This document shows, one piece after another, positions 1 through 64,000 of a stretch of DNA of 64,000 nucleotides. Under the pieces are notes generated by a model, which was given only the letters and a program-made list of their open reading frames with translations, was not told the origin of the DNA and made no database searches. The stretch is taken from NCBI RefSeq assembly GCF_002002925.1, contig NZ_CP019511.1, positions 3,441,001 to 3,505,000 on the forward strand, given 5' to 3'. This stretch comes from Sphingomonas sp. LM7. GTDB lineage: Bacteria; Pseudomonadota; Alphaproteobacteria; Sphingomonadales; Sphingomonadaceae. The position numbers and the translations under genes were made by a program. How positions within the stretch are numbered: position 1 is the stretch's first letter; each line of letters opens with the position of its first letter.

Positions 1-1
1 C

Positions 2-559
2 AAGCGCAAAGCCTTCTGGCAGGCGAACGTCATCGCCGTGGGACTGGCGAGCGGCTTTCTCGAACCGCTCGAATCGACCAGCATCCACCTGATCCAGTCG
101 GCGATCGAGCGTATCCTCAAGCTGCTCCCGGGGCGCCGGATCAGCGATGCGCAACGCGCCGAATATGACCGCCAGACCAACCTCGAACTCGATCGCATCC
201 GCGACTTCCTGATCCTCCATTATTGGGCCAACGATCGCGACGAGCCGTTCTGGCACGCGCGCCGCGAGACGCCGCTGCCCGAGGGGCTGGCGCACAAGAT
301 CGAGCTGTGGCGCGCTTGCGGACAGATCGTCCGCGAGGATGCCGATCTGTTCAGCGAAGTCGCCTGGCTGCAGGTGCTTGCGGGGCAAGGGATCGCGGCG
401 GAGGGGTATCATCCGCTCGCCGACCAGCCCGCGTCTGGCCAGATCGCCGAATATCTCGATCTGCTCGCCAAGCTCACCGCGCGCGAAGTCGCGCAGATGC
501 CCGACCACGCCGCCTTCATCCGCCAGCACTGCGCCGCGCGCGAGGATATTGCCGCATGA
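2..559 (+). CDS. C-terminal part of a tryptophan-halogenase-family protein
   Basis: The frame is open from the window edge, so only the last 185 residues are present. They contain the block GFLEPLESTSIHLI, typical of the C-terminal half of flavin-dependent tryptophan halogenase-like proteins; the N-terminal FAD-binding part lies upstream. Members of this subgroup accompany TonB-dependent receptors and glycosidases in maltodextrin loci of sphingomonads, caulobacters and xanthomonads, where their substrate is unknown. The stop overlaps the next start (ATGA), so the gene is translationally coupled to the two GH13 enzymes that follow. The family call is firm; actual halogenation is not shown. Confidence 0.85.
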   Translation, partial: KRKAFWQANVIAVGLASGFLEPLESTSIHLIQSAIERILKLLPGRRISDAQRAEYDRQTNLELDRIRDFLILHYWANDRDEPFWHARRETPLPEGLAHKIELWRACGQIVREDADLFSEVAWLQVLAGQGIAAEGYHPLADQPASGQIAEYLDLLAKLTAREVAQMPDHAAFIRQHCAAREDIAA

Positions 560-2343
560 AGCTCGCCGCCTTCCTACTCGCCCTGCTCGCCGCAGCCCCC
601 GCTGCCGCGCAAAGCTATCGCGATCGCCTGCCCGAGGACGAGATCCTCTATTTCCTGCTGCCCGACCGGTTCGAGAATGGCGACACCGCCAATGATCGCG
701 GCGGGCTCAAGGGCGATCGGCTGGTCACCGGCTTCGACCCCACGCACAAGGGCTTCTATCACGGCGGCGACTTGAAGGGCCTGCTCAAGCGGCTCGACTA
801 TGTCGAGGCGCTCGGCGCGACGGCGATCTGGGTCGGGCCGATCTTCAGGAACAAGCCGGTGCAGGGTCCCAAGGGCCAGGAGTCCGCGGGCTATCACGGC
901 TATTGGGTGACCGATTTCACGCGCGTCGATCCGCATCTCGGCAGCAATGCGGACTTCAAGGCCCTGGTCGATGCGGCGCATGCCCGCGGGATCAAGGTCT
1001 ATATGGACATCATCGTCAATCACACCGCCGACGTGATCCAGTATCGCGAATGCGGCGACTGTGCGTACCGCAGCCGCGCCGACTATCCGTACGGCCGCAA
1101 AGGCGGCGTCGCCGGTGAGGCGATCAACGACGGCTTCGCCGGCGACGGGGTCCAGACGCCCGAGAATTTCGCCAAGCTGACGCGGCCTGATTACGCCTAC
1201 ACGCCGTTCGTGCCCGCGGCGGAAAAGGACGTGAAGGTCCCCGCCTGGCTCAACGATCCGATCTATTATCACAATCGCGGCAACTCGACCTTCGCCGGCG
1301 AGAGCTCGACGATGGGCGATTTCGTCGGGCTCGACGATGTCGCGACCGAGCATCCGCGGGTGATCGAAGGGATGATCGAGATCTTCGGCAGCTGGATCGA
1401 TCGCTTCGGCATCGACGGCTTCCGCATCGATACCGCGCGGCATGTGAACCCCGAATTTTGGACCGCCTTCGTCCCGGCGATGGAAGCCCGCGCCAAGGCC
1501 AAGGGCATCCCCAATTTCCACATTTTCGGCGAAGTCGCCGATCCGGACCCGGCCGCGCTCGCCCGCCACACCCGCATCGACAAGCTGCCGACGGTGCTCG
1601 ACTTCGCCTTCGCGCGCGCGGTCAACGCGGTGAGCGCGGGCGAGGCCGGGACCGACAAGCTCGCCGCGGTGTTCGCCGCCGATCCGCTCTACGAAGGCGG
1701 CGAGGCGACCGCGCGCAGGCTGCCGACCTTCATCGGCAACCACGATCAGGGCCGCGCTGCGTACTTCATCCGCAAGGCGCTGCCTGGGGCGAGCCCGTCC
1801 GAACTGCTCGCGCGCACCCGGCTGGCGCATGCGATGCTGCTCCTGCTGCGCGGCGTGCCGACGATCTATTCGGGCGACGAGCAGGGCTTCGTCGGCGACG
1901 GCGACGACCAGAATGCGCGCGAGGACATGTTCGCCAGCAAGACCGCAGTCTACAACGACAACCAGTTGCTCGGCACCGATCGCACCAACGCCGTCGCCAA
2001 TTTTAACGCCGATCACCCGCTGTTCCGCGAAATCGCCACGCTTTCGAAGCTCCGCCGCGCCCATCCCGCGCTCACGCGCGGCCGACAGATCCTGCGCTTC
2101 GCGAGTGACAAGTCCGGGCTGTTCGCGGTCTCGCGCTTCGACCCGGTCACGGGCGGCGAAATCCTGATCGCCTTTAATTCAAGCGCCACGCCCTGGTCGG
2201 GCAACGTCGAAGTCGATCCCGGATCGGCGGCGTTCGAAGCGCTCGCCGGCGTCTGCCCCACCACGCCTGCCGCGCCCGGCAGCCTCACTCTCACGATACC
2301 CGCGTTCGGCTATGCCGTCTGCGCCGCCGGAAAGCCGAAATGA
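556..2343 (+). CDS. secreted alpha-amylase family (GH13) glycoside hydrolase
   Basis: A 595-residue enzyme expected to hydrolyse alpha-glucans in the periplasm. The first 19 residues (MKLAAFLLALLAAAPAAAQ) form a signal peptide with an AxA cleavage site. GH13 signatures appear in order: DIIVNH near residue 150, the nucleophile Asp in GFRIDTARH near 292, the acid/base Glu in FGEVADPD near 325, and the third acidic residue in GNHDQGR near 395. The ATG overlaps the halogenase stop, and the gene's own stop overlaps the alpha-glucosidase start. With a periplasmic amylase and a cytoplasmic glucosidase, the cluster forms a maltodextrin breakdown route. Specificity (amylase, cyclomaltodextrinase or neopullulanase) cannot be fixed by eye. 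Confidence 0.92.
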   Translation: MKLAAFLLALLAAAPAAAQSYRDRLPEDEILYFLLPDRFENGDTANDRGGLKGDRLVTGFDPTHKGFYHGGDLKGLLKRLDYVEALGATAIWVGPIFRNKPVQGPKGQESAGYHGYWVTDFTRVDPHLGSNADFKALVDAAHARGIKVYMDIIVNHTADVIQYRECGDCAYRSRADYPYGRKGGVAGEAINDGFAGDGVQTPENFAKLTRPDYAYTPFVPAAEKDVKVPAWLNDPIYYHNRGNSTFAGESSTMGDFVGLDDVATEHPRVIEGMIEIFGSWIDRFGIDGFRIDTARHVNPEFWTAFVPAMEARAKAKGIPNFHIFGEVADPDPAALARHTRIDKLPTVLDFAFARAVNAVSAGEAGTDKLAAVFAADPLYEGGEATARRLPTFIGNHDQGRAAYFIRKALPGASPSELLARTRLAHAMLLLLRGVPTIYSGDEQGFVGDGDDQNAREDMFASKTAVYNDNQLLGTDRTNAVANFNADHPLFREIATLSKLRRAHPALTRGRQILRFASDKSGLFAVSRFDPVTGGEILIAFNSSATPWSGNVEVDPGSAAFEALAGVCPTTPAAPGSLTLTIPAFGYAVCAAGKPK

Positions 2344-3950
2344 ACGAACTGCTCGCCCACAAGCTCGATACCGACACGCACGACTGGTGGCGCGGCGCGG
2401 TGATCTACCAGATCTATCCGCGCAGCTTCGCCGATTCGAACGGCGACGGGGTCGGCGACCTTGCCGGGATCACCGCGCATCTCGATCATGTCGCGTCGCT
2501 CGGTGTCGATGCGATCTGGCTGTCGCCGTTCTTCACGTCGCCGATGCGCGATTTCGGCTACGACATCGCCGATTTCTGCGACGTCGATCCGATCTTCGGC
2601 ACGCTCGCCGATTTCGACGCCTTGGTCGCCCGCGCGCATGCGCTCGGGCTCAAGGTGCTGATCGACCAGGTCTATTCGCACAGCTCGGACCAGCATCTCT
2701 GGTTCAAGGAGAGCCGCGCGTCGCGGACCAATCCCAAGGCCGATTGGTATGTCTGGGCCGATCCCAAGGCGGACGGTTCGCCGCCGACCAACTGGCAGTC
2801 GGTGTTCGGCGGCCCGGCCTGGACGTGGGACGCACGCCGCGGCCAATATTATCTGCACAATTTCCTGCGCGAGCAGCCCGACCTCAATTTCCACAACCCG
2901 CAAGTCCAGGACGCGACGCTGGCGACGGCCAAATTCTGGCTCGATCGCGGCGTCGATGGCTTTCGGCTCGATGCGCTTAACTTCTCGATGCACGATCCGG
3001 AACTGCGCGATAACCCGCCCGCGCCCGACACCGGCAAGCCCCGCACGCGCAGCTTCGATTTCCAGCAGCATCTCTACAATCAAAGCCACGCCGACATCCC
3101 GGCCTTCCTCGAGCGGATCCGCAAACTCACCGACAGCTATGGCGGCCGCTTCACCGTCGCCGAAGTGGGCGGCCCGAACCCCGAGGGCGAGATGCACGCC
3201 TTCACTGCGGGCGAGGCACGGCTCAATTCCGCGTACAGCTTCGCCTTCCTCTATGCCGACCGGCTGACCCCCGCTTTGGTGCGCGATGCGGCTGCCGGCT
3301 GGCCAGCCGAGCCGGGCATGGGCTGGCCAAGCTGGGCGTTCGAGAACCACGATGCGCCGCGCGCGCTGTCGCGATGGGTGGGCGAGGCACACCGAGCCGC
3401 TTTCGCCCGGGTGAAGATGCTGCTGCTGCTGTCGCTGCGTGGCAATGCGATCCTGTTTCAGGGCGAGGAACTGGGGCTGACCCAGGTCGAGATCGGCTTC
3501 GCCGACCTCCAGGACCCTGAGGCGATCGCCAACTGGCCGCTGACCTTGAGCCGCGACGGGGTGCGCACGCCGCTGCCGTGGCGGGCCGCCGCGCCTGCGC
3601 TCGGCTTCACCAGCGGCAGGCCCTGGCTCCCGGTCGGCGGCGACCACGCCGCGCTCGCGGTCGATCGGCAGGAGGCCGACCCGCAGTCGCTGCTCAACCT
3701 CACGCGGCAATTGATTGCACTCCGCCACGCCCATCCGGCTCTGATCACCGGCACGATCGCGATCCGCGAGGCCGGCGATGCGCTGCTGGTCTTCGAGCGC
3801 AAGGCGGGGCAGGCGCTGTTTTGCGCATTCAACCTGGGCGAACAGGCGGTGCCGCTGCCGGCGGACTTCCGCGATCGTCGCGTCGTCCAGGCCGTCAACG
3901 GCGCCACGCTCGACGTGCTGCCGCCCTTTGCCGGGCTCATCGCCGAATAA
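2340..3950 (+). CDS. alpha-glucosidase (GH13, oligo-1,6-glucosidase-like)
   Basis: A 536-residue GH13 enzyme without signal peptide, expected to release glucose from imported malto-oligosaccharides in the cytoplasm. The start motif WWRGAVIYQIYPRSFADSNG is characteristic of alpha-glucosidases and trehalose-active relatives. Catalytic residues are the nucleophile Asp in GFRLDALNF (about residue 211), the acid/base Glu in TVAEVGGPN (about 274) and the Asp in ENHDAPRA (about 336). The ATG lies inside the amylase stop (ATGA), implying translational coupling. Length is normal for the family. It appears to be the last gene of the cluster, since a 120-bp gap follows. Confidence 0.93.
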   Translation: MNELLAHKLDTDTHDWWRGAVIYQIYPRSFADSNGDGVGDLAGITAHLDHVASLGVDAIWLSPFFTSPMRDFGYDIADFCDVDPIFGTLADFDALVARAHALGLKVLIDQVYSHSSDQHLWFKESRASRTNPKADWYVWADPKADGSPPTNWQSVFGGPAWTWDARRGQYYLHNFLREQPDLNFHNPQVQDATLATAKFWLDRGVDGFRLDALNFSMHDPELRDNPPAPDTGKPRTRSFDFQQHLYNQSHADIPAFLERIRKLTDSYGGRFTVAEVGGPNPEGEMHAFTAGEARLNSAYSFAFLYADRLTPALVRDAAAGWPAEPGMGWPSWAFENHDAPRALSRWVGEAHRAAFARVKMLLLLSLRGNAILFQGEELGLTQVEIGFADLQDPEAIANWPLTLSRDGVRTPLPWRAAAPALGFTSGRPWLPVGGDHAALAVDRQEADPQSLLNLTRQLIALRHAHPALITGTIAIREAGDALLVFERKAGQALFCAFNLGEQAVPLPADFRDRRVVQAVNGATLDVLPPFAGLIAE

Positions 3951-4072
3951 CGTTTCGCTGCCGTCCGTTTTGATTGCCATGCGGGCGGGGCGAGCGTAGA
4001 ATTCCTGCAGGGAATCGCATCCTTCCGGAAACTGCCGGGCAGTAGCTGTCTTGCTTCCACGAGGATTGAGCG

Positions 4073-4855
4073 ATGACCGAATTCACCGGACCTGCCACGC
4101 GTTTCAGCCAGGATGCCATCCAGAAGGCGGCCGACGAGATCGGCTGCGACGTCGCCGCCGTGAAGGCGGTGATCGATGTCGAGAGCCGCGGCGGCTTCCT
4201 GTCCGATACCCGCCCCAAGATCCTGTTCGAGCGCCATGTGTTCAGCAAGCGCACCGGCGGCAGGTTCGACCAGTCGAACCCCGACATCTCGTCGACCAAG
4301 CCGGGCGGCTACAAGGGCGGCGCCGCCGAATTCGATCGGCTCGCGCGGGCGATCGCGCTGGACCGCAGGGCCGCGCTCCAATCGGCGAGCTGGGGCGCGT
4401 TCCAGATCATGGGCTATCACCACGAAGCGCTGGGCAAGCCCGATGTCGAGGATTTCTGCCGCGGCATGTGCAATTCGGAGGACGATCACCTCGACGCGTT
4501 CGTCCGCTTCGTGAAGCTCAACCGGCTCGACGACGAGCTGCGCCGCCGCGACTGGGCAGGGTTCGCCCGCGGCTATAATGGCCCGGCCTATCTCAAGAAC
4601 CGCTACGACACCAAGATGGCGGCGGCGTATACGCTGCACGCGATGTCGTCGGCGCGGGCGGACGTCATCGAGCGCACGCTCAAGATGGGCGACGACGGCG
4701 AGGATGTCGAACGGCTGCAGGAAAAGCTCGGCCTTACCGCCGACGGCGATTTCGGTCCGAACACCAAGGCGGCGGTGATCGCGTTCCAGCAACAGCATGG
4801 CCTCACTGCGGACGGTATTGTCGGCGCGAAGACGCGGCAGGCGCTGGGGGTCTGA
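4073..4855 (+). CDS. N-acetylmuramidase (DUF3380) with peptidoglycan-binding domain
   Basis: A 260-residue protein with an N-terminal DUF3380/N-acetylmuramidase domain (about 10-185; VESRGGFL with the likely catalytic Glu, FERHVFSK, SWGAFQIMGYHH) and a C-terminal PG_binding_1 repeat (about 195-258; DGEDVERLQEKLGL and TADGIVGAKTRQAL). This fold cuts peptidoglycan glycan strands and is common in phage endolysins. No signal peptide or membrane segment is visible, so the route to the cell wall is unclear. GAGGATTGAGCG before the ATG is an acceptable ribosome-binding site. No holin, spanin or other phage gene lies nearby, so it is a solitary gene here. Confidence 0.88.
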   Translation: MTEFTGPATRFSQDAIQKAADEIGCDVAAVKAVIDVESRGGFLSDTRPKILFERHVFSKRTGGRFDQSNPDISSTKPGGYKGGAAEFDRLARAIALDRRAALQSASWGAFQIMGYHHEALGKPDVEDFCRGMCNSEDDHLDAFVRFVKLNRLDDELRRRDWAGFARGYNGPAYLKNRYDTKMAAAYTLHAMSSARADVIERTLKMGDDGEDVERLQEKLGLTADGDFGPNTKAAVIAFQQQHGLTADGIVGAKTRQALGV

Positions 4856-4985
4856 GCTTGCCTGCCGCGCGGGTGAGGCCTATCCTCGCCGCACCCGCGT
4901 GACTGGCGACAGGATGGAGTACCATCGGGAAGCGCAGGGCTGAACTGCCGCATCGCCTGGGCACCCCTCGCATCTTGGAGGAACC

Positions 4986-5696
4986 ATGCCCGACGCCGCG
5001 CCGCTCCATATCGCCTTCCTGCTCTTTCCCGATGTCACCCAGCTCGACCTCACCGGGCCTGCGCAGGTGCTGTCGCGCCTCGGCAACGTGAAGCTCGATC
5101 TGGTCGCGAAGACGCGCGATCCGGTGCCGACCGATGCGCAATTTGCGCTGTTGCCCACTGCAACCTTCGCAGATGTGCCCCGCACCGACATTCTCTGCGT
5201 TCCCGGCGGCTTCGGCACCGTCGCGGCGATGGAGGATGACGAGACGCTCACCTGGGTCCGCCAAGTCGCCGGCACCGCGACATGGGCGACCAGCGTGTGT
5301 ACCGGCTCGTTGGTCCTCGCCGCAGCCGGCCTGCTTACCGGCTACCGTGCGGCGTGCCACTGGGCATCGCGAGAGCAGCTTGCCTGGTTCGGTGCTGAAC
5401 CGGTGGCCGAGCGCGTGGTGTTCGATCGCAATCGCGTTACCGGCGGCGGCGTCACTGCGGGAATCGATTTCGCGCTGGCGCTTACGGCAGCGATCCGCGG
5501 CGAGGACCATGCCCGATTCGTCCAGCTGAGCCTCGAATATGATCCCGCGCCGCCGTTCGACAGCGGCTCGCCCGAGCGCGCCGATCCCGCCACGCTCGCG
5601 CGATACCGGGCGATGGTCGAGAAATTCGCGCCGGGCCGGGCAGACAAGGTGCGCGCGATCGCCGAGCGGCTGGCGGAGCGCGGTCCGGGCGGCTAG
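4986..5696 (+). CDS. DJ-1/PfpI family protein, isonitrile-hydratase-like
   Basis: A 236-residue cytoplasmic protein of the DJ-1/PfpI glutamine-amidotransferase-like superfamily. The nucleophile-elbow Cys is in TSVCTGSLVLAAAG (about residue 105), and the block RAACHWASRE follows, the pattern of the isonitrile hydratase (InhA) and AraC-like-amidase subgroup. The N-terminal segment IAFLLFPDVTQLDLTGP is also typical. There is no AraC DNA-binding domain, so this is the stand-alone enzyme-like form. GGAG precedes the ATG. It may form a short unit with the aldo/keto reductase 27 bp downstream. The substrate is not determinable; hydratase activity is a family inference. Confidence 0.85.
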   Translation: MPDAAPLHIAFLLFPDVTQLDLTGPAQVLSRLGNVKLDLVAKTRDPVPTDAQFALLPTATFADVPRTDILCVPGGFGTVAAMEDDETLTWVRQVAGTATWATSVCTGSLVLAAAGLLTGYRAACHWASREQLAWFGAEPVAERVVFDRNRVTGGGVTAGIDFALALTAAIRGEDHARFVQLSLEYDPAPPFDSGSPERADPATLARYRAMVEKFAPGRADKVRAIAERLAERGPGG

Positions 5697-5723
5697 GCGT
5701 GGCGCGTCCAACAGGAGTAGCCG

Positions 5724-6539
5724 ATGCCCGCGACTGCCACGCTAGCGATGAACGATGGTCACGCGATCCCCGCGATCGGCTTCGGCACCTATCTGGTTCC
5801 CAATGACGATGCCGCCCGGATCACGCGCGAGGCGCTGGAGATCGGCTATGCGCTGGTCGATACCGCGGCATTCTACGGCAACGAGACCGGTGTCGCCGAC
5901 GGGCTTGGCGGGCGCGACGATATCTTCGTCACCACCAAGCTGTGGCGCGAAAACCTGGGCTATGAGTCGGCGCTGCGCGAATTCGACATCAGCCTCGGCA
6001 AGCTCGGGCGGGACAGCGTCGATCTCTATCTGATCCATTGGCCGATGCCATCGCTCGGCGACAAATATGTCGAGACGTGGAAAGCGCTGGTCCGGCTGCG
6101 CGAAGAGGGACGCGCCAAGTCGATCGGCGTGTCGAACTTCGGCGCGGACCACTTGCGTGCGATCATCGACGCGACCGGAATTGTCCCTGCAGTGAACCAG
6201 GTCGAGCTCCATCCGGGCTTCCAGCAGCGCGATTTGCGCGCGTTCCATGCCGAACACGGCATCCTCACCCAAAGCTGGGCACCGCTCGGGCAGGGGACGA
6301 TGCTCACCCATCCGGCGATCGTTGCCATCGCCGAGGCCCGCGGCTGTTCGCCTGCGCAAGCAATCCTCGCCTGGCATCTGCACCACGGCCTCGCAGTGAT
6401 CCCCAAGGCGTCCGCGCGCGAGCGGCTGGCGTCCAACCTCGCCGCGGGCGGGGTGCAGCTGGAAGCAACGGACATCGCGGCGATCGATGCACTCGACGAT
6501 GCCGGCGGGCGACTGGGTCCGGACCCGGACAAGCTCTAG
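5724..6539 (+). CDS. aldo/keto reductase (2,5-diketo-D-gluconate reductase type)
   Basis: A 271-residue NADPH-dependent aldo/keto reductase. The catalytic tetrad can be placed: Asp46 and Tyr51 in DTAAFYGNE, Lys72 in VTTKLW and His104 in DLYLIHWPM. IGVSNFGADHL and the late VIPKASARERLASN segment (cofactor binding) are both present. Length and overall pattern match the DkgA/DkgB group, which reduces ketoaldehydes and 2,5-diketogluconate. AGGAG lies 6 bp before the ATG. It follows the DJ-1/PfpI gene on the same strand and may share its transcript. Aldehyde detoxification is plausible but inferred. Confidence 0.9.
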   Translation: MPATATLAMNDGHAIPAIGFGTYLVPNDDAARITREALEIGYALVDTAAFYGNETGVADGLGGRDDIFVTTKLWRENLGYESALREFDISLGKLGRDSVDLYLIHWPMPSLGDKYVETWKALVRLREEGRAKSIGVSNFGADHLRAIIDATGIVPAVNQVELHPGFQQRDLRAFHAEHGILTQSWAPLGQGTMLTHPAIVAIAEARGCSPAQAILAWHLHHGLAVIPKASARERLASNLAAGGVQLEATDIAAIDALDDAGGRLGPDPDKL

Positions 6540-6587
6540 CCGCGGGTTCCGACGGGCGTAGCTCGAACGGGGGACAATTCGCGAGGA

Positions 6588-7961
6588 CTATCCCAGCGCC
6601 TTGGCCGCGCCCTTCAGATCCTCGACGAACGCCGCAAACTCGTCCTCGACGCGGCTCTTGTCGGGCATGCGCAGCAGGAAGCTCGGGTGGATCGTCACCC
6701 AGCCGCGTCCGCCCTCGGCCAGCTCGATCGCGCGGCCCCGGGTGCCGCTGATCGTCACCACCTTGCCGAGCATCTGGCGCGCCGCGGTAGCGCCCAGCGC
6801 CACGGTCATCTGGGGCTTCACCAGCAGCCGTTCCTGTTCGTACCACCAGCGGCACGCCTGGATCTCGCCGCCATCGGGCTTGGAATGGATGCGGCGCTTG
6901 CCGCGCGGCTCAAACTTGAAATGCTTGACCGCGTTGGTGACGTAGACGGTGTCGCGGTCGATTCCCGCCTCACCGATCGCTCTGTCGAACATCTGCCCGG
7001 CGGGTCCGACGAACGGTCGCCCGGCCAGGTCCTCCTGGTCGCCCGGCTGCTCGCCGACGAACATCATCCGCGCATCGACCGGGCCTTCGCCGAACACGGT
7101 CTGCGTCGCGTGCTTGTAGAGGTGGCAGCGCGTGCATCCCGCCGCTTCGTCGCGCAGCGCTTCCCAGGCGCCTTCGATATTGCCGCCGATCTCGGTCCGC
7201 GCCTTTGCTACCATCGCCGTCTCCCGCTGGCGCGCCGTCGCGACCAGCTCCCTGACCAACGCGGTTTCGGGCATGTTTTTCCAATATTTGCGCGGCATCT
7301 CCTTGAGCATCATGCCGGTCTTCAGCCGCGCGGGATTGAAGGTCGAGGCGTAATAGGTCTTCCAGACATCCTCGACCGGATCGGCCCCCGGCGCGTCCGC
7401 CTTGCTCGCCCCCGGTCCCTCGGCGAGCGTCTCGCCGTCCCAATGCAGCGAGCGTTCGGGGGTCAGGATCGACCAGCGCATGTTGGCGAAACGCTCGACG
7501 AAGAAGCGCGCATTGGCGCGAACGATGTGATGTTCGGGCTCAAACCACGCGACATAGCGCGCGCCGACGTCGTCCTCCACCTCGCGGAACCGGACGAAGG
7601 CCCGCATCTTGTGGATGTCACGCCGCACCTCCCGAGCCATTCCCTCCAGCCGGCGGACCAGCGGATCGGCCTGATCGTCGGTACGCCGCGAATCGCTTGC
7701 CAGCAGCGCGTAGAGCAGGGCGAAGCGCTCGGGGTCGGCATGGAGAACGACCGACTGGGCGAGATCGAGAAAGGCGCGTGGCACCTTGAGCGTGCGGGGC
7801 GCGACGGGTGGAGTGATCGCCTCGTCGCCGAACAGGTCGGCGGGTGCATCGCCGACCTGCCAAACGACCTCCGACGCCAGCACCCCCGCCTGGGCGAGCG
7901 ACCGCGCCGCATCGCGCCAGCCTTCGAAATCATCCTCGTCCGTCAGGGCAACGACGCGCAC
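6588..7961 (-). CDS. TIGR03915 domain fused to a UdgX-type uracil-DNA glycosylase
   Basis: A 457-residue fusion. Residues 1 to about 255 resemble the TIGR03915 (DUF4130) putative DNA metabolism domain, with phrases such as RLEGMAREVRRDIHKMRAFVRFREV. Residues from about 265 are a UDG-superfamily domain: Cys pair CTRCHLYKHATQTVFGEGP, GEQPGDQEDLAGRPFVGPAG, and the UdgX hallmark loop KRRIH near residue 356. In UdgX that His forms a covalent bond with uracil-derived abasic sites in DNA. The chosen start is GTG at 7961, because AAGGAG sits 5 nt upstream; a longer ATG start exists at 7976. Its usual partner, a TIGR03916 radical SAM protein, lies 1.6 kb away on the same strand. Confidence 0.9.
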   Translation of the reverse strand: MRVVALTDEDDFEGWRDAARSLAQAGVLASEVVWQVGDAPADLFGDEAITPPVAPRTLKVPRAFLDLAQSVVLHADPERFALLYALLASDSRRTDDQADPLVRRLEGMAREVRRDIHKMRAFVRFREVEDDVGARYVAWFEPEHHIVRANARFFVERFANMRWSILTPERSLHWDGETLAEGPGASKADAPGADPVEDVWKTYYASTFNPARLKTGMMLKEMPRKYWKNMPETALVRELVATARQRETAMVAKARTEIGGNIEGAWEALRDEAAGCTRCHLYKHATQTVFGEGPVDARMMFVGEQPGDQEDLAGRPFVGPAGQMFDRAIGEAGIDRDTVYVTNAVKHFKFEPRGKRRIHSKPDGGEIQACRWWYEQERLLVKPQMTVALGATAARQMLGKVVTISGTRGRAIELAEGGRGWVTIHPSFLLRMPDKSRVEDEFAAFVEDLKGAAKALG

Positions 7962-8028
7962 GCAATCTCCTTCCATCGTCCCGGCGCCTGCCGCGATGCC
8001 GGGACGTAACGCGCCGGCGCGATGTTGG

Positions 8029-8391
8029 TTAGCGCGTCTCGGGCTTGTGGCAGACAAATTCGATCAGCCGCCCGTCGGGGTCGCGCAGATAACCGGCATA
8101 ATAATCGGGGTGAATATGCGGGGCGAGTCCGGGCGGGCGATCGAGCGTCAGGCGCGCGCCGCGGGCCGCGGCGAAGATCCGATCGACCGTCGCGCGGTCG
8201 GGGGCGGTGAAGGCGAGGTGTAGATTTGACGGCTCGCCTTCGACCAGGAAAAGATCGAGTGCGGCGTCGTTTCCAAAGCCTTTCGCGACGCCATCGACCT
8301 TCTGGACATAGCCGAGCGGCGCGAGCGCCCTGGAATAGAAGCGCAAACACGCGGCCATGTGCGCAGTGCCGATTTCGATATGGTCGATCAT
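8029..8391 (-). CDS. VOC family (glyoxalase/bleomycin-resistance fold) protein
   Basis: A 120-residue protein with one vicinal-oxygen-chelate domain. It begins MIDHIEIGTAHMAACLRFY, which places a metal-ligand His in the first beta strand, and ends with YAGYLRDPDGRLIEFVCH, the usual strand with the Glu ligand. Such proteins are metal-dependent lyases, dioxygenases or resistance proteins; nothing identifies the substrate. The start at 8391 has GAGGAGA upstream and is preferred over longer frames that lack conserved residues. It sits 67 bp upstream of the udgX-fusion gene on the same strand, so cotranscription is possible. Confidence 0.85.
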   Translation of the reverse strand: MIDHIEIGTAHMAACLRFYSRALAPLGYVQKVDGVAKGFGNDAALDLFLVEGEPSNLHLAFTAPDRATVDRIFAAARGARLTLDRPPGLAPHIHPDYYAGYLRDPDGRLIEFVCHKPETR

Positions 8392-8441
8392 GCAGGTCTC
8401 CTCGGGTGTCGGCCGAAGAGATAGCGGCGCCATCCCGCAGG

Positions 8442-8467
8442 ATTTCGGCGCAATGGCGCATCGAAAT
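8442..8467. promoter_or_regulatory. inverted repeat, candidate Lrp-family operator
   Basis: ATTTCG at 8442-8447 is repeated inverted as CGAAAT at 8462-8467, separated by a GCGC-rich spacer that is itself partly symmetric. It lies between the divergent VOC and Lrp/AsnC-type genes, where an autoregulatory site of such a regulator would be expected. The assignment rests on position and symmetry only. Confidence 0.3.
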
Positions 8468-8505
8468 GCCGGATTCCGGCGCATATCCGCGCTAGAGTGA
8501 CGGCG

Positions 8506-8985
8506 ATGGCCAAATCCGATCTAGACGCGTTCGACCGCAGGCTGCTCACGCTCGTCCAGCACGACGCGAGCCGCACCGCGGATTCGCTGGCCGAGGAAGT
8601 CGGGCTGTCGCCGTCCGCGGTGCTCCGGCGGCTCAAGCGGCTGCGCGACGACGGCGTGATCCTTGCCACCATCGCGGTGGTCGATCCGCGGAAGGCCGGA
8701 AAGCCCAATTTCTTCCTCGCCGCGCTCGAGATCGAACGCGAACGGCCCGAGATGATCGCGCGCCTGCGCCAATGGCTGGCGGCCGAGGAATGGATCCAGC
8801 AGGTCTATTACGTGACGGGCACGGCCGACTTCATCCTCGTCGTCGTCGCGCCCGATGTCGGTGCGTACGATACGCTGATGAGCCGGCTGATGGTGGACAA
8901 TCCCAATGTCCGCCGCTTCACCACCAATGTGGCGCTCGGCGTCGGCAAGCGCAGCCTGTTCGTACCAGTCGATCCGGCCGACTGA
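8506..8985 (+). CDS. Lrp/AsnC family transcriptional regulator
   Basis: A 159-residue feast/famine regulator. Residues 5-65 form the winged helix-turn-helix (FDRRLLTLVQHDASRTADSL, VGLSPSAVLRRLKRLRDDGVI) and residues 70-150 the RAM effector-binding domain (QQVYYVTGTADFILVVV and VRRFTTNVALG). Such proteins assemble into dimers and octamers and usually sense amino acids. The ATG at 8506 is preferred; an in-frame GTG at 8497 is possible, and neither has a strong ribosome-binding site. It is divergent from the VOC gene, an obvious candidate target. The ligand is unknown. Confidence 0.92.
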   Translation: MAKSDLDAFDRRLLTLVQHDASRTADSLAEEVGLSPSAVLRRLKRLRDDGVILATIAVVDPRKAGKPNFFLAALEIERERPEMIARLRQWLAAEEWIQQVYYVTGTADFILVVVAPDVGAYDTLMSRLMVDNPNVRRFTTNVALGVGKRSLFVPVDPAD

Positions 8986-8987
8986 GC

Positions 8988-9470
8988 CTATTCGCGCTCG
9001 TCGCCCGGCGGATGCGCCTCGGCGCGCTCCAGTTCCTTGGGCTTGCGCTCCTCGAACACTTCGCCGAGCTTTTCCTCCTCGGCATCCGACAGGCGCTTGG
9101 AAGCGGCGGGGAACATGTCTTCCTCTTCCTCGTCGATATGATGCTCGTAGCGGTGGCGCATCTCTTCGAACTTCTCGTCCCATTCGGGCGAGCCGAATTC
9201 GAGCTCCAGCAATTCGCCGAGGAAGTCATCGACTTCCTTGTGCTCGGACACCGAATGGCGGGCATCCTCGCGGAGCTCGGGATCGGCGAGCATCTTGGCG
9301 TAGAGCGATTCCTCCTCGGCGGCGGCATGCGCCTGGAGCTCGAGGCGCAGCGTCTCGAACGCGCCGCGGCGCGGTTCGCCGGCGCCCTTGTCCTCGCCGA
9401 CCTGCTTGAGCAGCACGCGCTGCCGGTCGTGATCGGCCTTGAGGTCTTCGAAGATGCGAGCGTCGGCCAT
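8988..9470 (-). CDS. hemerythrin-like HHE domain protein
   Basis: A 160-residue protein predicted to form a four-helix bundle. Likely iron ligands lie in DHDRQRVLLKQ near residue 16, ELQAHAAAEEESLY, SVSEHKEVDDF and YEHHIDEEEEDMF, the spacing of bacterial HHE/hemerythrin domains. These proteins bind a di-iron centre and act in oxygen or nitric-oxide sensing or iron handling. The C-terminal 30 residues are strongly charged (Lys/Glu-rich). The start at 9470 has AAGGAG 7 nt upstream. It faces the Lrp gene tail to tail with 2 bp between stops, and it lies 62 bp beyond the radical SAM gene. Confidence 0.9.
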   Translation of the reverse strand: MADARIFEDLKADHDRQRVLLKQVGEDKGAGEPRRGAFETLRLELQAHAAAEEESLYAKMLADPELREDARHSVSEHKEVDDFLGELLELEFGSPEWDEKFEEMRHRYEHHIDEEEEDMFPAASKRLSDAEEEKLGEVFEERKPKELERAEAHPPGDERE

Positions 9471-9532
9471 GGAATGTCTCCTTGCTCGCCCCAACGGCGG
9501 CGGCAGGGCGCGGTTTCACCCGCGAATCATTC

Positions 9533-10783
9533 TCATGCCGCGAACAGTTCGAGCTGCTCGCGCTTCGGCGCGACGAATGGGCGCAGATCGGCGCGATCGG
9601 CCAGCGTCACCGGGCGCCAATCCTCGGCGACAAGGAACGGGCGGACTTTCTTGATCGAGGCCGTCAGCCGCGCGACATCGGCGAGCCGCAGCCGGCGCCA
9701 GCGCCGCGTGGCGAGGATCGCGTCGACTGCCTTCACCCCGAGCCCCGGCACGCGCAGCAGCGCCTCACGCGGGGCCCGATTGACATCGACCGGGAAGCGA
9801 TCGCGGAACTTGAGCGCCCAGGCGAGCTTGGGATCGATGTCGAGCGGAAGCATGCCGGTGGCGGCGTCGGCGGCGTCGGCAACTTCCTTTGGTTGGTAGT
9901 CGTAGAAACGCATCAGCCAGTCCGACTGGTAGAGCCGGTGCTCGCGCATCAGCGGCGGGCGCTGGAGCGGCAGCACCGCGCTGGCATCGGGGATCGGACT
10001 GAACGCCGAATAATAGACGCGGCGCAGCGCGAAGCGGTCGTAGAGCCCGGCGGCCCGCGTGATGATGTCGCCATCAGTTGCGGCATCGGCACCGACGATC
10101 ATCTGAGTCGATTGACCTGCGGGCGCGAACTTCGGCGCGGACTTGAAGCGCTTGCTGGCATCGACGGTATCGTCGATCGCACCACGAACGTCGCGCATCG
10201 CCCCTTCGATACGAGTCGCTGATTTCTCGGGCGCCAGCCGCGTCAGTCCGGCGACGGTGGGCAGCTCGACATTGATCGAGACTCGATCGGCATAGAGTCC
10301 GGCCTGGTGGACCAGCTCGGGATCGGCATCGGGAATCGTCTTGAGGTGGATATAGCCGCGGAAATTATGCTCCTCGCGCAGCAGCTGCGCAACTCGGACG
10401 ATCTGCTCCATCGTATAGTTGGACGAGGCGATGATCCCCGAGGAGAGGAACAGCCCCTCGATATAGTTGCGCTTGTAGAAGCTCAGCGTGAGATCGACGA
10501 CTTCCTCGGGCGTGAAGCGCGCGCGCCGGACGTTCGAGCTCTTGCGGTTGATGCAATAATGGCAGTCGAAGATGCAGCTGTTGGTCAGCAGGATCTTGAG
10601 CAGGCTGATGCAGCGGCCGTCGGGGGCATAGGCGTGGCAGATGCCCATGCCGCCATCGGTGGATCCCATTCCCTTGCCGCCGGTCGAGTTGCGCTTGACC
10701 GAACCGGACGAGGCGCAGGACGCATCGTACTTCGCTGCATCTGCAAGGATCGCCAGCTTCGCGCGCAGGTCCAATTGTGCCAT
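9533..10783 (-). CDS. TIGR03916 putative DNA modification/repair radical SAM protein
   Basis: A 416-residue radical SAM enzyme. The [4Fe-4S] motif is C70-x3-C74-x2-C77 (TNSCIFDCHYCINR). The C-terminal third holds a helix-hairpin-helix DNA-contact motif, LLRVPGLGVKAVDAIL, followed by RRLRLADVARL. The combination and the start (LRAKLAILADAAKYDASCAS) match TIGR03916, named for its linkage to UDG-family proteins; the reaction is unknown. The ATG at 10783 matches the family start but has no ribosome-binding site. Instead a -10 hexamer ends 7 bp before it, with a LexA-type box over the promoter, so the message is predicted to be leaderless and SOS-induced. Confidence 0.92.
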   Translation of the reverse strand: MAQLDLRAKLAILADAAKYDASCASSGSVKRNSTGGKGMGSTDGGMGICHAYAPDGRCISLLKILLTNSCIFDCHYCINRKSSNVRRARFTPEEVVDLTLSFYKRNYIEGLFLSSGIIASSNYTMEQIVRVAQLLREEHNFRGYIHLKTIPDADPELVHQAGLYADRVSINVELPTVAGLTRLAPEKSATRIEGAMRDVRGAIDDTVDASKRFKSAPKFAPAGQSTQMIVGADAATDGDIITRAAGLYDRFALRRVYYSAFSPIPDASAVLPLQRPPLMREHRLYQSDWLMRFYDYQPKEVADAADAATGMLPLDIDPKLAWALKFRDRFPVDVNRAPREALLRVPGLGVKAVDAILATRRWRRLRLADVARLTASIKKVRPFLVAEDWRPVTLADRADLRPFVAPKREQLELFAA

Positions 10784-10818
10784 GTGTTCATACTATGTTC
10801 TTGTAATGGCTGAGTCCA
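10784..10818 (-). promoter_or_regulatory. LexA-type box within a predicted leaderless promoter
   Basis: On the plus strand GTTC (10786-10789), seven bases, and GTTC (10797-10800) match the alphaproteobacterial LexA consensus GTTC-N7-GTTC. On the minus strand TGGACT (10818-10813), a 17-bp spacer and TAGTAT (10795-10790) form a promoter whose -10 lies inside the LexA spacer. Six bases then separate it from the ATG of the radical SAM gene. Bound LexA would cover the -10 element. Confidence 0.75.
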
Positions 10819-12089
10819 GCGGCATGTGGACCCGGTCGCCCGCGCGCGATAAGCAGCGCGGCATGGGCTGGGCTTTTCCGCGGGACGTGAACTGGCGCAT
10901 CGCCGCGCTCTGGCTGGCGCTGGCCGCCACCTGCAGTGCGGGCTGGCTGTTCAAGGGCCATTGCGTGCCCGGCGGCTGGACCAATGCCGAGCAATATACC
11001 ACCGGCTGCTACAATGATGTGATGCCTTTCTGGCATGGACGCGAAGTGGCCGACGGCAAGGTGCCGTACTTCCAGACGCGGATGGAATATCCGGTGCTGA
11101 CGGGCGCGCAGATCTGGGCCGAAGGCGGGGTGACGCGGCTGTTGTTCGGGCATCGCGCGCGCGACTTTCATTTCCTGGGCGTGGTGGTGATCGCCAATGC
11201 GCTGCTCGCCGCGCTGATCCTCAAGCTGTTCCTGCACGCGGGCATGGACGAGCGGCGGCTGTGGGGCTGGGCGCTGGCGCCGCCCTTGGTGCTGTATCTC
11301 GGGCATAATTGGGATCTTGGCGCGACGGCGCTGGCGGTGGGCGCGATGCTGCTGGCGCGGGAGGGCAGGCTGGTGCCCGCCGCCGCCGCGGCGGGGCTCG
11401 GCACGGCGGCCAAGCTGTTCCCGGTGCTCGCGCTGCCCCTGATCGGACTGAGTGCGCTGTTCGGCGACGCCCGGCCGTGGCGCGAGCGACTGCTGCGCGC
11501 GATTGCCCTGTCGGCGGCCGCGATCGGGGCATGGGCGCTGGTAAATCTGCCGGTGGCGCTGTTCGCATCGGAGAATTGGAGCGAATTCTACCGTTTTTCG
11601 CAGGAGCGGCAGGGGACTGCCGGTGCGACTTGGGACGTGCTGGCGAACATGGGCTGGTGGTTTACCTGGATCGACGAGCGCAACCGCTATGCCGCGATCG
11701 CCTTCGTCCTCGGCTTTGCGCTGATCGTCGGGTTCGGCTGGCGCCGGCACCGAACGCACCTGTGGGTGCTGCTCACCCCGGTGCTTGCCTGGTTCATGCT
11801 CACCAACAAGGTCTATTCGCCGCAATTCGACCTGTGGCTCTATCCGCTGCTGCTGATGACTGCGCCGCGGCTATGGCCGGTGGCGCTGTTCGTGTTGGGC
11901 GACATCGCCGCGTTCTTCGCCGAATTCTGGTGGTTCGCCGGCATGGAAGGCGGGTGGCCGGCGGCGACCCCTACGCATATCGCACTCGCCGCGGGCGTGC
12001 GCGCCGCGACAATGCTGTGGATCATCGGGGAATGCGTGCTGCGCAGGCCGCCGGAATGGCTGGTGCAGCGTAAGGCCGCTTCGCTATAA
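10806..12089 (+). CDS. polytopic membrane protein, DUF2029/GT87-like glycosyltransferase
   Basis: A 427-residue integral membrane protein with many hydrophobic helices, e.g. IAALWLALAATCSAGWLF, VVVIANALLAALILKLFL, and clusters around LLTPVLAWFMLTNKVYSPQF. The layout, with a periplasmic loop carrying Tyr/Asp-rich segments (CYNDVMPFWHGREV and PYFQTRMEYPVLT), resembles polyprenyl-phosphate-mannose-dependent GT87 transferases. Sugar and acceptor are unknown. The first ATG (10806) overlaps the opposing SOS promoter; ATG 10863 (MGWAFPRD) is an equally good start and would leave that promoter free. Neither has a clear ribosome-binding site. Confidence 0.65.
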   Translation: MAESSGMWTRSPARDKQRGMGWAFPRDVNWRIAALWLALAATCSAGWLFKGHCVPGGWTNAEQYTTGCYNDVMPFWHGREVADGKVPYFQTRMEYPVLTGAQIWAEGGVTRLLFGHRARDFHFLGVVVIANALLAALILKLFLHAGMDERRLWGWALAPPLVLYLGHNWDLGATALAVGAMLLAREGRLVPAAAAAGLGTAAKLFPVLALPLIGLSALFGDARPWRERLLRAIALSAAAIGAWALVNLPVALFASENWSEFYRFSQERQGTAGATWDVLANMGWWFTWIDERNRYAAIAFVLGFALIVGFGWRRHRTHLWVLLTPVLAWFMLTNKVYSPQFDLWLYPLLLMTAPRLWPVALFVLGDIAAFFAEFWWFAGMEGGWPAATPTHIALAAGVRAATMLWIIGECVLRRPPEWLVQRKAASL

Positions 12090-12091
12090 AC

Positions 12092-12236
12092 TTCCCTATC
12101 TGAAAGGGAGGGGCGGGGGTGGTGCGCGTCTGCGCGCTCAAAAGACTCGCCGCCAAGCATCGAAGCGCCGGTCAGGGCATCCAGCCCTGCTCCGGCACTG
12201 AACCACCCCTAACCCCTCCCTTGCAGGGAGGGGAAA
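12092..12236. repeat. dispersed intergenic repeat, family A copy 1
   Basis: About 145 bp with inverted-repeat ends built on CCCTCCCTTnCAGGGAGGGG. It shares its order of blocks with 51897-52046: the AGGGAGGGG end, a GTGCGCG...TGCGCGCTCAAA core, then AACCCACCCCT-like sequence and the second CCTCCCTT..AGGGAGGGG end. No open frame or transposase is present. It fills the gap between the convergent membrane protein and secreted-protein genes and could also terminate both. Confidence 0.7.
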
Positions 12237-12245
12237 AGGGAGGGT

Positions 12246-12653
12246 TCAGGGCAGCGGCAGGTCGGTCTGTTCGTCGCGGCGGGCGTTGGATTCGGCGCGG
12301 GCGCGGGTGGCGTTGCGGACGAAGCAGCCGGTCGAGCCGCTGGCGCCGACCGTCGAGCAACTGCCGGTGCCCATCCGGCCCGCGTCGAGCGCGTCCTCGG
12401 AACGGACAGCCCAGCTCTCGGTCGCCTGCGGGCGGCCGGTCTGGTCACGCAGCGTCTGCGGGATCCGGAAGCGTTCGGCTTCGTCGAGCCGCTGGCAGAC
12501 GACGATTTCCTCGCCATTGTCGTTGGTCGGGCATTTGTCGTTGCCATAAATGAGCAGCACGCCGTTCTGCGCGGCATTCTGCGCCTGCGCCGCGACTGGC
12601 ATCAGCAAGGGGGCGGCGGCGAGTCCCGCCACGATCACGATCCGCTTGAGCAT
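12246..12653 (-). CDS. small secreted protein of unknown function
   Basis: A 135-residue protein with a clear signal peptide (MLKRIVIVAGLAAAPLLMPVAAQA, cleavage near residue 24). The mature part is hydrophilic and has two Cys pairs, C42/C53 around NGEEIVVCQRLDEAERFRIP and two more in GTGSCSTVGASGSTGCFVRN, which could form disulfides in the periplasm. AGGAGAAGG precedes the ATG. I do not recognise the family beyond similarity in style to small sphingomonad secreted proteins. It is followed by the coq7 gene's 3' end only across a strand-consistent gap, so it may have its own promoter. Confidence 0.75.
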   Translation of the reverse strand: MLKRIVIVAGLAAAPLLMPVAAQAQNAAQNGVLLIYGNDKCPTNDNGEEIVVCQRLDEAERFRIPQTLRDQTGRPQATESWAVRSEDALDAGRMGTGSCSTVGASGSTGCFVRNATRARAESNARRDEQTDLPLP

Positions 12654-12704
12654 CTTGCCTTCTCCTCGCGATAGTCCTGGCGTCTCAACGCTCGACCCGG
12701 CCTG

Positions 12705-13238
12705 TCATATCCGTTTCGAGATCGCAATGGCGGCACGGCAGCCCAGCCGGATCAATCCGGACAGTAGCGGATAGCCGACGGCGCTCTCCGCGCCATGTGC
12801 CAGCGCAGTGTCGCGATGCTCGAGTTCCTCCTCGCGAAACTCGGCGACGGCGTGGCTGAGTTCGGTGTCGCTCTCGCCCAGCTCGGCGAGCTGGCGCTGG
12901 TAATGCAAGTCGATCTCGGTCTCGACCGCAGCGGTGCACGCCATTGCCGCTGCCGGGCCGATCGCGGCGGTGGCGGCGCCCAGCGCAAAGCCGGCGACGT
13001 CCCAGAAGGGCTGGAGCGCGGTCGGGCGGACGCCGCGGCGCGCGATCATGCCGTCGAAAAAGGCGCGGTGGCGCTCTTCCTGGTTGGCCATGCCGTTGAT
13101 CGTCCGCGCCGCGGGGGTGCGATCCCCCATCACCGCGAGCTGGCCGGCATAGATGCGCGTCGCGCCATATTCACCGGCCTGATCGACGCGGATCATCGCG
13201 TGCATGCCCTCGCGGCGGTCGCCGGGCTTCCAGCTCAT
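12705..13238 (-). CDS. coq7: 2-polyprenyl-3-methyl-6-methoxy-1,4-benzoquinone monooxygenase (COQ7 type)
   Basis: A 177-residue di-iron hydroxylase that converts demethoxyubiquinone to its hydroxylated form, the penultimate ubiquinone step, at the inner membrane. Ligand motifs are visible: VDQAGEYGATRIY, NQEERHRAFFDGM (ExxH), AVETEIDLHYQRQL and REEELEHRDTAL (ExxH). Length fits bacterial COQ7. The ATG at 13238 overlaps the dsbB stop (ATGA), so the two genes are coupled. COQ7 rather than the flavin enzyme UbiF is normal for many alphaproteobacteria. It is the last gene of the long minus-strand run beginning at proA. Confidence 0.93.
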   Translation of the reverse strand: MSWKPGDRREGMHAMIRVDQAGEYGATRIYAGQLAVMGDRTPAARTINGMANQEERHRAFFDGMIARRGVRPTALQPFWDVAGFALGAATAAIGPAAAMACTAAVETEIDLHYQRQLAELGESDTELSHAVAEFREEELEHRDTALAHGAESAVGYPLLSGLIRLGCRAAIAISKRI

Positions 13239-13717
13239 CGACGGGCCTTGCGCGGCGCCAGCGCGAAGATCGCCACTGCCCCGCCCAGCGAGAGGATCGC
13301 GTTGAAGCCCGCGAGGCTGATTCCGAAGAGCGTCCATTGCGGTACGTCACAACGCACGATCGGGCGGCGAAGTGCCTGGGTGAGCAAGTCCATCGCATCG
13401 CCATGACCGACGGGCGCGGTGCAGGCCGTAATCCCCTGCCACCAATGATATTCGACGCCGGCGTGGAACACCCCGATCGTCCCGCTGACCGCGATGAGGA
13501 TCGCGGCGAACAGCACGAACAGCATCTTCACCGGCCGCGACACCGGCGCGAAGGCGAGCAAGGCTATCGGAATCGCGGCATAATGCGGCCAGCGCTGCCA
13601 ATGGCACATCTCGCACGGCACCAGCCCGAACAGCTGCGAGCCCCATGCCCCGGCGAGCAGCGCCGCGGGGAGCAGGAGCGCGATCCAACGCGCGGTGCGG
13701 AGCCCGTCGCTGCGCAT
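13235..13717 (-). CDS. dsbB: disulfide bond formation protein DsbB
   Basis: A 160-residue protein with four predicted membrane helices that reoxidises DsbA and passes electrons to ubiquinone. The first redox pair is CEMC at residues 35-38 (LVPCEMCHWQRWPHY, with the conserved QRWPHY block). A second periplasmic loop holds one Cys in GITACTAPVG and one in RPIVRCDVPQW, giving the second disulfide. Coupling to coq7 by an ATGA overlap pairs a quinone-using enzyme with a quinone-biosynthesis enzyme. It starts only 3 bp after the ctpA stop. Confidence 0.93.
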   Translation of the reverse strand: MRSDGLRTARWIALLLPAALLAGAWGSQLFGLVPCEMCHWQRWPHYAAIPIALLAFAPVSRPVKMLFVLFAAILIAVSGTIGVFHAGVEYHWWQGITACTAPVGHGDAMDLLTQALRRPIVRCDVPQWTLFGISLAGFNAILSLGGAVAIFALAPRKARR

Positions 13718-13720
13718 CGA

Positions 13721-15079
13721 TCAGCGACCCTTGGTCGCGACCTGGGGCTTGCCGCCCGACCGGACGATGGTCTGCAGCGCATAATGGAGCTGGAAGTCCT
13801 CGATGCCCTTCTTCTTGAGCTCCTCGGGCGTCGCGGCGAAGCGCGGATCGGTGCGCGCATCGTCCTCGAGCGTCGCGTCGTCGACCTTCTCGGCGTTGAT
13901 CAGATGCTTGCGCAGGTCCGCCTCGCGGATCACCGTGCGGTCCTTGTAATCGGGATCGGAGATCTGCGGGACGAGCAGGTCGGGCTTGATCCCGCCTTCC
14001 TGCACCGAATGGCCCGAGGGGGTGAAATAGCGCGCAGTGGTGAGGCGCAATGCCGCGCGCGCGCCCATCGGCAGGATCGTCTGGACCGAACCCTTGCCGA
14101 AGCTGCGCACGCCCATCACCAGCCCGCGATGATGATCCTGGATCGCCCCTGCAACGATCTCCGAAGCCGAAGCCGTACCCGAATCGACCAGCACGATCAC
14201 CGGCAGGCCACGGGCGAGATCGCCCGGCACCATCGATTCGGCATAATAGCGCTCGATATCGCCCTTCTCGCGGCCGCGCTGCGAGACGATCTCGCCATGG
14301 CCGAGGAACACGTCGGAGACTGCGATCGCCTCGCTCAGCAGCCCGCCGCCGTTTTCGCGAAGATCGACGACATAGCCGAGCGGCTTGTGGCCCAGCTGCT
14401 TGTCGATCCCCTGGATCGCCTTGATCGTGTCGGCGCCGGTCTGCGCAGTGAAGGTGTTGATGTTGATATAGCCGACGCCGTCCTTGACTTCCCACTTCAC
14501 CGGCTTCTGCACGATGATCTCGCGCACCATGCCGATCTGCAGCGGCTTGTCCGCGCCGGGGCGGACGATCGTCAGGTTGATCTTGGTGCCCGGCTGGCCG
14601 CGCATCTGCTCGATCGCCTCGTCCAGGCTGCCGCCGACGATGAACTTGCCGTCGATATGGGTGATGAAGTCGCCCGACTTGATGCCGGCGCGGGCCGCAG
14701 GCGTATCCTCGGTCGGCGCGATCACCTTCACTGCGCCGTTTTCCTGCGTCACGGTGAGACCCAGGCCGCCGTAATTGCCCTCGGTCTGGATCTTGAGGTT
14801 GTCGAAGTCGAGCCCGTCGGCGAAGCTGGAATGCGGATCGAGCGCGGCGAGCATGCCCTGGATCGCGCCCTTCATCAGCGTCTTGTCGTCGACCTTGTCG
14901 ACATAGTTCGCCTTCACCTGGTTGTAGACTTCCATGAAGGTGTCCAGCTCGCGATAGCTGTTCGTATCGACACCCGCCATCGCGCCGGAGGCGACAGGGA
15001 CGAGCGCGAGCGCGCTGACGGCGGCGGTGACCTGGAGAAGCGGACGAAGCATCATGCGACTTTCGACGGGAGCAAGCAT
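13721..15079 (-). CDS. ctpA: carboxy-terminal processing protease (S41 family)
   Basis: A 452-residue periplasmic Ser/Lys protease. A signal sequence (MMLRPLLQVTAAVSALALVP, then GAMA) is followed by MKGAIQGMLAALDPHSSFAD and a PDZ domain (about 90-180; GNYGGLGLTVTQENGAVKVI and ARAGIKSGDFITHIDG). The catalytic Ser is in SGTASASEIVAGA (about residue 303) and the Lys in SFGKGSVQT (about 328). CtpA-type enzymes trim or degrade envelope proteins and, in several bacteria, control murein hydrolases. That fits the position 38 bp downstream of an EnvC-like gene. Any of ATG 15079, 15055 or 15052 could be the start. Confidence 0.93.
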   Translation of the reverse strand: MLAPVESRMMLRPLLQVTAAVSALALVPVASGAMAGVDTNSYRELDTFMEVYNQVKANYVDKVDDKTLMKGAIQGMLAALDPHSSFADGLDFDNLKIQTEGNYGGLGLTVTQENGAVKVIAPTEDTPAARAGIKSGDFITHIDGKFIVGGSLDEAIEQMRGQPGTKINLTIVRPGADKPLQIGMVREIIVQKPVKWEVKDGVGYININTFTAQTGADTIKAIQGIDKQLGHKPLGYVVDLRENGGGLLSEAIAVSDVFLGHGEIVSQRGREKGDIERYYAESMVPGDLARGLPVIVLVDSGTASASEIVAGAIQDHHRGLVMGVRSFGKGSVQTILPMGARAALRLTTARYFTPSGHSVQEGGIKPDLLVPQISDPDYKDRTVIREADLRKHLINAEKVDDATLEDDARTDPRFAATPEELKKKGIEDFQLHYALQTIVRSGGKPQVATKGR

Positions 15080-15117
15080 ACTGATTTAATGCAGGATAAC
15101 GGCTTTTACACGGCCTG

Positions 15118-16287
15118 TCAGTTGAGCATTTGTGCGAGGTCCATCGGCTGGCCCCGGCGGCGCAGCTCGATCGTGACTCGCGGCTCGCCGCCGGCCCAGG
15201 CGCGGCCGATGACCTGGCCCTGCGCCACCGGATCGCCGACGCGCACCGCCAGCCCGCCCAGCCCGGCAACGAGCGAGGTCCAGCCCTCGCCATGATCGAC
15301 GATGACGACGCCGCCATAGCCGCGGAATGGCCCTGCATAGACGATGCGCCCCGCGGCAGGCGCGACGACGCGCGCATTGATGCCCGTCGCCAGGGTGAGC
15401 CCGCGCGCGCGGACGCCGGTGGCGGAAAGCTCGCCGAGCCCGGTGACGATCTGGCCGGCGACCGGCAGGCGGTAGGCGGGCAAGTGCGCAGGTGCGGCGG
15501 GCGATTCGGTGTCCGGGCGCGGCAGCGGGCCGGGCAAGGCGAGCAACTCGCGCTGGACCTGGCTGGCTTCGCCTTGCGACTGCATCTGGTCGACGATGTC
15601 GCGGGCGCGTTCGCCGAGCGCGAGCGCGCGGTCCGATTCAACCAGCGCGCTGCGGCCTAGCGCCTGCGAGCGTGCGCGGTGCGTCGCCTCCAGCTGGACC
15701 AGCGCGATGCGCTCGCTCTCCAGCCGGGCACGGCTCTCGCGCAGGCTGGCCACGGCGCTGCCGGCATTGGCGCGCAGTTGCTGCACGCGGGCCAGTTCGG
15801 CGCGGACGGCGTTGGTGCGCCGCTCGACGATCGGCAGCGTGGTGCCGAGCACGGCGCGGACATGGACCATGTCCTCGGTCGAGCCGGGCTGGACGAGCCC
15901 GAGCACCGGCGGGCGACGCGCCATCGATTGCAGCGCCGCGATCAGCCGGACGATCGGGCCCTGCCGCTCGGCGACTTCGGTGCGCTGTGCCGCGAGGAGT
16001 CGATCGACGATGGCGATCCGCGCCTCGGCAGCGAGAATATCGGCTTCAGCCATTTTGATCCGTTCGGCGGCGGCGGCCTCCTGCGCGCGGGCCTGTGCCG
16101 CACGGTCGCGCTCGTTGGTCGCGGCCGCCTCCAGCGCACGGGCACGGGCTTCGGCGGCGTTGGAGGCGGCGGTGGCGGATTTTAGCCGGGCCTGCTGCTC
16201 GCGCATCTCCTGCGCGCCGGCCATCCCGCCCGCGGCGAGCATCGCCAGCAGCGTGGCAGCAGTGATGATGCTCCGCACGGGTCCCAT
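15118..16287 (-). CDS. envC: EnvC-like murein hydrolase activator (coiled coil plus LytM domain)
   Basis: A 389-residue secreted protein. After a signal peptide (cleavage near GMAGAQ, residue 25) comes a long Ala/Glu/Arg-rich coiled coil (about 30-245) and a C-terminal LytM/M23 domain (about 275-389). The domain retains VIVDHGEGWTSLVAGLGG but lacks the usual early HxxxD zinc ligands (here GLTLATGIN) and the final HxH pair. That is the degenerate state seen in EnvC, which activates amidases rather than cutting murein. The amidase AmiC-like gene at 57135-58382 is a possible partner. It lies 3 bp after rlmH. Confidence 0.88.
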   Translation of the reverse strand: MGPVRSIITAATLLAMLAAGGMAGAQEMREQQARLKSATAASNAAEARARALEAAATNERDRAAQARAQEAAAAERIKMAEADILAAEARIAIVDRLLAAQRTEVAERQGPIVRLIAALQSMARRPPVLGLVQPGSTEDMVHVRAVLGTTLPIVERRTNAVRAELARVQQLRANAGSAVASLRESRARLESERIALVQLEATHRARSQALGRSALVESDRALALGERARDIVDQMQSQGEASQVQRELLALPGPLPRPDTESPAAPAHLPAYRLPVAGQIVTGLGELSATGVRARGLTLATGINARVVAPAAGRIVYAGPFRGYGGVVIVDHGEGWTSLVAGLGGLAVRVGDPVAQGQVIGRAWAGGEPRVTIELRRRGQPMDLAQMLN

Positions 16288-16290
16288 GGC

Positions 16291-16713
16291 TCAGCCCTCG
16301 CGGTGATAGGGATGGTTGGCAAGGATCGAGGTGGCGCGCCACAATTGCTCGGCGAGCATCGCGCGCGCCATCAGATGCGGCCAGGTCGCGCGGCCGAAGG
16401 AAATCAGCAAGTCGGCCTCGGCGCGCTGAGCGTCGTCGAAGCCGTCCGCGGCGCCGATCAGGAATCGCGTTTCGCGAATGCCGTCGTCGCGCCATTTGCC
16501 GAGCCGCTCGGCCAGCACGCGCGAGGGCAAATTCTCCCCCGTCTCGTCGAGCATGACGAGACGCGTGGCGCCGCTACGCTCGGGAAGCTTGCCGCCGGCA
16601 TCGGGAAGCTCGGTGATTCGCGTCGGCCACGCGACGCGCTTCAGATAGCGTTCGACCAGCTCCGCCTCGGGCCCGCGGCCGATGCGCCCGCGCGCCACGA
16701 TATGGAGCAGCAT
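16291..16713 (-). CDS. rlmH: 23S rRNA (pseudouridine1915-N3)-methyltransferase RlmH
   Basis: A 140-residue SPOUT methyltransferase that modifies pseudouridine 1915 in helix 69 of 23S rRNA. Family marks include the start LLHIVARGRIGRGPE with ELVERYLKR, the SAM-binding knot FLIGAADGFDD, and the end EQLWRATSILANHPYHRE, in which HPYH is near invariant. Length is slightly below the usual 150-155. It is 17 bp after rsfS and 3 bp before the envC-like gene on the same strand. The nadD-rsfS-rlmH order is common in bacteria, linking ribosome and NAD genes in one transcript. Confidence 0.96.
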   Translation of the reverse strand: MLLHIVARGRIGRGPEAELVERYLKRVAWPTRITELPDAGGKLPERSGATRLVMLDETGENLPSRVLAERLGKWRDDGIRETRFLIGAADGFDDAQRAEADLLISFGRATWPHLMARAMLAEQLWRATSILANHPYHREG

Positions 16714-16730
16714 GGGCTGCCCTCAGCCGC

Positions 16731-17111
16731 TCAGGCCTGGCCCGCATTTTCCCCGAACGACCACATGCGCTCGAGATTGTAGAAGGTGCGCACTTCGGGC
16801 CGGAACAGGTGGACGATGACGTCGCCGGCATCGATCAGCACCCAATCGGCAGTGGGCAGACCCTCGATGCGGGGCGACCGGCCGAACTCGGCCTTGATCT
16901 TCTCGGCGAGCTTGGTCGCCATCGAGGCGACCTGGCGAGTCGAGCGGCCCGAGGCCACGACCATGTAATCGGCGATGCTGCTCTTGCCGGCGAGCGGGAT
17001 CGAGACGGTTTCCACCGCCTGATCGTCGTCGAGCGAAGCCATCACGAGTGCGTGCAGTGCCTCGACGCCATCGGCGCCGGGTCCGCGCAGCACATTGGGG
17101 GAAGTTACCAA
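16731..17111 (-). CDS. rsfS: ribosome silencing factor RsfS
   Basis: A 126-residue RsfS/Iojap protein that binds ribosomal protein uL14 and blocks subunit joining under nutrient limitation. Recognisable blocks are DDDQAVETVSIPLAGKSS, IADYMVVASGRSTRQVASMA and ADWVLIDAGDVIVHLFRPE. The frame opens with TTG at 17111, chosen because GAGGA lies 6 nt upstream; a GTG at codon 7 is the alternative. It begins 9 bp after the nadD stop, so the ribosome-binding site is inside the nadD tail. Confidence 0.95.
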   Translation of the reverse strand: MVTSPNVLRGPGADGVEALHALVMASLDDDQAVETVSIPLAGKSSIADYMVVASGRSTRQVASMATKLAEKIKAEFGRSPRIEGLPTADWVLIDAGDVIVHLFRPEVRTFYNLERMWSFGENAGQA

Positions 17112-17120
17112 GTCAGTTCC

Positions 17121-17780
17121 TCAGGGTTGCAACAAGTCTGTGCGCGATGGTGGAGACGGCCCCGGCGGCACCGATACGGATATCGGACGCGCGCTCGAAT
17201 AGCGCCGGTGCCAGGCAGGGTCGGCGGCGCGGATGCGAGTCGCCGAAGTCGGATCGGGGCGAAAGCGCAGCAGCACGAGGGCCGGCAATCTCCAACACGT
17301 CCATTTCTTCGCCTGGCCTGCGGGCCGCACAGCGCGCCGCAGCCAACTCATCGCAGGACTTGCGTGAGCCCGGGCATCATAGCCCGGACGGGCAATCACC
17401 GCAATCGGAACCTGCCGGGCGATCGTCCGCCACGCGTGCCACTGGTCGAACTGCGCAAGATTGTCCGCGCCCATCAGCCAAATGAAGCGGTGTTTGGGGT
17501 AGAGACGGGGAAGCCTGGCGAGCGTGTCGGCAGTGTAACGGGTGCGTAGCCGCGCCTCGATGTCGCTAACCCGAATCGGTGCGTGACGGGCCATCTTTCG
17601 GGCGGAAGCGAGCCGGGCGGCGTAAGACGCCATGCCCTTGTCGGGCTTGAGCGGGTTGCCCGGCGAAACCAGCCACCATACTTCGTCGAGTCCCAGCGCG
17701 CGGATCGCATGGAGGGAGAGCTTCCGGTGCCCGCGATGCGCCGGATTAAACGAACCGCCGAGGAGACCGATGCGTTTCAT
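17121..17780 (-). CDS. nadD: nicotinate-nucleotide adenylyltransferase NadD
   Basis: A 219-residue enzyme making nicotinate adenine dinucleotide from ATP and nicotinate mononucleotide, an essential NAD step. The nucleotidyltransferase motif GLLGGSFNPAHRGH lies at residues 5-18; VWWLVSPGNPLK, FIWLMGADNLAQF and the late DPTSATRIRAADPAWHRRY are all family marks. The final 24 residues are Pro/Ser-rich and unlike the usual basic THRL-type tail. Another frame reads a more ordinary tail, so a late frameshift cannot be excluded. The ATG overlaps the stop of the parE-like toxin gene (ATGA), giving translational coupling to a toxin-antitoxin module. Confidence 0.93.
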   Translation of the reverse strand: MKRIGLLGGSFNPAHRGHRKLSLHAIRALGLDEVWWLVSPGNPLKPDKGMASYAARLASARKMARHAPIRVSDIEARLRTRYTADTLARLPRLYPKHRFIWLMGADNLAQFDQWHAWRTIARQVPIAVIARPGYDARAHASPAMSWLRRAVRPAGQAKKWTCWRLPALVLLRFRPDPTSATRIRAADPAWHRRYSSARPISVSVPPGPSPPSRTDLLQP

Positions 17781-18064
17781 CGCCCGCGCGGCCGCCAATT
17801 GCGGGTGGCGTGGATGAGCCTGACGATGTCGACCCCTGTTTTGGTGATCCGATACAGCAGGACATAGTCCGTCTGATGCACGCGCCACTTTCGGACTGCG
17901 CCGTCGAGGACGGGCCCAGCGCCGGGGTTCTCTGTCAGAAAGCGCGCCGCGGCGAGCGCCGCACGCCCAACACGATATGCATAGTCGGGTCTCAGCTGGG
18001 AAAATTCGTTATCCAGCGCCGAAAAGTCGTCCTGCGCTGCTGGCGTCCACCGTGCGCGATTCAT
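17777..18064 (-). CDS. ParE/RelE-type toxin
   Basis: A 95-residue basic protein of the RelE/ParE fold: RWTPAAQDDFSALDNEFSQL at the start, then YRVGRAALAAARFL, and the typical ending VHQTDYVLLYRITKTGVDIVRLIHATRNW. ParE members poison DNA gyrase and RelE members cleave mRNA; the pairing with a ribbon-helix-helix antitoxin and the RLIHATRNW ending favour the ParE side. The ATG overlaps the antitoxin stop and the gene's own stop overlaps nadD, so three proteins are coupled in one reading chain. Confidence 0.9.
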   Translation of the reverse strand: MNRARWTPAAQDDFSALDNEFSQLRPDYAYRVGRAALAAARFLTENPGAGPVLDGAVRKWRVHQTDYVLLYRITKTGVDIVRLIHATRNWRPRGR

Positions 18065-18315
18065 TCCGAAGCGGCTTGCCTGTGCCGCGCTTCGAACCAG
18101 GCTTCCATATCCTCCTGGCTGATCAGCTCACCGCGATCCGCCGCATCCACGCCCTGCTGGACAAAAGCGCGAAACTCCAACTCCTCATCGACATAACGCT
18201 GCACTGCCTTGGCGACGATCCACGCACGCGATCGATCGAGCATCGTCGAAAGCTGGTCCAGTTTCGCCAAGGCGTCAGTATCGAGACGCGCCGTTATGAC
18301 TGCAGATTTGGTCAT
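18061..18315 (-). CDS. ribbon-helix-helix antitoxin (CopG/ParD type)
   Basis: An 84-residue antitoxin. Residues 4-45 form a ribbon-helix-helix DNA-binding domain (SAVITARLDTDALAKLDQLS followed by DRSRAWIVAKAVQRYVDEE). Residues 46-84 form the acidic toxin-neutralising tail with ISQEDMEAWFEARHRQ. The stop overlaps the toxin start (ATGA). Its ATG is the edge of a 26-bp palindrome, the expected autoregulatory operator. The pair lies between proA (31 bp upstream) and nadD, genes often adjacent in related genomes, so it looks like an inserted module. Confidence 0.9.
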   Translation of the reverse strand: MTKSAVITARLDTDALAKLDQLSTMLDRSRAWIVAKAVQRYVDEELEFRAFVQQGVDAADRGELISQEDMEAWFEARHRQAASE

Positions 18316-18340
18316 GCAACGAATGTATACATCCGTTGCA
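18315..18340. promoter_or_regulatory. 26-bp palindromic operator of the toxin-antitoxin module
   Basis: TGCAACG, A, ATGTATACAT, C, CGTTGCA reads as an inverted repeat with a single mismatched pair, centred on GTATAC. It begins at the last base of the antitoxin start codon and ends 6 bp before the proA stop. Ribbon-helix-helix antitoxins bind such sites and repress their own operon, more strongly with bound toxin. Position and symmetry make this the likely site. Confidence 0.8.
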
Positions 18341-18346
18341 AGGCAA

Positions 18347-19606
18347 TCAAGGCCGCGCCTGGCCGGTTCCGCGGACTACCCATTTATACGTCGTCAGCCC
18401 TTCGAGCGCGACAGGGCCGCGGGCGTGGAGGCGGCCGGTGGAGATACCGATCTCGGCGCCGAGGCCGAACTCGCCACCATCGGCGAACTGAGTCGAGGCG
18501 TTCCACATCACGATCGCGCTGTCGACTTCCGCCAGGAAGCGTTCGGCCGTCGCGGCGTCTTCGGTTACGATCGCATCGGTGTGGCGCGATCCGTGTGCGG
18601 CGATGTGCGCCATCGCCTCGTCCACGCCATCGACCAGCTTTACCGAGAGAATCGCGTCGAGATATTCGGTGTCCCAATCCTCGGCGGCGGCTTGCGCGAC
18701 GCGCGAGTCGATCGCGCGGACTTCGGCGTCGCCGCGCAGCTCGCAGCCGGCCTCGGCGAGCGCCGCGAGCACCGGCGCGGGATCGGCGAAACTGCGGTTG
18801 ATCAGTAAGGTTTCGGTGGCGCCGCAGATGCCGGTACGGCGCATCTTGGCGTTCAGTGCCAAATCGCGTGCCATCGCCGGATCGGCGGCGCGATCGATAT
18901 AGGTGTGGTTGAGCCCGTCGAGATGCGCGAGCACGGGTACGCGCGCCTCGGCCTGGACGCGGGCGACGAGGCTCTTGCCGCCCCGCGGAACGATCATGTC
19001 GATCGCGCCCTCGGCGGTGAGCATCGCGCCGACCGCGGCACGATCGGTGACGGGAACGAGCTGGATCGCGTCGGCGGGCATGCCGCCCGCCTCCAGCCCG
19101 TTCGCCAGCGCGGCATGGATCGCGCGGTTGCTGCGTATCGCTTCGGAGCCACCACGCAGGATCGCGGCATTGCCCGACATCGCACAGAGCGCGCCGGCAT
19201 CAGCGGTGACGTTGGGGCGGCTCTCGTAGATGATGCCAATCACGCCGATCGGGATCCGGACGCGGGTGAGCACCAGCCCGTTGGGACGGTCAACGCGCTC
19301 GATCACCTTACCCACCGGATCCTCGAGCCGGGCGACGGCTTCCACGCCGGCGGCAGTGGCTTCCACGCGGCCCGCATCGAGCCGAAGCCGGTCGAGCAGC
19401 GCGCCCGACATCCCCGAAGCTTCTGCGGCGGCCATGTCCTGCGCATTGGCGGCGACAATCGCGTCGCTCGCATCGCGAATCGCCTGCGCGGCGAAGAGCA
19501 GTGCGCGGCTTTTGTCGGCGCTGGTCATCCCGGCGAGGCGGCGAGCGGCGACGCGGGCGCGCGCGGCCATATCTGCGATCAATGCGAAGGTTTCGGCGTC
19601 GGCCAT
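18347..19606 (-). CDS. proA: glutamate-5-semialdehyde dehydrogenase (gamma-glutamyl phosphate reductase)
   Basis: A 419-residue NADPH-dependent enzyme reducing gamma-glutamyl phosphate in proline synthesis. The catalytic Cys is in [14 protein letters not shown] (about residue 260); other family blocks are [44 protein letters not shown] and [20 protein letters not shown]. Length is standard. The ATG at 19606 is the natural start; the longer open frame upstream is noncoding shadow. It is divergent from the DUF3667 gene, with 48 bp between the starts. proB is not adjacent in this window. Confidence 0.97.
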
Positions 19607-19654
19607 GCTGCACCCGCTAGCACGCCGCGCAGCAAGCTGATAGATCGTCGGCGC

Positions 19655-20713
19655 ATGGGGGAATTCGAAGCAGCCGGCGAGCTCGTCACCGGGGGATTGC
19701 TTGGCCGCGCGGTCGAGCCGCGGGCGGGCGAGGGCCACGGCCACGAGGCGATGTGCCTCAATTGCGGGACAGCGCTGATCGGCTCGCATTGCCATCAATG
19801 CGGGCAGGCAGGGCACGTCCACCGCTCGCTCCATGCGATCGGGCACGAGATCGTCCACGGCGTGTTCCATTTCGAAGGCAAGTTCTGGCGCACCTTGCCG
19901 CTGCTCGCCTGGCGGCCGGGGGACCTCACGCGGCGCTACATCGCGGGCGAGCGCGCGCGCTTCGTTTCGCCGATGGCGATCTTCCTGTTCTCGATCTTCG
20001 CAATGTTCGCGGTCTTTTCCTGGGCAGGGCTGTCGCCGCCCACCGACCTGCGCTCGGGCGGGCCCCAGGCGCAGATCGAGGCGGCGCGCAAGGAACTGAT
20101 CGAGCGCCGCGACGACACGCTCCAAAAGCTTCGCAAGCATCCGGCCGGCGACGCCGACCATGCCCGATTGCAGTCGCGGCTGTCGGAGATCGAGGGGACG
20201 CTCAAACAGATCCCGACCTTCGAGCACGACACCAAGGCGGCGGAGGACGAAGGCTTCCGCGCCGCCACACGGATCAGCGGCTGGCCGCTGCTCGATCACG
20301 GCATCGAGAAGTGGAAGAAGAATCCGTCGCTGATGCTCTACAAGCTCCAGTCGAGCGTCTACAAATTCTCGTGGCTGCTGATCCCGCTGTCGTTGCCCTT
20401 CGTATGGCTGCTGTTCTTCTGGAAGCGCGAATACAAGCTCTACGACCACGCGATTTTCATCACCTATTCGATCGCGTTCATGTCGCTGTTGTTCATCGCG
20501 ATCACGGTGGCGGCGGCGCTGGGCGTCTCGGCAGGCTGGCTGACCGCGGCGGCGCTGCTGATCCCGTTCGTCCATATCACCCGCCAGCTCAAGCAGGCCT
20601 ATCGGCTGCGCTGGTGGTCGGCGGTGCTGCGCGCGTTCGTGCTGACCCACTTCATCTCGGTCGTGGTGACGATGTTCCTGCTCATCCTGCTGGCGATGGG
20701 GATGACCGGCTGA
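19655..20713 (+). CDS. DUF3667 zinc-ribbon membrane protein
   Basis: A 352-residue membrane protein. A short N-terminal segment ([20 protein letters not shown]) leads to a zinc ribbon CLNCG...CHQCG (about residues 34-50) and the DUF3667 core [56 protein letters not shown] cytoplasmic/periplasmic helical region with charged repeats (about 125-195) separates the first membrane helix from three more near the C-terminus. The function of the family is unknown. ATG 19751, just before the zinc ribbon, is a weaker alternative start. A dispersed repeat follows. Confidence 0.88.
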
Positions 20714-20747
20714 AATCCGGCGTGTCGGGAAGCTCCGGCGGACAGCC

Positions 20748-20863
20748 GAAGTTGACGAAATTGACTTATCCGTCGCGCGCGAGGGCGATAGTCAGTTTCG
20801 CGAGCAAAGCTGGGGTTCGATCGCTGCGTCATTCCCGAACACAAGCAGACCAAATCCTACATT
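20748..20863. repeat. dispersed repeat, family B copy 1
   Basis: This 116-bp segment starts AAGTTGACGAAATTGAC and ends CAGACCAAATCCTACATTG. The same end blocks, AGTTGACGAAGTTGAC and CAGACGAAATCCTACATTG, enclose a longer segment at 47121-47384, and the interior GGTTCGATCGCTGCGTCATTC block has a related GGCTCGATTTCATCGCTCAG counterpart there. The right end stops 2 bp before the stop codon of the minus-strand gene at 20865. No coding capacity is seen. Confidence 0.65.
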
Positions 20864-20864
20864 G

Positions 20865-21236
20865 CTACCGGCAAGGATAGGTGCGCTTCATATAGGCGTA
20901 GACCGCCGCCTTCATGCTCATGCCGCGCTTGGCCGGCGGGATCTTCTCGAGCTCGGCGAGCATCTGGCGCGGGCTGAGCCTGGGCTTGCCGGTTTCGGGC
21001 GGGCAGCTGTGGGGGGGCTTGCCTGCGGCGCGCGCCGCGCGCAGATCGGCGGTATAGGCCGCGCGGATCGCGGCGACTTCGCGCTTGAGCAGCTCGGCAT
21101 CGGGCGACAGCACCGCCAGCGCGCCCTGCGCCTGCAGCGCCTTGGCCTTGGCGAGGAACTGCGCGACGCTCATCGCCTGCGCCGCGCTCGGCGCAACGAG
21201 CGCCAGGGCCGTCAGCACAGTCATTAGTCGCCGCAT
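20865..21236 (-). CDS. small secreted protein of unknown function
   Basis: A 123-residue protein with a signal peptide (MRRLMTVLTALALVAPSAAQA, cleavage near 21). The mature part is helical: FLAKAKALQAQGALAVLSPD, LLKREVAAIRAAYTADLRAA. It carries one central Cys (PPHSCPPETGK) and one at the C-terminus (MKRTYPCR), which may pair. SPRQMLAELEKIPPAKRGMS resembles an activity-neutral helical segment, and no enzyme motif is visible. I do not recognise the family. It lies beyond the ftsH terminator, so it probably has its own promoter within the 30 bp before the ATG or is read through from ftsH. Confidence 0.75.
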   Translation of the reverse strand: MRRLMTVLTALALVAPSAAQAMSVAQFLAKAKALQAQGALAVLSPDAELLKREVAAIRAAYTADLRAARAAGKPPHSCPPETGKPRLSPRQMLAELEKIPPAKRGMSMKAAVYAYMKRTYPCR

Positions 21237-21239
21237 ACG

Positions 21240-21270
21240 AAAAACCCTCCCGCGATTGCTCGGGGGAGGG
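21240..21270 (-). terminator. rho-independent terminator of the ftsH transcript
   Basis: Read on the minus strand, CCCTCCC (21270-21264) and GGGAGGG (21251-21245) form a GC-rich stem, followed directly by five T residues (21244-21240). It lies 31 bp after the ftsH stop and just before the start of the next minus-strand gene. Confidence 0.85.
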
Positions 21271-21301
21271 CTAGACGCGACGCGTTTAACGTCAACTGAA
21301 C

Positions 21302-23278
<1,977 letters not shown>

Positions 23279-23357
23279 CGAGCTCGATACCTTTCGCCCA
23301 TCCTAGATAGGCATGCCCAGGTTAATGGCAATGGAACAACAAGGCTCTTTGGGTCGA

Positions 23358-24359
23358 TCAGTGTGATCGGCGCGCCGGAGCCTGGCTGAAACGCCATTCA
23401 GCATGTTTCGCGGAGGCTTTCACCCCCGCAATCGTACCGGTGCCGCCCGAAAGCAGCGTGGCGAGGAGATGGTCGAGGCTTTCGCCGCGTAGGGGAGGGG
23501 GCTCGGAGGCGAAGAAGCACCGTTGCTTGACCGACCGCTCCACCAGTCGTCGTAGCAGTTCATAGGGCAGGCCCGCCGGATCTAGATGCACGACCTCCGC
23601 CGTGATTCGGCTGCGCGCCTGCCACTCGCGCTCCGCCGCCCAGACCAGCGCGTCCTCGGCATGGCGCAGATTTGCCGCGGCGAACGCCAGCCGATCGGCG
23701 GGCAGCTCGGGCGATTCGGCGAGCAGCCTGCGGATGCGGGCGCGATCGAAGCGTGGGTCGCGATTCGAAGGGTCCTGCACCGGGACGACGCCGGCGGCGG
23801 TAACGATCGCTTCGAGTTCGGCGCGCGACCAGCCCAGCAGCGGACGGATCAGCGTCGCGCTTCCCAAGGGCCGCGCCGCCCGCATTGCCGCCAGCCCGCC
23901 CACGCCGGCACCGCGGCGCGCGCGCATGAGGAAGGTCTCGGCGACGTCGTCGCGCTGGTGCGCGGTCGCTACCCATGCATCGCCCGCCCATTCGGCCAGC
24001 AGGGCATAGCGCAGGGTGCGCGCACCTTCCTGGAGATTGCCCGCGGGGATCGCGCCAGTGAGGATAGCGTGCGGAACCCCGAGTTCGGCGCAGATTTGGC
24101 CGACTCGCCGTGCTTCGCCTGCCGCTTCGGGGCGCAATCCGTGATCGACCGTGGCGGCGATCACCAGCCCGGGAAAGGTTGCGGCGGCGAGCAACAGCAG
24201 GGCGAGGCTGTCCGCCCCGCCGGATACCGCCACTCCAAACTTATGTCCGGCATCGGGCGCGCGTCCGGCGACCGCCTCGAAATCGCGCCGGAAGCGCGCG
24301 ATCTGCTCCGCCGGCGGCGTCAGCTCATTTGCACTTTTGCGCGACACGTCCCTCGGCAA
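23358..24359 (-). CDS. tilS: tRNA(Ile)-lysidine synthase
   Basis: A 333-residue enzyme attaching lysine to C34 of the CAU-anticodon tRNA(Ile), so that it reads AUA. The ATP-pyrophosphatase loop SGGADS is at 46-51; VDHGLRPEAAGEARRV and TAHQRDDVAETFLMRARRG follow. The protein is short, lacking most of the C-terminal domains of the E. coli enzyme, as usual in alphaproteobacteria. The first possible codon is TTG at 24359, 35 bp inside cpoB; a GTG at 24347 (SRKSANE) is the other choice. The tilS-ftsH order is widespread. Confidence 0.94.
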   Translation of the reverse strand: MPRDVSRKSANELTPPAEQIARFRRDFEAVAGRAPDAGHKFGVAVSGGADSLALLLLAAATFPGLVIAATVDHGLRPEAAGEARRVGQICAELGVPHAILTGAIPAGNLQEGARTLRYALLAEWAGDAWVATAHQRDDVAETFLMRARRGAGVGGLAAMRAARPLGSATLIRPLLGWSRAELEAIVTAAGVVPVQDPSNRDPRFDRARIRRLLAESPELPADRLAFAAANLRHAEDALVWAAEREWQARSRITAEVVHLDPAGLPYELLRRLVERSVKQRCFFASEPPPLRGESLDHLLATLLSGGTGTIAGVKASAKHAEWRFSQAPARRSH

Positions 24360-25260
24360 CGCCGGCCTTCATCTCCGCCGAAAGCCGCGCGCCATAGAGC
24401 TGGTCGAGCTCGGTATAGACCTTGCAGACTTCGCCCGCGGGCTTCTTCAGCTTGGTGAGCGCCTGGGCGAGGTAATAGAGGCTGTCCGGCGCGCGCTCGC
24501 CGTTCGGGTTCTTCTTGTAATTCTCGTAGAAGGCGACCGCGGCGAGGCTCGGCGCCCCTGCGTCGAGATAGGCGCGACCGAGCAGATTTTGCGAGAAGCT
24601 GGCGCGGCGATGCGTCGGATATTTGGTGACGACGCCTTCCAGCTCGCGGCGCGCTTCGGGATAGAGCTTGGCCTGCCACAGGCGGTAGCCATAGGTGTAG
24701 CCGTCCTCGGCCGGGTCACCGCTGCTCGGCTTGGCAACGGCGGCCACCTGTTGTGCGCGCGTGCCGGTCGGCTTGGGGGCGACCACTTCCTCGACGGGCG
24801 GGCGAGTCGGCCGGGTCGGGCGTGTCTCGCCGAGATCGACGGGGGCTATCACCGGAGTGCTGCCGCCGACGCTCGATGCGCCTTCCTCGAGTGCCTTGAG
24901 GCGCGCGTCAGTCGAGCGCTTATAGGCGTTGAACGCGTCTTCGAGCTGGCGGAGGCGATACTGATCCTGCTCGACCTGACCGGTCATCGACGTGACCTGG
25001 TTTTCCAGCGCGGCGACGCGCTGCGTGACATCGGCGATCGCGCTGCCGGAAGGCGTGCCGGGAATGTTGGTGTTGGTCTCGGGCACGATCTGCGGCTCGA
25101 TCGTCTGGCCGGCGCCGCCGGGGAAGACCTTGCGCTGCACGGCGCGCATTTCGCGCTCGAGCCGGTCGACGCGGCCCTCGACCGCGCTGGACTGGGCATG
25201 GGCGACGCCGGTTCCGGCGATAAGGGCGGACAGAGCCGCGGCGGCCATCAGAGTACGCAT
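24325..25260 (-). CDS. cpoB: cell division coordinator CpoB (YbgF, Tol-Pal system)
   Basis: A 311-residue periplasmic protein with a signal peptide (ending GVAHAQ, residue 23). Residues 25-110 form a coiled coil (EGRVDRLEREMRAVQRKV, TQRVAALENQVTSM), a Pro-rich linker follows, and the C-terminal half holds TPR units (AEDGYTYGYRLWQAKLYPEA, FSQNLLGRAYLDAG, DSLYYLAQALTKL). CpoB tunes the Tol-Pal machine and PBP1B during division. Unlike the enteric order, tolB and pal are not adjacent here. The 3' end overlaps tilS. Confidence 0.92.
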   Translation of the reverse strand: MRTLMAAAALSALIAGTGVAHAQSSAVEGRVDRLEREMRAVQRKVFPGGAGQTIEPQIVPETNTNIPGTPSGSAIADVTQRVAALENQVTSMTGQVEQDQYRLRQLEDAFNAYKRSTDARLKALEEGASSVGGSTPVIAPVDLGETRPTRPTRPPVEEVVAPKPTGTRAQQVAAVAKPSSGDPAEDGYTYGYRLWQAKLYPEARRELEGVVTKYPTHRRASFSQNLLGRAYLDAGAPSLAAVAFYENYKKNPNGERAPDSLYYLAQALTKLKKPAGEVCKVYTELDQLYGARLSAEMKAGVAEGRVAQKCK

Positions 25261-25340
25261 TCGTCACACCCCCCGGTGCAGGATTTCGGGAAAAGGAACA
25301 TCGCGCCGGTATAGCGGACGCCGCACGGCTGTCGCCAGCC

Positions 25341-26225
25341 TTAAGGTATCGCGGTGGTGTTGCCAGCCGGGGCGTCGCCGGGTGCGGCAGGCGGCGGTGA
25401 CGACGCGGCGGGTTGCGGGCTCGGCCGGCCGGCGGGCGGCGATGCCGCGCCGGGCTGGCCGCGCGCCTGCAGCGCCGCGGCGCTCACTTCGGCTTCGACG
25501 GTTTCCACGCCGGTGCCGAGCGGCGCGACGGTCGAGCCGTTGAGCAGCACCTGCAGGCGATCGGGACGCCCGGTGCGGACGCGCGGGCGATCGGCGTCGG
25601 CGGGAACGTCATAGCGCTCGCCGGCGGCCATTTCCTTCTCGAACAGCCGCTTGCCGCTGGCATCGGTGACGCGCAGCCAGACCGTATCGACTGCGACCAG
25701 CGTGACCTGCCCGCCCGCGACCGGCGCGGCGGTCGGCACTGCGATCGTGTTGGACTCGGCGGCCGCCGCATTCTCGGTCGCGACTGCGCTCTCGGAAGGC
25801 GCGCCGCCGCGGAACCAGTCGGTGCCGTACCACAGCCCGACGCCGATCAGCACGAGCAGCGCGACGACCGCGCCCGTCCAGGCGATGCCGCTGGACGGTA
25901 CGCGCGAACGTTCGTCGAAATCATAGGCGGGCGGCGGCGCCGGGCGCTCGGGCCGGTCGCCGATCTCGAGGCGCAGCTCGCGGCCGATCGCGACTTCGTC
26001 GACGCCGACGGCGCGCGCATAGGATTTGGCGAACCCCATCGAATAGGTGATCGAGGGCAGGCCGGCGAAGTTGGACTGTTCGATCGCTTCGAGATGACGC
26101 TGCGGGATGCGGGTACGGCTGGCGATCTCGCTCAGTTCGAGCTTCTGCGCCTCGCGCGCCGCACGCAGCTTCTCGCCCACGGTAGCGGGAAACAGCGTCG
26201 GGTTGTCGGCGTTTTCGCCTTCCAT
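25341..26225 (-). CDS. RodZ-like helix-turn-helix membrane protein (DUF4115)
   Basis: A 294-residue protein of RodZ layout: a cytoplasmic helix-turn-helix (about 15-80; VGEKLRAAREAQKLELSEIA then RTRIPQRHLEAIEQ and ITYSMGFAKSYARAVGVD), a linker, one membrane helix (about 113-133, WTGAVVALLVLIGVGLWYGT) and a periplasmic DUF4115 domain (about 165-245). RodZ links the MreB cytoskeleton to the wall-synthesis machinery. A Pro/Ala-rich tail ends the protein. It lies 80 bp before cpoB, on the same strand, so two envelope-division factors are neighbours. Confidence 0.9.
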   Translation of the reverse strand: MEGENADNPTLFPATVGEKLRAAREAQKLELSEIASRTRIPQRHLEAIEQSNFAGLPSITYSMGFAKSYARAVGVDEVAIGRELRLEIGDRPERPAPPPAYDFDERSRVPSSGIAWTGAVVALLVLIGVGLWYGTDWFRGGAPSESAVATENAAAAESNTIAVPTAAPVAGGQVTLVAVDTVWLRVTDASGKRLFEKEMAAGERYDVPADADRPRVRTGRPDRLQVLLNGSTVAPLGTGVETVEAEVSAAALQARGQPGAASPPAGRPSPQPAASSPPPAAPGDAPAGNTTAIP

Positions 26226-26263
26226 TCAAGACCTCCGGCGGAAGGGTTGCGGCCCTGATTGCT

Positions 26264-26280
26264 CCCGCCTTTCGGGCGGG
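26264..26280. terminator. short GC hairpin between ptsP and the rodZ-like gene
   Basis: CCCGCC (26264-26269) and GGCGGG (26275-26280) form a stem around the loop TTTCG. It stands between the ptsP stop and the rodZ-like start on the minus strand. No T tract follows, so it may only slow or partly end ptsP transcription. Confidence 0.4.
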
Positions 26281-26335
26281 TGTCCCTCAGGGCGCCGCCC
26301 CTGTCAACGCCGCCGCCGGCAAATCCGCCGAAAGA

Positions 26336-28612
26336 TCAGGCCAGTTCGACCGAAGTTTCGGCCGCCCATGCGACCAGCGAATCGCGCAACGATCCGCGCG
26401 GCTCGGCAAGCAGCGTGGTCATAACCTCGATCAAGGTCGCGCGATCGAGCGAGCGGACCATCGCCTTGATCGGCCCCACTGCCGCCGGCGTGATCGAAAG
26501 CCGGTCGATGCCGAGCCCGATCAGCGCCATCGCCTCCAAAGGCCGTCCACCCATCTCGCCGCATACCGCCACCGGCACGTTCGCGGCATGGCACGCGTCG
26601 GTGACACGCTTGAGGAAGCGCAGGATCGACGGGCTCAGCCAGTCATAGCGCAGCGCCAGCTTGGGATGCGCGCGATCGGCGGCGAACAGGAACTGGGTGA
26701 GGTCGTTGGTGCCGATCGAGAGGAAATCGATCTTGGGCAGCAGGATATCGAGCACTTCGGCGAGCGCCGGCACTTCGAGCATCGCGCCATAGCGGATCTC
26801 GGTGGGCATCTTCTTGCCCCGCGCGGCCAGCCAGCCACGCTGCGCCTCGAACAGCTCGCGTGCCTGGTCGAATTCCCAGGGCTCGGAGACCATCGGGAAC
26901 ATGATGTTGAGCGTCTTGCCCGCGCCCGCCTCGATCAGCGCGCGCGCCTGCGCCTTCATCAGGCCATCGCGATCGAGCGCGAGGCGAAGCGCGCGCCAGC
27001 CCATCGCCGGATTCTCTTCCTCGCCGTCCTCGTCATGGTTGAGATAGGGCAGCGCCTTGTCACCGCCGATATCGACCGTGCGGAAGGTCACCGGGCGCTC
27101 GCCGGCGGCTTCGAGCACGTCCTTGTACAGCCGCCGCTGGGCCTCGCGCTGGGGCAAGGTCGCCGAGACGAGGAACTGGAATTCGGTGCGGAACAGCCCG
27201 ATCCCGTCGGCCCCGGTCAGGTCGAGCGCGGCGAGATCGTCGCGCAGCCCGGCATTGACCATCACGGTGATGCGGTGTCCATCGGCCGTGATCGGCACTT
27301 CGCCGCGCAACTGGGCAAAGGCGGCGCGGCGCTTCTGGCTGAGCACCAGCTTGGCTTCGAACGCCTCCTGCATCGCGCTGGTCGGCCGGATGAACAGGCT
27401 CTCCTCGGCAGTGTCGAGCAGCAGCATGTCGCCCTCGGCGATCAGCCGGCGCACGTCGCGGACGCGGCCGAGCACGGGCACGCCCATCGCGCGCGCGACG
27501 ATGGTAACATGCGCAGTGAGCGAACCTTCCTCGAGCACCACGCCCTTGAGGCGCCGGCGGTCATATTCGAGCAGTTCGGCCGGGCCGAGATTGCGCGCGA
27601 TGAGGATCGAATCCTGCCGCAGGCCCATCTGCGCCGCGGTGCCGAGCTGGCCCGAGACGATGCGCAGCAGCCGGTTGGAGAGATCCTCCAGATCGTGCAT
27701 CCGGTCGCGCAACAGCGCGTCGTCGATCTCGCGCATCCGCATCCGCGTACGCTGCTGGACGCGCTCGATCGCCGCCTCGGCAGTGAGGCCGGAGTCGATC
27801 GCTTCGTTGATCCGCCGGCTCCAGCCTTCGTCATACGCGAACATCTTGTAGGTCGCGAGGACCTCGTCATGTTCGCCGCCGCCGCCGAATTCGGCCTGGC
27901 TGGCCATGCGCTCGATCTGGTCGCGCATCTTGTCGAACGCGGCATAGACGCGGTGGCGCTCGACTTCGACATCCTCGGCGACGGTGTGTTCGATGGTGAT
28001 GCGCGGCTGGTGGAACACCGCGACGCCCGCGGCCATCCCGTCGACCAGCTTGAACCCGGCCGCGCGCGATGCGGCGGTCGATTGCGGGCGCGTCGTCGCG
28101 CCGCCGGTCTGATCGACCAGATCGGCATTGGCGATCAGTTCGGAGAGCACCATCGCCACCGTCTGCAGCGCTTCGATCTCGACATCGGCATAGCGGCGCG
28201 GATCGGCATGCTGGACCGCGAGCACGCCCACCGAGCGCTCGCGGCGGATGATCGGCACCCCGGCAAAGCTGTGGAAGCGGTCCTCGCCGGTCTCGGGGCG
28301 ATAGGCGAAGTCCGGGTGGCTCGCCGCCTCGTCGAGATTGAGCGTCTCGACATTGGCGGCGATCGTGCCGACCAGCCCCTCGCCGAGCGCCAGCTTGGTG
28401 ACGTGCACCGCTTCCTGCGCCAGCCCGCGCGTGGCGAACAGTTCGAGCACGCCTTCGCGCAGCAGGTAGATCGAGCAGACCTCGCTATCGAGGACGGTGC
28501 CGATCACTTCGACGACGGCATTGAGCTTCGACTGCGCAGGCAGCCGTTTCGCCATCACGTCGTGAAGGCGCGTCAGGATTTCGCGGGCGGAGGCAGCGGC
28601 GGTGAGGGCCAT
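26336..28612 (-). CDS. ptsP: phosphoenolpyruvate-protein phosphotransferase PtsP (enzyme I Ntr)
   Basis: A 758-residue enzyme I of the nitrogen-type phosphotransferase system. It has an N-terminal GAF domain (about 25-165; ICSIYLLREGVLELFATRGL, HSFAGVPIIRRERSVGVLAV), a PEP-utilising N domain, the swivelling phosphohistidine segment EEGSLTAHVTIVARAMGVPV (His near 367), and a TIM-barrel PEP-binding domain ending with DFLSIGTNDLTQFLFAADRA and VAVCGEMGGRPLEAMALIGL. It passes phosphate from PEP to NPr and EIIA-Ntr, signalling carbon/nitrogen balance. The GAF domain senses glutamine in other bacteria. It is the first gene of the run down to ftsH. Confidence 0.97.
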   Translation of the reverse strand: MALTAAASAREILTRLHDVMAKRLPAQSKLNAVVEVIGTVLDSEVCSIYLLREGVLELFATRGLAQEAVHVTKLALGEGLVGTIAANVETLNLDEAASHPDFAYRPETGEDRFHSFAGVPIIRRERSVGVLAVQHADPRRYADVEIEALQTVAMVLSELIANADLVDQTGGATTRPQSTAASRAAGFKLVDGMAAGVAVFHQPRITIEHTVAEDVEVERHRVYAAFDKMRDQIERMASQAEFGGGGEHDEVLATYKMFAYDEGWSRRINEAIDSGLTAEAAIERVQQRTRMRMREIDDALLRDRMHDLEDLSNRLLRIVSGQLGTAAQMGLRQDSILIARNLGPAELLEYDRRRLKGVVLEEGSLTAHVTIVARAMGVPVLGRVRDVRRLIAEGDMLLLDTAEESLFIRPTSAMQEAFEAKLVLSQKRRAAFAQLRGEVPITADGHRITVMVNAGLRDDLAALDLTGADGIGLFRTEFQFLVSATLPQREAQRRLYKDVLEAAGERPVTFRTVDIGGDKALPYLNHDEDGEEENPAMGWRALRLALDRDGLMKAQARALIEAGAGKTLNIMFPMVSEPWEFDQARELFEAQRGWLAARGKKMPTEIRYGAMLEVPALAEVLDILLPKIDFLSIGTNDLTQFLFAADRAHPKLALRYDWLSPSILRFLKRVTDACHAANVPVAVCGEMGGRPLEAMALIGLGIDRLSITPAAVGPIKAMVRSLDRATLIEVMTTLLAEPRGSLRDSLVAWAAETSVELA

Positions 28613-28673
28613 GCCCTCGCGCTAACAGATTGCGTCGGCGCACGCCATTGCCGCTTGGAACCGGATCGGGCCC

Positions 28674-29333
28674 TTAGGGAACGAGCGTGCGCAGCCCCGC
28701 CGGAGCGGGATTCGACGCCATCTCGACCGGCGCGCGACCGCCCTGCCGCCAGGCGGCATGCGCCACGCGATACGCCTCGTACTCGCGGTAAAAGGCCGTG
28801 AACGGAGCCTCGAGCCGGGGCAGCGCCTCGCTGGCGAAATCGGCGAATTGCTGGGTCTCGACGGTCTCGGCGCGGGCGAGCACTTCGCGCGCGGCCGAGC
28901 AGAAGCCGTCATGCGCGGGCGGCTGGGCGAAGAAATTGTACACGCGCGTCATCTGGCGATCATGCTCGCTTTCCCAGGCCGCGCCGTGGCGCGCGCGATA
29001 CTGGTCCTTCACGCCTGCATCCGCGGCGGCGAGCGTGTCGCGCTGCCGGCCGAGCAGGCGATTATAGGCGGCGACGGTCTGCGTCTCGGCGGCGTCGCGG
29101 CAGCCGAGCGCCGCGACGTTGAGCGCGGCGCGGACGTGCCAGCTGGTCTCGTCGCGGCTCAGCTTGCGGTTGGGGGTCAGATATTCGCCCTCGGCGTCGT
29201 GCGCCGGGATCGCCTGGTTCGGCGCGGCGCCCGCAGGCGGTGCCGGTGGCGCGTCCCAGCGCTGCGCCGCGGCCGGCGCCGCGATCGCCGTCAGGCCGGC
29301 AAGGGACAAAAGGACTCGTGCGAGAAGCTGCAT
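28674..29333 (-). CDS. secreted protein of unknown function
   Basis: A 219-residue protein with a signal peptide (MQLLARVLLSLAGLTAIAAP, cleavage after AAAQ near 24). The mature part starts with a Pro/Ala-rich stretch and continues with Trp- and Tyr-rich helices: DETSWHVRAALNVAALGC, AAETQTVAAYNRLLGRQRD, YNFFAQPPAHDGFCSAAREV. Two Cys residues could pair. I recognise no enzyme motif. ATG 29333 is preferred over the GTG three codons earlier. It is divergent from the PadR gene and lies 61 bp upstream of ptsP on the same strand. Confidence 0.78.
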   Translation of the reverse strand: MQLLARVLLSLAGLTAIAAPAAAQRWDAPPAPPAGAAPNQAIPAHDAEGEYLTPNRKLSRDETSWHVRAALNVAALGCRDAAETQTVAAYNRLLGRQRDTLAAADAGVKDQYRARHGAAWESEHDRQMTRVYNFFAQPPAHDGFCSAAREVLARAETVETQQFADFASEALPRLEAPFTAFYREYEAYRVAHAAWRQGGRAPVEMASNPAPAGLRTLVP

Positions 29334-29471
29334 GGAAACCACCCCGCCGATCGACGTGGAGAGTCACGCGCACCGGCCTCTCATTATAGAGAGTGCTGCA
29401 AATTCAGGTGCTTACCAAAGGGTTGAAGTGAACGATTCCGGGCATTGCATTTATACATACTATACGTCATA

Positions 29472-29502
29472 CAGTGTGTGACACATACCATGTGAGACAC
29501 TG
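29472..29502. promoter_or_regulatory. 31-bp inverted repeat, candidate PadR operator
   Basis: CAGTGTnTnACA at 29472-29483 is mirrored as TGTnAnACACTG at 29491-29502. It sits in an AT-rich island (TATAC repeats at 29454-29465) 20 bp before the PadR-type start codon. Self-repression from a promoter-proximal dyad with ACA/TGT arms is typical of PadR regulators. Confidence 0.6.
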
Positions 29503-29522
29503 CAGTGCCGATAGAAGACGAC

Positions 29523-29846
29523 ATGTTCGAAAAACTGCGCGTCGAGCTTCGGCGCGGTTCGCTGGTGCTGGCGGTGCTCGGGGCGCTGCGCGAGGAGCGC
29601 TATGGCTACACGCTGCGCACCAGCCTGGAGGATGCCGGGCTGCCGATCGACGAAGGCGCGCTGTATCCGCTGCTCCGCCGGCTCGAGGCGCAGGGGCTGC
29701 TGACCAGCGAATGGCGCGAGGAGGCCAAGCGCAACAAGCGTTTCTACCAACTCTCTCCCGCTGGCGTCGAAGTGCTCGCCCAGCTGCTCGGCGAATGGAA
29801 CGCTATCTCGGAATCGATCCTGCGACTCACCGGAAAGGACAAGTGA
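29523..29846 (+). CDS. PadR family transcriptional regulator
   Basis: A 107-residue winged-helix regulator of the PadR type: LRRGSLVLAVLGALREERYG, then YTLRTSLEDAGLPIDEGALY, PLLRRLEAQGLLTSEWRE and the wing KRNKRFYQLSPAGVEVL. ATG 29523 is preferred to the in-frame GTG at 29505, because GAAGA lies just upstream and conserved residues begin here. The stop overlaps the next gene's ATG by one base. PadR genes are commonly paired with a membrane protein as here. The inducer is unknown. Confidence 0.93.
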   Translation: MFEKLRVELRRGSLVLAVLGALREERYGYTLRTSLEDAGLPIDEGALYPLLRRLEAQGLLTSEWREEAKRNKRFYQLSPAGVEVLAQLLGEWNAISESILRLTGKDK

Positions 29847-30808
29847 TGGACCTCATCGAACGTTATCTCGCGGCCGTCCGGCAGCATCTGCCCGCCGAAA
29901 AGGCCGACGACATCCTTGCCGAACTGCACGACGATCTGGCGACGCGGCAGGAGATCCGCGAAGAGCGGCTCGGCCGTCCGCTGCGCCGCGACGAGCTCTA
30001 TGCACTGCTCAGGGAATTCGGCCATCCGCTGGTGATCGCCGCCCGCTATCGCCCGCACCAATATCTGATCGGGCCCGACATCTTTCCTTTCTACCTGTTC
30101 GCGCTGCGCGTGGTGCTGACGATCGGCGCGATCCTGCTGGTCGCGATCGGGGTGATCTCCGCGCTGCTGGGCGACCGCAACCTCGTCCAGATGTTCCTCG
30201 GCATCTTCGGTGATCTGTGGGGCTTCTTCTTCGGCGCGCTTGCGGTGGTGACGCTCGGCTTCGCGCTATTCGAACGGTTCGGGGGCCAAGTCGACCAGCT
30301 CTATCAATGGGTGCCCGAGCATCTCCCGGCGCCGCTCGCCCGGCGCAAGGGGCAGTGGGAGGCCGCGTTCGAAGTCGGCATCAGCATCGCCTTCCTGCTG
30401 TGGTGGACCGGCGCGATCGTTTTCCCCAGAATCGCGGCGACCAGCGAATTCCGCATCGAGCCCGCGGCGATCTGGGACCAATATTACCTGCCGATCCTGC
30501 TGCTCGCCTCGGCCCAGCTCGCGGTCAGCCTGGTGAAATGGTTGCTGCCGCGATTGTGGCGCATCCAGGCGCTGCTCTCGATCGCCGCGTCGGTGGTGAC
30601 GATTGCGATCGCCGCAGGGCTCTATACGGTCGGCACCTGGGTAACCGTCGTCCCCACCGGCGCGACTGGCGACGTCGCCGGGCTGAACGAAAGCCTGAAC
30701 CTCGCGGTCCGCATGACCCTGATCACAATGATGGTGATCATGGCGGTGCAGGCGCTGGGCGAGCTGTGGAAGCTCGCTCGTGGCAATCGCGCCGCGGCAG
30801 CGGCGTAG
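29846..30808 (+). CDS. HAAS/DUF1700-like membrane protein, PadR partner
   Basis: A 320-residue protein. The N-terminal helical part (MDLIERYLAAVRQHLPAEKA, DDILAELHDDLATRQEIREE, ELYALLREFGHPLVIAARYR) resembles HAAS/DUF1700 signalling domains encoded after PadR genes. It is followed by about six membrane helices, including LFALRVVLTIGAILLVAIGV and MTLITMMVIMAVQALGELW. Translation is coupled to the regulator through TGATG. In PadR-HAAS pairs the membrane protein is thought to relay envelope signals; the signal here is unknown. The gene ends 17 bp from a convergent gene. Confidence 0.85.
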   Translation: MDLIERYLAAVRQHLPAEKADDILAELHDDLATRQEIREERLGRPLRRDELYALLREFGHPLVIAARYRPHQYLIGPDIFPFYLFALRVVLTIGAILLVAIGVISALLGDRNLVQMFLGIFGDLWGFFFGALAVVTLGFALFERFGGQVDQLYQWVPEHLPAPLARRKGQWEAAFEVGISIAFLLWWTGAIVFPRIAATSEFRIEPAAIWDQYYLPILLLASAQLAVSLVKWLLPRLWRIQALLSIAASVVTIAIAAGLYTVGTWVTVVPTGATGDVAGLNESLNLAVRMTLITMMVIMAVQALGELWKLARGNRAAAAA

Positions 30809-30825
30809 GGCCGCAATTTTACGCC

Positions 30826-31857
30826 CTAACCTGCGCGCTTTTCCAGTGCATGCGCCGCTTCGGCCATCAGCGTCGCGATGATCTCGGCGACCGGCTCTTC
30901 CTTCTTGACCATGCCGACCGACTGGCCGGCCATCACGCTGCCATGCTCGACATCGCCGTCAATCACTGCGCGGCGCAGCGCACCGGCCCAATAATGCTCG
31001 ATCTGGAGCTGGGCTTCCATCATCTCGACCTTGCCCTCGTCGAGCAGCTGGGCGACTTCGCGCTGCTTGGCGGTGAACAGCTCGCCCGCCGCATTCTTGA
31101 GCGCGCGGACGGGGATCACGGGCAAGCGAGGGTCGATCTGGACGCTGGCAGTGGCGTCGCGGGCCGAAGCGCGGATGAATGCCTTCTTGAAGTTCGCATG
31201 CGCGATGCTTTCGGTCGCGCAGACGAAGCGCGTGCCGAGCTGGACGCCCGCCGCGCCCTGGTCGAGATAGCCGGCGATCGCCTCGCCGCGGCCGATCCCG
31301 CCGGCGACGAATACGGGGACCTGCTCGCTGACTTCGGGAAGGATCTCCTGCGCCAGCACGCTGGTCGAGACCGGGCCGATATGCCCGCCCGCTTCCATCC
31401 CCTCGACCACCAGCGCATCGACGCCGCTGCGGATCAGCTTCTTGGCGAGGCTGAGCGCCGGCGCGAAGCAGATCAGCTTGGCGCCGAATTCCTTGATCGC
31501 CTCCAGGCTGCCCGCCGGCGGCAGTCCGCCCGCGAGCACGACATGCGTGACATCGTGCTTCTTGCAGACGGCGATCAGGTCGAGCAGCATCGGGTGCATC
31601 GTGATCAGATTGACGCCGAAGGGCTTGTCGGTGAGCGCCCTGGTCCCGGCGATCTCCGCGTCGAGTTGCTCGGGGTTCATCGCGCCGCACGCGATCAGCC
31701 CGAAGCCGCCGGCATTGGACATCGCTGCGACGAGATTGCGCTCGCTCACCCACGACATCGCGCCGCACATGATCGCGACATCGCTGCCCAGAAATTCGCG
31801 TCCGCGCGCCATGCGGCGGGCCAGGCGCTCGGCGCCGATGCTGCTGTTCGTGTTCAT
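30826..31857 (-). CDS. nitronate monooxygenase family flavoprotein
   Basis: A 343-residue FMN-dependent TIM-barrel enzyme of the nitronate monooxygenase/2-nitropropane dioxygenase group. Visible family features are IMCGAMSWVSERNLVAAMSN, GGFGLIACG, GVNLITMHP, DALVVEGMEAGGHIGPVS and FVAGGIGRGEAIAGYLDQGA. Such enzymes oxidise alkyl nitronates such as propionate-3-nitronate; some members have enoyl-reductase roles. It is convergent with the PadR-partner gene, and the TonB-like gene lies 49 bp upstream. Subclass is not resolved. Confidence 0.9.
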   Translation of the reverse strand: MNTNSSIGAERLARRMARGREFLGSDVAIMCGAMSWVSERNLVAAMSNAGGFGLIACGAMNPEQLDAEIAGTRALTDKPFGVNLITMHPMLLDLIAVCKKHDVTHVVLAGGLPPAGSLEAIKEFGAKLICFAPALSLAKKLIRSGVDALVVEGMEAGGHIGPVSTSVLAQEILPEVSEQVPVFVAGGIGRGEAIAGYLDQGAAGVQLGTRFVCATESIAHANFKKAFIRASARDATASVQIDPRLPVIPVRALKNAAGELFTAKQREVAQLLDEGKVEMMEAQLQIEHYWAGALRRAVIDGDVEHGSVMAGQSVGMVKKEEPVAEIIATLMAEAAHALEKRAG

Positions 31858-31906
31858 TGTCAGCGACTAGCCTCGCAGGCGGTATCCGGGCAAGCCGGAA
31901 CGCAGT

Positions 31907-32728
31907 TCATTCGTTGCCGGGGTTCCCGGCGCCGGGGGCGCGACGCTCGGTGATGGTGTAGGTGATCCGGATCCCGACCCAGGTGCCGATCATCTCCTTG
32001 CCGCCGACGCGCGGCGCGCGCACGCGGAACTGGAAGGCCGCCTGCCGCACCGACCCGGCATAGCCCGAGCCCCGCGGCGCTTCGCCGAGCTCCTGGCAAT
32101 CTTCCACCTGGTGATTGGAGATGACCCGGCAGGCGATATAGCCCCAGCCGGGCCGATTGAGCGCACGGCTAGAAATATAGGGCCGTAGTTCGGCGTCGGT
32201 CGGCGGCCGGCGATACCATTCGGCTGCATAGAGCGGTTCGCCATTGGGTGCCTTGCCCACGATTGCGGTATCGCCGGTGCGGCTTCCACCTGTCGCCTCG
32301 CCTTCGCCCGCGTCCGCTGCGGACGGCGGGCCGGGCTTCATTCCCTTGATATCGGCTGCGGCATAGTCACGCCGGGTCATGCGGATGAACGTCTCGGGAA
32401 CCGGCGCGGCGGGCGGTTCGGGTGGAGTCTCGATCGGCTTGGGTTGGACTTCGCGCGCCTTTTCCCTGCCGTCGCTCTTTGCCGCCGCCTTTTTCTGCTC
32501 GGTGCGCTGCGGCTGTTCGGTCTCGCCCGGAACAGTATCGACGCCGAATACCGTCGTAGTCGGTGGCGGCTTCTTATCGACCAGCGCTGGCGCCATGAAC
32601 CACAGCAGCAGTGCCAGCCCCAGCTCTACGACGAGCGCCAGGACGAACGCCACGCCTCGCTCTCCCAGCGACGCGCGCAGCCGTTCGGAAGCGCTCGGGC
32701 GCGATGCGGGGGATTCGGTTACGGGCAA
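31907..32728 (-). CDS. TonB-like membrane-anchored Pro-rich protein
   Basis: A 273-residue protein with TonB-type layout: a short cytoplasmic start, one membrane helix (about 26-45, AFVLALVVELGLALLLWFMA), a periplasmic Lys/Glu/Pro-rich stretch (about 60-120, with KPIETPPEPPAAPVPE), and a folded C-terminal region (about 165-260) with RPYISSRALNRPGWGYIACR, a Cys pair C194/C206 and FRVRAPRVGG. No exbB/exbD genes are adjacent. It could energise a receptor or be a TonB-derived envelope protein of other use. It precedes the monooxygenase gene on the same strand. Confidence 0.7.
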   Translation of the reverse strand: MPVTESPASRPSASERLRASLGERGVAFVLALVVELGLALLLWFMAPALVDKKPPPTTTVFGVDTVPGETEQPQRTEQKKAAAKSDGREKAREVQPKPIETPPEPPAAPVPETFIRMTRRDYAAADIKGMKPGPPSAADAGEGEATGGSRTGDTAIVGKAPNGEPLYAAEWYRRPPTDAELRPYISSRALNRPGWGYIACRVISNHQVEDCQELGEAPRGSGYAGSVRQAAFQFRVRAPRVGGKEMIGTWVGIRITYTITERRAPGAGNPGNE

Positions 32729-32773
32729 GGCACCGCGATCGATGCCTTGGGCATGCGGCGGAAAAATGTCAGC

Positions 32774-34054
32774 TCAGGCGGCTTCGTCTTCCGCGTCGAG
32801 CCCGTACGCAGTGTGCAGCACGCGCACCGCCAGCTCGGTCTCGTCCTCGTTGATCAGCACCGAGACCTTGATCTCGCTGGTGGTGATCGCCTGGATGTTG
32901 ATCCCGCGCGCGCCGAGCGTGTTGAACATCGTCGCGGCGACGCCGGCATGGCTGCGCATGCCGACGCCGACCACCGAGATCTTGGCAACGCGGGTGTCCT
33001 GTAGCAGTTCGGCAAAGCCGATCTCGCTTTTGGACTGGTTGAGCGTCTCGATCGAGCGGGCGAGGTCCGCCGCGGGCACGGTGAAGGTCACGTCGGTCGC
33101 ACTCGCCGAACCCGCGCTCTGGTGCGCGATGTTCTGAATGATCATGTCGACGTTGATGTTGGCTTCGGCCAGCGGCGTGAAGATCGAGGCGACCGCGCCG
33201 GGCTTGTCGGGCACCGCGACCAGCGTGATCTTGGCTTCGTTCTTGTCGTGCGCGATGCCCGTGATGAGCTGGCTTTCCACGTCCTGAATCTCCTCTTCGC
33301 CCACGATCATCGTTCCGGGCAATGTGTCCGCCATCGGCGCGGTGTCGCCGGTGAACGACGACAGCACCTGGACGCGGACCTGTTCCTTCATCGCCAGCCC
33401 CACCGATCGCGTCTGGAGCACCTTGGCTCCGACGCTGGCGAGCTCCAGCATCTCTTCGTAGGTGACTTTCTTGAGCTTGCGGGCGCGCGGCACGATGCGC
33501 GGGTCGGTGGTGTAGACCCCGTCGACATCGGTGTAGATGTCGCAACGATCGGCCTTCACTGCGGCCGCTACTGCCACTGCCGAGGTGTCGGAGCCGCCGC
33601 GGCCCAGCGTGGTGATCCTGTTGCTTCCGTCGTCGGTCACGCCCTGGAAGCCCGGGATCACCGCGACTTCGCCGCGCGACCAGCCTTCTTCGAGACCGGC
33701 GAAATCGATCGACTGGATGCGCGCCTTGGCGTGTGCGGCATCGGTGTGGATTGCCACCTGCGAACCGAGCCACGAGCGCGCCGGCACGCCGATCGCCTGG
33801 AGCGCGACGGCGAGCAGCCCGCTGGTGACCTGCTCGCCGCTGGAGACGACCACGTCATATTCGCGCGGATCGTAGAGCGAGCTCGCCTCGCGGCAGAAAT
33901 TGACCAGCCGGTCGGTGTCGCCGGCCATCGCCGAGACGACCACCGCGATCTGATTGCCTGCATCCCATTCGCGTTTGATGCGCGCGGCCACACTGCGGAT
34001 CCGCTCGATGCCGGCCATCGAGGTGCCGCCGAACTTCATCACGATGCGTGCCAT
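32774..34054 (-). CDS. lysC: aspartate kinase
   Basis: A 426-residue enzyme phosphorylating aspartate at the head of the lysine, threonine and methionine pathway. It starts MARIVMKFGGTSMAG (Lys and Gly substrate residues), continues with VVVSAMAGDTDRLV, GRGGSDTSAVAVAAAVKADR and CDIYTDVDGVYTTDPR, and ends with two ACT domains (about 270-420; KNEAKITLVAVPDKPGAVAS, VAKISVVGVGMRSHAGVAAT) for feedback by lysine/threonine. ATG 34054 is the conserved start. It is divergent from ubiG, with 58 bp between them. Confidence 0.97.
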   Translation of the reverse strand: MARIVMKFGGTSMAGIERIRSVAARIKREWDAGNQIAVVVSAMAGDTDRLVNFCREASSLYDPREYDVVVSSGEQVTSGLLAVALQAIGVPARSWLGSQVAIHTDAAHAKARIQSIDFAGLEEGWSRGEVAVIPGFQGVTDDGSNRITTLGRGGSDTSAVAVAAAVKADRCDIYTDVDGVYTTDPRIVPRARKLKKVTYEEMLELASVGAKVLQTRSVGLAMKEQVRVQVLSSFTGDTAPMADTLPGTMIVGEEEIQDVESQLITGIAHDKNEAKITLVAVPDKPGAVASIFTPLAEANINVDMIIQNIAHQSAGSASATDVTFTVPAADLARSIETLNQSKSEIGFAELLQDTRVAKISVVGVGMRSHAGVAATMFNTLGARGINIQAITTSEIKVSVLINEDETELAVRVLHTAYGLDAEDEAA

Positions 34055-34112
34055 GTCGGGTGCTTGTTTTCCGGGCCTTGGGAAGGATGAGGCGGCCTGA
34101 TAGGAGGCGGCC

Positions 34113-34844
34113 ATGGCGAACGCAACCAAAGCAACTATTGACCCGAGTGAAGCTGAGCATTTCGGCAGGCTCGCCGCCGACTGGTGGAATCCCAAGGGTT
34201 CGTCGGCGATGCTCCACCGGTTGAACCCGGCGCGGCTGGCCTATGTCCGCGACGTCGTGGATGCGCATTTCGACGGCGACGGCATGTCGTTCGCGCCGCT
34301 GGCGGGCAAGACCGCGCTCGACGTCGGCTGCGGCGCCGGGCTGCTCGCCGAGCCGCTCGCCCGAATGGGGGCCAAGGTCACCGGTCTCGATGCCGCGCCC
34401 GAGAATATCGGCGCCGCGCGCGCCCACGCCGCCGCGGTCGGCCTCGACATCAACTATGTTGCCGGCGGGATCGAGGACTTGCCCGGCCGCACCTTCGATC
34501 TCGTCACGTCGATGGAAGTGATCGAGCATGTCTCGAACCCCGCCGCCTTCGTCGCCGGGCTGGCCGAGGCGCTGGCGCCCGGCGGGCTGATGATCCTCTC
34601 CACGCCCAACCGCACTGCACTGTCACGCCTCGCAATGATCACCCTGGGCGAGGGCAGTGGCGCGATCCCCAGGGGCACGCACGACTGGCAGCAATTCCTC
34701 ACCCCCGACGAACTCACGGCACTGCTCGAAGCGGCAGGGCTACAAGTCGGCGACCTGCGCGGCCTGGGCTTCTCCCCGGCGCGCGGCTTCGTGCTCAGCG
34801 ACGATACCAGCCTCGACTATCTGGTCACTGCACGCCGCGCCTGA
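34113..34844 (+). CDS. ubiG: bifunctional ubiquinone O-methyltransferase UbiG
   Basis: A 243-residue class I SAM methyltransferase that performs both O-methylations in ubiquinone synthesis. Diagnostic blocks are FGRLAADWWNPKGSSAMLHR, ALDVGCGAGLLAEPLARMGA (SAM motif I), VTSMEVIEHVSNPAAFV and HDWQQFLTPDEL. AGGAGG precedes the ATG by 6 bp. With coq7 elsewhere in the window, two hydroxyl/methyl steps of ubiquinone synthesis are represented. It is convergent with the secreted protein gene that ends 3 bp downstream. Confidence 0.96.
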   Translation: MANATKATIDPSEAEHFGRLAADWWNPKGSSAMLHRLNPARLAYVRDVVDAHFDGDGMSFAPLAGKTALDVGCGAGLLAEPLARMGAKVTGLDAAPENIGAARAHAAAVGLDINYVAGGIEDLPGRTFDLVTSMEVIEHVSNPAAFVAGLAEALAPGGLMILSTPNRTALSRLAMITLGEGSGAIPRGTHDWQQFLTPDELTALLEAAGLQVGDLRGLGFSPARGFVLSDDTSLDYLVTARRA

Positions 34845-34847
34845 CCG

Positions 34848-35402
34848 CTATTGCCCCATGTCGAGCACTGCGACGGGGCCAATATCGATCACCTGCCTGC
34901 CGGTGTTGAGATGGAGCGCGGCGCCGATCGCGCCGACGCCATAGTCCTTGTCGACCTTGCCCGAGAATTGGAGGAGCTTCCATTCGGGGGTGACGTCGAA
35001 CGGCTTGCCGAACAGCGCGGTGTAAGGCGCGCTCGAAAGCTGGAGCTGGGCGTTGATCTTCGCGGCGGGCGCGTCGCCTTTGCTAAGCCGGGCGTAGAAG
35101 ACGACGACCAGCTTGTCGCCCGTCTTGACCGGCTTGATCAGCGGCACGTTGACGCCGACGCTCCACGGATCGCCGCCGCCGGTCACCGGGACGCGCAGCG
35201 CCTTGCCGCCCTGGACGTTCTTGTCGCTCACCACCTTGGGCGGGGGCGTAACGCCATAGGCCTGGAAGCTCGCGGGATTGGGGTTGGTGACCACCTTCTC
35301 GGCGAGCGCGTCCTCGCTCGATTGCGCGTCCTGTGCGATACCCGGCACGGCGAACAGCGCAGGCAGCGCCGCCCCCAGCGCGATTGCGATCCGCAAGTTC
35401 AT
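34848..35402 (-). CDS. secreted beta-sandwich (carbohydrate-binding-like) protein
   Basis: A 184-residue protein with a signal peptide (MNLRIAIALGAALPALFAVP, cleavage after GIAQ near 24). The mature part resembles a single jelly-roll module of the CBM4/9 type, with alternating strands such as GKALRVPVTGGGDPWSVGV, KLVVVFYARLSKGDA and WKLLQFSGKVDKDYGVGA. No catalytic residues are seen. A strong ribosome-binding site (AAGGAGG) lies 7 nt before the ATG but is held in one arm of a predicted hairpin. It is convergent with ubiG. A sugar-binding role is only a fold inference. Confidence 0.75.
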   Translation of the reverse strand: MNLRIAIALGAALPALFAVPGIAQDAQSSEDALAEKVVTNPNPASFQAYGVTPPPKVVSDKNVQGGKALRVPVTGGGDPWSVGVNVPLIKPVKTGDKLVVVFYARLSKGDAPAAKINAQLQLSSAPYTALFGKPFDVTPEWKLLQFSGKVDKDYGVGAIGAALHLNTGRQVIDIGPVAVLDMGQ

Positions 35403-35409
35403 GATTCCC

Positions 35410-35429
35410 CCTCCTTATATTTGAAGGAG
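35410..35429 (-). promoter_or_regulatory. hairpin covering a ribosome-binding site
   Basis: On the minus strand CTCCTT (35429-35424) can pair with AAGGAG (35416-35411), loop CAAATAT. The second arm is the ribosome-binding site of the secreted protein gene starting at 35402. Such a six-pair stem could limit translation in a temperature- or ligand-dependent way. Confidence 0.4.
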
Positions 35430-35485
35430 AGACTATGCGGTGCGCGGCCGCCGTCAACGGCAAAACGGTTGGCGCTAACCTGGAT

Positions 35486-35857
35486 TTAAAAGAGCCTGCC
35501 GCCATTCGGCACCGCGGTGGTCGGCCGGAAGAGAACGACCTTGCCCTCGGCATCGGGAAAACCGAGCGTCAGCACTTCGGACATCACCGGCCCGATCTGC
35601 CGTGGGGGGAAGTTGACCACCGCCGCCACCTGCATCCCGGGCAGCTCGTCGAGGCGGTAATGCTCGGTGATCTGCGCCGAGGACCGCTTGCGGCCGATCA
35701 CCGGCCCGAAATCGATCAGCAGCTTGTAGGCGGGCTTGCGCGCCTCGGGAAACGGCAGCGCCTCGACGATCGTGCCGACGCGGATGTCGACGGCGAGGAA
35801 CTGGTCGAAGCCGATCGTATCGGCGGGCAGGGCGGAAGGGTCGTGATTCACGTGCAT
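35486..35857 (-). CDS. CsaA-like tRNA-binding protein
   Basis: A 123-residue OB-fold protein matching the CsaA/secretion-chaperonin group of tRNA-binding domains: FLAVDIRVGTIVEALPFPEA, YKLLIDFGPVIGRKRSSAQI, QVAAVVNFPPRQIGPVMSEV and the usual ending FRPTTAVPNGGRLF. Homologous domains bind the outside corner of tRNA in methionyl- and phenylalanyl-tRNA synthetases; CsaA has also been described as an export chaperone. The gene follows the ligase gene by 9 bp, so it may share the GFA-ligase transcript. Confidence 0.93.
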   Translation of the reverse strand: MHVNHDPSALPADTIGFDQFLAVDIRVGTIVEALPFPEARKPAYKLLIDFGPVIGRKRSSAQITEHYRLDELPGMQVAAVVNFPPRQIGPVMSEVLTLGFPDAEGKVVLFRPTTAVPNGGRLF

Positions 35858-35866
35858 GCCGCGCCC

Positions 35867-36877
35867 TTATCGCGCCGGCCCTGCCTCCGCCAAGGCTGCC
35901 TCGACGATCTCCGGCCGGGCCTCCTCGCCCAGTTGCTCCATCGTGCATTGACGTGGTGCCTTGTCGGGACGCCAGCGCAGGAAGCCGGTGCCGTGACGAA
36001 AGCGGCGGTTGGTGACATGGTCGTAGCGCACCTCGGCGACGAGTTCGGGGCGAAGCGGTTGCCATTCGGCGGAGCGCTCGGTCGACCAGCGGCTCGGTCC
36101 GCCCGGCGCATCGCCAGTGAAGCCGGGCGCTTCGACCAGCGCTTCCAGTTGCCCGGTCAGTACGGGTCGATCGGCGGCGGCGATCGCCGACGTGAAGCCG
36201 ACATGATGGAGCAGCCCGGCATCGTCGTAGAGCCCGAGGAGCAGCGAGCCGACTTCGCGCTTTTTGGCCGCATAGCGAAAGCCGCCGACCACGCAGTCGG
36301 CGGTGCGCAGCCGCTTGACCTTGAGCATCGCCCGCTCGCCTGCCCGGTAGACGTCGTCGCGGCGCTTGGCGATCACGCCGTCGAGCGCACCGCCCGAGGC
36401 GTCGAGCCAGCGCTGGGCGACCATACGGTCTTGGGTCAATGGCGACAGGCGCAGCGTGGCCGAGCGATGTCGCGCATGAAATGCCTCCAGCGCCGCGCGG
36501 CGTTCTGCCAGCGAGCGGCCGTCGAGCGCGCCTTGCTCCGACCACAGGCAATCGAACAGCATCAGCCGCGCCGGAGTCTCGGCGGAGAGCTTGCGGATGC
36601 GGCTCTCGGCGGGATGCAGCCGCATCTGCAGCGCGCCGAACGACAGGCTGGTGCCGACCGGGATCAGCAATTCGCCGTCGAGCACGATGCGCTCGACGGG
36701 CAGCGCAGCGATTGCCGCCGCCACTTCGGGGAAGTAGCGCGCCAGTGGCTTGCCCGATTTGGAGATCAGCGCGACATCCTCGCCCTGCTTGAACACCAGA
36801 CAGCGAAACCCGTCCCATTTGGGCTCGAACTGCCAGCCATCGTCGTCGGGGAGCACCTCGACGAGCCTGGCCTCCAT
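35867..36877 (-). CDS. ATP-dependent DNA ligase (LigC/LigD ligase-domain type)
   Basis: A 336-residue ligase. The adenylation Lys is residue 20 in WQFEPKWDGFRCLV. Further nucleotidyltransferase motifs are IVLDGELLIPV, LMLFDCLW, DGVIAKRRDDVYRAGERAML and the motif V-like MLKVKRLRTADCVV; the C-terminal third is the OB domain (ALVEAPGFTGDAPGGPSRW, LRPELVAEVRYDHVTNRRFR). No polymerase or nuclease domain is attached and no ku gene is nearby. It begins 20 bp after the GFA stop and so belongs to a unit that starts beside a LexA-type box. A role in break or base-excision repair is likely, but the exact pathway is unknown. Confidence 0.93.
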   Translation of the reverse strand: MEARLVEVLPDDDGWQFEPKWDGFRCLVFKQGEDVALISKSGKPLARYFPEVAAAIAALPVERIVLDGELLIPVGTSLSFGALQMRLHPAESRIRKLSAETPARLMLFDCLWSEQGALDGRSLAERRAALEAFHARHRSATLRLSPLTQDRMVAQRWLDASGGALDGVIAKRRDDVYRAGERAMLKVKRLRTADCVVGGFRYAAKKREVGSLLLGLYDDAGLLHHVGFTSAIAAADRPVLTGQLEALVEAPGFTGDAPGGPSRWSTERSAEWQPLRPELVAEVRYDHVTNRRFRHGTGFLRWRPDKAPRQCTMEQLGEEARPEIVEAALAEAGPAR

Positions 36878-36897
36878 GGGCTCGATGTCGTCGGGGC

Positions 36898-37248
36898 TCA
36901 GCTGCTCGCCCCGTCATAATGCGTGACCTCGAGCGTATCGAGGTCGATGCCATCGGCGCAGCGCAGGTTGATTTCGACCATCGGCTTGCCGTCGGGGCCG
37001 ACGCCCTCGGCAAACGGCGCCGCGCCGCACGTCTTGCAGAAGTGATGCCCGATCACATGCTTGTTGAACTTGTACGTGGCGACGTCGTCGCGCGTGCCGT
37101 TCAGCGTGAATTTGTCGGGCGTGGTAAAATGGTGGAGCGAGGCCTTGCGCCGGCAGATCGAGCAATTGCACGCCAGCGCCGTGGCGGGCGGATCCTCATC
37201 CACCGTATAGGCGATCGCGCCGCAATGGCAGCTTCCGGTGAACGGCAT
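36898..37248 (-). CDS. GFA/CENP-V family zinc protein
   Basis: A 116-residue protein of the glutathione-dependent formaldehyde-activating/CENP-V fold. Zinc ligands appear as CHCGAI (residues 7-9), ACNCSICRRKA and CKTCGAAPF. Despite the name, most members are not shown to act on formaldehyde. The start at 37248 has GGGAGAG upstream and removes a 20-residue nonconserved extension. It is the first gene of a unit with the DNA ligase and is divergent from the SOS-boxed endonuclease gene, so LexA might influence it from 68 bp upstream. Confidence 0.92.
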   Translation of the reverse strand: MPFTGSCHCGAIAYTVDEDPPATALACNCSICRRKASLHHFTTPDKFTLNGTRDDVATYKFNKHVIGHHFCKTCGAAPFAEGVGPDGKPMVEINLRCADGIDLDTLEVTHYDGASS

Positions 37249-37307
37249 CTCATCTCTCCCTGGTCGGTAAACGTCCCTGCGCGCAGCATGATCCGTCGGC
37301 TGCGCCA

Positions 37308-37336
37308 TTGCGAATGTTCTTCGTATGTTCTAAATT
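37308..37336 (+). promoter_or_regulatory. LexA-type box inside a predicted leaderless promoter
   Basis: TTGCGA (37308-37313), a 17-bp spacer and TAAATT (37331-37336) form a promoter; the spacer contains GTTC (37316-37319), seven bases and GTTC (37327-37330), the alphaproteobacterial LexA pattern. The -10 lies 7 bp before the endonuclease ATG, predicting a transcript start at the codon. The site may also affect the divergent GFA-ligase unit. Confidence 0.75.
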
Positions 37337-37343
37337 GCTTCTC

Positions 37344-38027
37344 ATGCAAACGGGTTTCGGGTTCAATGGACACGACGATCTCGCCCACTGGCATGCGTTG
37401 CTGGCCCCGGTGGGTGCGGTGGCCGGCCCGTTGCCGCGCCGTTCGCCGATCGGGGCGTTGATCAAGTCGATGATCAGTGGACGGACGCGGGATGCCGTCT
37501 CGCTCGCGGCCTATGACTGCCTGGTCGGCGCGTTCGGGACGCCCGGGCGGGTGCTGGCGGCGGGCCGCGACGAAGTGTTGCGCTGCATCGGCGCAGTCAC
37601 CCATGCCGAGGACAAAGCCGGCTATGTCGTCGACTCGCTTGGCCGGATCGCGGCGGAGCGCAGGAGCTTCGACTTGTCCTTCCTCGGCGTGCCGCCGGTC
37701 GGCGAGGCGCTCGCCTGGCTCGAGCGGCTACCCGGAGTCGGTCGCAAGGTCGCCGCCGCGACGCTCAACGGCAGCACGCTCGATCGCCCGGTATTGATCG
37801 TCGACAGCCATGTCCTGCGCGTGCTCCAGCGGCTGGGCTTCGTGCACCGGCACGCCGAGGCTCGTGCGGCCAGCGAAGCGGTGACCGCGGCGATGCCCGA
37901 ATGGCAGGGCCGTGACTTTCTCGACTTCCACATCGCCACCAAGAAGCTCGGCCAGACGCTCTGCCGTTTCGACGCGCCCGCATGCGAACGCTGCCCGCTT
38001 CGCGCCGATTGCCGCGCGCATTGTTGA
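37344..38027 (+). CDS. nth: endonuclease III-like DNA glycosylase with [4Fe-4S] cluster
   Basis: A 227-residue HhH-GPD glycosylase. The helix-hairpin-helix [17 protein letters not shown] contains the catalytic Lys (about 135), implying lyase activity; the general-base Asp (about 154) is in [10 protein letters not shown]. The C-terminus has the iron-sulfur spacing C-x6-C-x2-C-x5-C ([17 protein letters not shown]). It excises oxidised pyrimidines in endonuclease III relatives. This member is more divergent than a housekeeping Nth ([20 protein letters not shown] at the start), so it may be a specialised paralogue. ATG 37344 lacks a ribosome-binding site, as the LexA-type promoter predicts. Confidence 0.9.
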
Positions 38028-38031
38028 CAGC

Positions 38032-38754
38032 ATGGCCCGGCTTTCCGACACGAAGGCGATGGGCGAGGTCAAACTACATCCAAGCTGGCGCGAACCGCTG
38101 AAGGGCGAGTTCGCCGACCCGTATATGGAGACGCTCAAGGCGTTCCTCGTCGCCGAGAAGGCTGCGGGCAAGCGCATCTTCCCCGCGGGTGGCGAGTGGT
38201 TCCGCGCGCTCGACCTGACGCCGCTCGAACAGGTACGCGTCGTCATCCTCGGCCAGGACCCCTATCATGGCGAGGGGCAGGCGCACGGGCTGTGCTTCTC
38301 GGTCAAGCCCGGCGTCCGGACGCCGCCGAGCTTGGTGAATATCTACAAGGAGATGGAGGCCGATCTCGGCATCCCGCGCGCGCGGCACGGCTTTCTCGAA
38401 CATTGGGCGGAACAGGGCGTGCTGCTGCTCAACGCCGTGCTAACCGTGCAGATGAGCATGGCCGCGTCGCATCAGGGGCGCGGCTGGGAGCGGTTCACCG
38501 ACGCCGTGATCCGGCTGGTCAATGCCAAGCCCGAGCCGGTGGTGTTTCTGCTCTGGGGTAGCCACGCGCAGAAAAAGGCGGCGTTCGTCGATTCGATCGA
38601 CAAGGGCGGCCGGCATCTGGTGCTCAAGGCGCCGCATCCCTCGCCGCTTTCCGCGCATTCGGGGTTCTTCGGCAGCCGGCATTTCTCGAAGGCGAACGAA
38701 TTTCTGGCCAGCCACGGCCAGAAGCCGATCGATTGGGCGCTGCCCGATCTGTGA
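38032..38754 (+). CDS. ung: uracil-DNA glycosylase (family 1)
   Basis: A 240-residue Ung. The water-activating Asp is about residue 76 in [20 protein letters not shown], and the His loop is [19 protein letters not shown] (about 202). [10 protein letters not shown] and the Phe stacking block are also present. It removes uracil from DNA after cytosine deamination or dUTP misincorporation. It starts 4 bp after the endonuclease stop, so it would share the SOS-type promoter; ATG 38059 is an alternative start. A second uracil-directed enzyme, the UdgX fusion, lies elsewhere in the window. Confidence 0.96.
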
Positions 38755-38838
38755 CTGTGGTCACCCGCCGTTAATCCCCGGGCTGGCACGGCACGAAAAC
38801 TCTGCTAAGTATCTGCGCAATCTAGGAAAGATTTGACG

Positions 38839-40281
38839 ATGCGGGTGCCCGTTTCTGCCGTGCTGAGCCTGGCGATGATCCTTTCGGCGTGCGGCGGCGG
38901 AGGCGGCGGCAGTGCCGGCTCGATCATGACGCCGCCGGTGACCGGGGCGACGCCCACGCCGAGCCCGACGACCGCCACCTGCTCGCTGCGCGCGCGGCAG
39001 GATTGGGCGGCGGCGCAGCTGAACGAATGGTATCTGTTCCCCGAGACGCTGCCCGCCAGCCTCAGCCCCGCGCCCTATGCCAATGTCGGCGATTATGTCG
39101 ACGCGCTCACCGCCACCGCACGGGCGCAGGGGCGCGACCGTTATTTCACTTATGTCACCTCGATTGCCGAGGAGAATGCCTATTATGCCTCCGGCTCCAG
39201 CGCGGGCTTCGGCTTCCGTCTCTCTTATGATTCGGCGGCCAACCGCGTGTTCGTCGCCGAGGCATTCGAGGGCACGCCGGCGCTGAACGCAGGAATCGAT
39301 CGAGGCACCGAGATCGTCGCGATCGGCACCGGCGCCGCCGATCTCCGCACCGTCAGCGCGATCATGGCGAGCCAGGGCGCCGCGGGCGTGACCGAAGCGC
39401 TCGGGCCCACCACTGCCGGCACGACGCGCGTGCTGCGGGTGAGCGATGCCGCGGGCACCCGCGAGGTCACCGTCGCCAAGGCCGATTATGTGCTGACGCC
39501 GGTATCGTCGCGTTACGGCGCCAAGATTCTCGACGATGGCGGGCGCAAGGTCGGTTATCTCAACCTGCGCACCTTCATCTCGACTGCCGATCCGGCGCTG
39601 CGTGCGGCCTTCGCGCAGTTCAAGGCGGCGGGCGTTACCGAAGTGATCGTCGACCTGCGCTACAATGGCGGCGGGCTCGTCTCGATCGCCGAGCTTATGG
39701 GCGACCTGATGGGCGCCAATCGCGCGACCAGCGATGTGTTCAGCTACACCAGCTTCCGGCCCGAGAAATCGGCGCAGAACGACACCCGCTTCTTCCAGCC
39801 CAAGACCGAATCGATCGCGCCGACTCGCCTGGCCTTTATCGGCACCGGCGGCACTGCCTCGGCGAGCGAGCTCGTCGTCAACGCCTTCATTCCGTATCTC
39901 CATGCCAATGCGGCGCTGATCGGCACCAACACCTATGGCAAGCCGGTCGGGCAGATCGCGATCGACCGGGCAGCGTGCGACGATCGCCTGCGGGTGATCG
40001 CCTTCGCGACTCAGAATGCCGCGCGCCAAGGCAATTATTTCAGCGGCCTCGCCGGCACCGTCGAGGCGAGCTGCCGCGCGGGCGACGACATCGCCTATCC
40101 GCTGGGCGATGCGCGCGAAGCTTCGACCAGGGCGGCGCTCGATTTCCTCGCGGGGCGCAGCTGCACCGCGATCTCGGCGGGCGGACAGTCCACGCTGGCA
40201 CTACGTAACGCTGCCCCGCGCGAACTGCTCACGCCGGCGCGGCCGAGTACCGCCCAGCGCGAAGTGCCCGGAGCCTTCTGA
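38839..40281 (+). CDS. S41 family peptidase, predicted lipoprotein
   Basis: A 480-residue protein with a lipoprotein signal (LAMILSACGGGG, lipobox Cys near residue 20) followed by a Gly/Ser/Thr-Pro linker. The body has an S41 N-terminal helical part (QDWAAAQLNEWYLFPETLPA), a PDZ-like region (FRLSYDSAANRVFVAEAF and TPALNAGIDRGTEIVAIGTG) and the protease core with YNGGGLVSIAELMGDLMGAN and the catalytic Ser in GGTASASELVVNAF. This is a tail-processing-protease relative anchored in the envelope. AGGAAAG precedes the ATG. Targets are unknown. It ends 3 bp from the convergent divK gene. Confidence 0.88.
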   Translation: MRVPVSAVLSLAMILSACGGGGGGSAGSIMTPPVTGATPTPSPTTATCSLRARQDWAAAQLNEWYLFPETLPASLSPAPYANVGDYVDALTATARAQGRDRYFTYVTSIAEENAYYASGSSAGFGFRLSYDSAANRVFVAEAFEGTPALNAGIDRGTEIVAIGTGAADLRTVSAIMASQGAAGVTEALGPTTAGTTRVLRVSDAAGTREVTVAKADYVLTPVSSRYGAKILDDGGRKVGYLNLRTFISTADPALRAAFAQFKAAGVTEVIVDLRYNGGGLVSIAELMGDLMGANRATSDVFSYTSFRPEKSAQNDTRFFQPKTESIAPTRLAFIGTGGTASASELVVNAFIPYLHANAALIGTNTYGKPVGQIAIDRAACDDRLRVIAFATQNAARQGNYFSGLAGTVEASCRAGDDIAYPLGDAREASTRAALDFLAGRSCTAISAGGQSTLALRNAAPRELLTPARPSTAQREVPGAF

Positions 40282-40284
40282 GGC

Positions 40285-40737
40285 TCAGGTTTCAGGCGTC
40301 TCTTCCGAAGGCGGGACCTCGGCGGGCTGGGGCTCGTCGGCAATTTCGGGTTCGGGCTCGGGCTCCGAGTCGGGCGGAATCAGCGCGCGGACTTCTTCCA
40401 TGAAGCGCACCAGCGAGATCGGCTTGGAAACATAGGCGTTGGCGCCCGCCGCGCGGATGCGGTCCTCGTCCTCGCGGCCGGCATAGGCGGTGACTGCCAT
40501 GATCGGAATCGCGCGGAGTCCCGCGTCGAGCTTCATCTCGCGGATCAAATCGAAGCCGGTGACGTGCGGCATCTGGATGTCCATCACGATCAGGTCGGGT
40601 GCGAACTCATGCGCCTTGGCCACGGCCTCGCGCCCGTCGACCACCGGCTCCGCGGCAAAATCGTGCGCGCGCAGCAGATCGCAGAAGAGCTTCAGATTGA
40701 GTTCGTTGTCCTCGACAACGAGAACCCTTTTTGCCAC
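40285..40737 (-). CDS. divK: DivK-like single-domain response regulator with acidic tail
   Basis: A 150-residue receiver. Residues 1-122 match DivK: KRVLVVEDNELNLKLFCDLL, the phospho-acceptor Asp in PDLIVMDIQMPHVTGFDLI, the Thr in IPIMAVTAYAGREDEDRIRA and YVSKPISLVRFMEEVRAL. In Caulobacter DivK relays between DivJ, PleC and the DivL-CckA pathway to set cell polarity. Here about 28 extra residues of Pro/Glu-rich sequence follow, which typical DivK lacks. The start is GTG 40737 with GAGG 7 nt upstream. The divergent DUF3572 gene is a known neighbour of divK. Confidence 0.9.
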   Translation of the reverse strand: MAKRVLVVEDNELNLKLFCDLLRAHDFAAEPVVDGREAVAKAHEFAPDLIVMDIQMPHVTGFDLIREMKLDAGLRAIPIMAVTAYAGREDEDRIRAAGANAYVSKPISLVRFMEEVRALIPPDSEPEPEPEIADEPQPAEVPPSEETPET

Positions 40738-40773
40738 GCGCTGACCTCGTTCAAGTTGGAGACGGTTTAGGCG

Positions 40774-41040
40774 ATGCCGATGGCGGAAACAAACGCAGAG
40801 GCGATTGCGCTCCAAGCTTTGGTCTGGACGCTCGGCGATCCGGCACGCGCCTCGCGATTGCTGGACCTTACCGGCCTCGATCCAGGCGAGCTTCGCGAGC
40901 GCGCCGGCGAGCCTGCATTGCTCGCCGCGACGCTGGGTTTCCTCGAGTCGTACGAGCCGGATCTGGTTGCCTGCGCCGACGCGCTGGGCGTTGCGCCGAC
41001 CGATCTCGTCGCCGCACGAAGCAAGCTGGAGCGCGCATGA
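40774..41040 (+). CDS. DUF3572 family protein
   Basis: An 88-residue all-helical protein: ETNAEAIALQALVWTLGDPA, RLLDLTGLDPGELRERAGEP and ATLGFLESYEPDLVACADAL. This matches DUF3572, found beside divK in many alphaproteobacteria; its function is unknown. It starts 36 bp from the divergent divK gene and its stop overlaps the next ATG (ATGA), so it heads a short unit with a HAD-type hydrolase and possibly RidA. Confidence 0.9.
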   Translation: MPMAETNAEAIALQALVWTLGDPARASRLLDLTGLDPGELRERAGEPALLAATLGFLESYEPDLVACADALGVAPTDLVAARSKLERA

Positions 41041-41672
41041 AACCTCTGTTGATCACCGATTGCGACGAAGTCCTGCTTCACATGGTCCGCCATTTCGGCA
41101 GCTGGCTGGACGAGGCGCACGACATTGATTTCCTTCCCAACGGCGGCGATTTCGCCACGTCGATGCGGCGCCGCGCGGATCAAGCCTTGGTCGAGCGCGA
41201 GCAGATGTGGGCGCTGCTCGACGGCTTCTTTCCCGAGCAGATGGACCGCCAGACGCTGGTCCCGCATGCCCGCGAGGCTTTGGCGGCGCTTGCCGAGCAT
41301 GCCGAGATCATCGTGCTGACCAATCTGGGCGATCATTGCCGCGACCATCGCATCGCCCAGCTCGCCACGCACGGCATCGCCCACCGAGTCGAATGCAATC
41401 AGGGTCCCAAGGGACCGCCGGTGGCGAAGCTGGTCGCAGAGATGGGCGCGCCGGTCGCCGTGTTCGTAGATGATCTCGCGGTCCACCACGAATCGGTCGC
41501 GAAGCACGCCCCGCATGTCCATCGTCTGCACATGATCGCCGAGCCCAGCCTGGCGCCCAGCGTCCCGCCCGCGCCGCACGCAAATGCGCGGATCGACGAT
41601 TGGAGCGAGGCGCTAGGCTGGATCGAGGCGCGCTTTGCCGCGGGCTTGACCGCCGATGCCGCGAATGGTTGA
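41037..41672 (+). CDS. HAD superfamily hydrolase
   Basis: A 211-residue haloacid-dehalogenase-like phosphatase. Motif I is LLITDCDEVLL (nucleophile Asp in the D-x-D like DCD), motif II IIVLTNLGD and motif III/IV around GPPVAKLVAEMG then AVFVDDLAVHHESV. Cap insertions are small, so substrates could be small metabolites or proteins. The ATG is coupled to the DUF3572 stop. The preserved DxD motif suggests activity, but the substrate is unknown. Confidence 0.88.
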   Translation: MKPLLITDCDEVLLHMVRHFGSWLDEAHDIDFLPNGGDFATSMRRRADQALVEREQMWALLDGFFPEQMDRQTLVPHAREALAALAEHAEIIVLTNLGDHCRDHRIAQLATHGIAHRVECNQGPKGPPVAKLVAEMGAPVAVFVDDLAVHHESVAKHAPHVHRLHMIAEPSLAPSVPPAPHANARIDDWSEALGWIEARFAAGLTADAANG

Positions 41673-41681
41673 GCACGGCGC

Positions 41682-42149
41682 ATGACCCAAGCAATCGACG
41701 CGAAGCTGGCCGAGCTCGGCCTGTCCCTCCCCGAAGCAGCGGCTCCGGTCGCGGCCTATGTCCCTGCCGTCGAGGCAGGCGGCCTGCTCCATGTCTCGGG
41801 GCAGCTGCCGTTCAAGGACGGCGCGCTGATGACCGGCCGGCTCGGCGAGGATCGCGAGCTGGAATTCGGCCAGGAAGCCGCACAGCGCTGCGGGCTGATG
41901 CTGGTCGCGCAGATCAAGAAGGCGCTCGGCGGCGATCTGAGCCGAGTCGAGCGCATCGTCAAGCTCGGCGTGTTCGTCAATTCCGCTGCCGGCTTCACCG
42001 ACCAGCCCAAGGTCGCCAACGGCGCCTCTGAGCTGATGCAGGCGCTGTTCGGCGACGCCGGGCTGCATGCCCGCAGCGCCGTGGGCGTGCCCGTGCTGCC
42101 GCTCGGCGCAGTGGTCGAAGTCGATGCGGTGGTAGCGATCCGCAGCTGA
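41682..42149 (+). CDS. RidA/YjgF/YER057c family protein
   Basis: A 155-residue Rid-type protein. Visible features are LLHVSGQLPFKDGALMTGRL, QEAAQRCGLMLVAQIKKALG, RVERIVKLGVFVNSAAGFTD and the active-site Arg in LHARSAVGVPVLPLGAVVEV. RidA-type proteins hydrolyse reactive enamine/imine intermediates from PLP enzymes; the broader clade has diverse roles. It is 9 bp downstream of the HAD gene. The 155-residue length and the extended N-terminus place it in a Rid subgroup other than classical 128-residue RidA. Confidence 0.92.
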   Translation: MTQAIDAKLAELGLSLPEAAAPVAAYVPAVEAGGLLHVSGQLPFKDGALMTGRLGEDRELEFGQEAAQRCGLMLVAQIKKALGGDLSRVERIVKLGVFVNSAAGFTDQPKVANGASELMQALFGDAGLHARSAVGVPVLPLGAVVEVDAVVAIRS

Positions 42150-42154
42150 CCGCT

Positions 42155-42174
42155 CTGTTGCGGCTCAGCAACAG
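42155..42174 (+). terminator. inverted repeat after the RidA gene
   Basis: CTGTTGC (42155-42161) and GCAACAG (42168-42174) form a 7-bp stem with a six-base loop just after the stop codon. It lacks a T tract, so it is at best a weak terminator or a 3'-end stabilising structure. Confidence 0.4.
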
Positions 42175-42312
42175 TTCCTCACGATCGAGCAACAAAGCGG
42201 CAAATAATGTTGTGCGGCGCAGCGCGATCCGGCAGTGATCTCGCGCTGATCGCAAGCACGCGCATGGCTTTTCGAGCTGGAGACGCAGGCGACGATCGGC
42301 AGCAGGTGGGGA

Positions 42313-42333
42313 CCCTTTGAGAATCAGAAAGGG
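42313..42333 (+). promoter_or_regulatory. hairpin covering the porin ribosome-binding site
   Basis: CCCTTT (42313-42318) can pair with AAAGGG (42328-42333), loop GAGAATCAG. AAGGG is the only good ribosome-binding site for the porin ATG at 42340. The weak stem may act as a switch or merely be local structure. Confidence 0.4.
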
Positions 42334-42339
42334 ATTTCC

Positions 42340-43092
42340 ATGCAGTTTTCGAAGATCACTCTCGCCGGGCTCATGCTTGCGGCGGCCACACCTGCCCTTG
42401 CGCAGGACGAAGCCGAGCCGGCGCCGGCGATCACGGTCACCGGTGCGGTGACGGGGACGACGGACTACCGCTTCCGCGGCCTCACCCAGACCGACAAGAA
42501 GGTCGCGCTCCAGGGCACCGTCAACATCAACCATGAGTCGGGCTTCTATGTCGGCACCTGGGCGTCGACGCTCGACGACACGGTTTCGCTGCCCGGCTAT
42601 GGCGATGCCGAAATCGATCTCTATGCCGGCTATACCAAGACGCTCGACAGCGGCATCGGGTTCGACGGCGGCATGCTCTATTACTATTATCCGGGCGGCG
42701 CGAAGGGCCTGGCTACCGATTTCTTCGAGCCGTACGCCTCGGTGATGTACACGATGGGGCCGGTGACCGCGAAGGTCGGCGCCAACTATGCCTGGAGCGG
42801 CCAATCGGGCCTGGCCGACCAGGACAGCCTGTATCTCCGCGGCGACCTTACCGTCGGCATCCCCAACACCCCGGTGAGCGTGCTCGGCCATATCGGCCAC
42901 ACCGACGGACAGCTCGGCATCCTCGCGCCCGACGCCAAATACACCGACTGGTCGCTCGGCGCCGAAATCGCCCAGCAGTTCGTCAAGCTCGGCGTCCAAT
43001 ATGTCGACACCGACATCACCAACGACGCGGGCTATGCCGATGCGATCGGCGCCGATCCGAAGGTGCTCTTCTATCTGACGCTCAGCTTCTGA
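42340..43092 (+). CDS. TorF family putative porin (TIGR02001)
   Basis: A 250-residue outer-membrane beta-barrel protein. The signal peptide ends LAAATPALAQ (residue 22). The barrel starts with TVTGAVTGTTDYRFRGLTQT and has the usual alternation of aromatic strands (GFYVGTWASTL, GFDGGMLYYYYPGGA, YASVMYTMGPVTAKVGANYA). The last strand ends in Phe (KVLFYLTLSF), the BAM recognition signal. The family often accompanies ammonium or organic nitrogen genes but none is adjacent here. A strong terminator follows. Confidence 0.9.
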   Translation: MQFSKITLAGLMLAAATPALAQDEAEPAPAITVTGAVTGTTDYRFRGLTQTDKKVALQGTVNINHESGFYVGTWASTLDDTVSLPGYGDAEIDLYAGYTKTLDSGIGFDGGMLYYYYPGGAKGLATDFFEPYASVMYTMGPVTAKVGANYAWSGQSGLADQDSLYLRGDLTVGIPNTPVSVLGHIGHTDGQLGILAPDAKYTDWSLGAEIAQQFVKLGVQYVDTDITNDAGYADAIGADPKVLFYLTLSF

Positions 43093-43104
43093 TCGTCCGA
43101 CAGC

Positions 43105-43142
43105 AAAGGCCGGCCTGCTCGCCCGAGCAGGCCGGCCTTTTC
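43105..43142. terminator. strong bidirectional terminator
   Basis: AAAGGCCGGCCTGCTCG and CGAGCAGGCCGGCCTTTT form a stem of about 16 bp with a tiny loop, with T residues on the plus strand and A residues before the stem so that it can act on either strand. It serves the porin gene and the convergent lspA-operon end at 43151. Confidence 0.92.
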
Positions 43143-43150
43143 ATGCGTGC

Positions 43151-43564
43151 TTATTGCGGCGTCGTGGCCCGCGCGGTCTGGCCGTCGCCTTCGGGGGCGG
43201 CGATGATGTCGCGCGTGGTCGAGCCCTTGTCGACGACGTTGGTCGTCGGGCTGCCGGCAGTGCTGCGCGCACCCGGCTCCGCGGCGGTACGGCCGGCGGC
43301 GTCGAGCGTCGCGTTCTCCGACGCGCTGCGAGCCTGCGACCCGCCGAACAGCGCGTCGAGCGCCTGGTTCGACGGCGTGGTGTCCTGCGGGCGGGGGGCG
43401 CCCGGACGCGGCGGCACCAGCGCGAAATCGGGCGGAATCACCAGCGGCGCGGCGCGCGCGACGGCGAATTCATCGGGACGCGCGCGGTCATAGCCGTTCT
43501 TGCCGCAGGCGGAGAGCGAGCCGGCGAGCGCGATGCCCGCAGCGACGGTGATCAACTTACGCAT
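43151..43564 (-). CDS. DUF3035 (BamF-like) lipoprotein
   Basis: A 137-residue lipoprotein (signal ending LAGSLSACG, Cys near 20). The DUF3035 mark is RARPDEFAVARAAPLVIPPD followed by FALVPPRPGAP; the rest is Ser/Thr/Ala-rich and probably flexible. Homologues are associated with the BAM outer-membrane assembly complex in alphaproteobacteria. ATG 43564 is preferred because GGAGA lies 9 nt upstream; ATG 43573 is the alternative. The start overlaps the lspA 3' end, which fits, since LspA is the signal peptidase that would process this protein. Confidence 0.88.
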   Translation of the reverse strand: MRKLITVAAGIALAGSLSACGKNGYDRARPDEFAVARAAPLVIPPDFALVPPRPGAPRPQDTTPSNQALDALFGGSQARSASENATLDAAGRTAAEPGARSTAGSPTTNVVDKGSTTRDIIAAPEGDGQTARATTPQ

Positions 43565-44090
43565 TGACTTCATTCTCCACAGGGGCCGGTCCGTTGGCCG
43601 GGGCCTCGACTTGCTTATCGCGCACGAACAGGGCGCGGATCAACAGGATCAGCACGCCGACGGTAATCGCCGCATCGGCGACATTGAAGACCAAAAACGG
43701 GCGCCAGGTCCCGAAATGCAGATCGGCGAAATCGACGACATAGCCGAGACGCGTCCGATCGAGGATATTCCCGAGCGCGCCGCCGAGCACGAGGCCGAGC
43801 GCGGCGACATCGGGCTTCTTCTGCTCGCGCAGCATCCACCACAAGACGCCCGCGGCGATCGCCCCGGTCAGCGCGACCAGCAGCCAGCGCATCGTCGTGC
43901 CCGTCGCCGGAAGCAGCCCCAGCGACACGCCGACATTCTTGACGAAGCGCAGGTCGAAGATCGGCAGCACGGTCAGCGACGCGTCCTGCACGTTGAGCCC
44001 CAGCGGCCCGGTGACGTAATATTTGGTGCCCTGGTCGATCAGGAACACAAAGGCCGCGACGAGCAGCCCGATCCAGCGAATCTTCATCAA
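43557..44090 (-). CDS. lspA: lipoprotein signal peptidase
   Basis: A 177-residue integral membrane aspartyl protease that removes lipoprotein signal peptides. Four membrane helices are evident; catalytic Asp residues are in NILDRTRLGYVVDF and FNVADAAITVG. The early block VFLIDQGTKYYV is typical. The ATG overlaps the ileS stop (ATGA). The order ileS-lspA is conserved in many bacteria. The 25 extra residues at the C-terminus are Pro/Asn-rich and probably cytoplasmic. Confidence 0.96.
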   Translation of the reverse strand: MMKIRWIGLLVAAFVFLIDQGTKYYVTGPLGLNVQDASLTVLPIFDLRFVKNVGVSLGLLPATGTTMRWLLVALTGAIAAGVLWWMLREQKKPDVAALGLVLGGALGNILDRTRLGYVVDFADLHFGTWRPFLVFNVADAAITVGVLILLIRALFVRDKQVEAPANGPAPVENEVNA

Positions 44091-47044
44091 TCAACCACCT
44101 TGGCGCAGCGGTCGCACAGCAAACCGTCATGCGCAACTTCGGGAAGATGCCGCCAGCATCGGCCGCATTTATGGCGCTGCGTGGGCGTAACCGTGACGCT
44201 GTCGCCGGGCGTGACTTTCGATACGATGAACAGCTCGGCAAGATCGTCGCCCGACGCCGGCAAGTCCCGCGCAGTCACTTCGGCCTCGAGGCTGGAGCGG
44301 ATTGCCTTTTCGCGGCGATAGGGCTCGATCGCCTCGGTCACTTGCACGCGCAGCGCCCGGATCGCCGACCAGTCGGCAGTCGTCGCCGCGCCTTCGGGCA
44401 GCACCGGCCAGTCGAGCAGGTGGACCGAACCGTCCTCGCTCGGGAAGCGCGCCTGCCACACTTCCTCGGCGGTGAAGCTGAGGATCGGCGCGGCATAGCG
44501 GACCAGCGCATGGAACAGCGTGTCGAGCACGGTGCGGTAGGCGCGGCGCTTCGGATCCGTGGCGGCATCGCAATACAGCGAGTCCTTGCGAATATCGAAG
44601 AAGAAGGCCGAGAGGTCTTCATTGGCGAAATCGGTGAGCGCGCGGCTGTAGCGGTTGAACTCGAAATCGTTCGCGGCCGCCTTGAGCTCGGCATCGAGCT
44701 CGGCGAGCCTGGCGAGGATATAGCGTTCGAGCTCGGGCATCTCGGCGACGGGGAGCCTTTCGGACTCTTCGAAGCCTTCGAGCGCGCCGAGCAGATAGCG
44801 GAAGGTGTTGCGCAGCTTGCGATAGGTGTCGCCGGTGCCGGCGAGCACTTCCTTGCCGATGCGGACGTCCTCGAAATAATCGGTCTGCGCGACCCACAAA
44901 CGGAGGATGTCCGCGCCGCTCTCGGTGATGACCTTGAGTGGATCGACGCCGTTGCCCTTGGCTTTGGACATCTTGGTGCCATCGGCGGCGAGCGCGAAGC
45001 CGTGGGTGAGGACGGCGCCATAAGGCGCACGACCGCGGGTGCCGCACGATTCGAGCAACGATGACTGGAACCAGCCGCGATGCTGGTCCGAGCCTTCGAG
45101 ATAGAGGTCGGCGCGAACGCCTTCGCCATAGCGCGCCTCGACCACGAAGGCGTGGGTCGAGCCGGAGTCGAACCACACGTCGAGAATGTCGGTGATCACC
45201 TCGTAATCGGCGAGGGTGTAGCGCTCGCCGAGCAGCGTCTGATGATCGGCCTGGAACCACGCATCGGCGCCGCCATTGGTGAAGGCCTGCAGGATGCGCG
45301 CGTTGACCTCGGGGTCGCGGAGATAGTCGCCGGTCGCGCGGTTGACGTAGAGCGCGATCGGCACGCCCCACGCGCGCTGGCGGCTGATCACCCAGTCCGG
45401 GCGGCCTTCGACCATCGAGCGGATGCGGTTGATCGAGCGCTCGGGCACCCAGCGGGTGGTCTCGATGGCATCGAGCGCGATGCCGCGGAGGGTGGCGGCA
45501 TTATCTCCCTCTCCCCTTGTGGGAGAGGGAGGGAGCGGCGAAGCCGCGGAAGGGTGAGGGGGAGTGAGACTCATGTCCCCCTCATCCTTCCCACTCGCTG
45601 ACGCGAGCGGGCCCCTTCCTTCTCCCACAAGGGGAGAAGGAGTTGGCGTATCCATCGGGATGAACCATTGCGGGGTCGCCCGGAAGATGATCTTGGCCTT
45701 GCTCCGCCAGCTGTGCGGATAGCTGTGCGCGAAATCGTCCGACGCGGCGAGCAGCGCGCCGGCTTCGCGCAGGTCGGTGCAGATCGGGCCGTCGCTCGCG
45801 ACGAACTTCTTGTTGATCACCGAACCCTGGCCGCCGAGCCACAGCCAGTCGGCGCGGTACATCCCCGCGCCGTCGACTGCGAACACCGGATCGATGCCGT
45901 GCGCCTTGCACAGCAGGAAGTCGTCCTCGCCATGATCGGGCGCCATATGGACGAGGCCGGTGCCGGCATCGGTGGTGACGAAGTCGCCGGGCAGGAACGG
46001 GCGCGGCCTGGCGAAGAAGCCGCCGAGATGGTGCATCGGGTGGCGTGCGACGGCGCCGGCTAGGTCTGAGCCTTTGCCGCGCCAGACAAAGTCCGACACG
46101 CTATCGAGCTGGAAGCTCGACCGGGCACGAAACTCGTCGAGCAGTTGGCCCGCGATCAGCACCACACCCTGCCAGACGGTATCTAATTGGTCAGGAGAGG
46201 TGACCAAACCGACACCCGGCTTGCGCATATACTGCCGCCCGCGCACTGCGACGTACTCAACCTCAGGCCCATAGGCGAGCGCCTGGTTCACCGGGATCGT
46301 CCACGGCGTGGTCGTCCAGATCACCGCATGCGCGCCGACCAGCTCGGGCGCGTTCGGCGCCTCGACGATCTCGAACGCCACGTCGATCTGCGTCGACACG
46401 ACGTCCTCATATTCGACCTCGGCCTCGGCCAGCGCGGTCTTCTCGACCGGGGACCACATCACCGGCTTGGCGCCGCGATAGAGCTGGCCGCTCTCGGCGA
46501 ACTTGAGCAATTCGCCGGCGATGATCGCCTCGCTCTGATAGTTCATCGTCAGGTACGGCGTGCCCCAGTCGCCCATCACCCCGAGCCGCTCGAACTGGCC
46601 GCGCTGCACGGCCACCCATTTCTCGGCATAGGCGCGGCATTCGGCGCGGAAGGCGACGGGGTCGACTTCGTCCTTGTTGAGCTTCTTGGCGCGATAGGCC
46701 TCCTCGACCTTCCACTCGATCGGCAGGCCGTGGCAGTCCCAGCCGGGAACATAGGGCGCGTCCTTGCCGAGCAAGGTCTGGCTTCGCACGACGATGTCCT
46801 TGAGGATCTTGTTCATCGCGTGGCCCATGTGAATGTCGCCATTCGCATAAGGCGGGCCGTCATGGAGCAGGAAGGTCTCGCGGCCGGCGCGGGCCTCGCG
46901 CAGCTTCTGGTAGAGCCCGATCTTCGCCCAGCGTTCGAGGATCGCCGGCTCCTTGGCGGCGAGGCCGGCCTTCATCGGGAAATCGGTCTTCGGCAGGAAG
47001 ACGGTGTCGCGCCAGTCGCGCGGGGATTCGGTGGTGTCGGTCAT
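44087..47044 (-). CDS. ileS: isoleucyl-tRNA synthetase with in-frame repeat insertion
   Basis: A 985-residue class I synthetase charging tRNA(Ile). HIGH-type motif GDIHMGHAMNKIL lies near residue 65, KMSKAKGN near 688, and a C-terminal zinc finger is CGRCWRHLPE...CDRC. The CP1 editing domain is present. Between WFIPMD (about 467) and TLRGIALDAIE (about 518) about 46 residues are encoded by a palindromic repeat (PTPSPLVGEGRGPLAS at one end, PPSPTRGEGDN at the other), absent from other IleRS proteins. The frame is intact, so the enzyme must tolerate it. ATG 47044 begins the conserved sequence. The stop overlaps lspA. Confidence 0.96.
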   Translation of the reverse strand: MTDTTESPRDWRDTVFLPKTDFPMKAGLAAKEPAILERWAKIGLYQKLREARAGRETFLLHDGPPYANGDIHMGHAMNKILKDIVVRSQTLLGKDAPYVPGWDCHGLPIEWKVEEAYRAKKLNKDEVDPVAFRAECRAYAEKWVAVQRGQFERLGVMGDWGTPYLTMNYQSEAIIAGELLKFAESGQLYRGAKPVMWSPVEKTALAEAEVEYEDVVSTQIDVAFEIVEAPNAPELVGAHAVIWTTTPWTIPVNQALAYGPEVEYVAVRGRQYMRKPGVGLVTSPDQLDTVWQGVVLIAGQLLDEFRARSSFQLDSVSDFVWRGKGSDLAGAVARHPMHHLGGFFARPRPFLPGDFVTTDAGTGLVHMAPDHGEDDFLLCKAHGIDPVFAVDGAGMYRADWLWLGGQGSVINKKFVASDGPICTDLREAGALLAASDDFAHSYPHSWRSKAKIIFRATPQWFIPMDTPTPSPLVGEGRGPLASASGKDEGDMSLTPPHPSAASPLPPSPTRGEGDNAATLRGIALDAIETTRWVPERSINRIRSMVEGRPDWVISRQRAWGVPIALYVNRATGDYLRDPEVNARILQAFTNGGADAWFQADHQTLLGERYTLADYEVITDILDVWFDSGSTHAFVVEARYGEGVRADLYLEGSDQHRGWFQSSLLESCGTRGRAPYGAVLTHGFALAADGTKMSKAKGNGVDPLKVITESGADILRLWVAQTDYFEDVRIGKEVLAGTGDTYRKLRNTFRYLLGALEGFEESERLPVAEMPELERYILARLAELDAELKAAANDFEFNRYSRALTDFANEDLSAFFFDIRKDSLYCDAATDPKRRAYRTVLDTLFHALVRYAAPILSFTAEEVWQARFPSEDGSVHLLDWPVLPEGAATTADWSAIRALRVQVTEAIEPYRREKAIRSSLEAEVTARDLPASGDDLAELFIVSKVTPGDSVTVTPTQRHKCGRCWRHLPEVAHDGLLCDRCAKVVD
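45505..45642. repeat. palindromic repeat, family C, inserted in frame in ileS
   Basis: 138 bp, exactly 46 codons. The ends are inverted copies of CTCCCTCTCCCCTTGTGGGA (left) and, on the right, sequence whose complement reads CTCCTTCTCCCCTTGTGGGA. Inside, GGAAGGGTGAGGGGGA and TCCCCCTCATCCTTCC form a second inverted repeat. The same blocks make up the intergenic copy at 48397-48591. All three conditions for an in-frame insertion are met: length divisible by three, no stop, and conserved synthetase sequence on both sides. Confidence 0.9.
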
Positions 47045-47120
47045 TTGGCGGCGGGGATTAGCTGGTGTGAGGCGATCGGGGAAGCAGCTTTGCTCGCGTG
47101 GTGCCGCGCCGGTGGCACGC

Positions 47121-47384
47121 AGTTGACGAAGTTGACGGAAAAACGGGTTGTTGCGGCGGGGCCCCTCCTGGCGCGGTCGGCACAGGACGGCGACGCGACA
47201 CCTTGCCGACGGGCACGCGACACCGGCGCGACATATGCGCGACCGTGCGGCGACGCCCGCGCGACGGTGAAGCGCCACGCAAGCGACACATTCGGGCGCC
47301 GACGCGACGGCGAAGCGACAGTTTGACAGTCCGGGCGAGGGCTCGATTTCATCGCTCAGAATAGACCAGACGAAATCCTACATT
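47121..47384. repeat. dispersed repeat, family B copy 2, ileS-ribF gap
   Basis: It starts AGTTGACGAAGTTGAC and ends CAGACGAAATCCTACATTG, matching the ends of 20748-20863, but it is 264 bp rather than 116 bp. The additional interior is the GCGAC-rich stretch described separately. The whole 388-bp gap between ileS and ribF (47045-47432) holds this element; apart from it I see only a short CCCCTCCCC/GAGGAGGGG inverted pair at 47410-47430 at the ribF 3' end and no gene. Confidence 0.65.
47189..47320. repeat. degenerate GCGAC repeat array
   Basis: Within about 130 bp the pentamer GCGAC occurs ten times in one orientation, mostly as GCGACA or GCGACG, with irregular spacers of 0-17 bp. Spacing is too variable for a CRISPR and the frame is not coding. 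It could be a binding-site cluster or a remnant of tandem duplication inside repeat family B. Confidence 0.6.
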
Positions 47385-47432
47385 GAAAGGGGCGCATCTA
47401 CGACGCACGCCCCTCCCCAAGAGGAGGGGAGT

Positions 47433-48359
47433 CTAGAGCGCGAGCACCGCGCGCGCCTTTGCGGCATCGGCGTCCATCTGGACCTTGAGCGCGTCGAGTG
47501 AATCGAACTTCGCCTCGGGGCGGAGATAGTCGATCAGCGCGACTTCGATCACCTGATCGTAGAGGTCGCCCTCGAATTCGAAGAAATAGCTTTCGAGCAG
47601 TTCGATCGGCGGATCGAAGCTCGGGCGGATGCCGAGATTGGCGACGCCGTCCAGCACGCGCCCGTCGGCCAGCCGGCCGCGCACGGCGTAGATGCCGTAG
47701 GCAGGGCGCAGATAATTGGCGAGGTCCATGTTGGCGGTGGGATAGCCGAGCGTGCGGCCGAGCTTGGCGCCGTGCTGGACCGCGCCGGCGATCGCGAAGG
47801 GGCGCGTCAGCAGCTTGGCTGCGCCGCGCGGATCGCCGTCGCGCAGATAGCGACGGATGCGGCTGGAGGAGACGGTCTCGCCGTCGAGCGTCACCGGGGC
47901 GACGACTTGCGCGGAATAGCCGAGTTCTTCGCCCAGCGCGGCGAGCATCGTCACATCGCCTTCGCGGCCCTTGCCGAAAGTGAAGTCGTTGCCGGTGACC
48001 ACCCCGCCCGCGCCGAGGATCGCGCCGAGCTGGGCTTGGGCGAAGCCGCGCGCGCTGAGCCCCGCCAGTGCGGCGTCGAAGGTGAAGACGAGCATCGCGT
48101 CGACGCCCGCGGCGGCGAGCAGGCGTGCGCGCTGGTCGAGCGTGGTGAGGCGGAAATGCTCGGTCTGGGGCTGGAAATAGCGCTTGGGATGCGGATCGAA
48201 GGTGGCGACGATTGCCGGACGGCCCTGCGCGCGCGCACGTTCGACTGCGCCGCCGACCACTGCCTGGTGGCCGAGGTGAAACCCATCGAAATTGCCGAGC
48301 GCGACGATCCCGCCGCGAAGATGCGCCGGAAGCGGCGAGCCGTTGTCCAGTCGCTCCAT
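47433..48359 (-). CDS. ribF: bifunctional riboflavin kinase/FAD synthetase
   Basis: A 308-residue enzyme making FMN and FAD from riboflavin. The N-terminal adenylyltransferase (about 15-180) has GIVALGNFDGFHLGHQAVVG, ATFDPHPKRYFQPQTE and VVTGNDFTFGKGREGD with SSSRIRRYLRDGD. The C-terminal kinase (about 185-305) has LGYPTANMDLANYLRPAYGI, NLGIRPSFDPPIELLESYFF and DLYDQVIEVALIDYLRPEAK. ATG 48359 is the conserved start. It precedes ileS across the 388-bp repeat-bearing gap. A composite repeat lies just upstream, so the promoter must be within or beyond it. Confidence 0.97.
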   Translation of the reverse strand: MERLDNGSPLPAHLRGGIVALGNFDGFHLGHQAVVGGAVERARAQGRPAIVATFDPHPKRYFQPQTEHFRLTTLDQRARLLAAAGVDAMLVFTFDAALAGLSARGFAQAQLGAILGAGGVVTGNDFTFGKGREGDVTMLAALGEELGYSAQVVAPVTLDGETVSSSRIRRYLRDGDPRGAAKLLTRPFAIAGAVQHGAKLGRTLGYPTANMDLANYLRPAYGIYAVRGRLADGRVLDGVANLGIRPSFDPPIELLESYFFEFEGDLYDQVIEVALIDYLRPEAKFDSLDALKVQMDADAAKARAVLAL

Positions 48360-48396
48360 GGCGGGGGCTATAGGGGGGGGAAAGCCCGACTGAAAG

Positions 48397-48591
48397 CCCT
48401 CTCCCCTTGTGGGAGAGAGTGCTGAGGCCGGCCATGCCCCCGGCATGGCCTAAACAGCGCGGGGCGCTGTTTACCTCAGCACTGGAGCCGATGAAATCGG
48501 CGGAAGGGTGAGGGGGAGAGACTCCGTCCCCCTCATCCTTCCCCCTCGCTTCGCGAGCGGCCCCTTCCTTCTCCCACAAGGGGAGAAGGAG
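48397..48591. repeat. palindromic repeat, family C, composite intergenic copy
   Basis: 195 bp with the same ends as the ileS element (CCCTCTCCCCTTGTGGGAGA left; CTCCTTCTCCCCTTGTGGGA on the complementary strand at the right) and the same GGAAGGGTGAGGGGGA/TCCCCCTCATCCTTCC core. An extra section is nested near the left end: AGTGCTGAGG (48418-48427) and CCTCAGCACT (48474-48483) enclose two more hairpins. The right end touches the dipeptidase stop codon. Confidence 0.85.
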
Positions 48592-49758
48592 CTAGTCGGG
48601 CACGATCCCCGCGCGGAGCACGCGCAGGACATTGCCGCCCATCACCTTGCGGATATCGCCGGGGGTGAAGCCGCGATCGACCAGCGCCTGCGTCACCGCC
48701 GCCAGCTGCGCCGTATCGAAGCTGGTCGTCACGGCGCCGTCGAAGTCCGAGCCGAGCCCGACATGGTCGATCCCGACCAGGTCGCGGACATGCGCGATCG
48801 CGCGGGCGATGGCCTCGGGCGCAGTCGAGCAGAGCGCGGCGTCCCAATAGCCGATGCCGATGACGCCGCCGGTCTTCGCCACGCCGCGGATTTCGGCGTC
48901 GGTCAGGTTACGGTTGACCTTGCAGGTCGCCTGGACGCCGCCATGGCTGGAGACCACCGGGCGCCTGGCCATCGCCAGCACTTCGGCGACCGTCTGGTGG
49001 CTCGAATGGGCGATGTCGACGATCATGCCGAGCTTCTCCATCCGCGCGACCACCTGGCGCCCGAGCGGGGTGAGGCCGCCCTTGTTCACGCCGTGCATCG
49101 ATCCGGCGACGTCGTTGTCGAAGAAATGCGCGAGCCCGGCCATGCGGAAGCCTGCGGAATGGAGCGTGTCGAGATTGGCGAGCTTGCCCTCGATGTCCTG
49201 CAGGCCCTCGACCGAGAGCATGCCGCCGACGATCTTGCGGCCCGCGGCGCGATCGGCGAGCAGCGCGTCGAGCTCGGCAGGGGTGTGGATCACGCGGAGC
49301 TTGCCGTCGGATCCCGCCGCGGCGCGATCGAGCTTGCGCGCGTGCCACAGCGAGCGTTCGAGCAGCGACGTCCAGGTCCGCGGCGGCTGAAGCTGTGCGA
49401 CGGTGAGCAGCGTCAGCGCGTCGGTGTCGGCGCCGTTCGAATCGTAATTCTGTCCCTTGGGGGTCTTGGTCACCGACGAGAAGATCTGCAGCGCGACATT
49501 GCCTTCGATCAGCCGCGGCAAATCGACCTGGCCGCGTTCGGCGCGGTCGAGCAGGCTGCGGCGCCAGAGCAGGGTGTCGCCGTGCATGTCGGCGATCTGG
49601 AGCGAGGCGTGGAGCGCGCGGGTCTGCGCGGTGATCGTGGGGAGCGGGCCGGGGACGACCTTGTTCATCCCTGCCTCGACGATCGGCGGGGCGATGCCGA
49701 AGAAGCCGATGCCGGCGAGGAGCAGCACCGCGGCGAGGGCCCACAGCCATTTCTTCAT
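48592..49758 (-). CDS. membrane dipeptidase (M19, renal-dipeptidase family)
   Basis: A 388-residue zinc dipeptidase with one N-terminal membrane helix (about 4-24, LWALAAVLLLAGIGFFGIAP), so it probably faces the periplasm. Metal-site residues appear in QIADMHGDTLLWRR (HxD), the bridging Glu in GGMLSVEGLQDIEG, His in IVDIAHSSHQTVAEVLAM and VVSSHGGVQATC, and Asp in IDHVGLGSDFDGAV. Family members cleave dipeptides, including D-amino-acid-containing ones. The ATG overlaps the folA stop (ATGA). The stop is immediately followed by the family C repeat. Confidence 0.94.
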   Translation of the reverse strand: MKKWLWALAAVLLLAGIGFFGIAPPIVEAGMNKVVPGPLPTITAQTRALHASLQIADMHGDTLLWRRSLLDRAERGQVDLPRLIEGNVALQIFSSVTKTPKGQNYDSNGADTDALTLLTVAQLQPPRTWTSLLERSLWHARKLDRAAAGSDGKLRVIHTPAELDALLADRAAGRKIVGGMLSVEGLQDIEGKLANLDTLHSAGFRMAGLAHFFDNDVAGSMHGVNKGGLTPLGRQVVARMEKLGMIVDIAHSSHQTVAEVLAMARRPVVSSHGGVQATCKVNRNLTDAEIRGVAKTGGVIGIGYWDAALCSTAPEAIARAIAHVRDLVGIDHVGLGSDFDGAVTTSFDTAQLAAVTQALVDRGFTPGDIRKVMGGNVLRVLRAGIVPD

Positions 49759-50225
49759 GGCGCGCGCTCCAGCGTGACGAAGCTGTAGGCGGGGCGGCCG
49801 GCGTCGCCCGGATGGTCCTCGCGCGCGGTTTCGCGCCAGCCGGTGAAGGCGGGGACGGTGGCGTCGCCTTCGGCATCGATATGGACTTCGGTCAGCTCGA
49901 TGGCGTCGGCGCGGTCTAGGTACAATGCGAACACCTCGGCGCCGCCGATCACTGCGGCCTCCTCGCCGGCCAGCGCGAGTGCAGCTTCGGGCGTGTGGGC
50001 GACTTCAGCGCCTTCGGCCGACCAGTTCGTGTCGCGGGTCAGCACGATGTGGCGGCGGCCGGGGAGCGGGCTGGAGAAGCTCTCGAAGGTCTTGCGCCCC
50101 ATCACCATCGGCTTGCCCATGGTCTGCGCCTTGAAGCGCTTGAGGTCGGCGGGCAGGTGCCAGGGGAGCTTGCCGTCCTTGCCGATCACCCCGTTGTCGG
50201 CGCGGGCGAGGTGGAAGGTTATCAT
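49755..50225 (-). CDS. folA: dihydrofolate reductase
   Basis: A 156-residue NADPH-dependent enzyme regenerating tetrahydrofolate. Recognisable features are HLARADNGVIGKDGKLPWHL (Trp-His loop, with the substrate-binding Asp in LPADLKRFKAQT), GKPMVMGRKTFESF, PGRRHIVLTR and AVIGGAEVFALYLDRADAIE. The chosen ATG at 50225 overlaps the glutaminyl cyclase stop. folA shares the unit with thyA, which uses methylene-THF, a classic pairing, here with two additional genes inserted or appended. Confidence 0.96.
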   Translation of the reverse strand: MITFHLARADNGVIGKDGKLPWHLPADLKRFKAQTMGKPMVMGRKTFESFSSPLPGRRHIVLTRDTNWSAEGAEVAHTPEAALALAGEEAAVIGGAEVFALYLDRADAIELTEVHIDAEGDATVPAFTGWRETAREDHPGDAGRPAYSFVTLERAP

Positions 50226-51034
50226 CCGCCCGGCTGGCATTGCATCAGCCGTGCGGCCTGGTCCTGAGCCACGCCATTGGGCGGGCCGTCGCTCAATTTC
50301 ACTTCGTAGAGCTGCGGCCACATCTTTCCGGTCACGAAGATGCGCTTGGCGGCGGCGTCATAGGCGATGCCGTTGGGCACTTCGTCGACGCTGGGGCTGG
50401 GCGGGCCGAGCGCGGCGACGTCGACGAATCCCTTCACCTTGCCGCTGCCCGGATCGATCCGCGCGATCAGGTCGGTCTGCCAGATGTTGGCCCAGACCTC
50501 GCCATCGACCCATTCGAGTTCGTTGAGCTGGGTGACCGGGCAGCCATTGGCAGTGACGGCGATCGTCGATTGCTGCGCCATCGTCTCGGGATCGAGGAAG
50601 CGAAGCGTGGCAGTGCCGTCGCTCATGATCACCGACTTGCCGTTATGGGTGAGGCCCCAGCCTTCGCCGGTATAGGCAAACTCGCCCTTCGGGCTCAGAT
50701 CGGCCTTATTATAGATGAAGCCCTTCTGGTCCTTCCAGGTCAGCTGGTAGATCCGGTCCTTCCAGCCGATGATGCCCTCTCCGAAATAGGGCGGCGACAG
50801 CGGCGCCTGCGCAGTGACTTCGCCGGTGTCGAGATTGACCTTGCGGATGCCCGACGTGCCTTCCTCGCCGGTGCTTTCGAACAGCGTGCCGCCGTCGATG
50901 TAGAGCCCCTGGGTGAAGGCCTGCGAATCATGGGGAAAGGTCTTCACCACCTCGACAGTCTGGACCGTCGGCATCGTGTCCTTGTCGCCGCAGCCGGCGA
51001 GGGCGAGCAGCCCGATCAGGATCGTCTTGCGCAT
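50222..51034 (-). CDS. glutaminyl-peptide cyclotransferase (bacterial type), lipoprotein
   Basis: A 270-residue five-bladed beta-propeller enzyme that cyclises N-terminal Gln to pyroglutamate. A lipobox is present at LLALAGCGDK (Cys near 15), so it is anchored in the envelope. Family blocks are VVKTFPHDSQAFTQGLYIDG, LFESTGEEGTSGIRKVNLDT, FGEGIIGWKDRIYQLTWKDQ, GEGWGLTHNGKSVIMSDGTA and NELEWVDGEVWANIWQTDLI. It lies between thyA (one-base TGATG overlap) and folA (ATGA). Role of pyroglutamate formation in this organism is unknown. Confidence 0.93.
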   Translation of the reverse strand: MRKTILIGLLALAGCGDKDTMPTVQTVEVVKTFPHDSQAFTQGLYIDGGTLFESTGEEGTSGIRKVNLDTGEVTAQAPLSPPYFGEGIIGWKDRIYQLTWKDQKGFIYNKADLSPKGEFAYTGEGWGLTHNGKSVIMSDGTATLRFLDPETMAQQSTIAVTANGCPVTQLNELEWVDGEVWANIWQTDLIARIDPGSGKVKGFVDVAALGPPSPSVDEVPNGIAYDAAAKRIFVTGKMWPQLYEVKLSDGPPNGVAQDQAARLMQCQPGG

Positions 51035-51828
51035 CAGACCGCCACCGGTGCCTTGATGTGCGCCTGGGCTTGATAGTCGTGGATCACGAAATCCTCATAC
51101 TCATAGCTGTCGATCGACGGCGCCTTGCGCAGGATCTCGAGCCGGGGAAGCGGGCCGGGTTCGCGGGCCAGTTGCTCGCGCGCCTGATCGAGATGGTTCG
51201 AATAGAGATGGCAGTCGCCGCCGGTCCAGATGAACTCGCCGACCTCGAGCCCCGCCTGCTGCGCGAGCAGATGGGTGAGCAACGCATAGCTCGCGATGTT
51301 GAACGGCACGCCGAGGAAGATGTCGGCCGAGCGCTGGTAGAGCTGGAGGCTCAATTTGCCGTTCGCGACATAGGTCTGGAACAGGCAGTGGCACGGCGCC
51401 AGCGCCATCGCGTGGAGCTCGCCGGGATTCCACGCCGAGACGATCTGGCGGCGCGAGCCGGGATTGTTGCGGATCTGGTCGAGCAGCTCGGCGATCTGGT
51501 CGATCTCCTTGCCGTCGGCGGTTTCCCAGCGGCGCCACTGCTTGCCGTAGACCGGTCCGAGATCGCCGGCCTCGTCGGCCCATTCGTTCCAGATGCTCAC
51601 CTTGCGGTCCTGCAGCCAGCGGACATTGGTGTCGCCGCGCAGGAACCACAGCAGCTCGATGACGATCGATCGGATATGGAGCTTCTTGGTGGTGAGCAGC
51701 GGGAAGCCAGTAGCGAGATCGAACCGCATCTGGTGGCCGAACACCGAGCGGGTGCCCGTGCCCGTGCGATCCATCGTCTCCGCGCCGTGAGTCAGCGCGC
51801 GTTCCATCAGGTCGAGATATTGACGCAT
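51034..51828 (-). CDS. thyA: thymidylate synthase
   Basis: A 264-residue enzyme methylating dUMP with methylene-tetrahydrofolate. The nucleophile is Cys146 in [14 protein letters not shown]; other invariant blocks are [58 protein letters not shown] and [16 protein letters not shown]. Length equals the E. coli enzyme. It is the first gene of the thyA-cyclotransferase-folA-dipeptidase unit, in which each stop overlaps the next start. Its upstream region contains a family A repeat. Confidence 0.98.
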
Positions 51829-51896
51829 CGGGAGAGCCTAGCGGCAGGGACGGGTGTGCGGCAACGGGGTAAACTGAAGCGCTATCTTAAACTCCT

Positions 51897-52046
51897 TTCC
51901 CTGCTTGCAGGGAGGGGTAGGGTGGGTGCGCGCGCTTGCGCGCTCAAATGACTCATTACCCATCTCGCAGAACAGAAGCGGCCGGGCATTGGGCCCCGAC
52001 CCCTTCTGAACCCACCCCTGACCCCTCCCTTTCAGGGAGGGGAATA
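51897..52046. repeat. dispersed intergenic repeat, family A copy 2
   Basis: About 150 bp with end blocks CTTGCAGGGAGGGG and CCCTCCCTTTCAGGGAGGGG and an inner GTGCGCGCGCTTGCGCGCTC hairpin, matching the copy at 12092-12236 in block order. It occupies most of the 332-bp gap between the divergent thyA and JAB-domain genes (51829-52160). In the remainder, 52047-52160, a third CCTCCC/GGGAGG inverted pair around CCGCGCAGCG is seen and nothing else. Confidence 0.7.
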
Positions 52047-52160
52047 GAAGTGTCGACGCGCTCAAATTTTACCTCCCCCGCGCAGCGAGGGAGGATTGAT
52101 TTCGCCAAAGCGGAGCGGTCTGCGCTTCGGCGGCCACGGCGTGGCTGGCAGCTATCGGCG

Positions 52161-52559
52161 ATGGCCCTCGAAGCTCTCGAAGCGCCGCGCAGGATCGCGG
52201 ACGCCAATGCGGCAGGCGCGCTGTTCGCGTGCCTTGCCGACGAGGCCACCGAAGTGATGGTGTTCGTGTATCTCGATGCCGAGCAGCGCGTGCTCGGGAT
52301 GCGCCATGCCCGCTCGGGCTCGATCGACCGGCTGGTGCTGCCGATCCGCGAGATCGCCGCCGATGCGCTGGCGTTCGGCGCAGTGGCGGTGGTGATGGCG
52401 CATAATCATCCCAGCGGCGACCCGACACCCAGTGTCGCCGATCGCGAGGCGACGCGGCTGCTGGCACGGGCGCTGGCGACGCTGGAAATGCGGCTGGTCG
52501 ACCACCTGATCGTGGCGACCCAGGGGATCACCAGCTTCCGCAATCTCGGGCTACTCTGA
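52161..52559 (+). CDS. JAB/JAMM-domain protein, short RadC-like
   Basis: A 132-residue protein with the JAMM metal-site motif HNHPSGDPTPSVADREAT (two His and an Asp) and an upstream Glu in DEATEVMVFVYLD, as in RadC proteins. The RadC N-terminal helix-hairpin-helix region is missing, so this is the short form. The activity of bacterial RadC domains is unknown; the fold is that of a metal-dependent isopeptidase/deubiquitinase. ATG 52161 is preferred; a longer open frame upstream passes through repeat sequence. Its 3' end overlaps the convergent methyltransferase gene by 9 bp. Confidence 0.82.
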   Translation: MALEALEAPRRIADANAAGALFACLADEATEVMVFVYLDAEQRVLGMRHARSGSIDRLVLPIREIAADALAFGAVAVVMAHNHPSGDPTPSVADREATRLLARALATLEMRLVDHLIVATQGITSFRNLGLL

Positions 52560-53315
52560 GCCCTGGCCCTGCTGGACCGCCGCAGGCGTGGCGCGTGCGC
52601 CGCTCTTGCAGGCCTTGAGCGCACCGGGCTCGGGGCGGGCGCCGCTGGCCTTGAACATTGCGATATAGCCCCCGGCCGACGGCATCGGCCGCATCGACAC
52701 GAGCGCATAGCCCACCGCGGCAAATTCGCATTTGAGCAGATCGGGCGGGGTGCCGTGATGCTCGGTGGGCCGATCGGCATCGACGACGATCACCTGGCCG
52801 TCCGGAGTCAGCGACGGGCGCAACCGCCACAGGAACTCGTAGGGGCTCTCGATCTCGTGATACATGTGGACCATGAGCACGCGGTGGAAGCTCGCCTCGG
52901 GGAGGCGCGGATCGGCGGGCAGGCCGAGCCGGACGCTGACATTGTCGAGCCGCTCCTGCAGCACGCGCTTGCCCAGCGCCTCGATCGTCTCGGGGACGAT
53001 GTCCTCGGCAACGACGCGGCCGTCTTCGCCGACGCGCTGCGCCAGGCGTATCGTGTAATAGCCCTCGCCCGCGCCGATATCGGCGACGGTCATGCCCTTT
53101 TCGATGCCTGCAAGGCCCATCACCTTGCCGCCTTCGTTGAGCCGGTCCCGAGCCTCTTCGGTCGACCAGCGCGCCGAGACGATCGTCGCCACCGGGCGGT
53201 CCGCGGCGGGGAAGCCGGTATGGGTCTGCGCCTTTGGCTCCTTCAAACCGCGCGCGCCGCCGTCGCACCCGACGAGCAGCAGCAGTGCGGACCCCAGAGC
53301 CAGGGCTGACCTCAA
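52551..53315 (-). CDS. SAM-dependent methyltransferase-fold lipoprotein
   Basis: A 254-residue protein combining a lipoprotein-type signal ([15 protein letters not shown], Cys near 17) with a class I methyltransferase fold: [20 protein letters not shown] (motif I), [31 protein letters not shown] and [20 protein letters not shown]. Location and cofactor conflict, since SAM is cytoplasmic. The start is TTG 53315, with GGAGG 7 nt upstream within prfB codons, and overlaps the prfB stop (TTGA). A later start would remove the signal but lacks such a site. Substrate unknown. Confidence 0.85.
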
Positions 53316-54439
53316 TCGACATCCTCCACTTCGACCGTCTCGCCGGTCACGCGCTGCGATAGCGCAGCCGCCATGAACGCGTCGAGGTCCCCGTCGAGCA
53401 CGTCGGCCGGCGCAGTCGAAGTGGTGCCGGTGCGCAGGTCCTTCACCAGCTGGTACGGCTGGAGGACATAGGAACGGATCTGGTGGCCCCAGCCGATATC
53501 GGTCTTGGTGGCGTTCTCTGCGTTCGCCGCCTGCTCGCGGATCGCCAGCTCGCGCTCGTAGAGGCGGGCGCGGAGCTGGTTATAGGCCTCGGCCTTGTTC
53601 TTGTGCTGCGAACGCTGGTTCTGGCACTGCACCACGATCCCGGTTGGAATATGCGTGATGCGCACCGCCGAATCGGTGGTGTTGATGTGCTGGCCACCCG
53701 CGCCCGATGCGCGGTAGGTGTCGATGCGCAGGTCGCTCTCGTTATACTCGACGTTGATGTCGTCATCGATCACCGGATAGACCCACACGCTCGAGAACGA
53801 GGTGTGGCGCCGCGCGGCGCTGTCGTAGGGCGAGATGCGGACGAGACGGTGGACGCCGCTTTCGGTCTTGGCGTAACCATAGGCGTTCTCGCCCTTGACC
53901 AGCAACGTCGCCGACTTGATCCCGGCCTGCTCGCCGGCGTGATAGTCGATCAGCTCGACCTTGAGGCCATGGCGCTCGGCCCAGCGCGTATACATGCGCT
54001 GGAGCATGCCGGCCCAGTCCTGGCTCTCGGTGCCGCCGGCACCCGAGTTGATCTCGATATAGGTGTCGTTGGGATCGGCCTCGCCCGAAAGCAGGGCTTT
54101 CACCTTGTCGACTTCGGCGCGGCTGGCGAGCGCGGCGAGCGCGGCGGTGCCTTCGCTGGCCATTTCCTCGTCGCCTTCGGCCTCGGCCATCTCGATCAGC
54201 TCGGCGGTGTCGTTGAGTTCGGTCTCGATCGCGCGGGTGGCGCCGATCGCCTCGTCGAGGCGGCGGCGTTCGCGCATCACGTCCTGCGCGGCCTTAGCGT
54301 CGTTCCACAGGGTGGGATCCTCGACGCGCGCGTTGAGTTCGTCGAGCCGGCGCAGCGCGCGGTCCCAATCGAGGAAACGGCGCAGCAATGCCAGCGCCGC
54401 CTTGATCTTGTCGACATGAGCCTGCGCTTCGGCGCGCAT
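53312..54439 (-). CDS. prfB: peptide chain release factor 2
   Basis: A 375-residue RF2 releasing peptides at UGA and UAA. The catalytic GGQ is in [20 protein letters not shown], and the codon-recognition region reads [15 protein letters not shown] (SPY rather than the enteric SPF). The coding frame is continuous, so the programmed +1 frameshift known from many bacteria is absent. ATG 54439 has GGAG 6 nt upstream. It is 74 bp downstream of mrcA and its 3' end contains the ribosome-binding site of the methyltransferase gene. Confidence 0.97.
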
Positions 54440-54513
54440 GATATTCTCCAACGTAAATTCAGCCGGCCGGTGAACGGGCCGTGTAAGTGCAAGATAGGAA
54501 CGAAGCGGGCGCG

Positions 54514-57027
54514 CTAGTAGATTCCGCCCTCGCGTTGCAAGAAATCGCTGTCTCCGGGCGCCTGGGTCTTCGGTGCCGCCTTCCGTTCGACTGCCTTCTT
54601 CTCGGCCTCTTCCTCTTGCCCGCGGCGGCGGCGCTGCGGCTCGACTTCGGGCTTGAACGCTTCCCAGATGATCGAGGCGAGTGGATCGCTGGTCGGCCAG
54701 CCACCGGTCACGCGGCGGCCGCTGCCGCGATCGATTCGCGCCATGCGGATGCCGGCAGGCGCGGTGAATGGCAGGACTTCCATGTCCTTGAACGCAGGGA
54801 CGGCGAACTGCTTGAAGATCGGCGCGGCGATCGAGCCGCCCTGGGCATAGCCGCCGAGATTGGTCGGGTTGTCATAGCCCAGATAGAGGCCGCCGATCAT
54901 CTGCGGGGTGCCGCCGACGAACCACACGTCGGTCGGGCCCGAAGTGGTGCCGGTCTTGCCCATGATCGGGCGGCCGAGATCGCGCAGGATCGTCGCGGTG
55001 CCGCGCTGGATCACGCCTTCGGTGATGTGGACGATCTGATATGCGCTCATCGGCTCGACCACCTGGCGGGCGCGGGTGATCGGGCGCGGCATCGCACCGC
55101 CGTCATAGTCGCGGGCGTTGCAGCGATCGCAGGCGCGCCAGTTTTCGGGGAAGATCACTTCGCCGCGGCGGTTCTGGACGAAGTCGATCAGCGTCGGATT
55201 GAGCGCGCGGCCATGGTTCACCAGGATCGAATAGGCATTGACCATGCGCAGCACGGTGGTCTCGCCCGCGCCCAGCGCATAGCTGAGATAATTGGGGAAT
55301 TTCTGCTTGGAGACGCCGACGCGCTGGATCAGGTCGACGACCTTTTCCATGCCGATCTGATTGGCGACCTGGACGGTCATCAGATTGCGCGACTGCTCGA
55401 CGCCCCAGCGCAGGGTCTTGGGGCCCGCGCCGCGCTGGTTGCCGAAATTCCGGAAGCATTTGTTGCCGAGGCCCGCACCCTGCCAGACGCAGAACGGCGC
55501 ATCGTTGACGATCGTCGCCGGAGTGAGCCCGGCTTCCATCGCCGCGGCATAGACCAGGGGCTTGATCGTCGAGCCCGGCTGGCGCTGCGCCTGCGTGGCG
55601 TTGTTGAACGGGTGGAGCCGCGAATCGAAGCCGCCCTGCATCGCCAGGACACGGCCGGTGCGCGGATCCTCGACCACCATGCCGCCCGAAACCTTGGGGA
55701 CCGAGCGGAGCGCCCAGGCACTGCCTTCGGGGGCGACGGCGAGGATGTCGCCCGCCTTGATCGCCGCGAACGCCTCGCCGCCCTTGCCGCGGACGGGCAT
55801 CGTCGCGAGGCTGCGCGGCAGCGTGCCGGTCTGGCCGTTGTCGAAGCCGATTTCCCAGCCGCCGGCGGTGCGATCGATCGCCACTGCGGCGCGCCAATCC
55901 TCGTAATCGACGCCGATATTGGTGTTGAGGAAGGGCTGGAGCCAGCCATTGTCGACATCGATATGGTTGATCGGACCCGACCAGCCGCGACCGCGATCAT
56001 AGCGGAGCAGGCCGTCGCGCAATGCCTTCTGGGCATATTCCTGGAGCCGGGGGTCGAGCGACGTGCGCACCCACAGCCCGCCGCCATAGACGCTGTGCGG
56101 GCCGTCCTCGGCCTTCTCGCCGAACTTGTCGATCAGCTGGCGGCGGACGTCCTCGACGAAATAGCCGCCGACACGCTCATATTTCGGCGTCTGGCGCGGC
56201 ACGGTGCCGAGTGGCGCGGCGCGCGCGGCATCGCGATCGGCCAGGCTGATGAAGCCGTTCTCATGCATTTGGCCGAGCACCCAGTTGCGCCGCTCCAGCG
56301 CGCGTTCCTCATAGCGTTCGGGCGAATAATTGGCCGGGCCCTTGGGCAGGATCGCGAGGTACGCCATTTGCGGCAGCGTGAGCTGGTCGAGCTCCTTGCC
56401 GAAATAGGCCTGGCTCGCCGCCTCGACGCCGCCGGCATTGCGGCCGAGCTCGATCGAATTGAGGTAGAGTTCGAGGATCTGCTCCTTGGAGAGCGAATTC
56501 TCGATCTTGTAGGCGAGGATCGCTTCCTTGCCCTTGCGCAGATAGCTGACTTCGTTGCCGATCAGCAGGTTCTTGGCGACCTGCTGGGTGATCGTCGAGG
56601 TGCCGCGCGGGGTCGATCCGCTCATGATTCCCTGGATCGCGGCGCGTGCCAGACCGGGGATGTCGATGCCGTGATGGCTGAAGAAGGTCTTGTCCTCGGC
56701 CGAGAGGAACGCCTCGACCAATTGCTTGGGATATTCGGCGTAGCTCAGCTGGACGCGGCGCTCGCGGGCATAGCTGTGGATCGGGGTGCCGTCGGCCGAG
56801 CGGACATTGGTCGGCAGCGGCGGCTCATAGGCGCGCAGCGTATCGACCGAAGGCAGGTTGCGCGCGATCAGCAGCCAGATCAGGAACCAGAACAGCCCGG
56901 CGAGCAAGGCTAGCCAGGCGAGGATCCGGAACCACCAGCGCCGGTGGACGCGGCCATACCAGCCGCGGACTCCCCCGGCCCCGCGTTTGATGGTCACTTT
57001 TTCGCTGGAAATGCTGCCGTCCGCCAT
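54514..57027 (-). CDS. mrcA: penicillin-binding protein 1A
   Basis: An 837-residue bifunctional peptidoglycan synthase. After a basic cytoplasmic tail and a membrane helix (about 33-55) comes the GT51 glycosyltransferase ([30 protein letters not shown]), an OB-like insert, then the transpeptidase with SxxK PGSTIKPL (Ser near 485), SxN SRNLMTV and [14 protein letters not shown] (about 689). The tail beyond 790 is Glu/Arg/Lys-rich. It lies between amiC and prfB, the usual sphingomonad order, and so a synthase and a hydrolase of the cell wall are adjacent. Confidence 0.97.
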
Positions 57028-57134
57028 GCGGGGTGCGGTGTAGCAACTTTCTTGGGCGATGAAACCCGATCAAAACGCCCGCGAAATCAACTCGTCCGTT
57101 TCGCCTCTATAATGAGCGCATGAGGGAAACGAGA

Positions 57135-58382
57135 TCAGCGCGCTGCGAGGCGCGTGGCGAAGTGGATTTCCACCGCCTTGCGAACGCTTTGCGCCACTTT
57201 GCGCTGCCCGTCGCTCGACGCGAGGAACGCCGCGTCGCTCAGGTTCGAGATATAGCCGGTCTCGAACAGCACCGAGGGCATGTCGGGCGCCTTGAGCACC
57301 ATCAGCGAGGCCATGCGGTGGTAATTGGCCTTGATCGGGATGAGCGGCTGCGCCTCGCGGCCGAGCAGCCGGGCGAAATTGGCGGACATGTTCATCGTCT
57401 CGCGCTGGGTGAGATCGATCAGGATCGACGAGATGTCGGGACTGGCGACGCCGAGATCGACTCCGGCGAGGATGTCGGCCTTGTTCTCGCGCGCGGCGAG
57501 GCGCGCGGCCTCCTTGTCCGAAGCGACTTCGGAAAGCGTGTAGACGGTGGCGCCGGTGGCGTCGGGGTTTCCGGCGCTGTCGCAATGGACCGAAATGAAC
57601 AGATCGGCCTTCAATCGCCGCGCGAGGCCGTAGCGCTCCTGGAGAATCAGGAAGCGATCGTCCTCGCGGGTGAGCGCGACGCGGACCCGGCCCGAGGCGA
57701 GCAGCGCATCCTTGATCGCAGTGGCGACCGCGAGGGTGACTTCCTTCTCGCGGAGCTCGCCGTCCGAAGAGATCGCGCCGGGATCATGCCCGCCATGGCC
57801 GGCATCGATGACCACCAGCGGCCGGCTGGGATCGCCATAGACGCGCGGCAGCCGGGCGCTCGACACGCGCTTGGGCAGCGCCATCGACACGCTGTACGGA
57901 TGCCGGCGCGCGGGCTGGAGATAGGTGAAGGGCGGCAGGAAGCTCATCCGGCGCTCGGCCGCGGCGCGGGCGAAACGCTCGTCGTCGACGGTGCGGAGCT
58001 GGAGCGTGAGCGTGCGGCCATCCTTGCCGAACTTGCCCTCCGACACGATTGCCGGGCGGGCGAGATCGAAGACCACGCGCGCGCCATCGCCCTGCGCGCC
58101 CTGGCGGATCTTGGAAACTGCCCCACCGGCAATGGCCGCGCGGCCGGGCTCGGCACCGGCGATGTCGAGCGCGATGCGCTGCGGGCCCGATAAGAGGAAG
58201 GCGCTCGCCTGCGTGACGGGCGCGTCGAATGTCACGACGATGCGATCGCCGTGCACGCGCACGTCCTGAACGGCGCCCGCCCAACTCGGCACCCCGGTCA
58301 ACCAGCCGGAGAGAAGGGCAAGCAGGAATAACACCCGCGCGATATGGCGCGCCGGGCCTTGAGGGGTCCAGCCCAAATCCAT
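57135..58382 (-). CDS. amiC: N-acetylmuramoyl-L-alanine amidase (AmiC type)
   Basis: A 415-residue periplasmic zinc amidase that splits septal peptidoglycan. A signal sequence (about 15-38, RVLFLLALLSGWLTGV then SWAGA) is followed by an AMIN domain (about 40-150) for wall/septum targeting and an Amidase_3 domain (about 185-410) with ligands in VVIDAGHGGHDPGAI, LREKEVTLAVA and ISVHCDSAGNP and the catalytic Glu in SVLFETGYISN. Such amidases need an EnvC-type activator; a candidate is at 15118-16287. ATG 58382 is used, the longer frame being nonconserved. Confidence 0.95.
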   Translation of the reverse strand: MDLGWTPQGPARHIARVLFLLALLSGWLTGVPSWAGAVQDVRVHGDRIVVTFDAPVTQASAFLLSGPQRIALDIAGAEPGRAAIAGGAVSKIRQGAQGDGARVVFDLARPAIVSEGKFGKDGRTLTLQLRTVDDERFARAAAERRMSFLPPFTYLQPARRHPYSVSMALPKRVSSARLPRVYGDPSRPLVVIDAGHGGHDPGAISSDGELREKEVTLAVATAIKDALLASGRVRVALTREDDRFLILQERYGLARRLKADLFISVHCDSAGNPDATGATVYTLSEVASDKEAARLAARENKADILAGVDLGVASPDISSILIDLTQRETMNMSANFARLLGREAQPLIPIKANYHRMASLMVLKAPDMPSVLFETGYISNLSDAAFLASSDGQRKVAQSVRKAVEIHFATRLAAR

Positions 58383-58597
58383 GATACCTAACTCTGAGAC
58401 ACGTCTTCCCTGACGGATGCTTTTTAGGAAGGCCGGACCAAGACGAGGTGAAACAGCTTGGTTAATCGGCATAAATTTGCCGGATTGCCGGCAATTATCT
58501 GCCGGTGCGAAGGCGCGTTTATTGCGCGGTGGCGTGGTTGCCGCATGGCACAGGGGGTGCTAGCAAGCGTGTGCTCCGATCCTTGATCGGGCGATAT

Positions 58598-58876
58598 TCG
58601 CGGCCACATCTGCCGCGACAGTTCAGGTTGACGCTCGCATGAGGCAATTTCCCCATCGTCCCACCCGCCAGGCCCTTTCGGCCGGCCGCGTGACGATGGC
58701 GGAGCTTCCGGACCACGCGTCCGGGCGTGTTTTGCGAGCAGCAGCAGTTTTCGAAACCTGCGAGACCACAGCCGGCTCCGCCGGCCAAGGCCGCATCTTG
58801 TATCGCGCGCTCGCGCCTCATCCCTTCGGGAACATAGCCTTCAGGGGTCCAGGCCGGCGCGCCCGGAGAATAATAA
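58598..58876 (+). promoter_or_regulatory. structured 5' leader of rne with possible attenuator
   Basis: The 494-bp gap between the divergent amiC and rne genes has no credible gene. Its rne-proximal part carries successive hairpins: TCGCGG/CCGCGA (58598-58618), CCGGAC/GTCCGG (58708-58724) followed by GCGTGTTTT, which resembles a terminator, and GCCGGC/GCCGGC (58771-58785). Long structured rne leaders mediate autoregulation by RNase E in enterics. The amiC-proximal part (58383-58597) shows only an ATTGCCGGCAAT palindrome at 58484-58495. Confidence 0.5.
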
Positions 58877-61594
58877 ATGACCATGCGTATGCTGATCGAC
58901 GCGCGGCACCGGGAGGAAACCCGGGTTGCCGTCGTCAAAGGGAACCGGATCGAGGAGTTTGACTTCGAGTCTGCCGAGCGAAAGCAGCTCAAGGGCAATA
59001 TCTATCTAGCCAAGGTTACTCGCGTCGAACCGTCGCTGCAGGCGGCGTTCGTCGATTACGGCGGCAACCGCCACGGCTTCCTCGCTTTCAGCGAAATCCA
59101 TCCCGATTATTACCAGATCCCCAAGGAAGATCGCGAAGCCCTGCTCCGCGAAGAGGCCGAGCACGCCGCCGAGGAAGCCGCACTGCGCGCGCAGGATGAC
59201 GGCGACGACGACGATCATCTCGAAGGCGAGGACGGCGTAGAGGTTCTCGAGCGTCCGCACGACGACGACGAGCATGAGGAAGAGTCCGACGGCGAGACCG
59301 CCGAGGGCGAAGAAGGCGGCGAAGGCGAAAACGGGCGCGGTCGCGGCCGTGGCCGCCGCCGCGGACGTGGCGGCAAGGAAGACGAGGCCGAGGCACTGCG
59401 CCAGCGCCGCATGAACCTGCGCCGCCGCTACAAGATCCAGGACGTGATCCGCCGCCGCCAGGTGCTGCTGGTCCAGGTCGTCAAGGAAGAGCGCGGCAAC
59501 AAGGGCGCGGCGCTGACCACCTATCTGTCGCTCGCCGGCCGTTACTGCGTGCTGATGCCCAACACCGCGCATGGCGGCGGCATCTCGCGCAAGATCAGCT
59601 CGGCTGCCGATCGCAAGCGCCTCAAGACGATCATGTCGGACCTCAAGCTGCCGCCGTCGATGGGCTGCATCGTCCGCACCGCGGGGCTCCAGCGCACCAA
59701 GACCGAGATCAAGCGCGACTTCGACTATCTTGCCCGGCTGTGGGACGGGATCCGCGAGACGACGCTGCAATCGTCGGCGCCGGCGCTCGTCTATGGCGAC
59801 AGCGATCTGCTCAAGCGCGCGATCCGCGACATCTATAATCGCGACATCGACGAAGTGATCGTCGAAGGCGAGGACGGATACCGCCAGGCCAAGGACTTCA
59901 TGAAGCTCCTGATGCCGAGCCACGCCAAGAAGGTGAAGCAATATGCCGATGCCGTGCCGCTGTTCCAGCGCGCCGGCGTCGAGGACCAGCTTTCGGCGAT
60001 GTACAATCCGGTCGTCCAGCTCAAGAGCGGCGGCTATCTGGTGATCAACCCGACCGAGGCGCTCGTCTCGATCGACATCAACTCGGGCCGCTCGACGCGC
60101 GAGCACAATATCGAGCAGACCGCGACCGCGACCAACCTTGAGGCCGCGCACGAGATCGCCCGCCAGCTGCGCCTGCGCGACATGGCCGGCCTCGTCGTCA
60201 TCGACTTCATCGACATGGATCACGGATCGAACGTCCGTAAGGTCGAGAAGGCGATGAAGGAGGCGCTCAAGAACGATCGCGCCCGCATCCAGGTCGGCCG
60301 CATCTCGGCATTCGGCCTGATGGAGATGAGCCGCCAGCGCCTGCGCACCGGCGTTCTCGAAGCATCGACTCGCCAGTGCCCGCATTGCGAAGGCACCGGC
60401 CTTGTCCGCACCGCGTCGTCGGCCGGCCTGTCGGCACTGCGCCTGATCGAGGACGAGGCCGCCCGCGGCCGCGGTTCGCAGATCACGCTGCGCGCCAGCC
60501 AGGAAGCGGCATTCTATCTGCTCAACCGCAAGCGCGCCGAACTGGCCGAGATCGAGGACCGCTATGGCGTCCTGGTCGAAGTCGTGTCCGACGGCGATGT
60601 CGAGGGTGCGCGCATGTCGGTCGAGGCCGGCGGCCCGCCGCCTGCGCACGCGCCGAAGATCGAGCGGCTGATCGAAGAGCCCGAAGACGATGACGACTAT
60701 GTCGAGGAGATCGACGAGGAAGAAGTCGAGCAGGAAGAAGCCGAGGCCGAAGCGCCCCGCGCCCGCCAGCCCCGCGAAGCGCGCGAGCGCGACGAAGGCG
60801 AGGGCGAAGGCCGCGGCAAGCGCCGTCGCCGCCGTCGTGGTCGTGGCCGTCGCGGCCGCGAGCACGAGAATGGCGAAGGCGAGAACGGTGAGAACGGCGA
60901 AAACGAAGCCGGCGAAGGCGAGCGCGAGGACGAGGGCGATGCGCCCGTCGAGACCGGCGCAGAGGCCGAGACCGCCGAGCGTGCCGACACCGATGGCGGC
61001 GACGAAGGCGAGGGCGGCCGCAAGCGCCGCCGGCGCGGTCGTCGTGGCGGTCGTCGCGGTTCCGGCCAGGACGAAGGCACGGCCGAGGCAGCCGGCGCAA
61101 CCGACGATGCGGCGGAGCCGATCGGCGATGTCGCAGCGCTCGGCGAGGCCGATGCCGCGCCCGAGCCGGTCGAGGCACCTGCCAAGCCCAAGCGTTCGCG
61201 CCGCAAGAAGGCCGATGCCGATGCTCCGGCTGACGTGACCGCCGAAGCCGACACGGTCGAGGCCGTGCCGGTGGCCGAGGCGCCTGCCGAGAAGCCGAAG
61301 CGCAGCCGCAAGAAGAAGGCCGATGCCGAAGCCGTGCCGGTCGAAGCGGCGGTGGTGCCGGCGCCCGAGGCCGTCATCGCTGAAGCCGTCGAAGCCGCGG
61401 CCGAAAAGCCCAAGCGGACGCGCCGCAAGGCTGCCGCGCAGGCGGCACCGGCACCCGCCGACACCTCGGTCGAGGCACCTGCCGAAGCCGATTCGGTCGC
61501 GCAGGACCTGGCGTCCGGCGAATCGGACGGCGATGGTACGGACGAATCGGGTTCGCCCCGCCGCGGCTGGTGGCAGCGGACCTTCGGCGCCTGA
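58877..61594 (+). CDS. rne: ribonuclease E
   Basis: A 905-residue endoribonuclease, core of the RNA degradosome. Residues 1-500 are catalytic: MRMLIDARHREETRVAVVKG, an S1 domain interrupted at about 90-170 by an acidic low-complexity insert (EGEEGGEGENGRGRGRGRRR region), the metal-site Asp residues in VSIDINSGRSTREHN (about 397) and GLVVIDFIDMDHGSN (about 440), and the zinc link CPHC (about 501). Residues 600-905 are disordered, with alternating acidic and Arg-rich blocks and KPKRSRRKKA repeats, suiting RNA and partner binding. GGAGA lies 8 nt before ATG 58877. Confidence 0.97.
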   Translation: MTMRMLIDARHREETRVAVVKGNRIEEFDFESAERKQLKGNIYLAKVTRVEPSLQAAFVDYGGNRHGFLAFSEIHPDYYQIPKEDREALLREEAEHAAEEAALRAQDDGDDDDHLEGEDGVEVLERPHDDDEHEEESDGETAEGEEGGEGENGRGRGRGRRRGRGGKEDEAEALRQRRMNLRRRYKIQDVIRRRQVLLVQVVKEERGNKGAALTTYLSLAGRYCVLMPNTAHGGGISRKISSAADRKRLKTIMSDLKLPPSMGCIVRTAGLQRTKTEIKRDFDYLARLWDGIRETTLQSSAPALVYGDSDLLKRAIRDIYNRDIDEVIVEGEDGYRQAKDFMKLLMPSHAKKVKQYADAVPLFQRAGVEDQLSAMYNPVVQLKSGGYLVINPTEALVSIDINSGRSTREHNIEQTATATNLEAAHEIARQLRLRDMAGLVVIDFIDMDHGSNVRKVEKAMKEALKNDRARIQVGRISAFGLMEMSRQRLRTGVLEASTRQCPHCEGTGLVRTASSAGLSALRLIEDEAARGRGSQITLRASQEAAFYLLNRKRAELAEIEDRYGVLVEVVSDGDVEGARMSVEAGGPPPAHAPKIERLIEEPEDDDDYVEEIDEEEVEQEEAEAEAPRARQPREARERDEGEGEGRGKRRRRRRGRGRRGREHENGEGENGENGENEAGEGEREDEGDAPVETGAEAETAERADTDGGDEGEGGRKRRRRGRRGGRRGSGQDEGTAEAAGATDDAAEPIGDVAALGEADAAPEPVEAPAKPKRSRRKKADADAPADVTAEADTVEAVPVAEAPAEKPKRSRKKKADAEAVPVEAAVVPAPEAVIAEAVEAAAEKPKRTRRKAAAQAAPAPADTSVEAPAEADSVAQDLASGESDGDGTDESGSPRRGWWQRTFGA

Positions 61595-61601
61595 TGCCAA
61601 A

Positions 61602-61634
61602 GGGAGCGTGCGGGCCCTGCGTCCGCACGCTCCC
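61602..61634 (+). terminator. long hairpin after rne
   Basis: GGGAGCGTGCGG (61602-61613) and CCGCACGCTCCC (61623-61634) form a perfect 12-bp stem with a nine-base loop, 8 bp after the rne stop. No T tract follows, so it may act with Rho or stabilise the 3' end. Confidence 0.7.
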
Positions 61635-61700
61635 GAGGCGGCTTCACGACATGTTCATCGCGCATACCCAACAGCGTTGCCGCCAGAGGAGTTTGCCCCG

Positions 61701-63071
61701 ATGATGCCGCGCATGAAGCGTTCTGCGGCCATATTGGCCTTCCTTTGCCTGAGCCTGTTCGCCGCGCGCCCGGCAATGGCGCAATCGATCCTGCGCGACG
61801 CCGAGACCGAAGCGCTGCTCGCCGACATGTCGCGCGAGATCATCATCGCGGCCGGGCTGTCGCCCACCAATGTCCGCGTGGTGCTGGTCAACGACCAGTC
61901 GATCAACGCCTTCGTCGCGGGCGGGCAGATCGTCTACATCCATTCGGGGCTGCTCGACGCCGCCGACAGCGCCAACGAAGTCCAGGGCGTGATCGCGCAC
62001 GAGATCGGCCATATCGTCGGCGGGCACGCGGTGTTCCAGAACGACGGCGGCTATACCAACATTTCGATCCTCAGCCTGTTGCTGGGCGCCGCGGCGATGG
62101 CGGCGGGCGCGGGCGAGGCGGGCACCGGCATCCTGATGATGGGCCAGCGCGCGGCGCTCGGAAAATATCTCGCCTTCAGCCGCATCCAGGAATCCTCGGC
62201 CGATGCCGCGGGGGTGCGCTTCATCAATGGCGCCGGGATCTCGGGCAAGGGCATGCTCAGCTTCTTCGACAAGCTGACCGCACAGATGCACCGCTACGGC
62301 TTTTATTCGACCAACCCCGAAGTCGATCCGTTCGCGCAGACCCATCCGATGTCCGCCGATCGCGTCCAGACGCTCAAGGCCGATCTGCAGGCGGCGCCGG
62401 CATGGGGCAAGCCGTCCGATCCGAAGATCGAGCTGCGCTTCAAGCGGGTGCAGGCCAAGCTGCGCGGCTATGTCAGCGAGCCCGAAAAGACGATGCGGCT
62501 CTATCCGGCGAGCGACCAGTCGGCGCCGGCGCATTATGCGCGGGCCTATGCCTATCACAAATCGGGCTATCCCGAGCAGGCGGCGGCCGAGACCTCGGCA
62601 TTGGTCAAGACTGCGCCCGACGATCCCTATTTCCTCGAGCTCGAAGGGCAGATCCTGCTCGAATCGGGCAGGCCGGCCGAAGCGATCGCGCCGCTGCGCG
62701 AAGCCACGCGGCGATCGAACAACCAGCCGCTGATCGCCGCGACCTTCGGCCATGCGCTGCTCGCCACCGAAGACAAGGCGAACCTTGCCGAAGCCGAACA
62801 GGTGCTGCGCACCGCGGTCTCGCGCGACAAGGAGAACCCGTTCGCCTGGATGCAGCTCGGCACCGTCTATGAGCGCAAGGGCGACGAGCCGCGCACGGCG
62901 CTCGCCACGGCCGAGCGCGCGCATCTGATGGGCGATATCCGCACCGCGCTGGTCAGCGCGCGGTCGGCGATGGCGAACCTGCCGCAGGGATCGACCGACT
63001 GGGTCCGCGCGCAGGACATCGCAATGGTGTCGCAGACTGCGATGGAAGAACAGAAGCGGAAGCGCCGGTGA
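61701..63071 (+). CDS. BepA-like M48 metalloprotease with TPR domain
   Basis: A 456-residue periplasmic protein. Signal peptide (AAILAFLCLSLFAARPAMAQ, ending near 31), then an M48 protease domain with zinc motif VIAHEIGHIVGGHAV (HEIGH near residue 100) and the third ligand Glu in FSRIQESSADAAGVRF. The C-terminal half contains TPR repeats (HYARAYAYHKSGYPEQAAAE, YFLELEGQILLESGRPAEAI, PFAWMQLGTVYERKGDE). BepA in E. coli repairs or degrades stalled outer-membrane proteins. GAGGAG precedes ATG 61701. It is coupled to the following DsbA-like gene, an apt pair for envelope protein quality control. Confidence 0.92.
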   Translation: MMPRMKRSAAILAFLCLSLFAARPAMAQSILRDAETEALLADMSREIIIAAGLSPTNVRVVLVNDQSINAFVAGGQIVYIHSGLLDAADSANEVQGVIAHEIGHIVGGHAVFQNDGGYTNISILSLLLGAAAMAAGAGEAGTGILMMGQRAALGKYLAFSRIQESSADAAGVRFINGAGISGKGMLSFFDKLTAQMHRYGFYSTNPEVDPFAQTHPMSADRVQTLKADLQAAPAWGKPSDPKIELRFKRVQAKLRGYVSEPEKTMRLYPASDQSAPAHYARAYAYHKSGYPEQAAAETSALVKTAPDDPYFLELEGQILLESGRPAEAIAPLREATRRSNNQPLIAATFGHALLATEDKANLAEAEQVLRTAVSRDKENPFAWMQLGTVYERKGDEPRTALATAERAHLMGDIRTALVSARSAMANLPQGSTDWVRAQDIAMVSQTAMEEQKRKRR

Positions 63072-63826
63072 CCGAACGCGTGTTGCGCAGTCCGCTGGCG
63101 CTTGCCGGCGCGATGCTGTTGTCGGCGCTGCTCGGCGCCGGGCTGTTCGCGCTGGTGCTGAGCTGGATGCCCGGTATCGCCGGGCCCGCGATCCGCGGCT
63201 ATCTGCTGGAACATCCCGAAGTGCTGCCCGAGGCGATGGACCGCCTGCGTGCGCGCGAGGATGCGCGCTACCAGCAGGCCCAGCAGGGTGCGCAAAAGGC
63301 GGTGCCGCAGCATCTCGCCCAGCTGCAAAAGCCTTATGCGAGTGCATGGGCGGGCAATCCCAATGGCGACGTCACCGTGGTGGCGTTCATGGATTATGCC
63401 TGCGGCTATTGCCGCGCGAGCCTGCCGGGCATCGAGGAATTGATCGCCAAGGATCCGGGCGTCCGCGTGGTCTATCGCGAATTCCCGGTGCTCGGCCCCG
63501 AAAGCGCCGTCGCGGCGCGGCTGGCGCTGGCCGCGGCGGAACAGGGCAAGTTCCGCGCCTTCCACGACGCGCTCTATGCCGCGGGCCAGCCCAATGCGCA
63601 GAATATCGCGGCGGCCGCCGAAAAGGCCGGTCTCGACAAGGCGCTGGCAACCAAGGCGAGCCAGTCCAAGCCAGTCGAGGCGGAGCTGCTGTCCAACCAC
63701 AAGCTGGGCGAGGCGCTGGCGATGACCGGCACGCCGGCATGGGTAATCGGCGGCAAGCTGCTCTCGGGCGCGCGCGATTATGCCGGGCTGGCAGCGGCCG
63801 TGGCCGAGGCGCGGGCAGCGAAATAA
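63068..63826 (+). CDS. DsbA family thioredoxin-fold protein
   Basis: A 252-residue membrane-anchored oxidoreductase. The N-terminal helix (about 9-36, LALAGAMLLSALLGAGLFAL) precedes a helical segment and a thioredoxin fold with the active site YACGYCRAS (C112 and C115) and the cis-Pro in TGTPAWVIGGK. The Scs/DsbG-like arrangement of these proteins suggests oxidation or isomerisation of periplasmic disulfides; DsbB is encoded at 13235-13717. The GTG start overlaps the protease stop (GTGA), coupling the two genes. Confidence 0.92.
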   Translation: MTERVLRSPLALAGAMLLSALLGAGLFALVLSWMPGIAGPAIRGYLLEHPEVLPEAMDRLRAREDARYQQAQQGAQKAVPQHLAQLQKPYASAWAGNPNGDVTVVAFMDYACGYCRASLPGIEELIAKDPGVRVVYREFPVLGPESAVAARLALAAAEQGKFRAFHDALYAAGQPNAQNIAAAAEKAGLDKALATKASQSKPVEAELLSNHKLGEALAMTGTPAWVIGGKLLSGARDYAGLAAAVAEARAAK

Positions 63827-63834
63827 TCGTGCGC

Positions 63835-63860
63835 GGGTTGCCGCCTGCGGGGGGCAACCC
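63835..63860 (+). terminator. hairpin after the DsbA-like gene
   Basis: GGGTTGCC (63835-63842) and GGCAACCC (63853-63860) form an 8-bp stem shortly after the stop. There is no T tract. It lies between the DsbA-like gene and the ABC transporter start and is at most a weak terminator. Confidence 0.4.
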
Positions 63861-63894
63861 TACGTAACGGATCCGTTCCGGTCCGGGGTCCCCC

Positions 63895-64000
63895 ATGCAA
63901 TCCATTCTGTCGGTTTCCCAGGTCAGCAAGACCTATGGCTCGGGCCATAAGGCGCTCGACCATGTCGATCTGGAGATCCGCCGCGGCGAGATCTTCGCGC
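63895..64000 (+). CDS. ABC transporter ATP-binding protein, N-terminal fragment
   Basis: The first 35 codons of a gene cut by the window end. The translated start MQSILSVSQVSKTYGSGHKA, followed by LDHVDLEIRRGEIFA, is the standard opening of an ABC ATPase, with the aromatic A-loop Tyr in SKTYGSG. The Walker A motif would come next, beyond the window. The substrate cannot be told. It could be cotranscribed with the two upstream envelope genes or start a separate unit. Confidence 0.85.
   Translation, partial: MQSILSVSQVSKTYGSGHKALDHVDLEIRRGEIFA

Follow-up and report, generated by a model that had tools for sequence, protein, structure and literature searches.

In-frame palindromic repeats of several families at one loop of isoleucyl-tRNA synthetase in sphingomonads

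The gene for isoleucyl-tRNA synthetase (IleRS), ileS, of Sphingomonas sp. LM7 contains a palindromic repeat inside its coding sequence. How does a dispersed repeat come to lie in frame in a conserved enzyme, and is LM7 alone in this? We analysed the locus within a 64,000-nt stretch of contig NZ_CP019511.1 (positions 3,441,001 to 3,505,000; termed the window) and compared it with the corresponding genes of relatives.

The repeat in ileS of strain LM7

The relevant features of the window are as follows.

44087..47044, minus strand: ileS, isoleucyl-tRNA synthetase, 985 residues from the likely ATG (MTDTTESPRDW), with ATG and stop codon both read
to 47278, minus strand: longer ileS open frame beginning with GTG
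45494..45652, minus strand: variable loop of 53 codons (D...A) between WFIPM and TLRGIALDAIE; residues 468-512 have pLDDT below 50
45505..45642, no strand given: 138-bp palindromic repeat of family T1 (label coined here)
45505..45536, plus strand: outer inverted-repeat arm, 32 nt, 88% complementary to 45611..45642
45611..45642, plus strand: outer inverted-repeat arm, partner of 45505..45536
45548..45563, plus strand: inner inverted-repeat arm, 16 nt, 94% complementary to 45576..45591
45576..45591, plus strand: inner inverted-repeat arm, partner of 45548..45563
48500..48591, plus strand: T1-family copy flanked by open frames 47433-48446 and 48592-49758; identity to element positions 42-138 is 92%

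The element is a genuine palindromic repeat of the genome and lies in frame in ileS. A preliminary description of the locus had given it 138 bp, 46 codons, no stop codon and inverted ends, and all four were borne out by the minus-strand frame and by the two pairs of arms. The intergenic copy claimed ~3 kb away was also found (48500-48591). The coding strand of the loop showed folding z of -10.2 and -9.7 relative to shuffles in two runs. BLAST of the element against its own 4.16-Mb single-contig genome gave 45 matches, many of which are second strands or parts of one site. A second full-length ileS was absent from the matches listed in this genome, down to E ~1e-18. An assembly error at 45505-45642 is unlikely, because the same kind of insert occurs in many other assemblies.

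The element is short and multicopy, has terminal inverted repeats and lacks an internal transposase, as expected of a MITE. Its 138-bp length differs from the 20-40 bp of a tagged REP unit; GTAG occurs on neither strand, and the single CGTC is internal (position 96, minus strand). A search for the RAYT/Y1 transposase (PF01797) gave no match in the LM7 genome and was positive in 5 of 14 control genomes, so a RAYT-driven REP in LM7 is unsupported.

The open frame and conserved flanks suggest that the repeat has become protein, as the preliminary description proposed. Tryptic peptides of the insert deduced from the translation are GPLASASGK, DEGDMSLTPPHPSAASPLPPSPTR and GEGDNAATLR. An AlphaFold2 model of IleRS (983 residues, 35 sequences, mean pLDDT 75.3, pTM 0.70) predicted the insert to be disordered: residues 468-512 had pLDDT <50, as did other segments of the model, some of them conserved. 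In the model the insert falls between a strand (457-461) and a helix (517-527), and its earlier placement in the "catalytic core" was loose. We take the insertion site to be the point at which the polypeptide returns from the editing domain to the catalytic domain, presumably a long way along the sequence from the HIGH-like and KMSKS-like motifs. Among solved structures the best match is Priestia IleRS (8c9e), in which six residues (415-420) stand for query residues 462-519.

The IleRS loop across relatives

ileS was found in 61 of 61 genomes of relatives searched (LM7 included). A further set of named loci consisted of the best 80 of 590 confirmed. A search of the genus covered 295 genomes, 291 with an ileS match; loci were drawn from the matches listed, leaving out 10 of these, each with a 952-residue frame like others taken. 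In total, 259 loci were examined (140 from searches, plus 20 and 99 fetched), including named strains among the host species. Our parser read 253 of them, giving 233 distinct genes. Five of the six unparsed loci were in frame by inspection (L147, L154, L173, L076, L217). The sixth, L163, has a frameshift within the insert that is probably a sequencing or assembly error in its 88%-complete, single-contig genome. Because the parser required an open frame, the statement on frame rests on the full set of examined loci, of which 258 of 259 keep the frame and have no stop codon. Of the five readings that are not used in the ileS palindromes, on average only 51% were open.

Loop length in the 233 genes was ≤9 residues in 33, 10-23 in 26 and ≥24 in 174. 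The segment had been described as continuous in other IleRS enzymes. This held outside the family, where 12 of 13 loci from other families of the order (13 fetched, of 24 genomes) had a three-residue loop and one had 21 residues. It failed within sphingomonads, where most of the genes examined carry an insert at this position. In most of the genus the loop is of variable sequence and considerable length, having been filled many times by different repeat families. Comparison with relatives also ruled out a strain-specific one-off, since they carry inserts at the same loop. Nearly the same peptide as that of LM7 was found only in a few relatives (L030, L079, L168 and P0013, the last from S. naasensis); most others carry unrelated peptides at the site. 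The refuting outcome named in the preliminary description, the same 46 residues in IleRS of distant sphingomonads, thus did not occur. Descent from ancient protein sequence was rejected for the palindromic inserts: those checked belong to dispersed repeats, and closely related species have different ones. The preliminary interpretation as a whole is thus partly supported.

Strongly palindromic DNA, defined as folding z ≤ -3.5 relative to dinucleotide shuffles, was present at the loop (WFIPM^TLR) in 79 of 233 distinct genes, equal to 79 of 174 long inserts. None of 174 control segments of equal length, taken from other parts of these genes, reached this threshold, the lowest z being -3.3. The larger part, 154 of 233 genes, had no strong palindrome, including 95 whose loops were long (≥24 residues). 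Some of the loops without a strong palindrome contain halves or decayed copies, and others have no visible link to a repeat.

The palindromes fall into at least five families: T1 (that of LM7), AB, C, D and E, plus a few others. Families were assigned from similarity clusters and peptide motifs, with letters coined here; AB covers two related stems, and E and T1 each comprise subfamilies. Families AB, D, C and E (one genome each) are dispersed repeats in their own genomes: the ileS inserts of G002, G026, G024 and G003 gave 79, 32, 86 and 32 own-genome matches, respectively, many being two strands of one site. AB copies in G002 have sharp ends, beginning near TTAAGC and ending near GCTTAA. The family C stem in ileS is read in two frames (CTC CCG and TCC CGC), and related T1 stems differ too. 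Reading of family E in several frames was rejected, because the cases proved to be different subfamilies.

On a FastTree tree of 225 IleRS proteins with the insert removed (77 palindromic, 148 not), the labels required at least 62 changes; this number pools gains and losses, and the tree has no support values and carries labels taken from peptide motifs. Near-identical genes hold different inserts. S. pokkalii (L079, T1) and S. azotifigens (L081, C) have flanks 96.6% identical and inserts of different families, and L042 (AB) has flanks 97.0% identical to those of L098, which lacks a strong palindrome; flank identities of such pairs extend 450 nt upstream and slip register in the variable editing-domain loop, which distorts the values of some pairs. 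One group has in common a loose tail, ELP.F...GFG..VNP; it includes loci lacking a strong palindrome (L052, L222) as well as loci whose palindromes are unrelated (L036, L207, L242, L254). L198 resembles a decayed relative of L036.

Further variation was observed in the same enzyme. In the loop of L040, one palindrome is nested within another. Loci L055 and L056 have long repeat-like inserts after ARHPM in the editing domain, a second landing place, and L067, from another family of the order, has a short repeat-like peptide after CAHPW at approximately the same place. IleRS residues ~268-320 (window ~46082-46240) differ in almost every species, mostly without recognisable repeats. Both observations on the editing domain come from the listed part of the length-variable alignment segments.

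Other host enzymes

A codon-usage test applied to the loci returned for five genomes placed 26 of 143 repeat loci inside genes, duplicates included; 124 of the 274 matches of these genomes had no locus. In LM7, where the preliminary description had suggested looking for further translated copies, the test covered 28 loci, several of them duplicates of one site, and found two host genes, ileS and GluQRS. The GluQRS insert (L018, G000:C1:3224117-3224241) is in frame and matches the ileS repeat at 74%, so T1 is present in frame in unrelated conserved genes. Families other than T1 were found in GlyRS-beta and further enzymes. Ten host frames were named by NCBIfam: GluQRS (LM7), CarA, PutA, MutL, UvrA, LeuRS (twice), MetH, GlyRS-beta and a biotin-carboxylase-like protein. 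GlyRS-beta and LeuRS each had different families at one place in two of the five genomes, and for PutA and MutL the families likewise differed between two genomes while occupying one region, with L328, L369 and L376 assigned by likeness.

GlyRS-beta was matched in 58 of 61 sampled genomes (16 unbroken, 39 split, 3 partial). When all 55 unbroken or split loci were taken, 33 of 53 parsed loci were palindromic at the GlyRS site. LM7 itself is among them, with a family D palindrome (L472, G000:C1:2000100-2001100; z -4.2). The LeuRS site is rarer. LeuRS was matched in 60 of 61 genomes, 11 of them split, and 8 of 33 parsed loci were palindromic (8 split and 25 unbroken parsed, the palindromic ones being the 8 split), a share that is overstated because all 11 split loci and 30 of 49 unbroken ones were taken.

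The insert peptide of LM7 (residues 466-513) was searched against 5.8 billion proteins. It gave 91 hits (541-1722 aa), of which 75 had a GlyRS-beta domain, 15 a class Ia synthetase domain and one neither. This lone hit outside the two synthetase types, P0048, is a protein of 1151 residues with PF20464, PF20465 and PF20473, in which 52% of the peptide is covered. With a family D peptide from GlyRS-beta, 23 of 23 hits were GlyRS-beta. A family AB peptide from CarA (proteins of 241-766 aa) gave 24 hits: 9 RecF-like, 4 CarA, 3 GlyRS-beta, 2 TrmD, 2 SufD and 4 others, named from Pfam columns and by eye. Concentration in synthetases holds for two of the peptides and not for the third (AB). The hits are 90% clusters rather than independent events, and each search used one frame and one length range. 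The RecF-like proteins with an AB insert are P0096-P0100, P0107-P0109 and P0115, the insert having one position in P0096, P0100 and P0115; in the CarA proteins P0094, P0101 and P0104 it is at one common place.

Explanations and related systems

Probably, mobile palindromes have inserted in frame in a tolerant, disordered loop of ileS, which at least five families have recolonised, and equivalent loops exist in other enzymes. A mobile, non-autonomous palindromic repeat would insert in frame in a loop able to accommodate a long disordered peptide, and in LM7 its translation would give IleRS 46 extra residues. Palindromes would insert at large, with few loops of conserved enzymes accepting the peptide. 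The IleRS loop perhaps became a landing site after it lengthened in the sphingomonad family; the families would have colonised it independently, and copies there would have decayed, taken up further palindromes or been replaced. Equivalent landing loops may exist in a small number of other conserved enzymes, above all GlyRS-beta. The data themselves show the repeat with its dispersal and frame, the shared sites, near-identical genes that hold different families, and disorder as a prediction; we infer that the peptide is translated, that the repeats are mobile, and that tolerance, not targeting or benefit, is the cause of the hotspot.

Two results are left unexplained by tolerance: the dominance of two synthetases and the slow change of the inserts. 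Tolerance alone fails to predict a host list as short as that of the LM7 peptide. In six orthologous pairs, the insert differed at 34 of 912 sites and at 8 of 216 four-fold codons, compared with 178 of 1154 four-fold codons in the flanks (Fisher p ~4e-7; flank comparison recomputed within register), so that inserts changed ~4-fold more slowly than flanking four-fold sites. Within the inserts, differences affected 14 of 662 stem sites, as against 20 of 250 loop sites (p ~1e-4). Plain neutral decay predicts neither the slow inserts nor the slower stems; however, the six pairs were picked as gap-free and >90% identical, which biases them toward slow pairs. Other insert pairs differ more (L035/L085 by 10.6%, L036/L198 by 27%).

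The slow inserts and stems would fit a selected role, a reading that we consider doubtful. An mRNA or DNA hairpin, or a disordered linker, would benefit IleRS, GlyRS-beta and a handful of other enzymes, for instance by pacing translation between domains or by regulating synthesis, and would be kept and renewed. The concentration of hosts in two synthetases and the long loops (≥24 residues) in 174 of 233 ileS genes agree with this. However, 33 of 233 genes have loops of ≤9 residues, and 95 have long loops without a strong palindrome. The peptides vary freely, and two frames are in use for family C. No pair-keeping double change occurs in the stems of these six pairs; the one double change seen there loses pairing. 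In shared inserts of close species, pN/pS was 0.25-0.94 versus 0.04-0.18 in the flanks (seven groups, one without synonymous change), indicating that the peptide is under weaker constraint. It seems similarly improbable that IleRS and GlyRS-beta are preferred, actively renewed sites at which a disordered linker encoding a hairpin is preserved at the level of the nucleic acid. If this were true, essential synthetases would obtain a common structural or regulatory module from unrelated selfish repeats.

Targeted insertion, in which the elements or a transposase recognise sequence or structure at these loci and the hotspot reflects target choice, is quite unlikely. It would account for insertion at nearly the same place whatever the family, both in IleRS and in GlyRS-beta (after VEEGIV or the like), and for new palindromes within or adjoining older loop sequence (L040, L093, L259). 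Yet the IleRS, GlyRS and LeuRS sites have no obvious common sequence by eye, the sites are common to unrelated families, and the codon-usage test placed 26 of 143 repeat loci, duplicates included, inside genes.

Unrelated inserts in near-identical ileS genes, and shared inserts more alike than flanking four-fold sites, could also arise if homologous recombination between species spread or replaced the loop, with few true insertions. This we judge very unlikely, as divergence was not clearly raised adjoining the insertion site in L079/L081 or L042/L098, and the same families occur at other sites of the same genomes. That the insert is missing from the protein, the hairpin being bypassed by ribosomes or removed, is scarcely credible: palindromes within Magnusiomyces mitochondrial genes are bypassed according to the part of PMC6649704 available to us, but bypassing would not require the stop-free frame kept by 258 of 259 ileS loci.

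Tolerance of mobile palindromes has its closest known counterparts in Rickettsia palindromic elements (RPEs) and intragenic REPs. RPEs were reportedly described by Ogata et al. in 2000 and 2002. According to the available parts of the sources, they are palindromes of ~105-150 bp in several families, lie in frame in many unrelated conserved proteins, and are neutral or slightly harmful where tested (PMC10969869, PMC2229807). The likeness drawn in the preliminary description proved apt: the LM7 repeat is a dispersed palindrome read in frame, of 138 bp with 88% complementary arms and 45 genome matches, in an ileS for which no second full-length copy was seen. The resemblance, in size, palindromic structure, several families and in-frame insertion, is architectural. 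As far as the RPE sources available to us extend, the hosts here differ in being sphingomonads, and one loop is common to several unrelated families and was filled repeatedly. At least sphingomonad family C is read in two frames, and from C and related T1 stems there is no single conserved frame and peptide per family.

We assume PMC3733652 to be the paper of Di Nocera et al. (2013). In the part consulted, REP families with GTAG or CGTC tags are described in S. wittichii and S. alaskensis, REPs are defined as 20-40 bp, and some lie within genes, including tRNA synthetases of E. lithoralis and S. alaskensis (PMC3733652). Different REPs occur at approximately the same recB site in two Xanthomonas, and in other genes of that category at different sites (PMC3733652). 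The sphingomonad palindromes, in contrast, use one site across a bacterial family. ERIC/RU-1, YPAL/RU-2 and Correia elements are likewise non-autonomous stem-loop repeats (~100-200 bp) that form in-frame gene fusions; the accessible portion of that source mentions no shared hotspot in essential enzymes for such MITEs with open frames (PMC2229807). In Nematomorpha mitochondria, long inverted repeats within translated genes are gained and lost between species, with some positions shared, as seen here; however, both arms encode conserved residues there according to the portion consulted (PMC6649704), whereas the sphingomonad palindrome is additional and absent from some relatives. Our literature searches, outside which lay most subscription papers and supplements, found no shared multi-family hotspot in IleRS or GlyRS-beta. 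As far as they reach, the hotspot is new; the host list in Additional file 3 of PMC3733652 may hold an IleRS case.

The sphingomonad loci constitute a natural replicated experiment, in which unrelated repeats have been tried against the same conserved enzymes in many species. They mark enzyme loops able to take up tens of additional residues. Whether protein-coding repeats are junk or useful becomes directly testable, given several families, relatives in which the loop is empty or filled, and hosts that include named strains. The loci also warn against taking peptides of this kind in databases for domains when they are repeats. The genes concerned appear to preserve a record of the places at which insertions are tolerated in nature.
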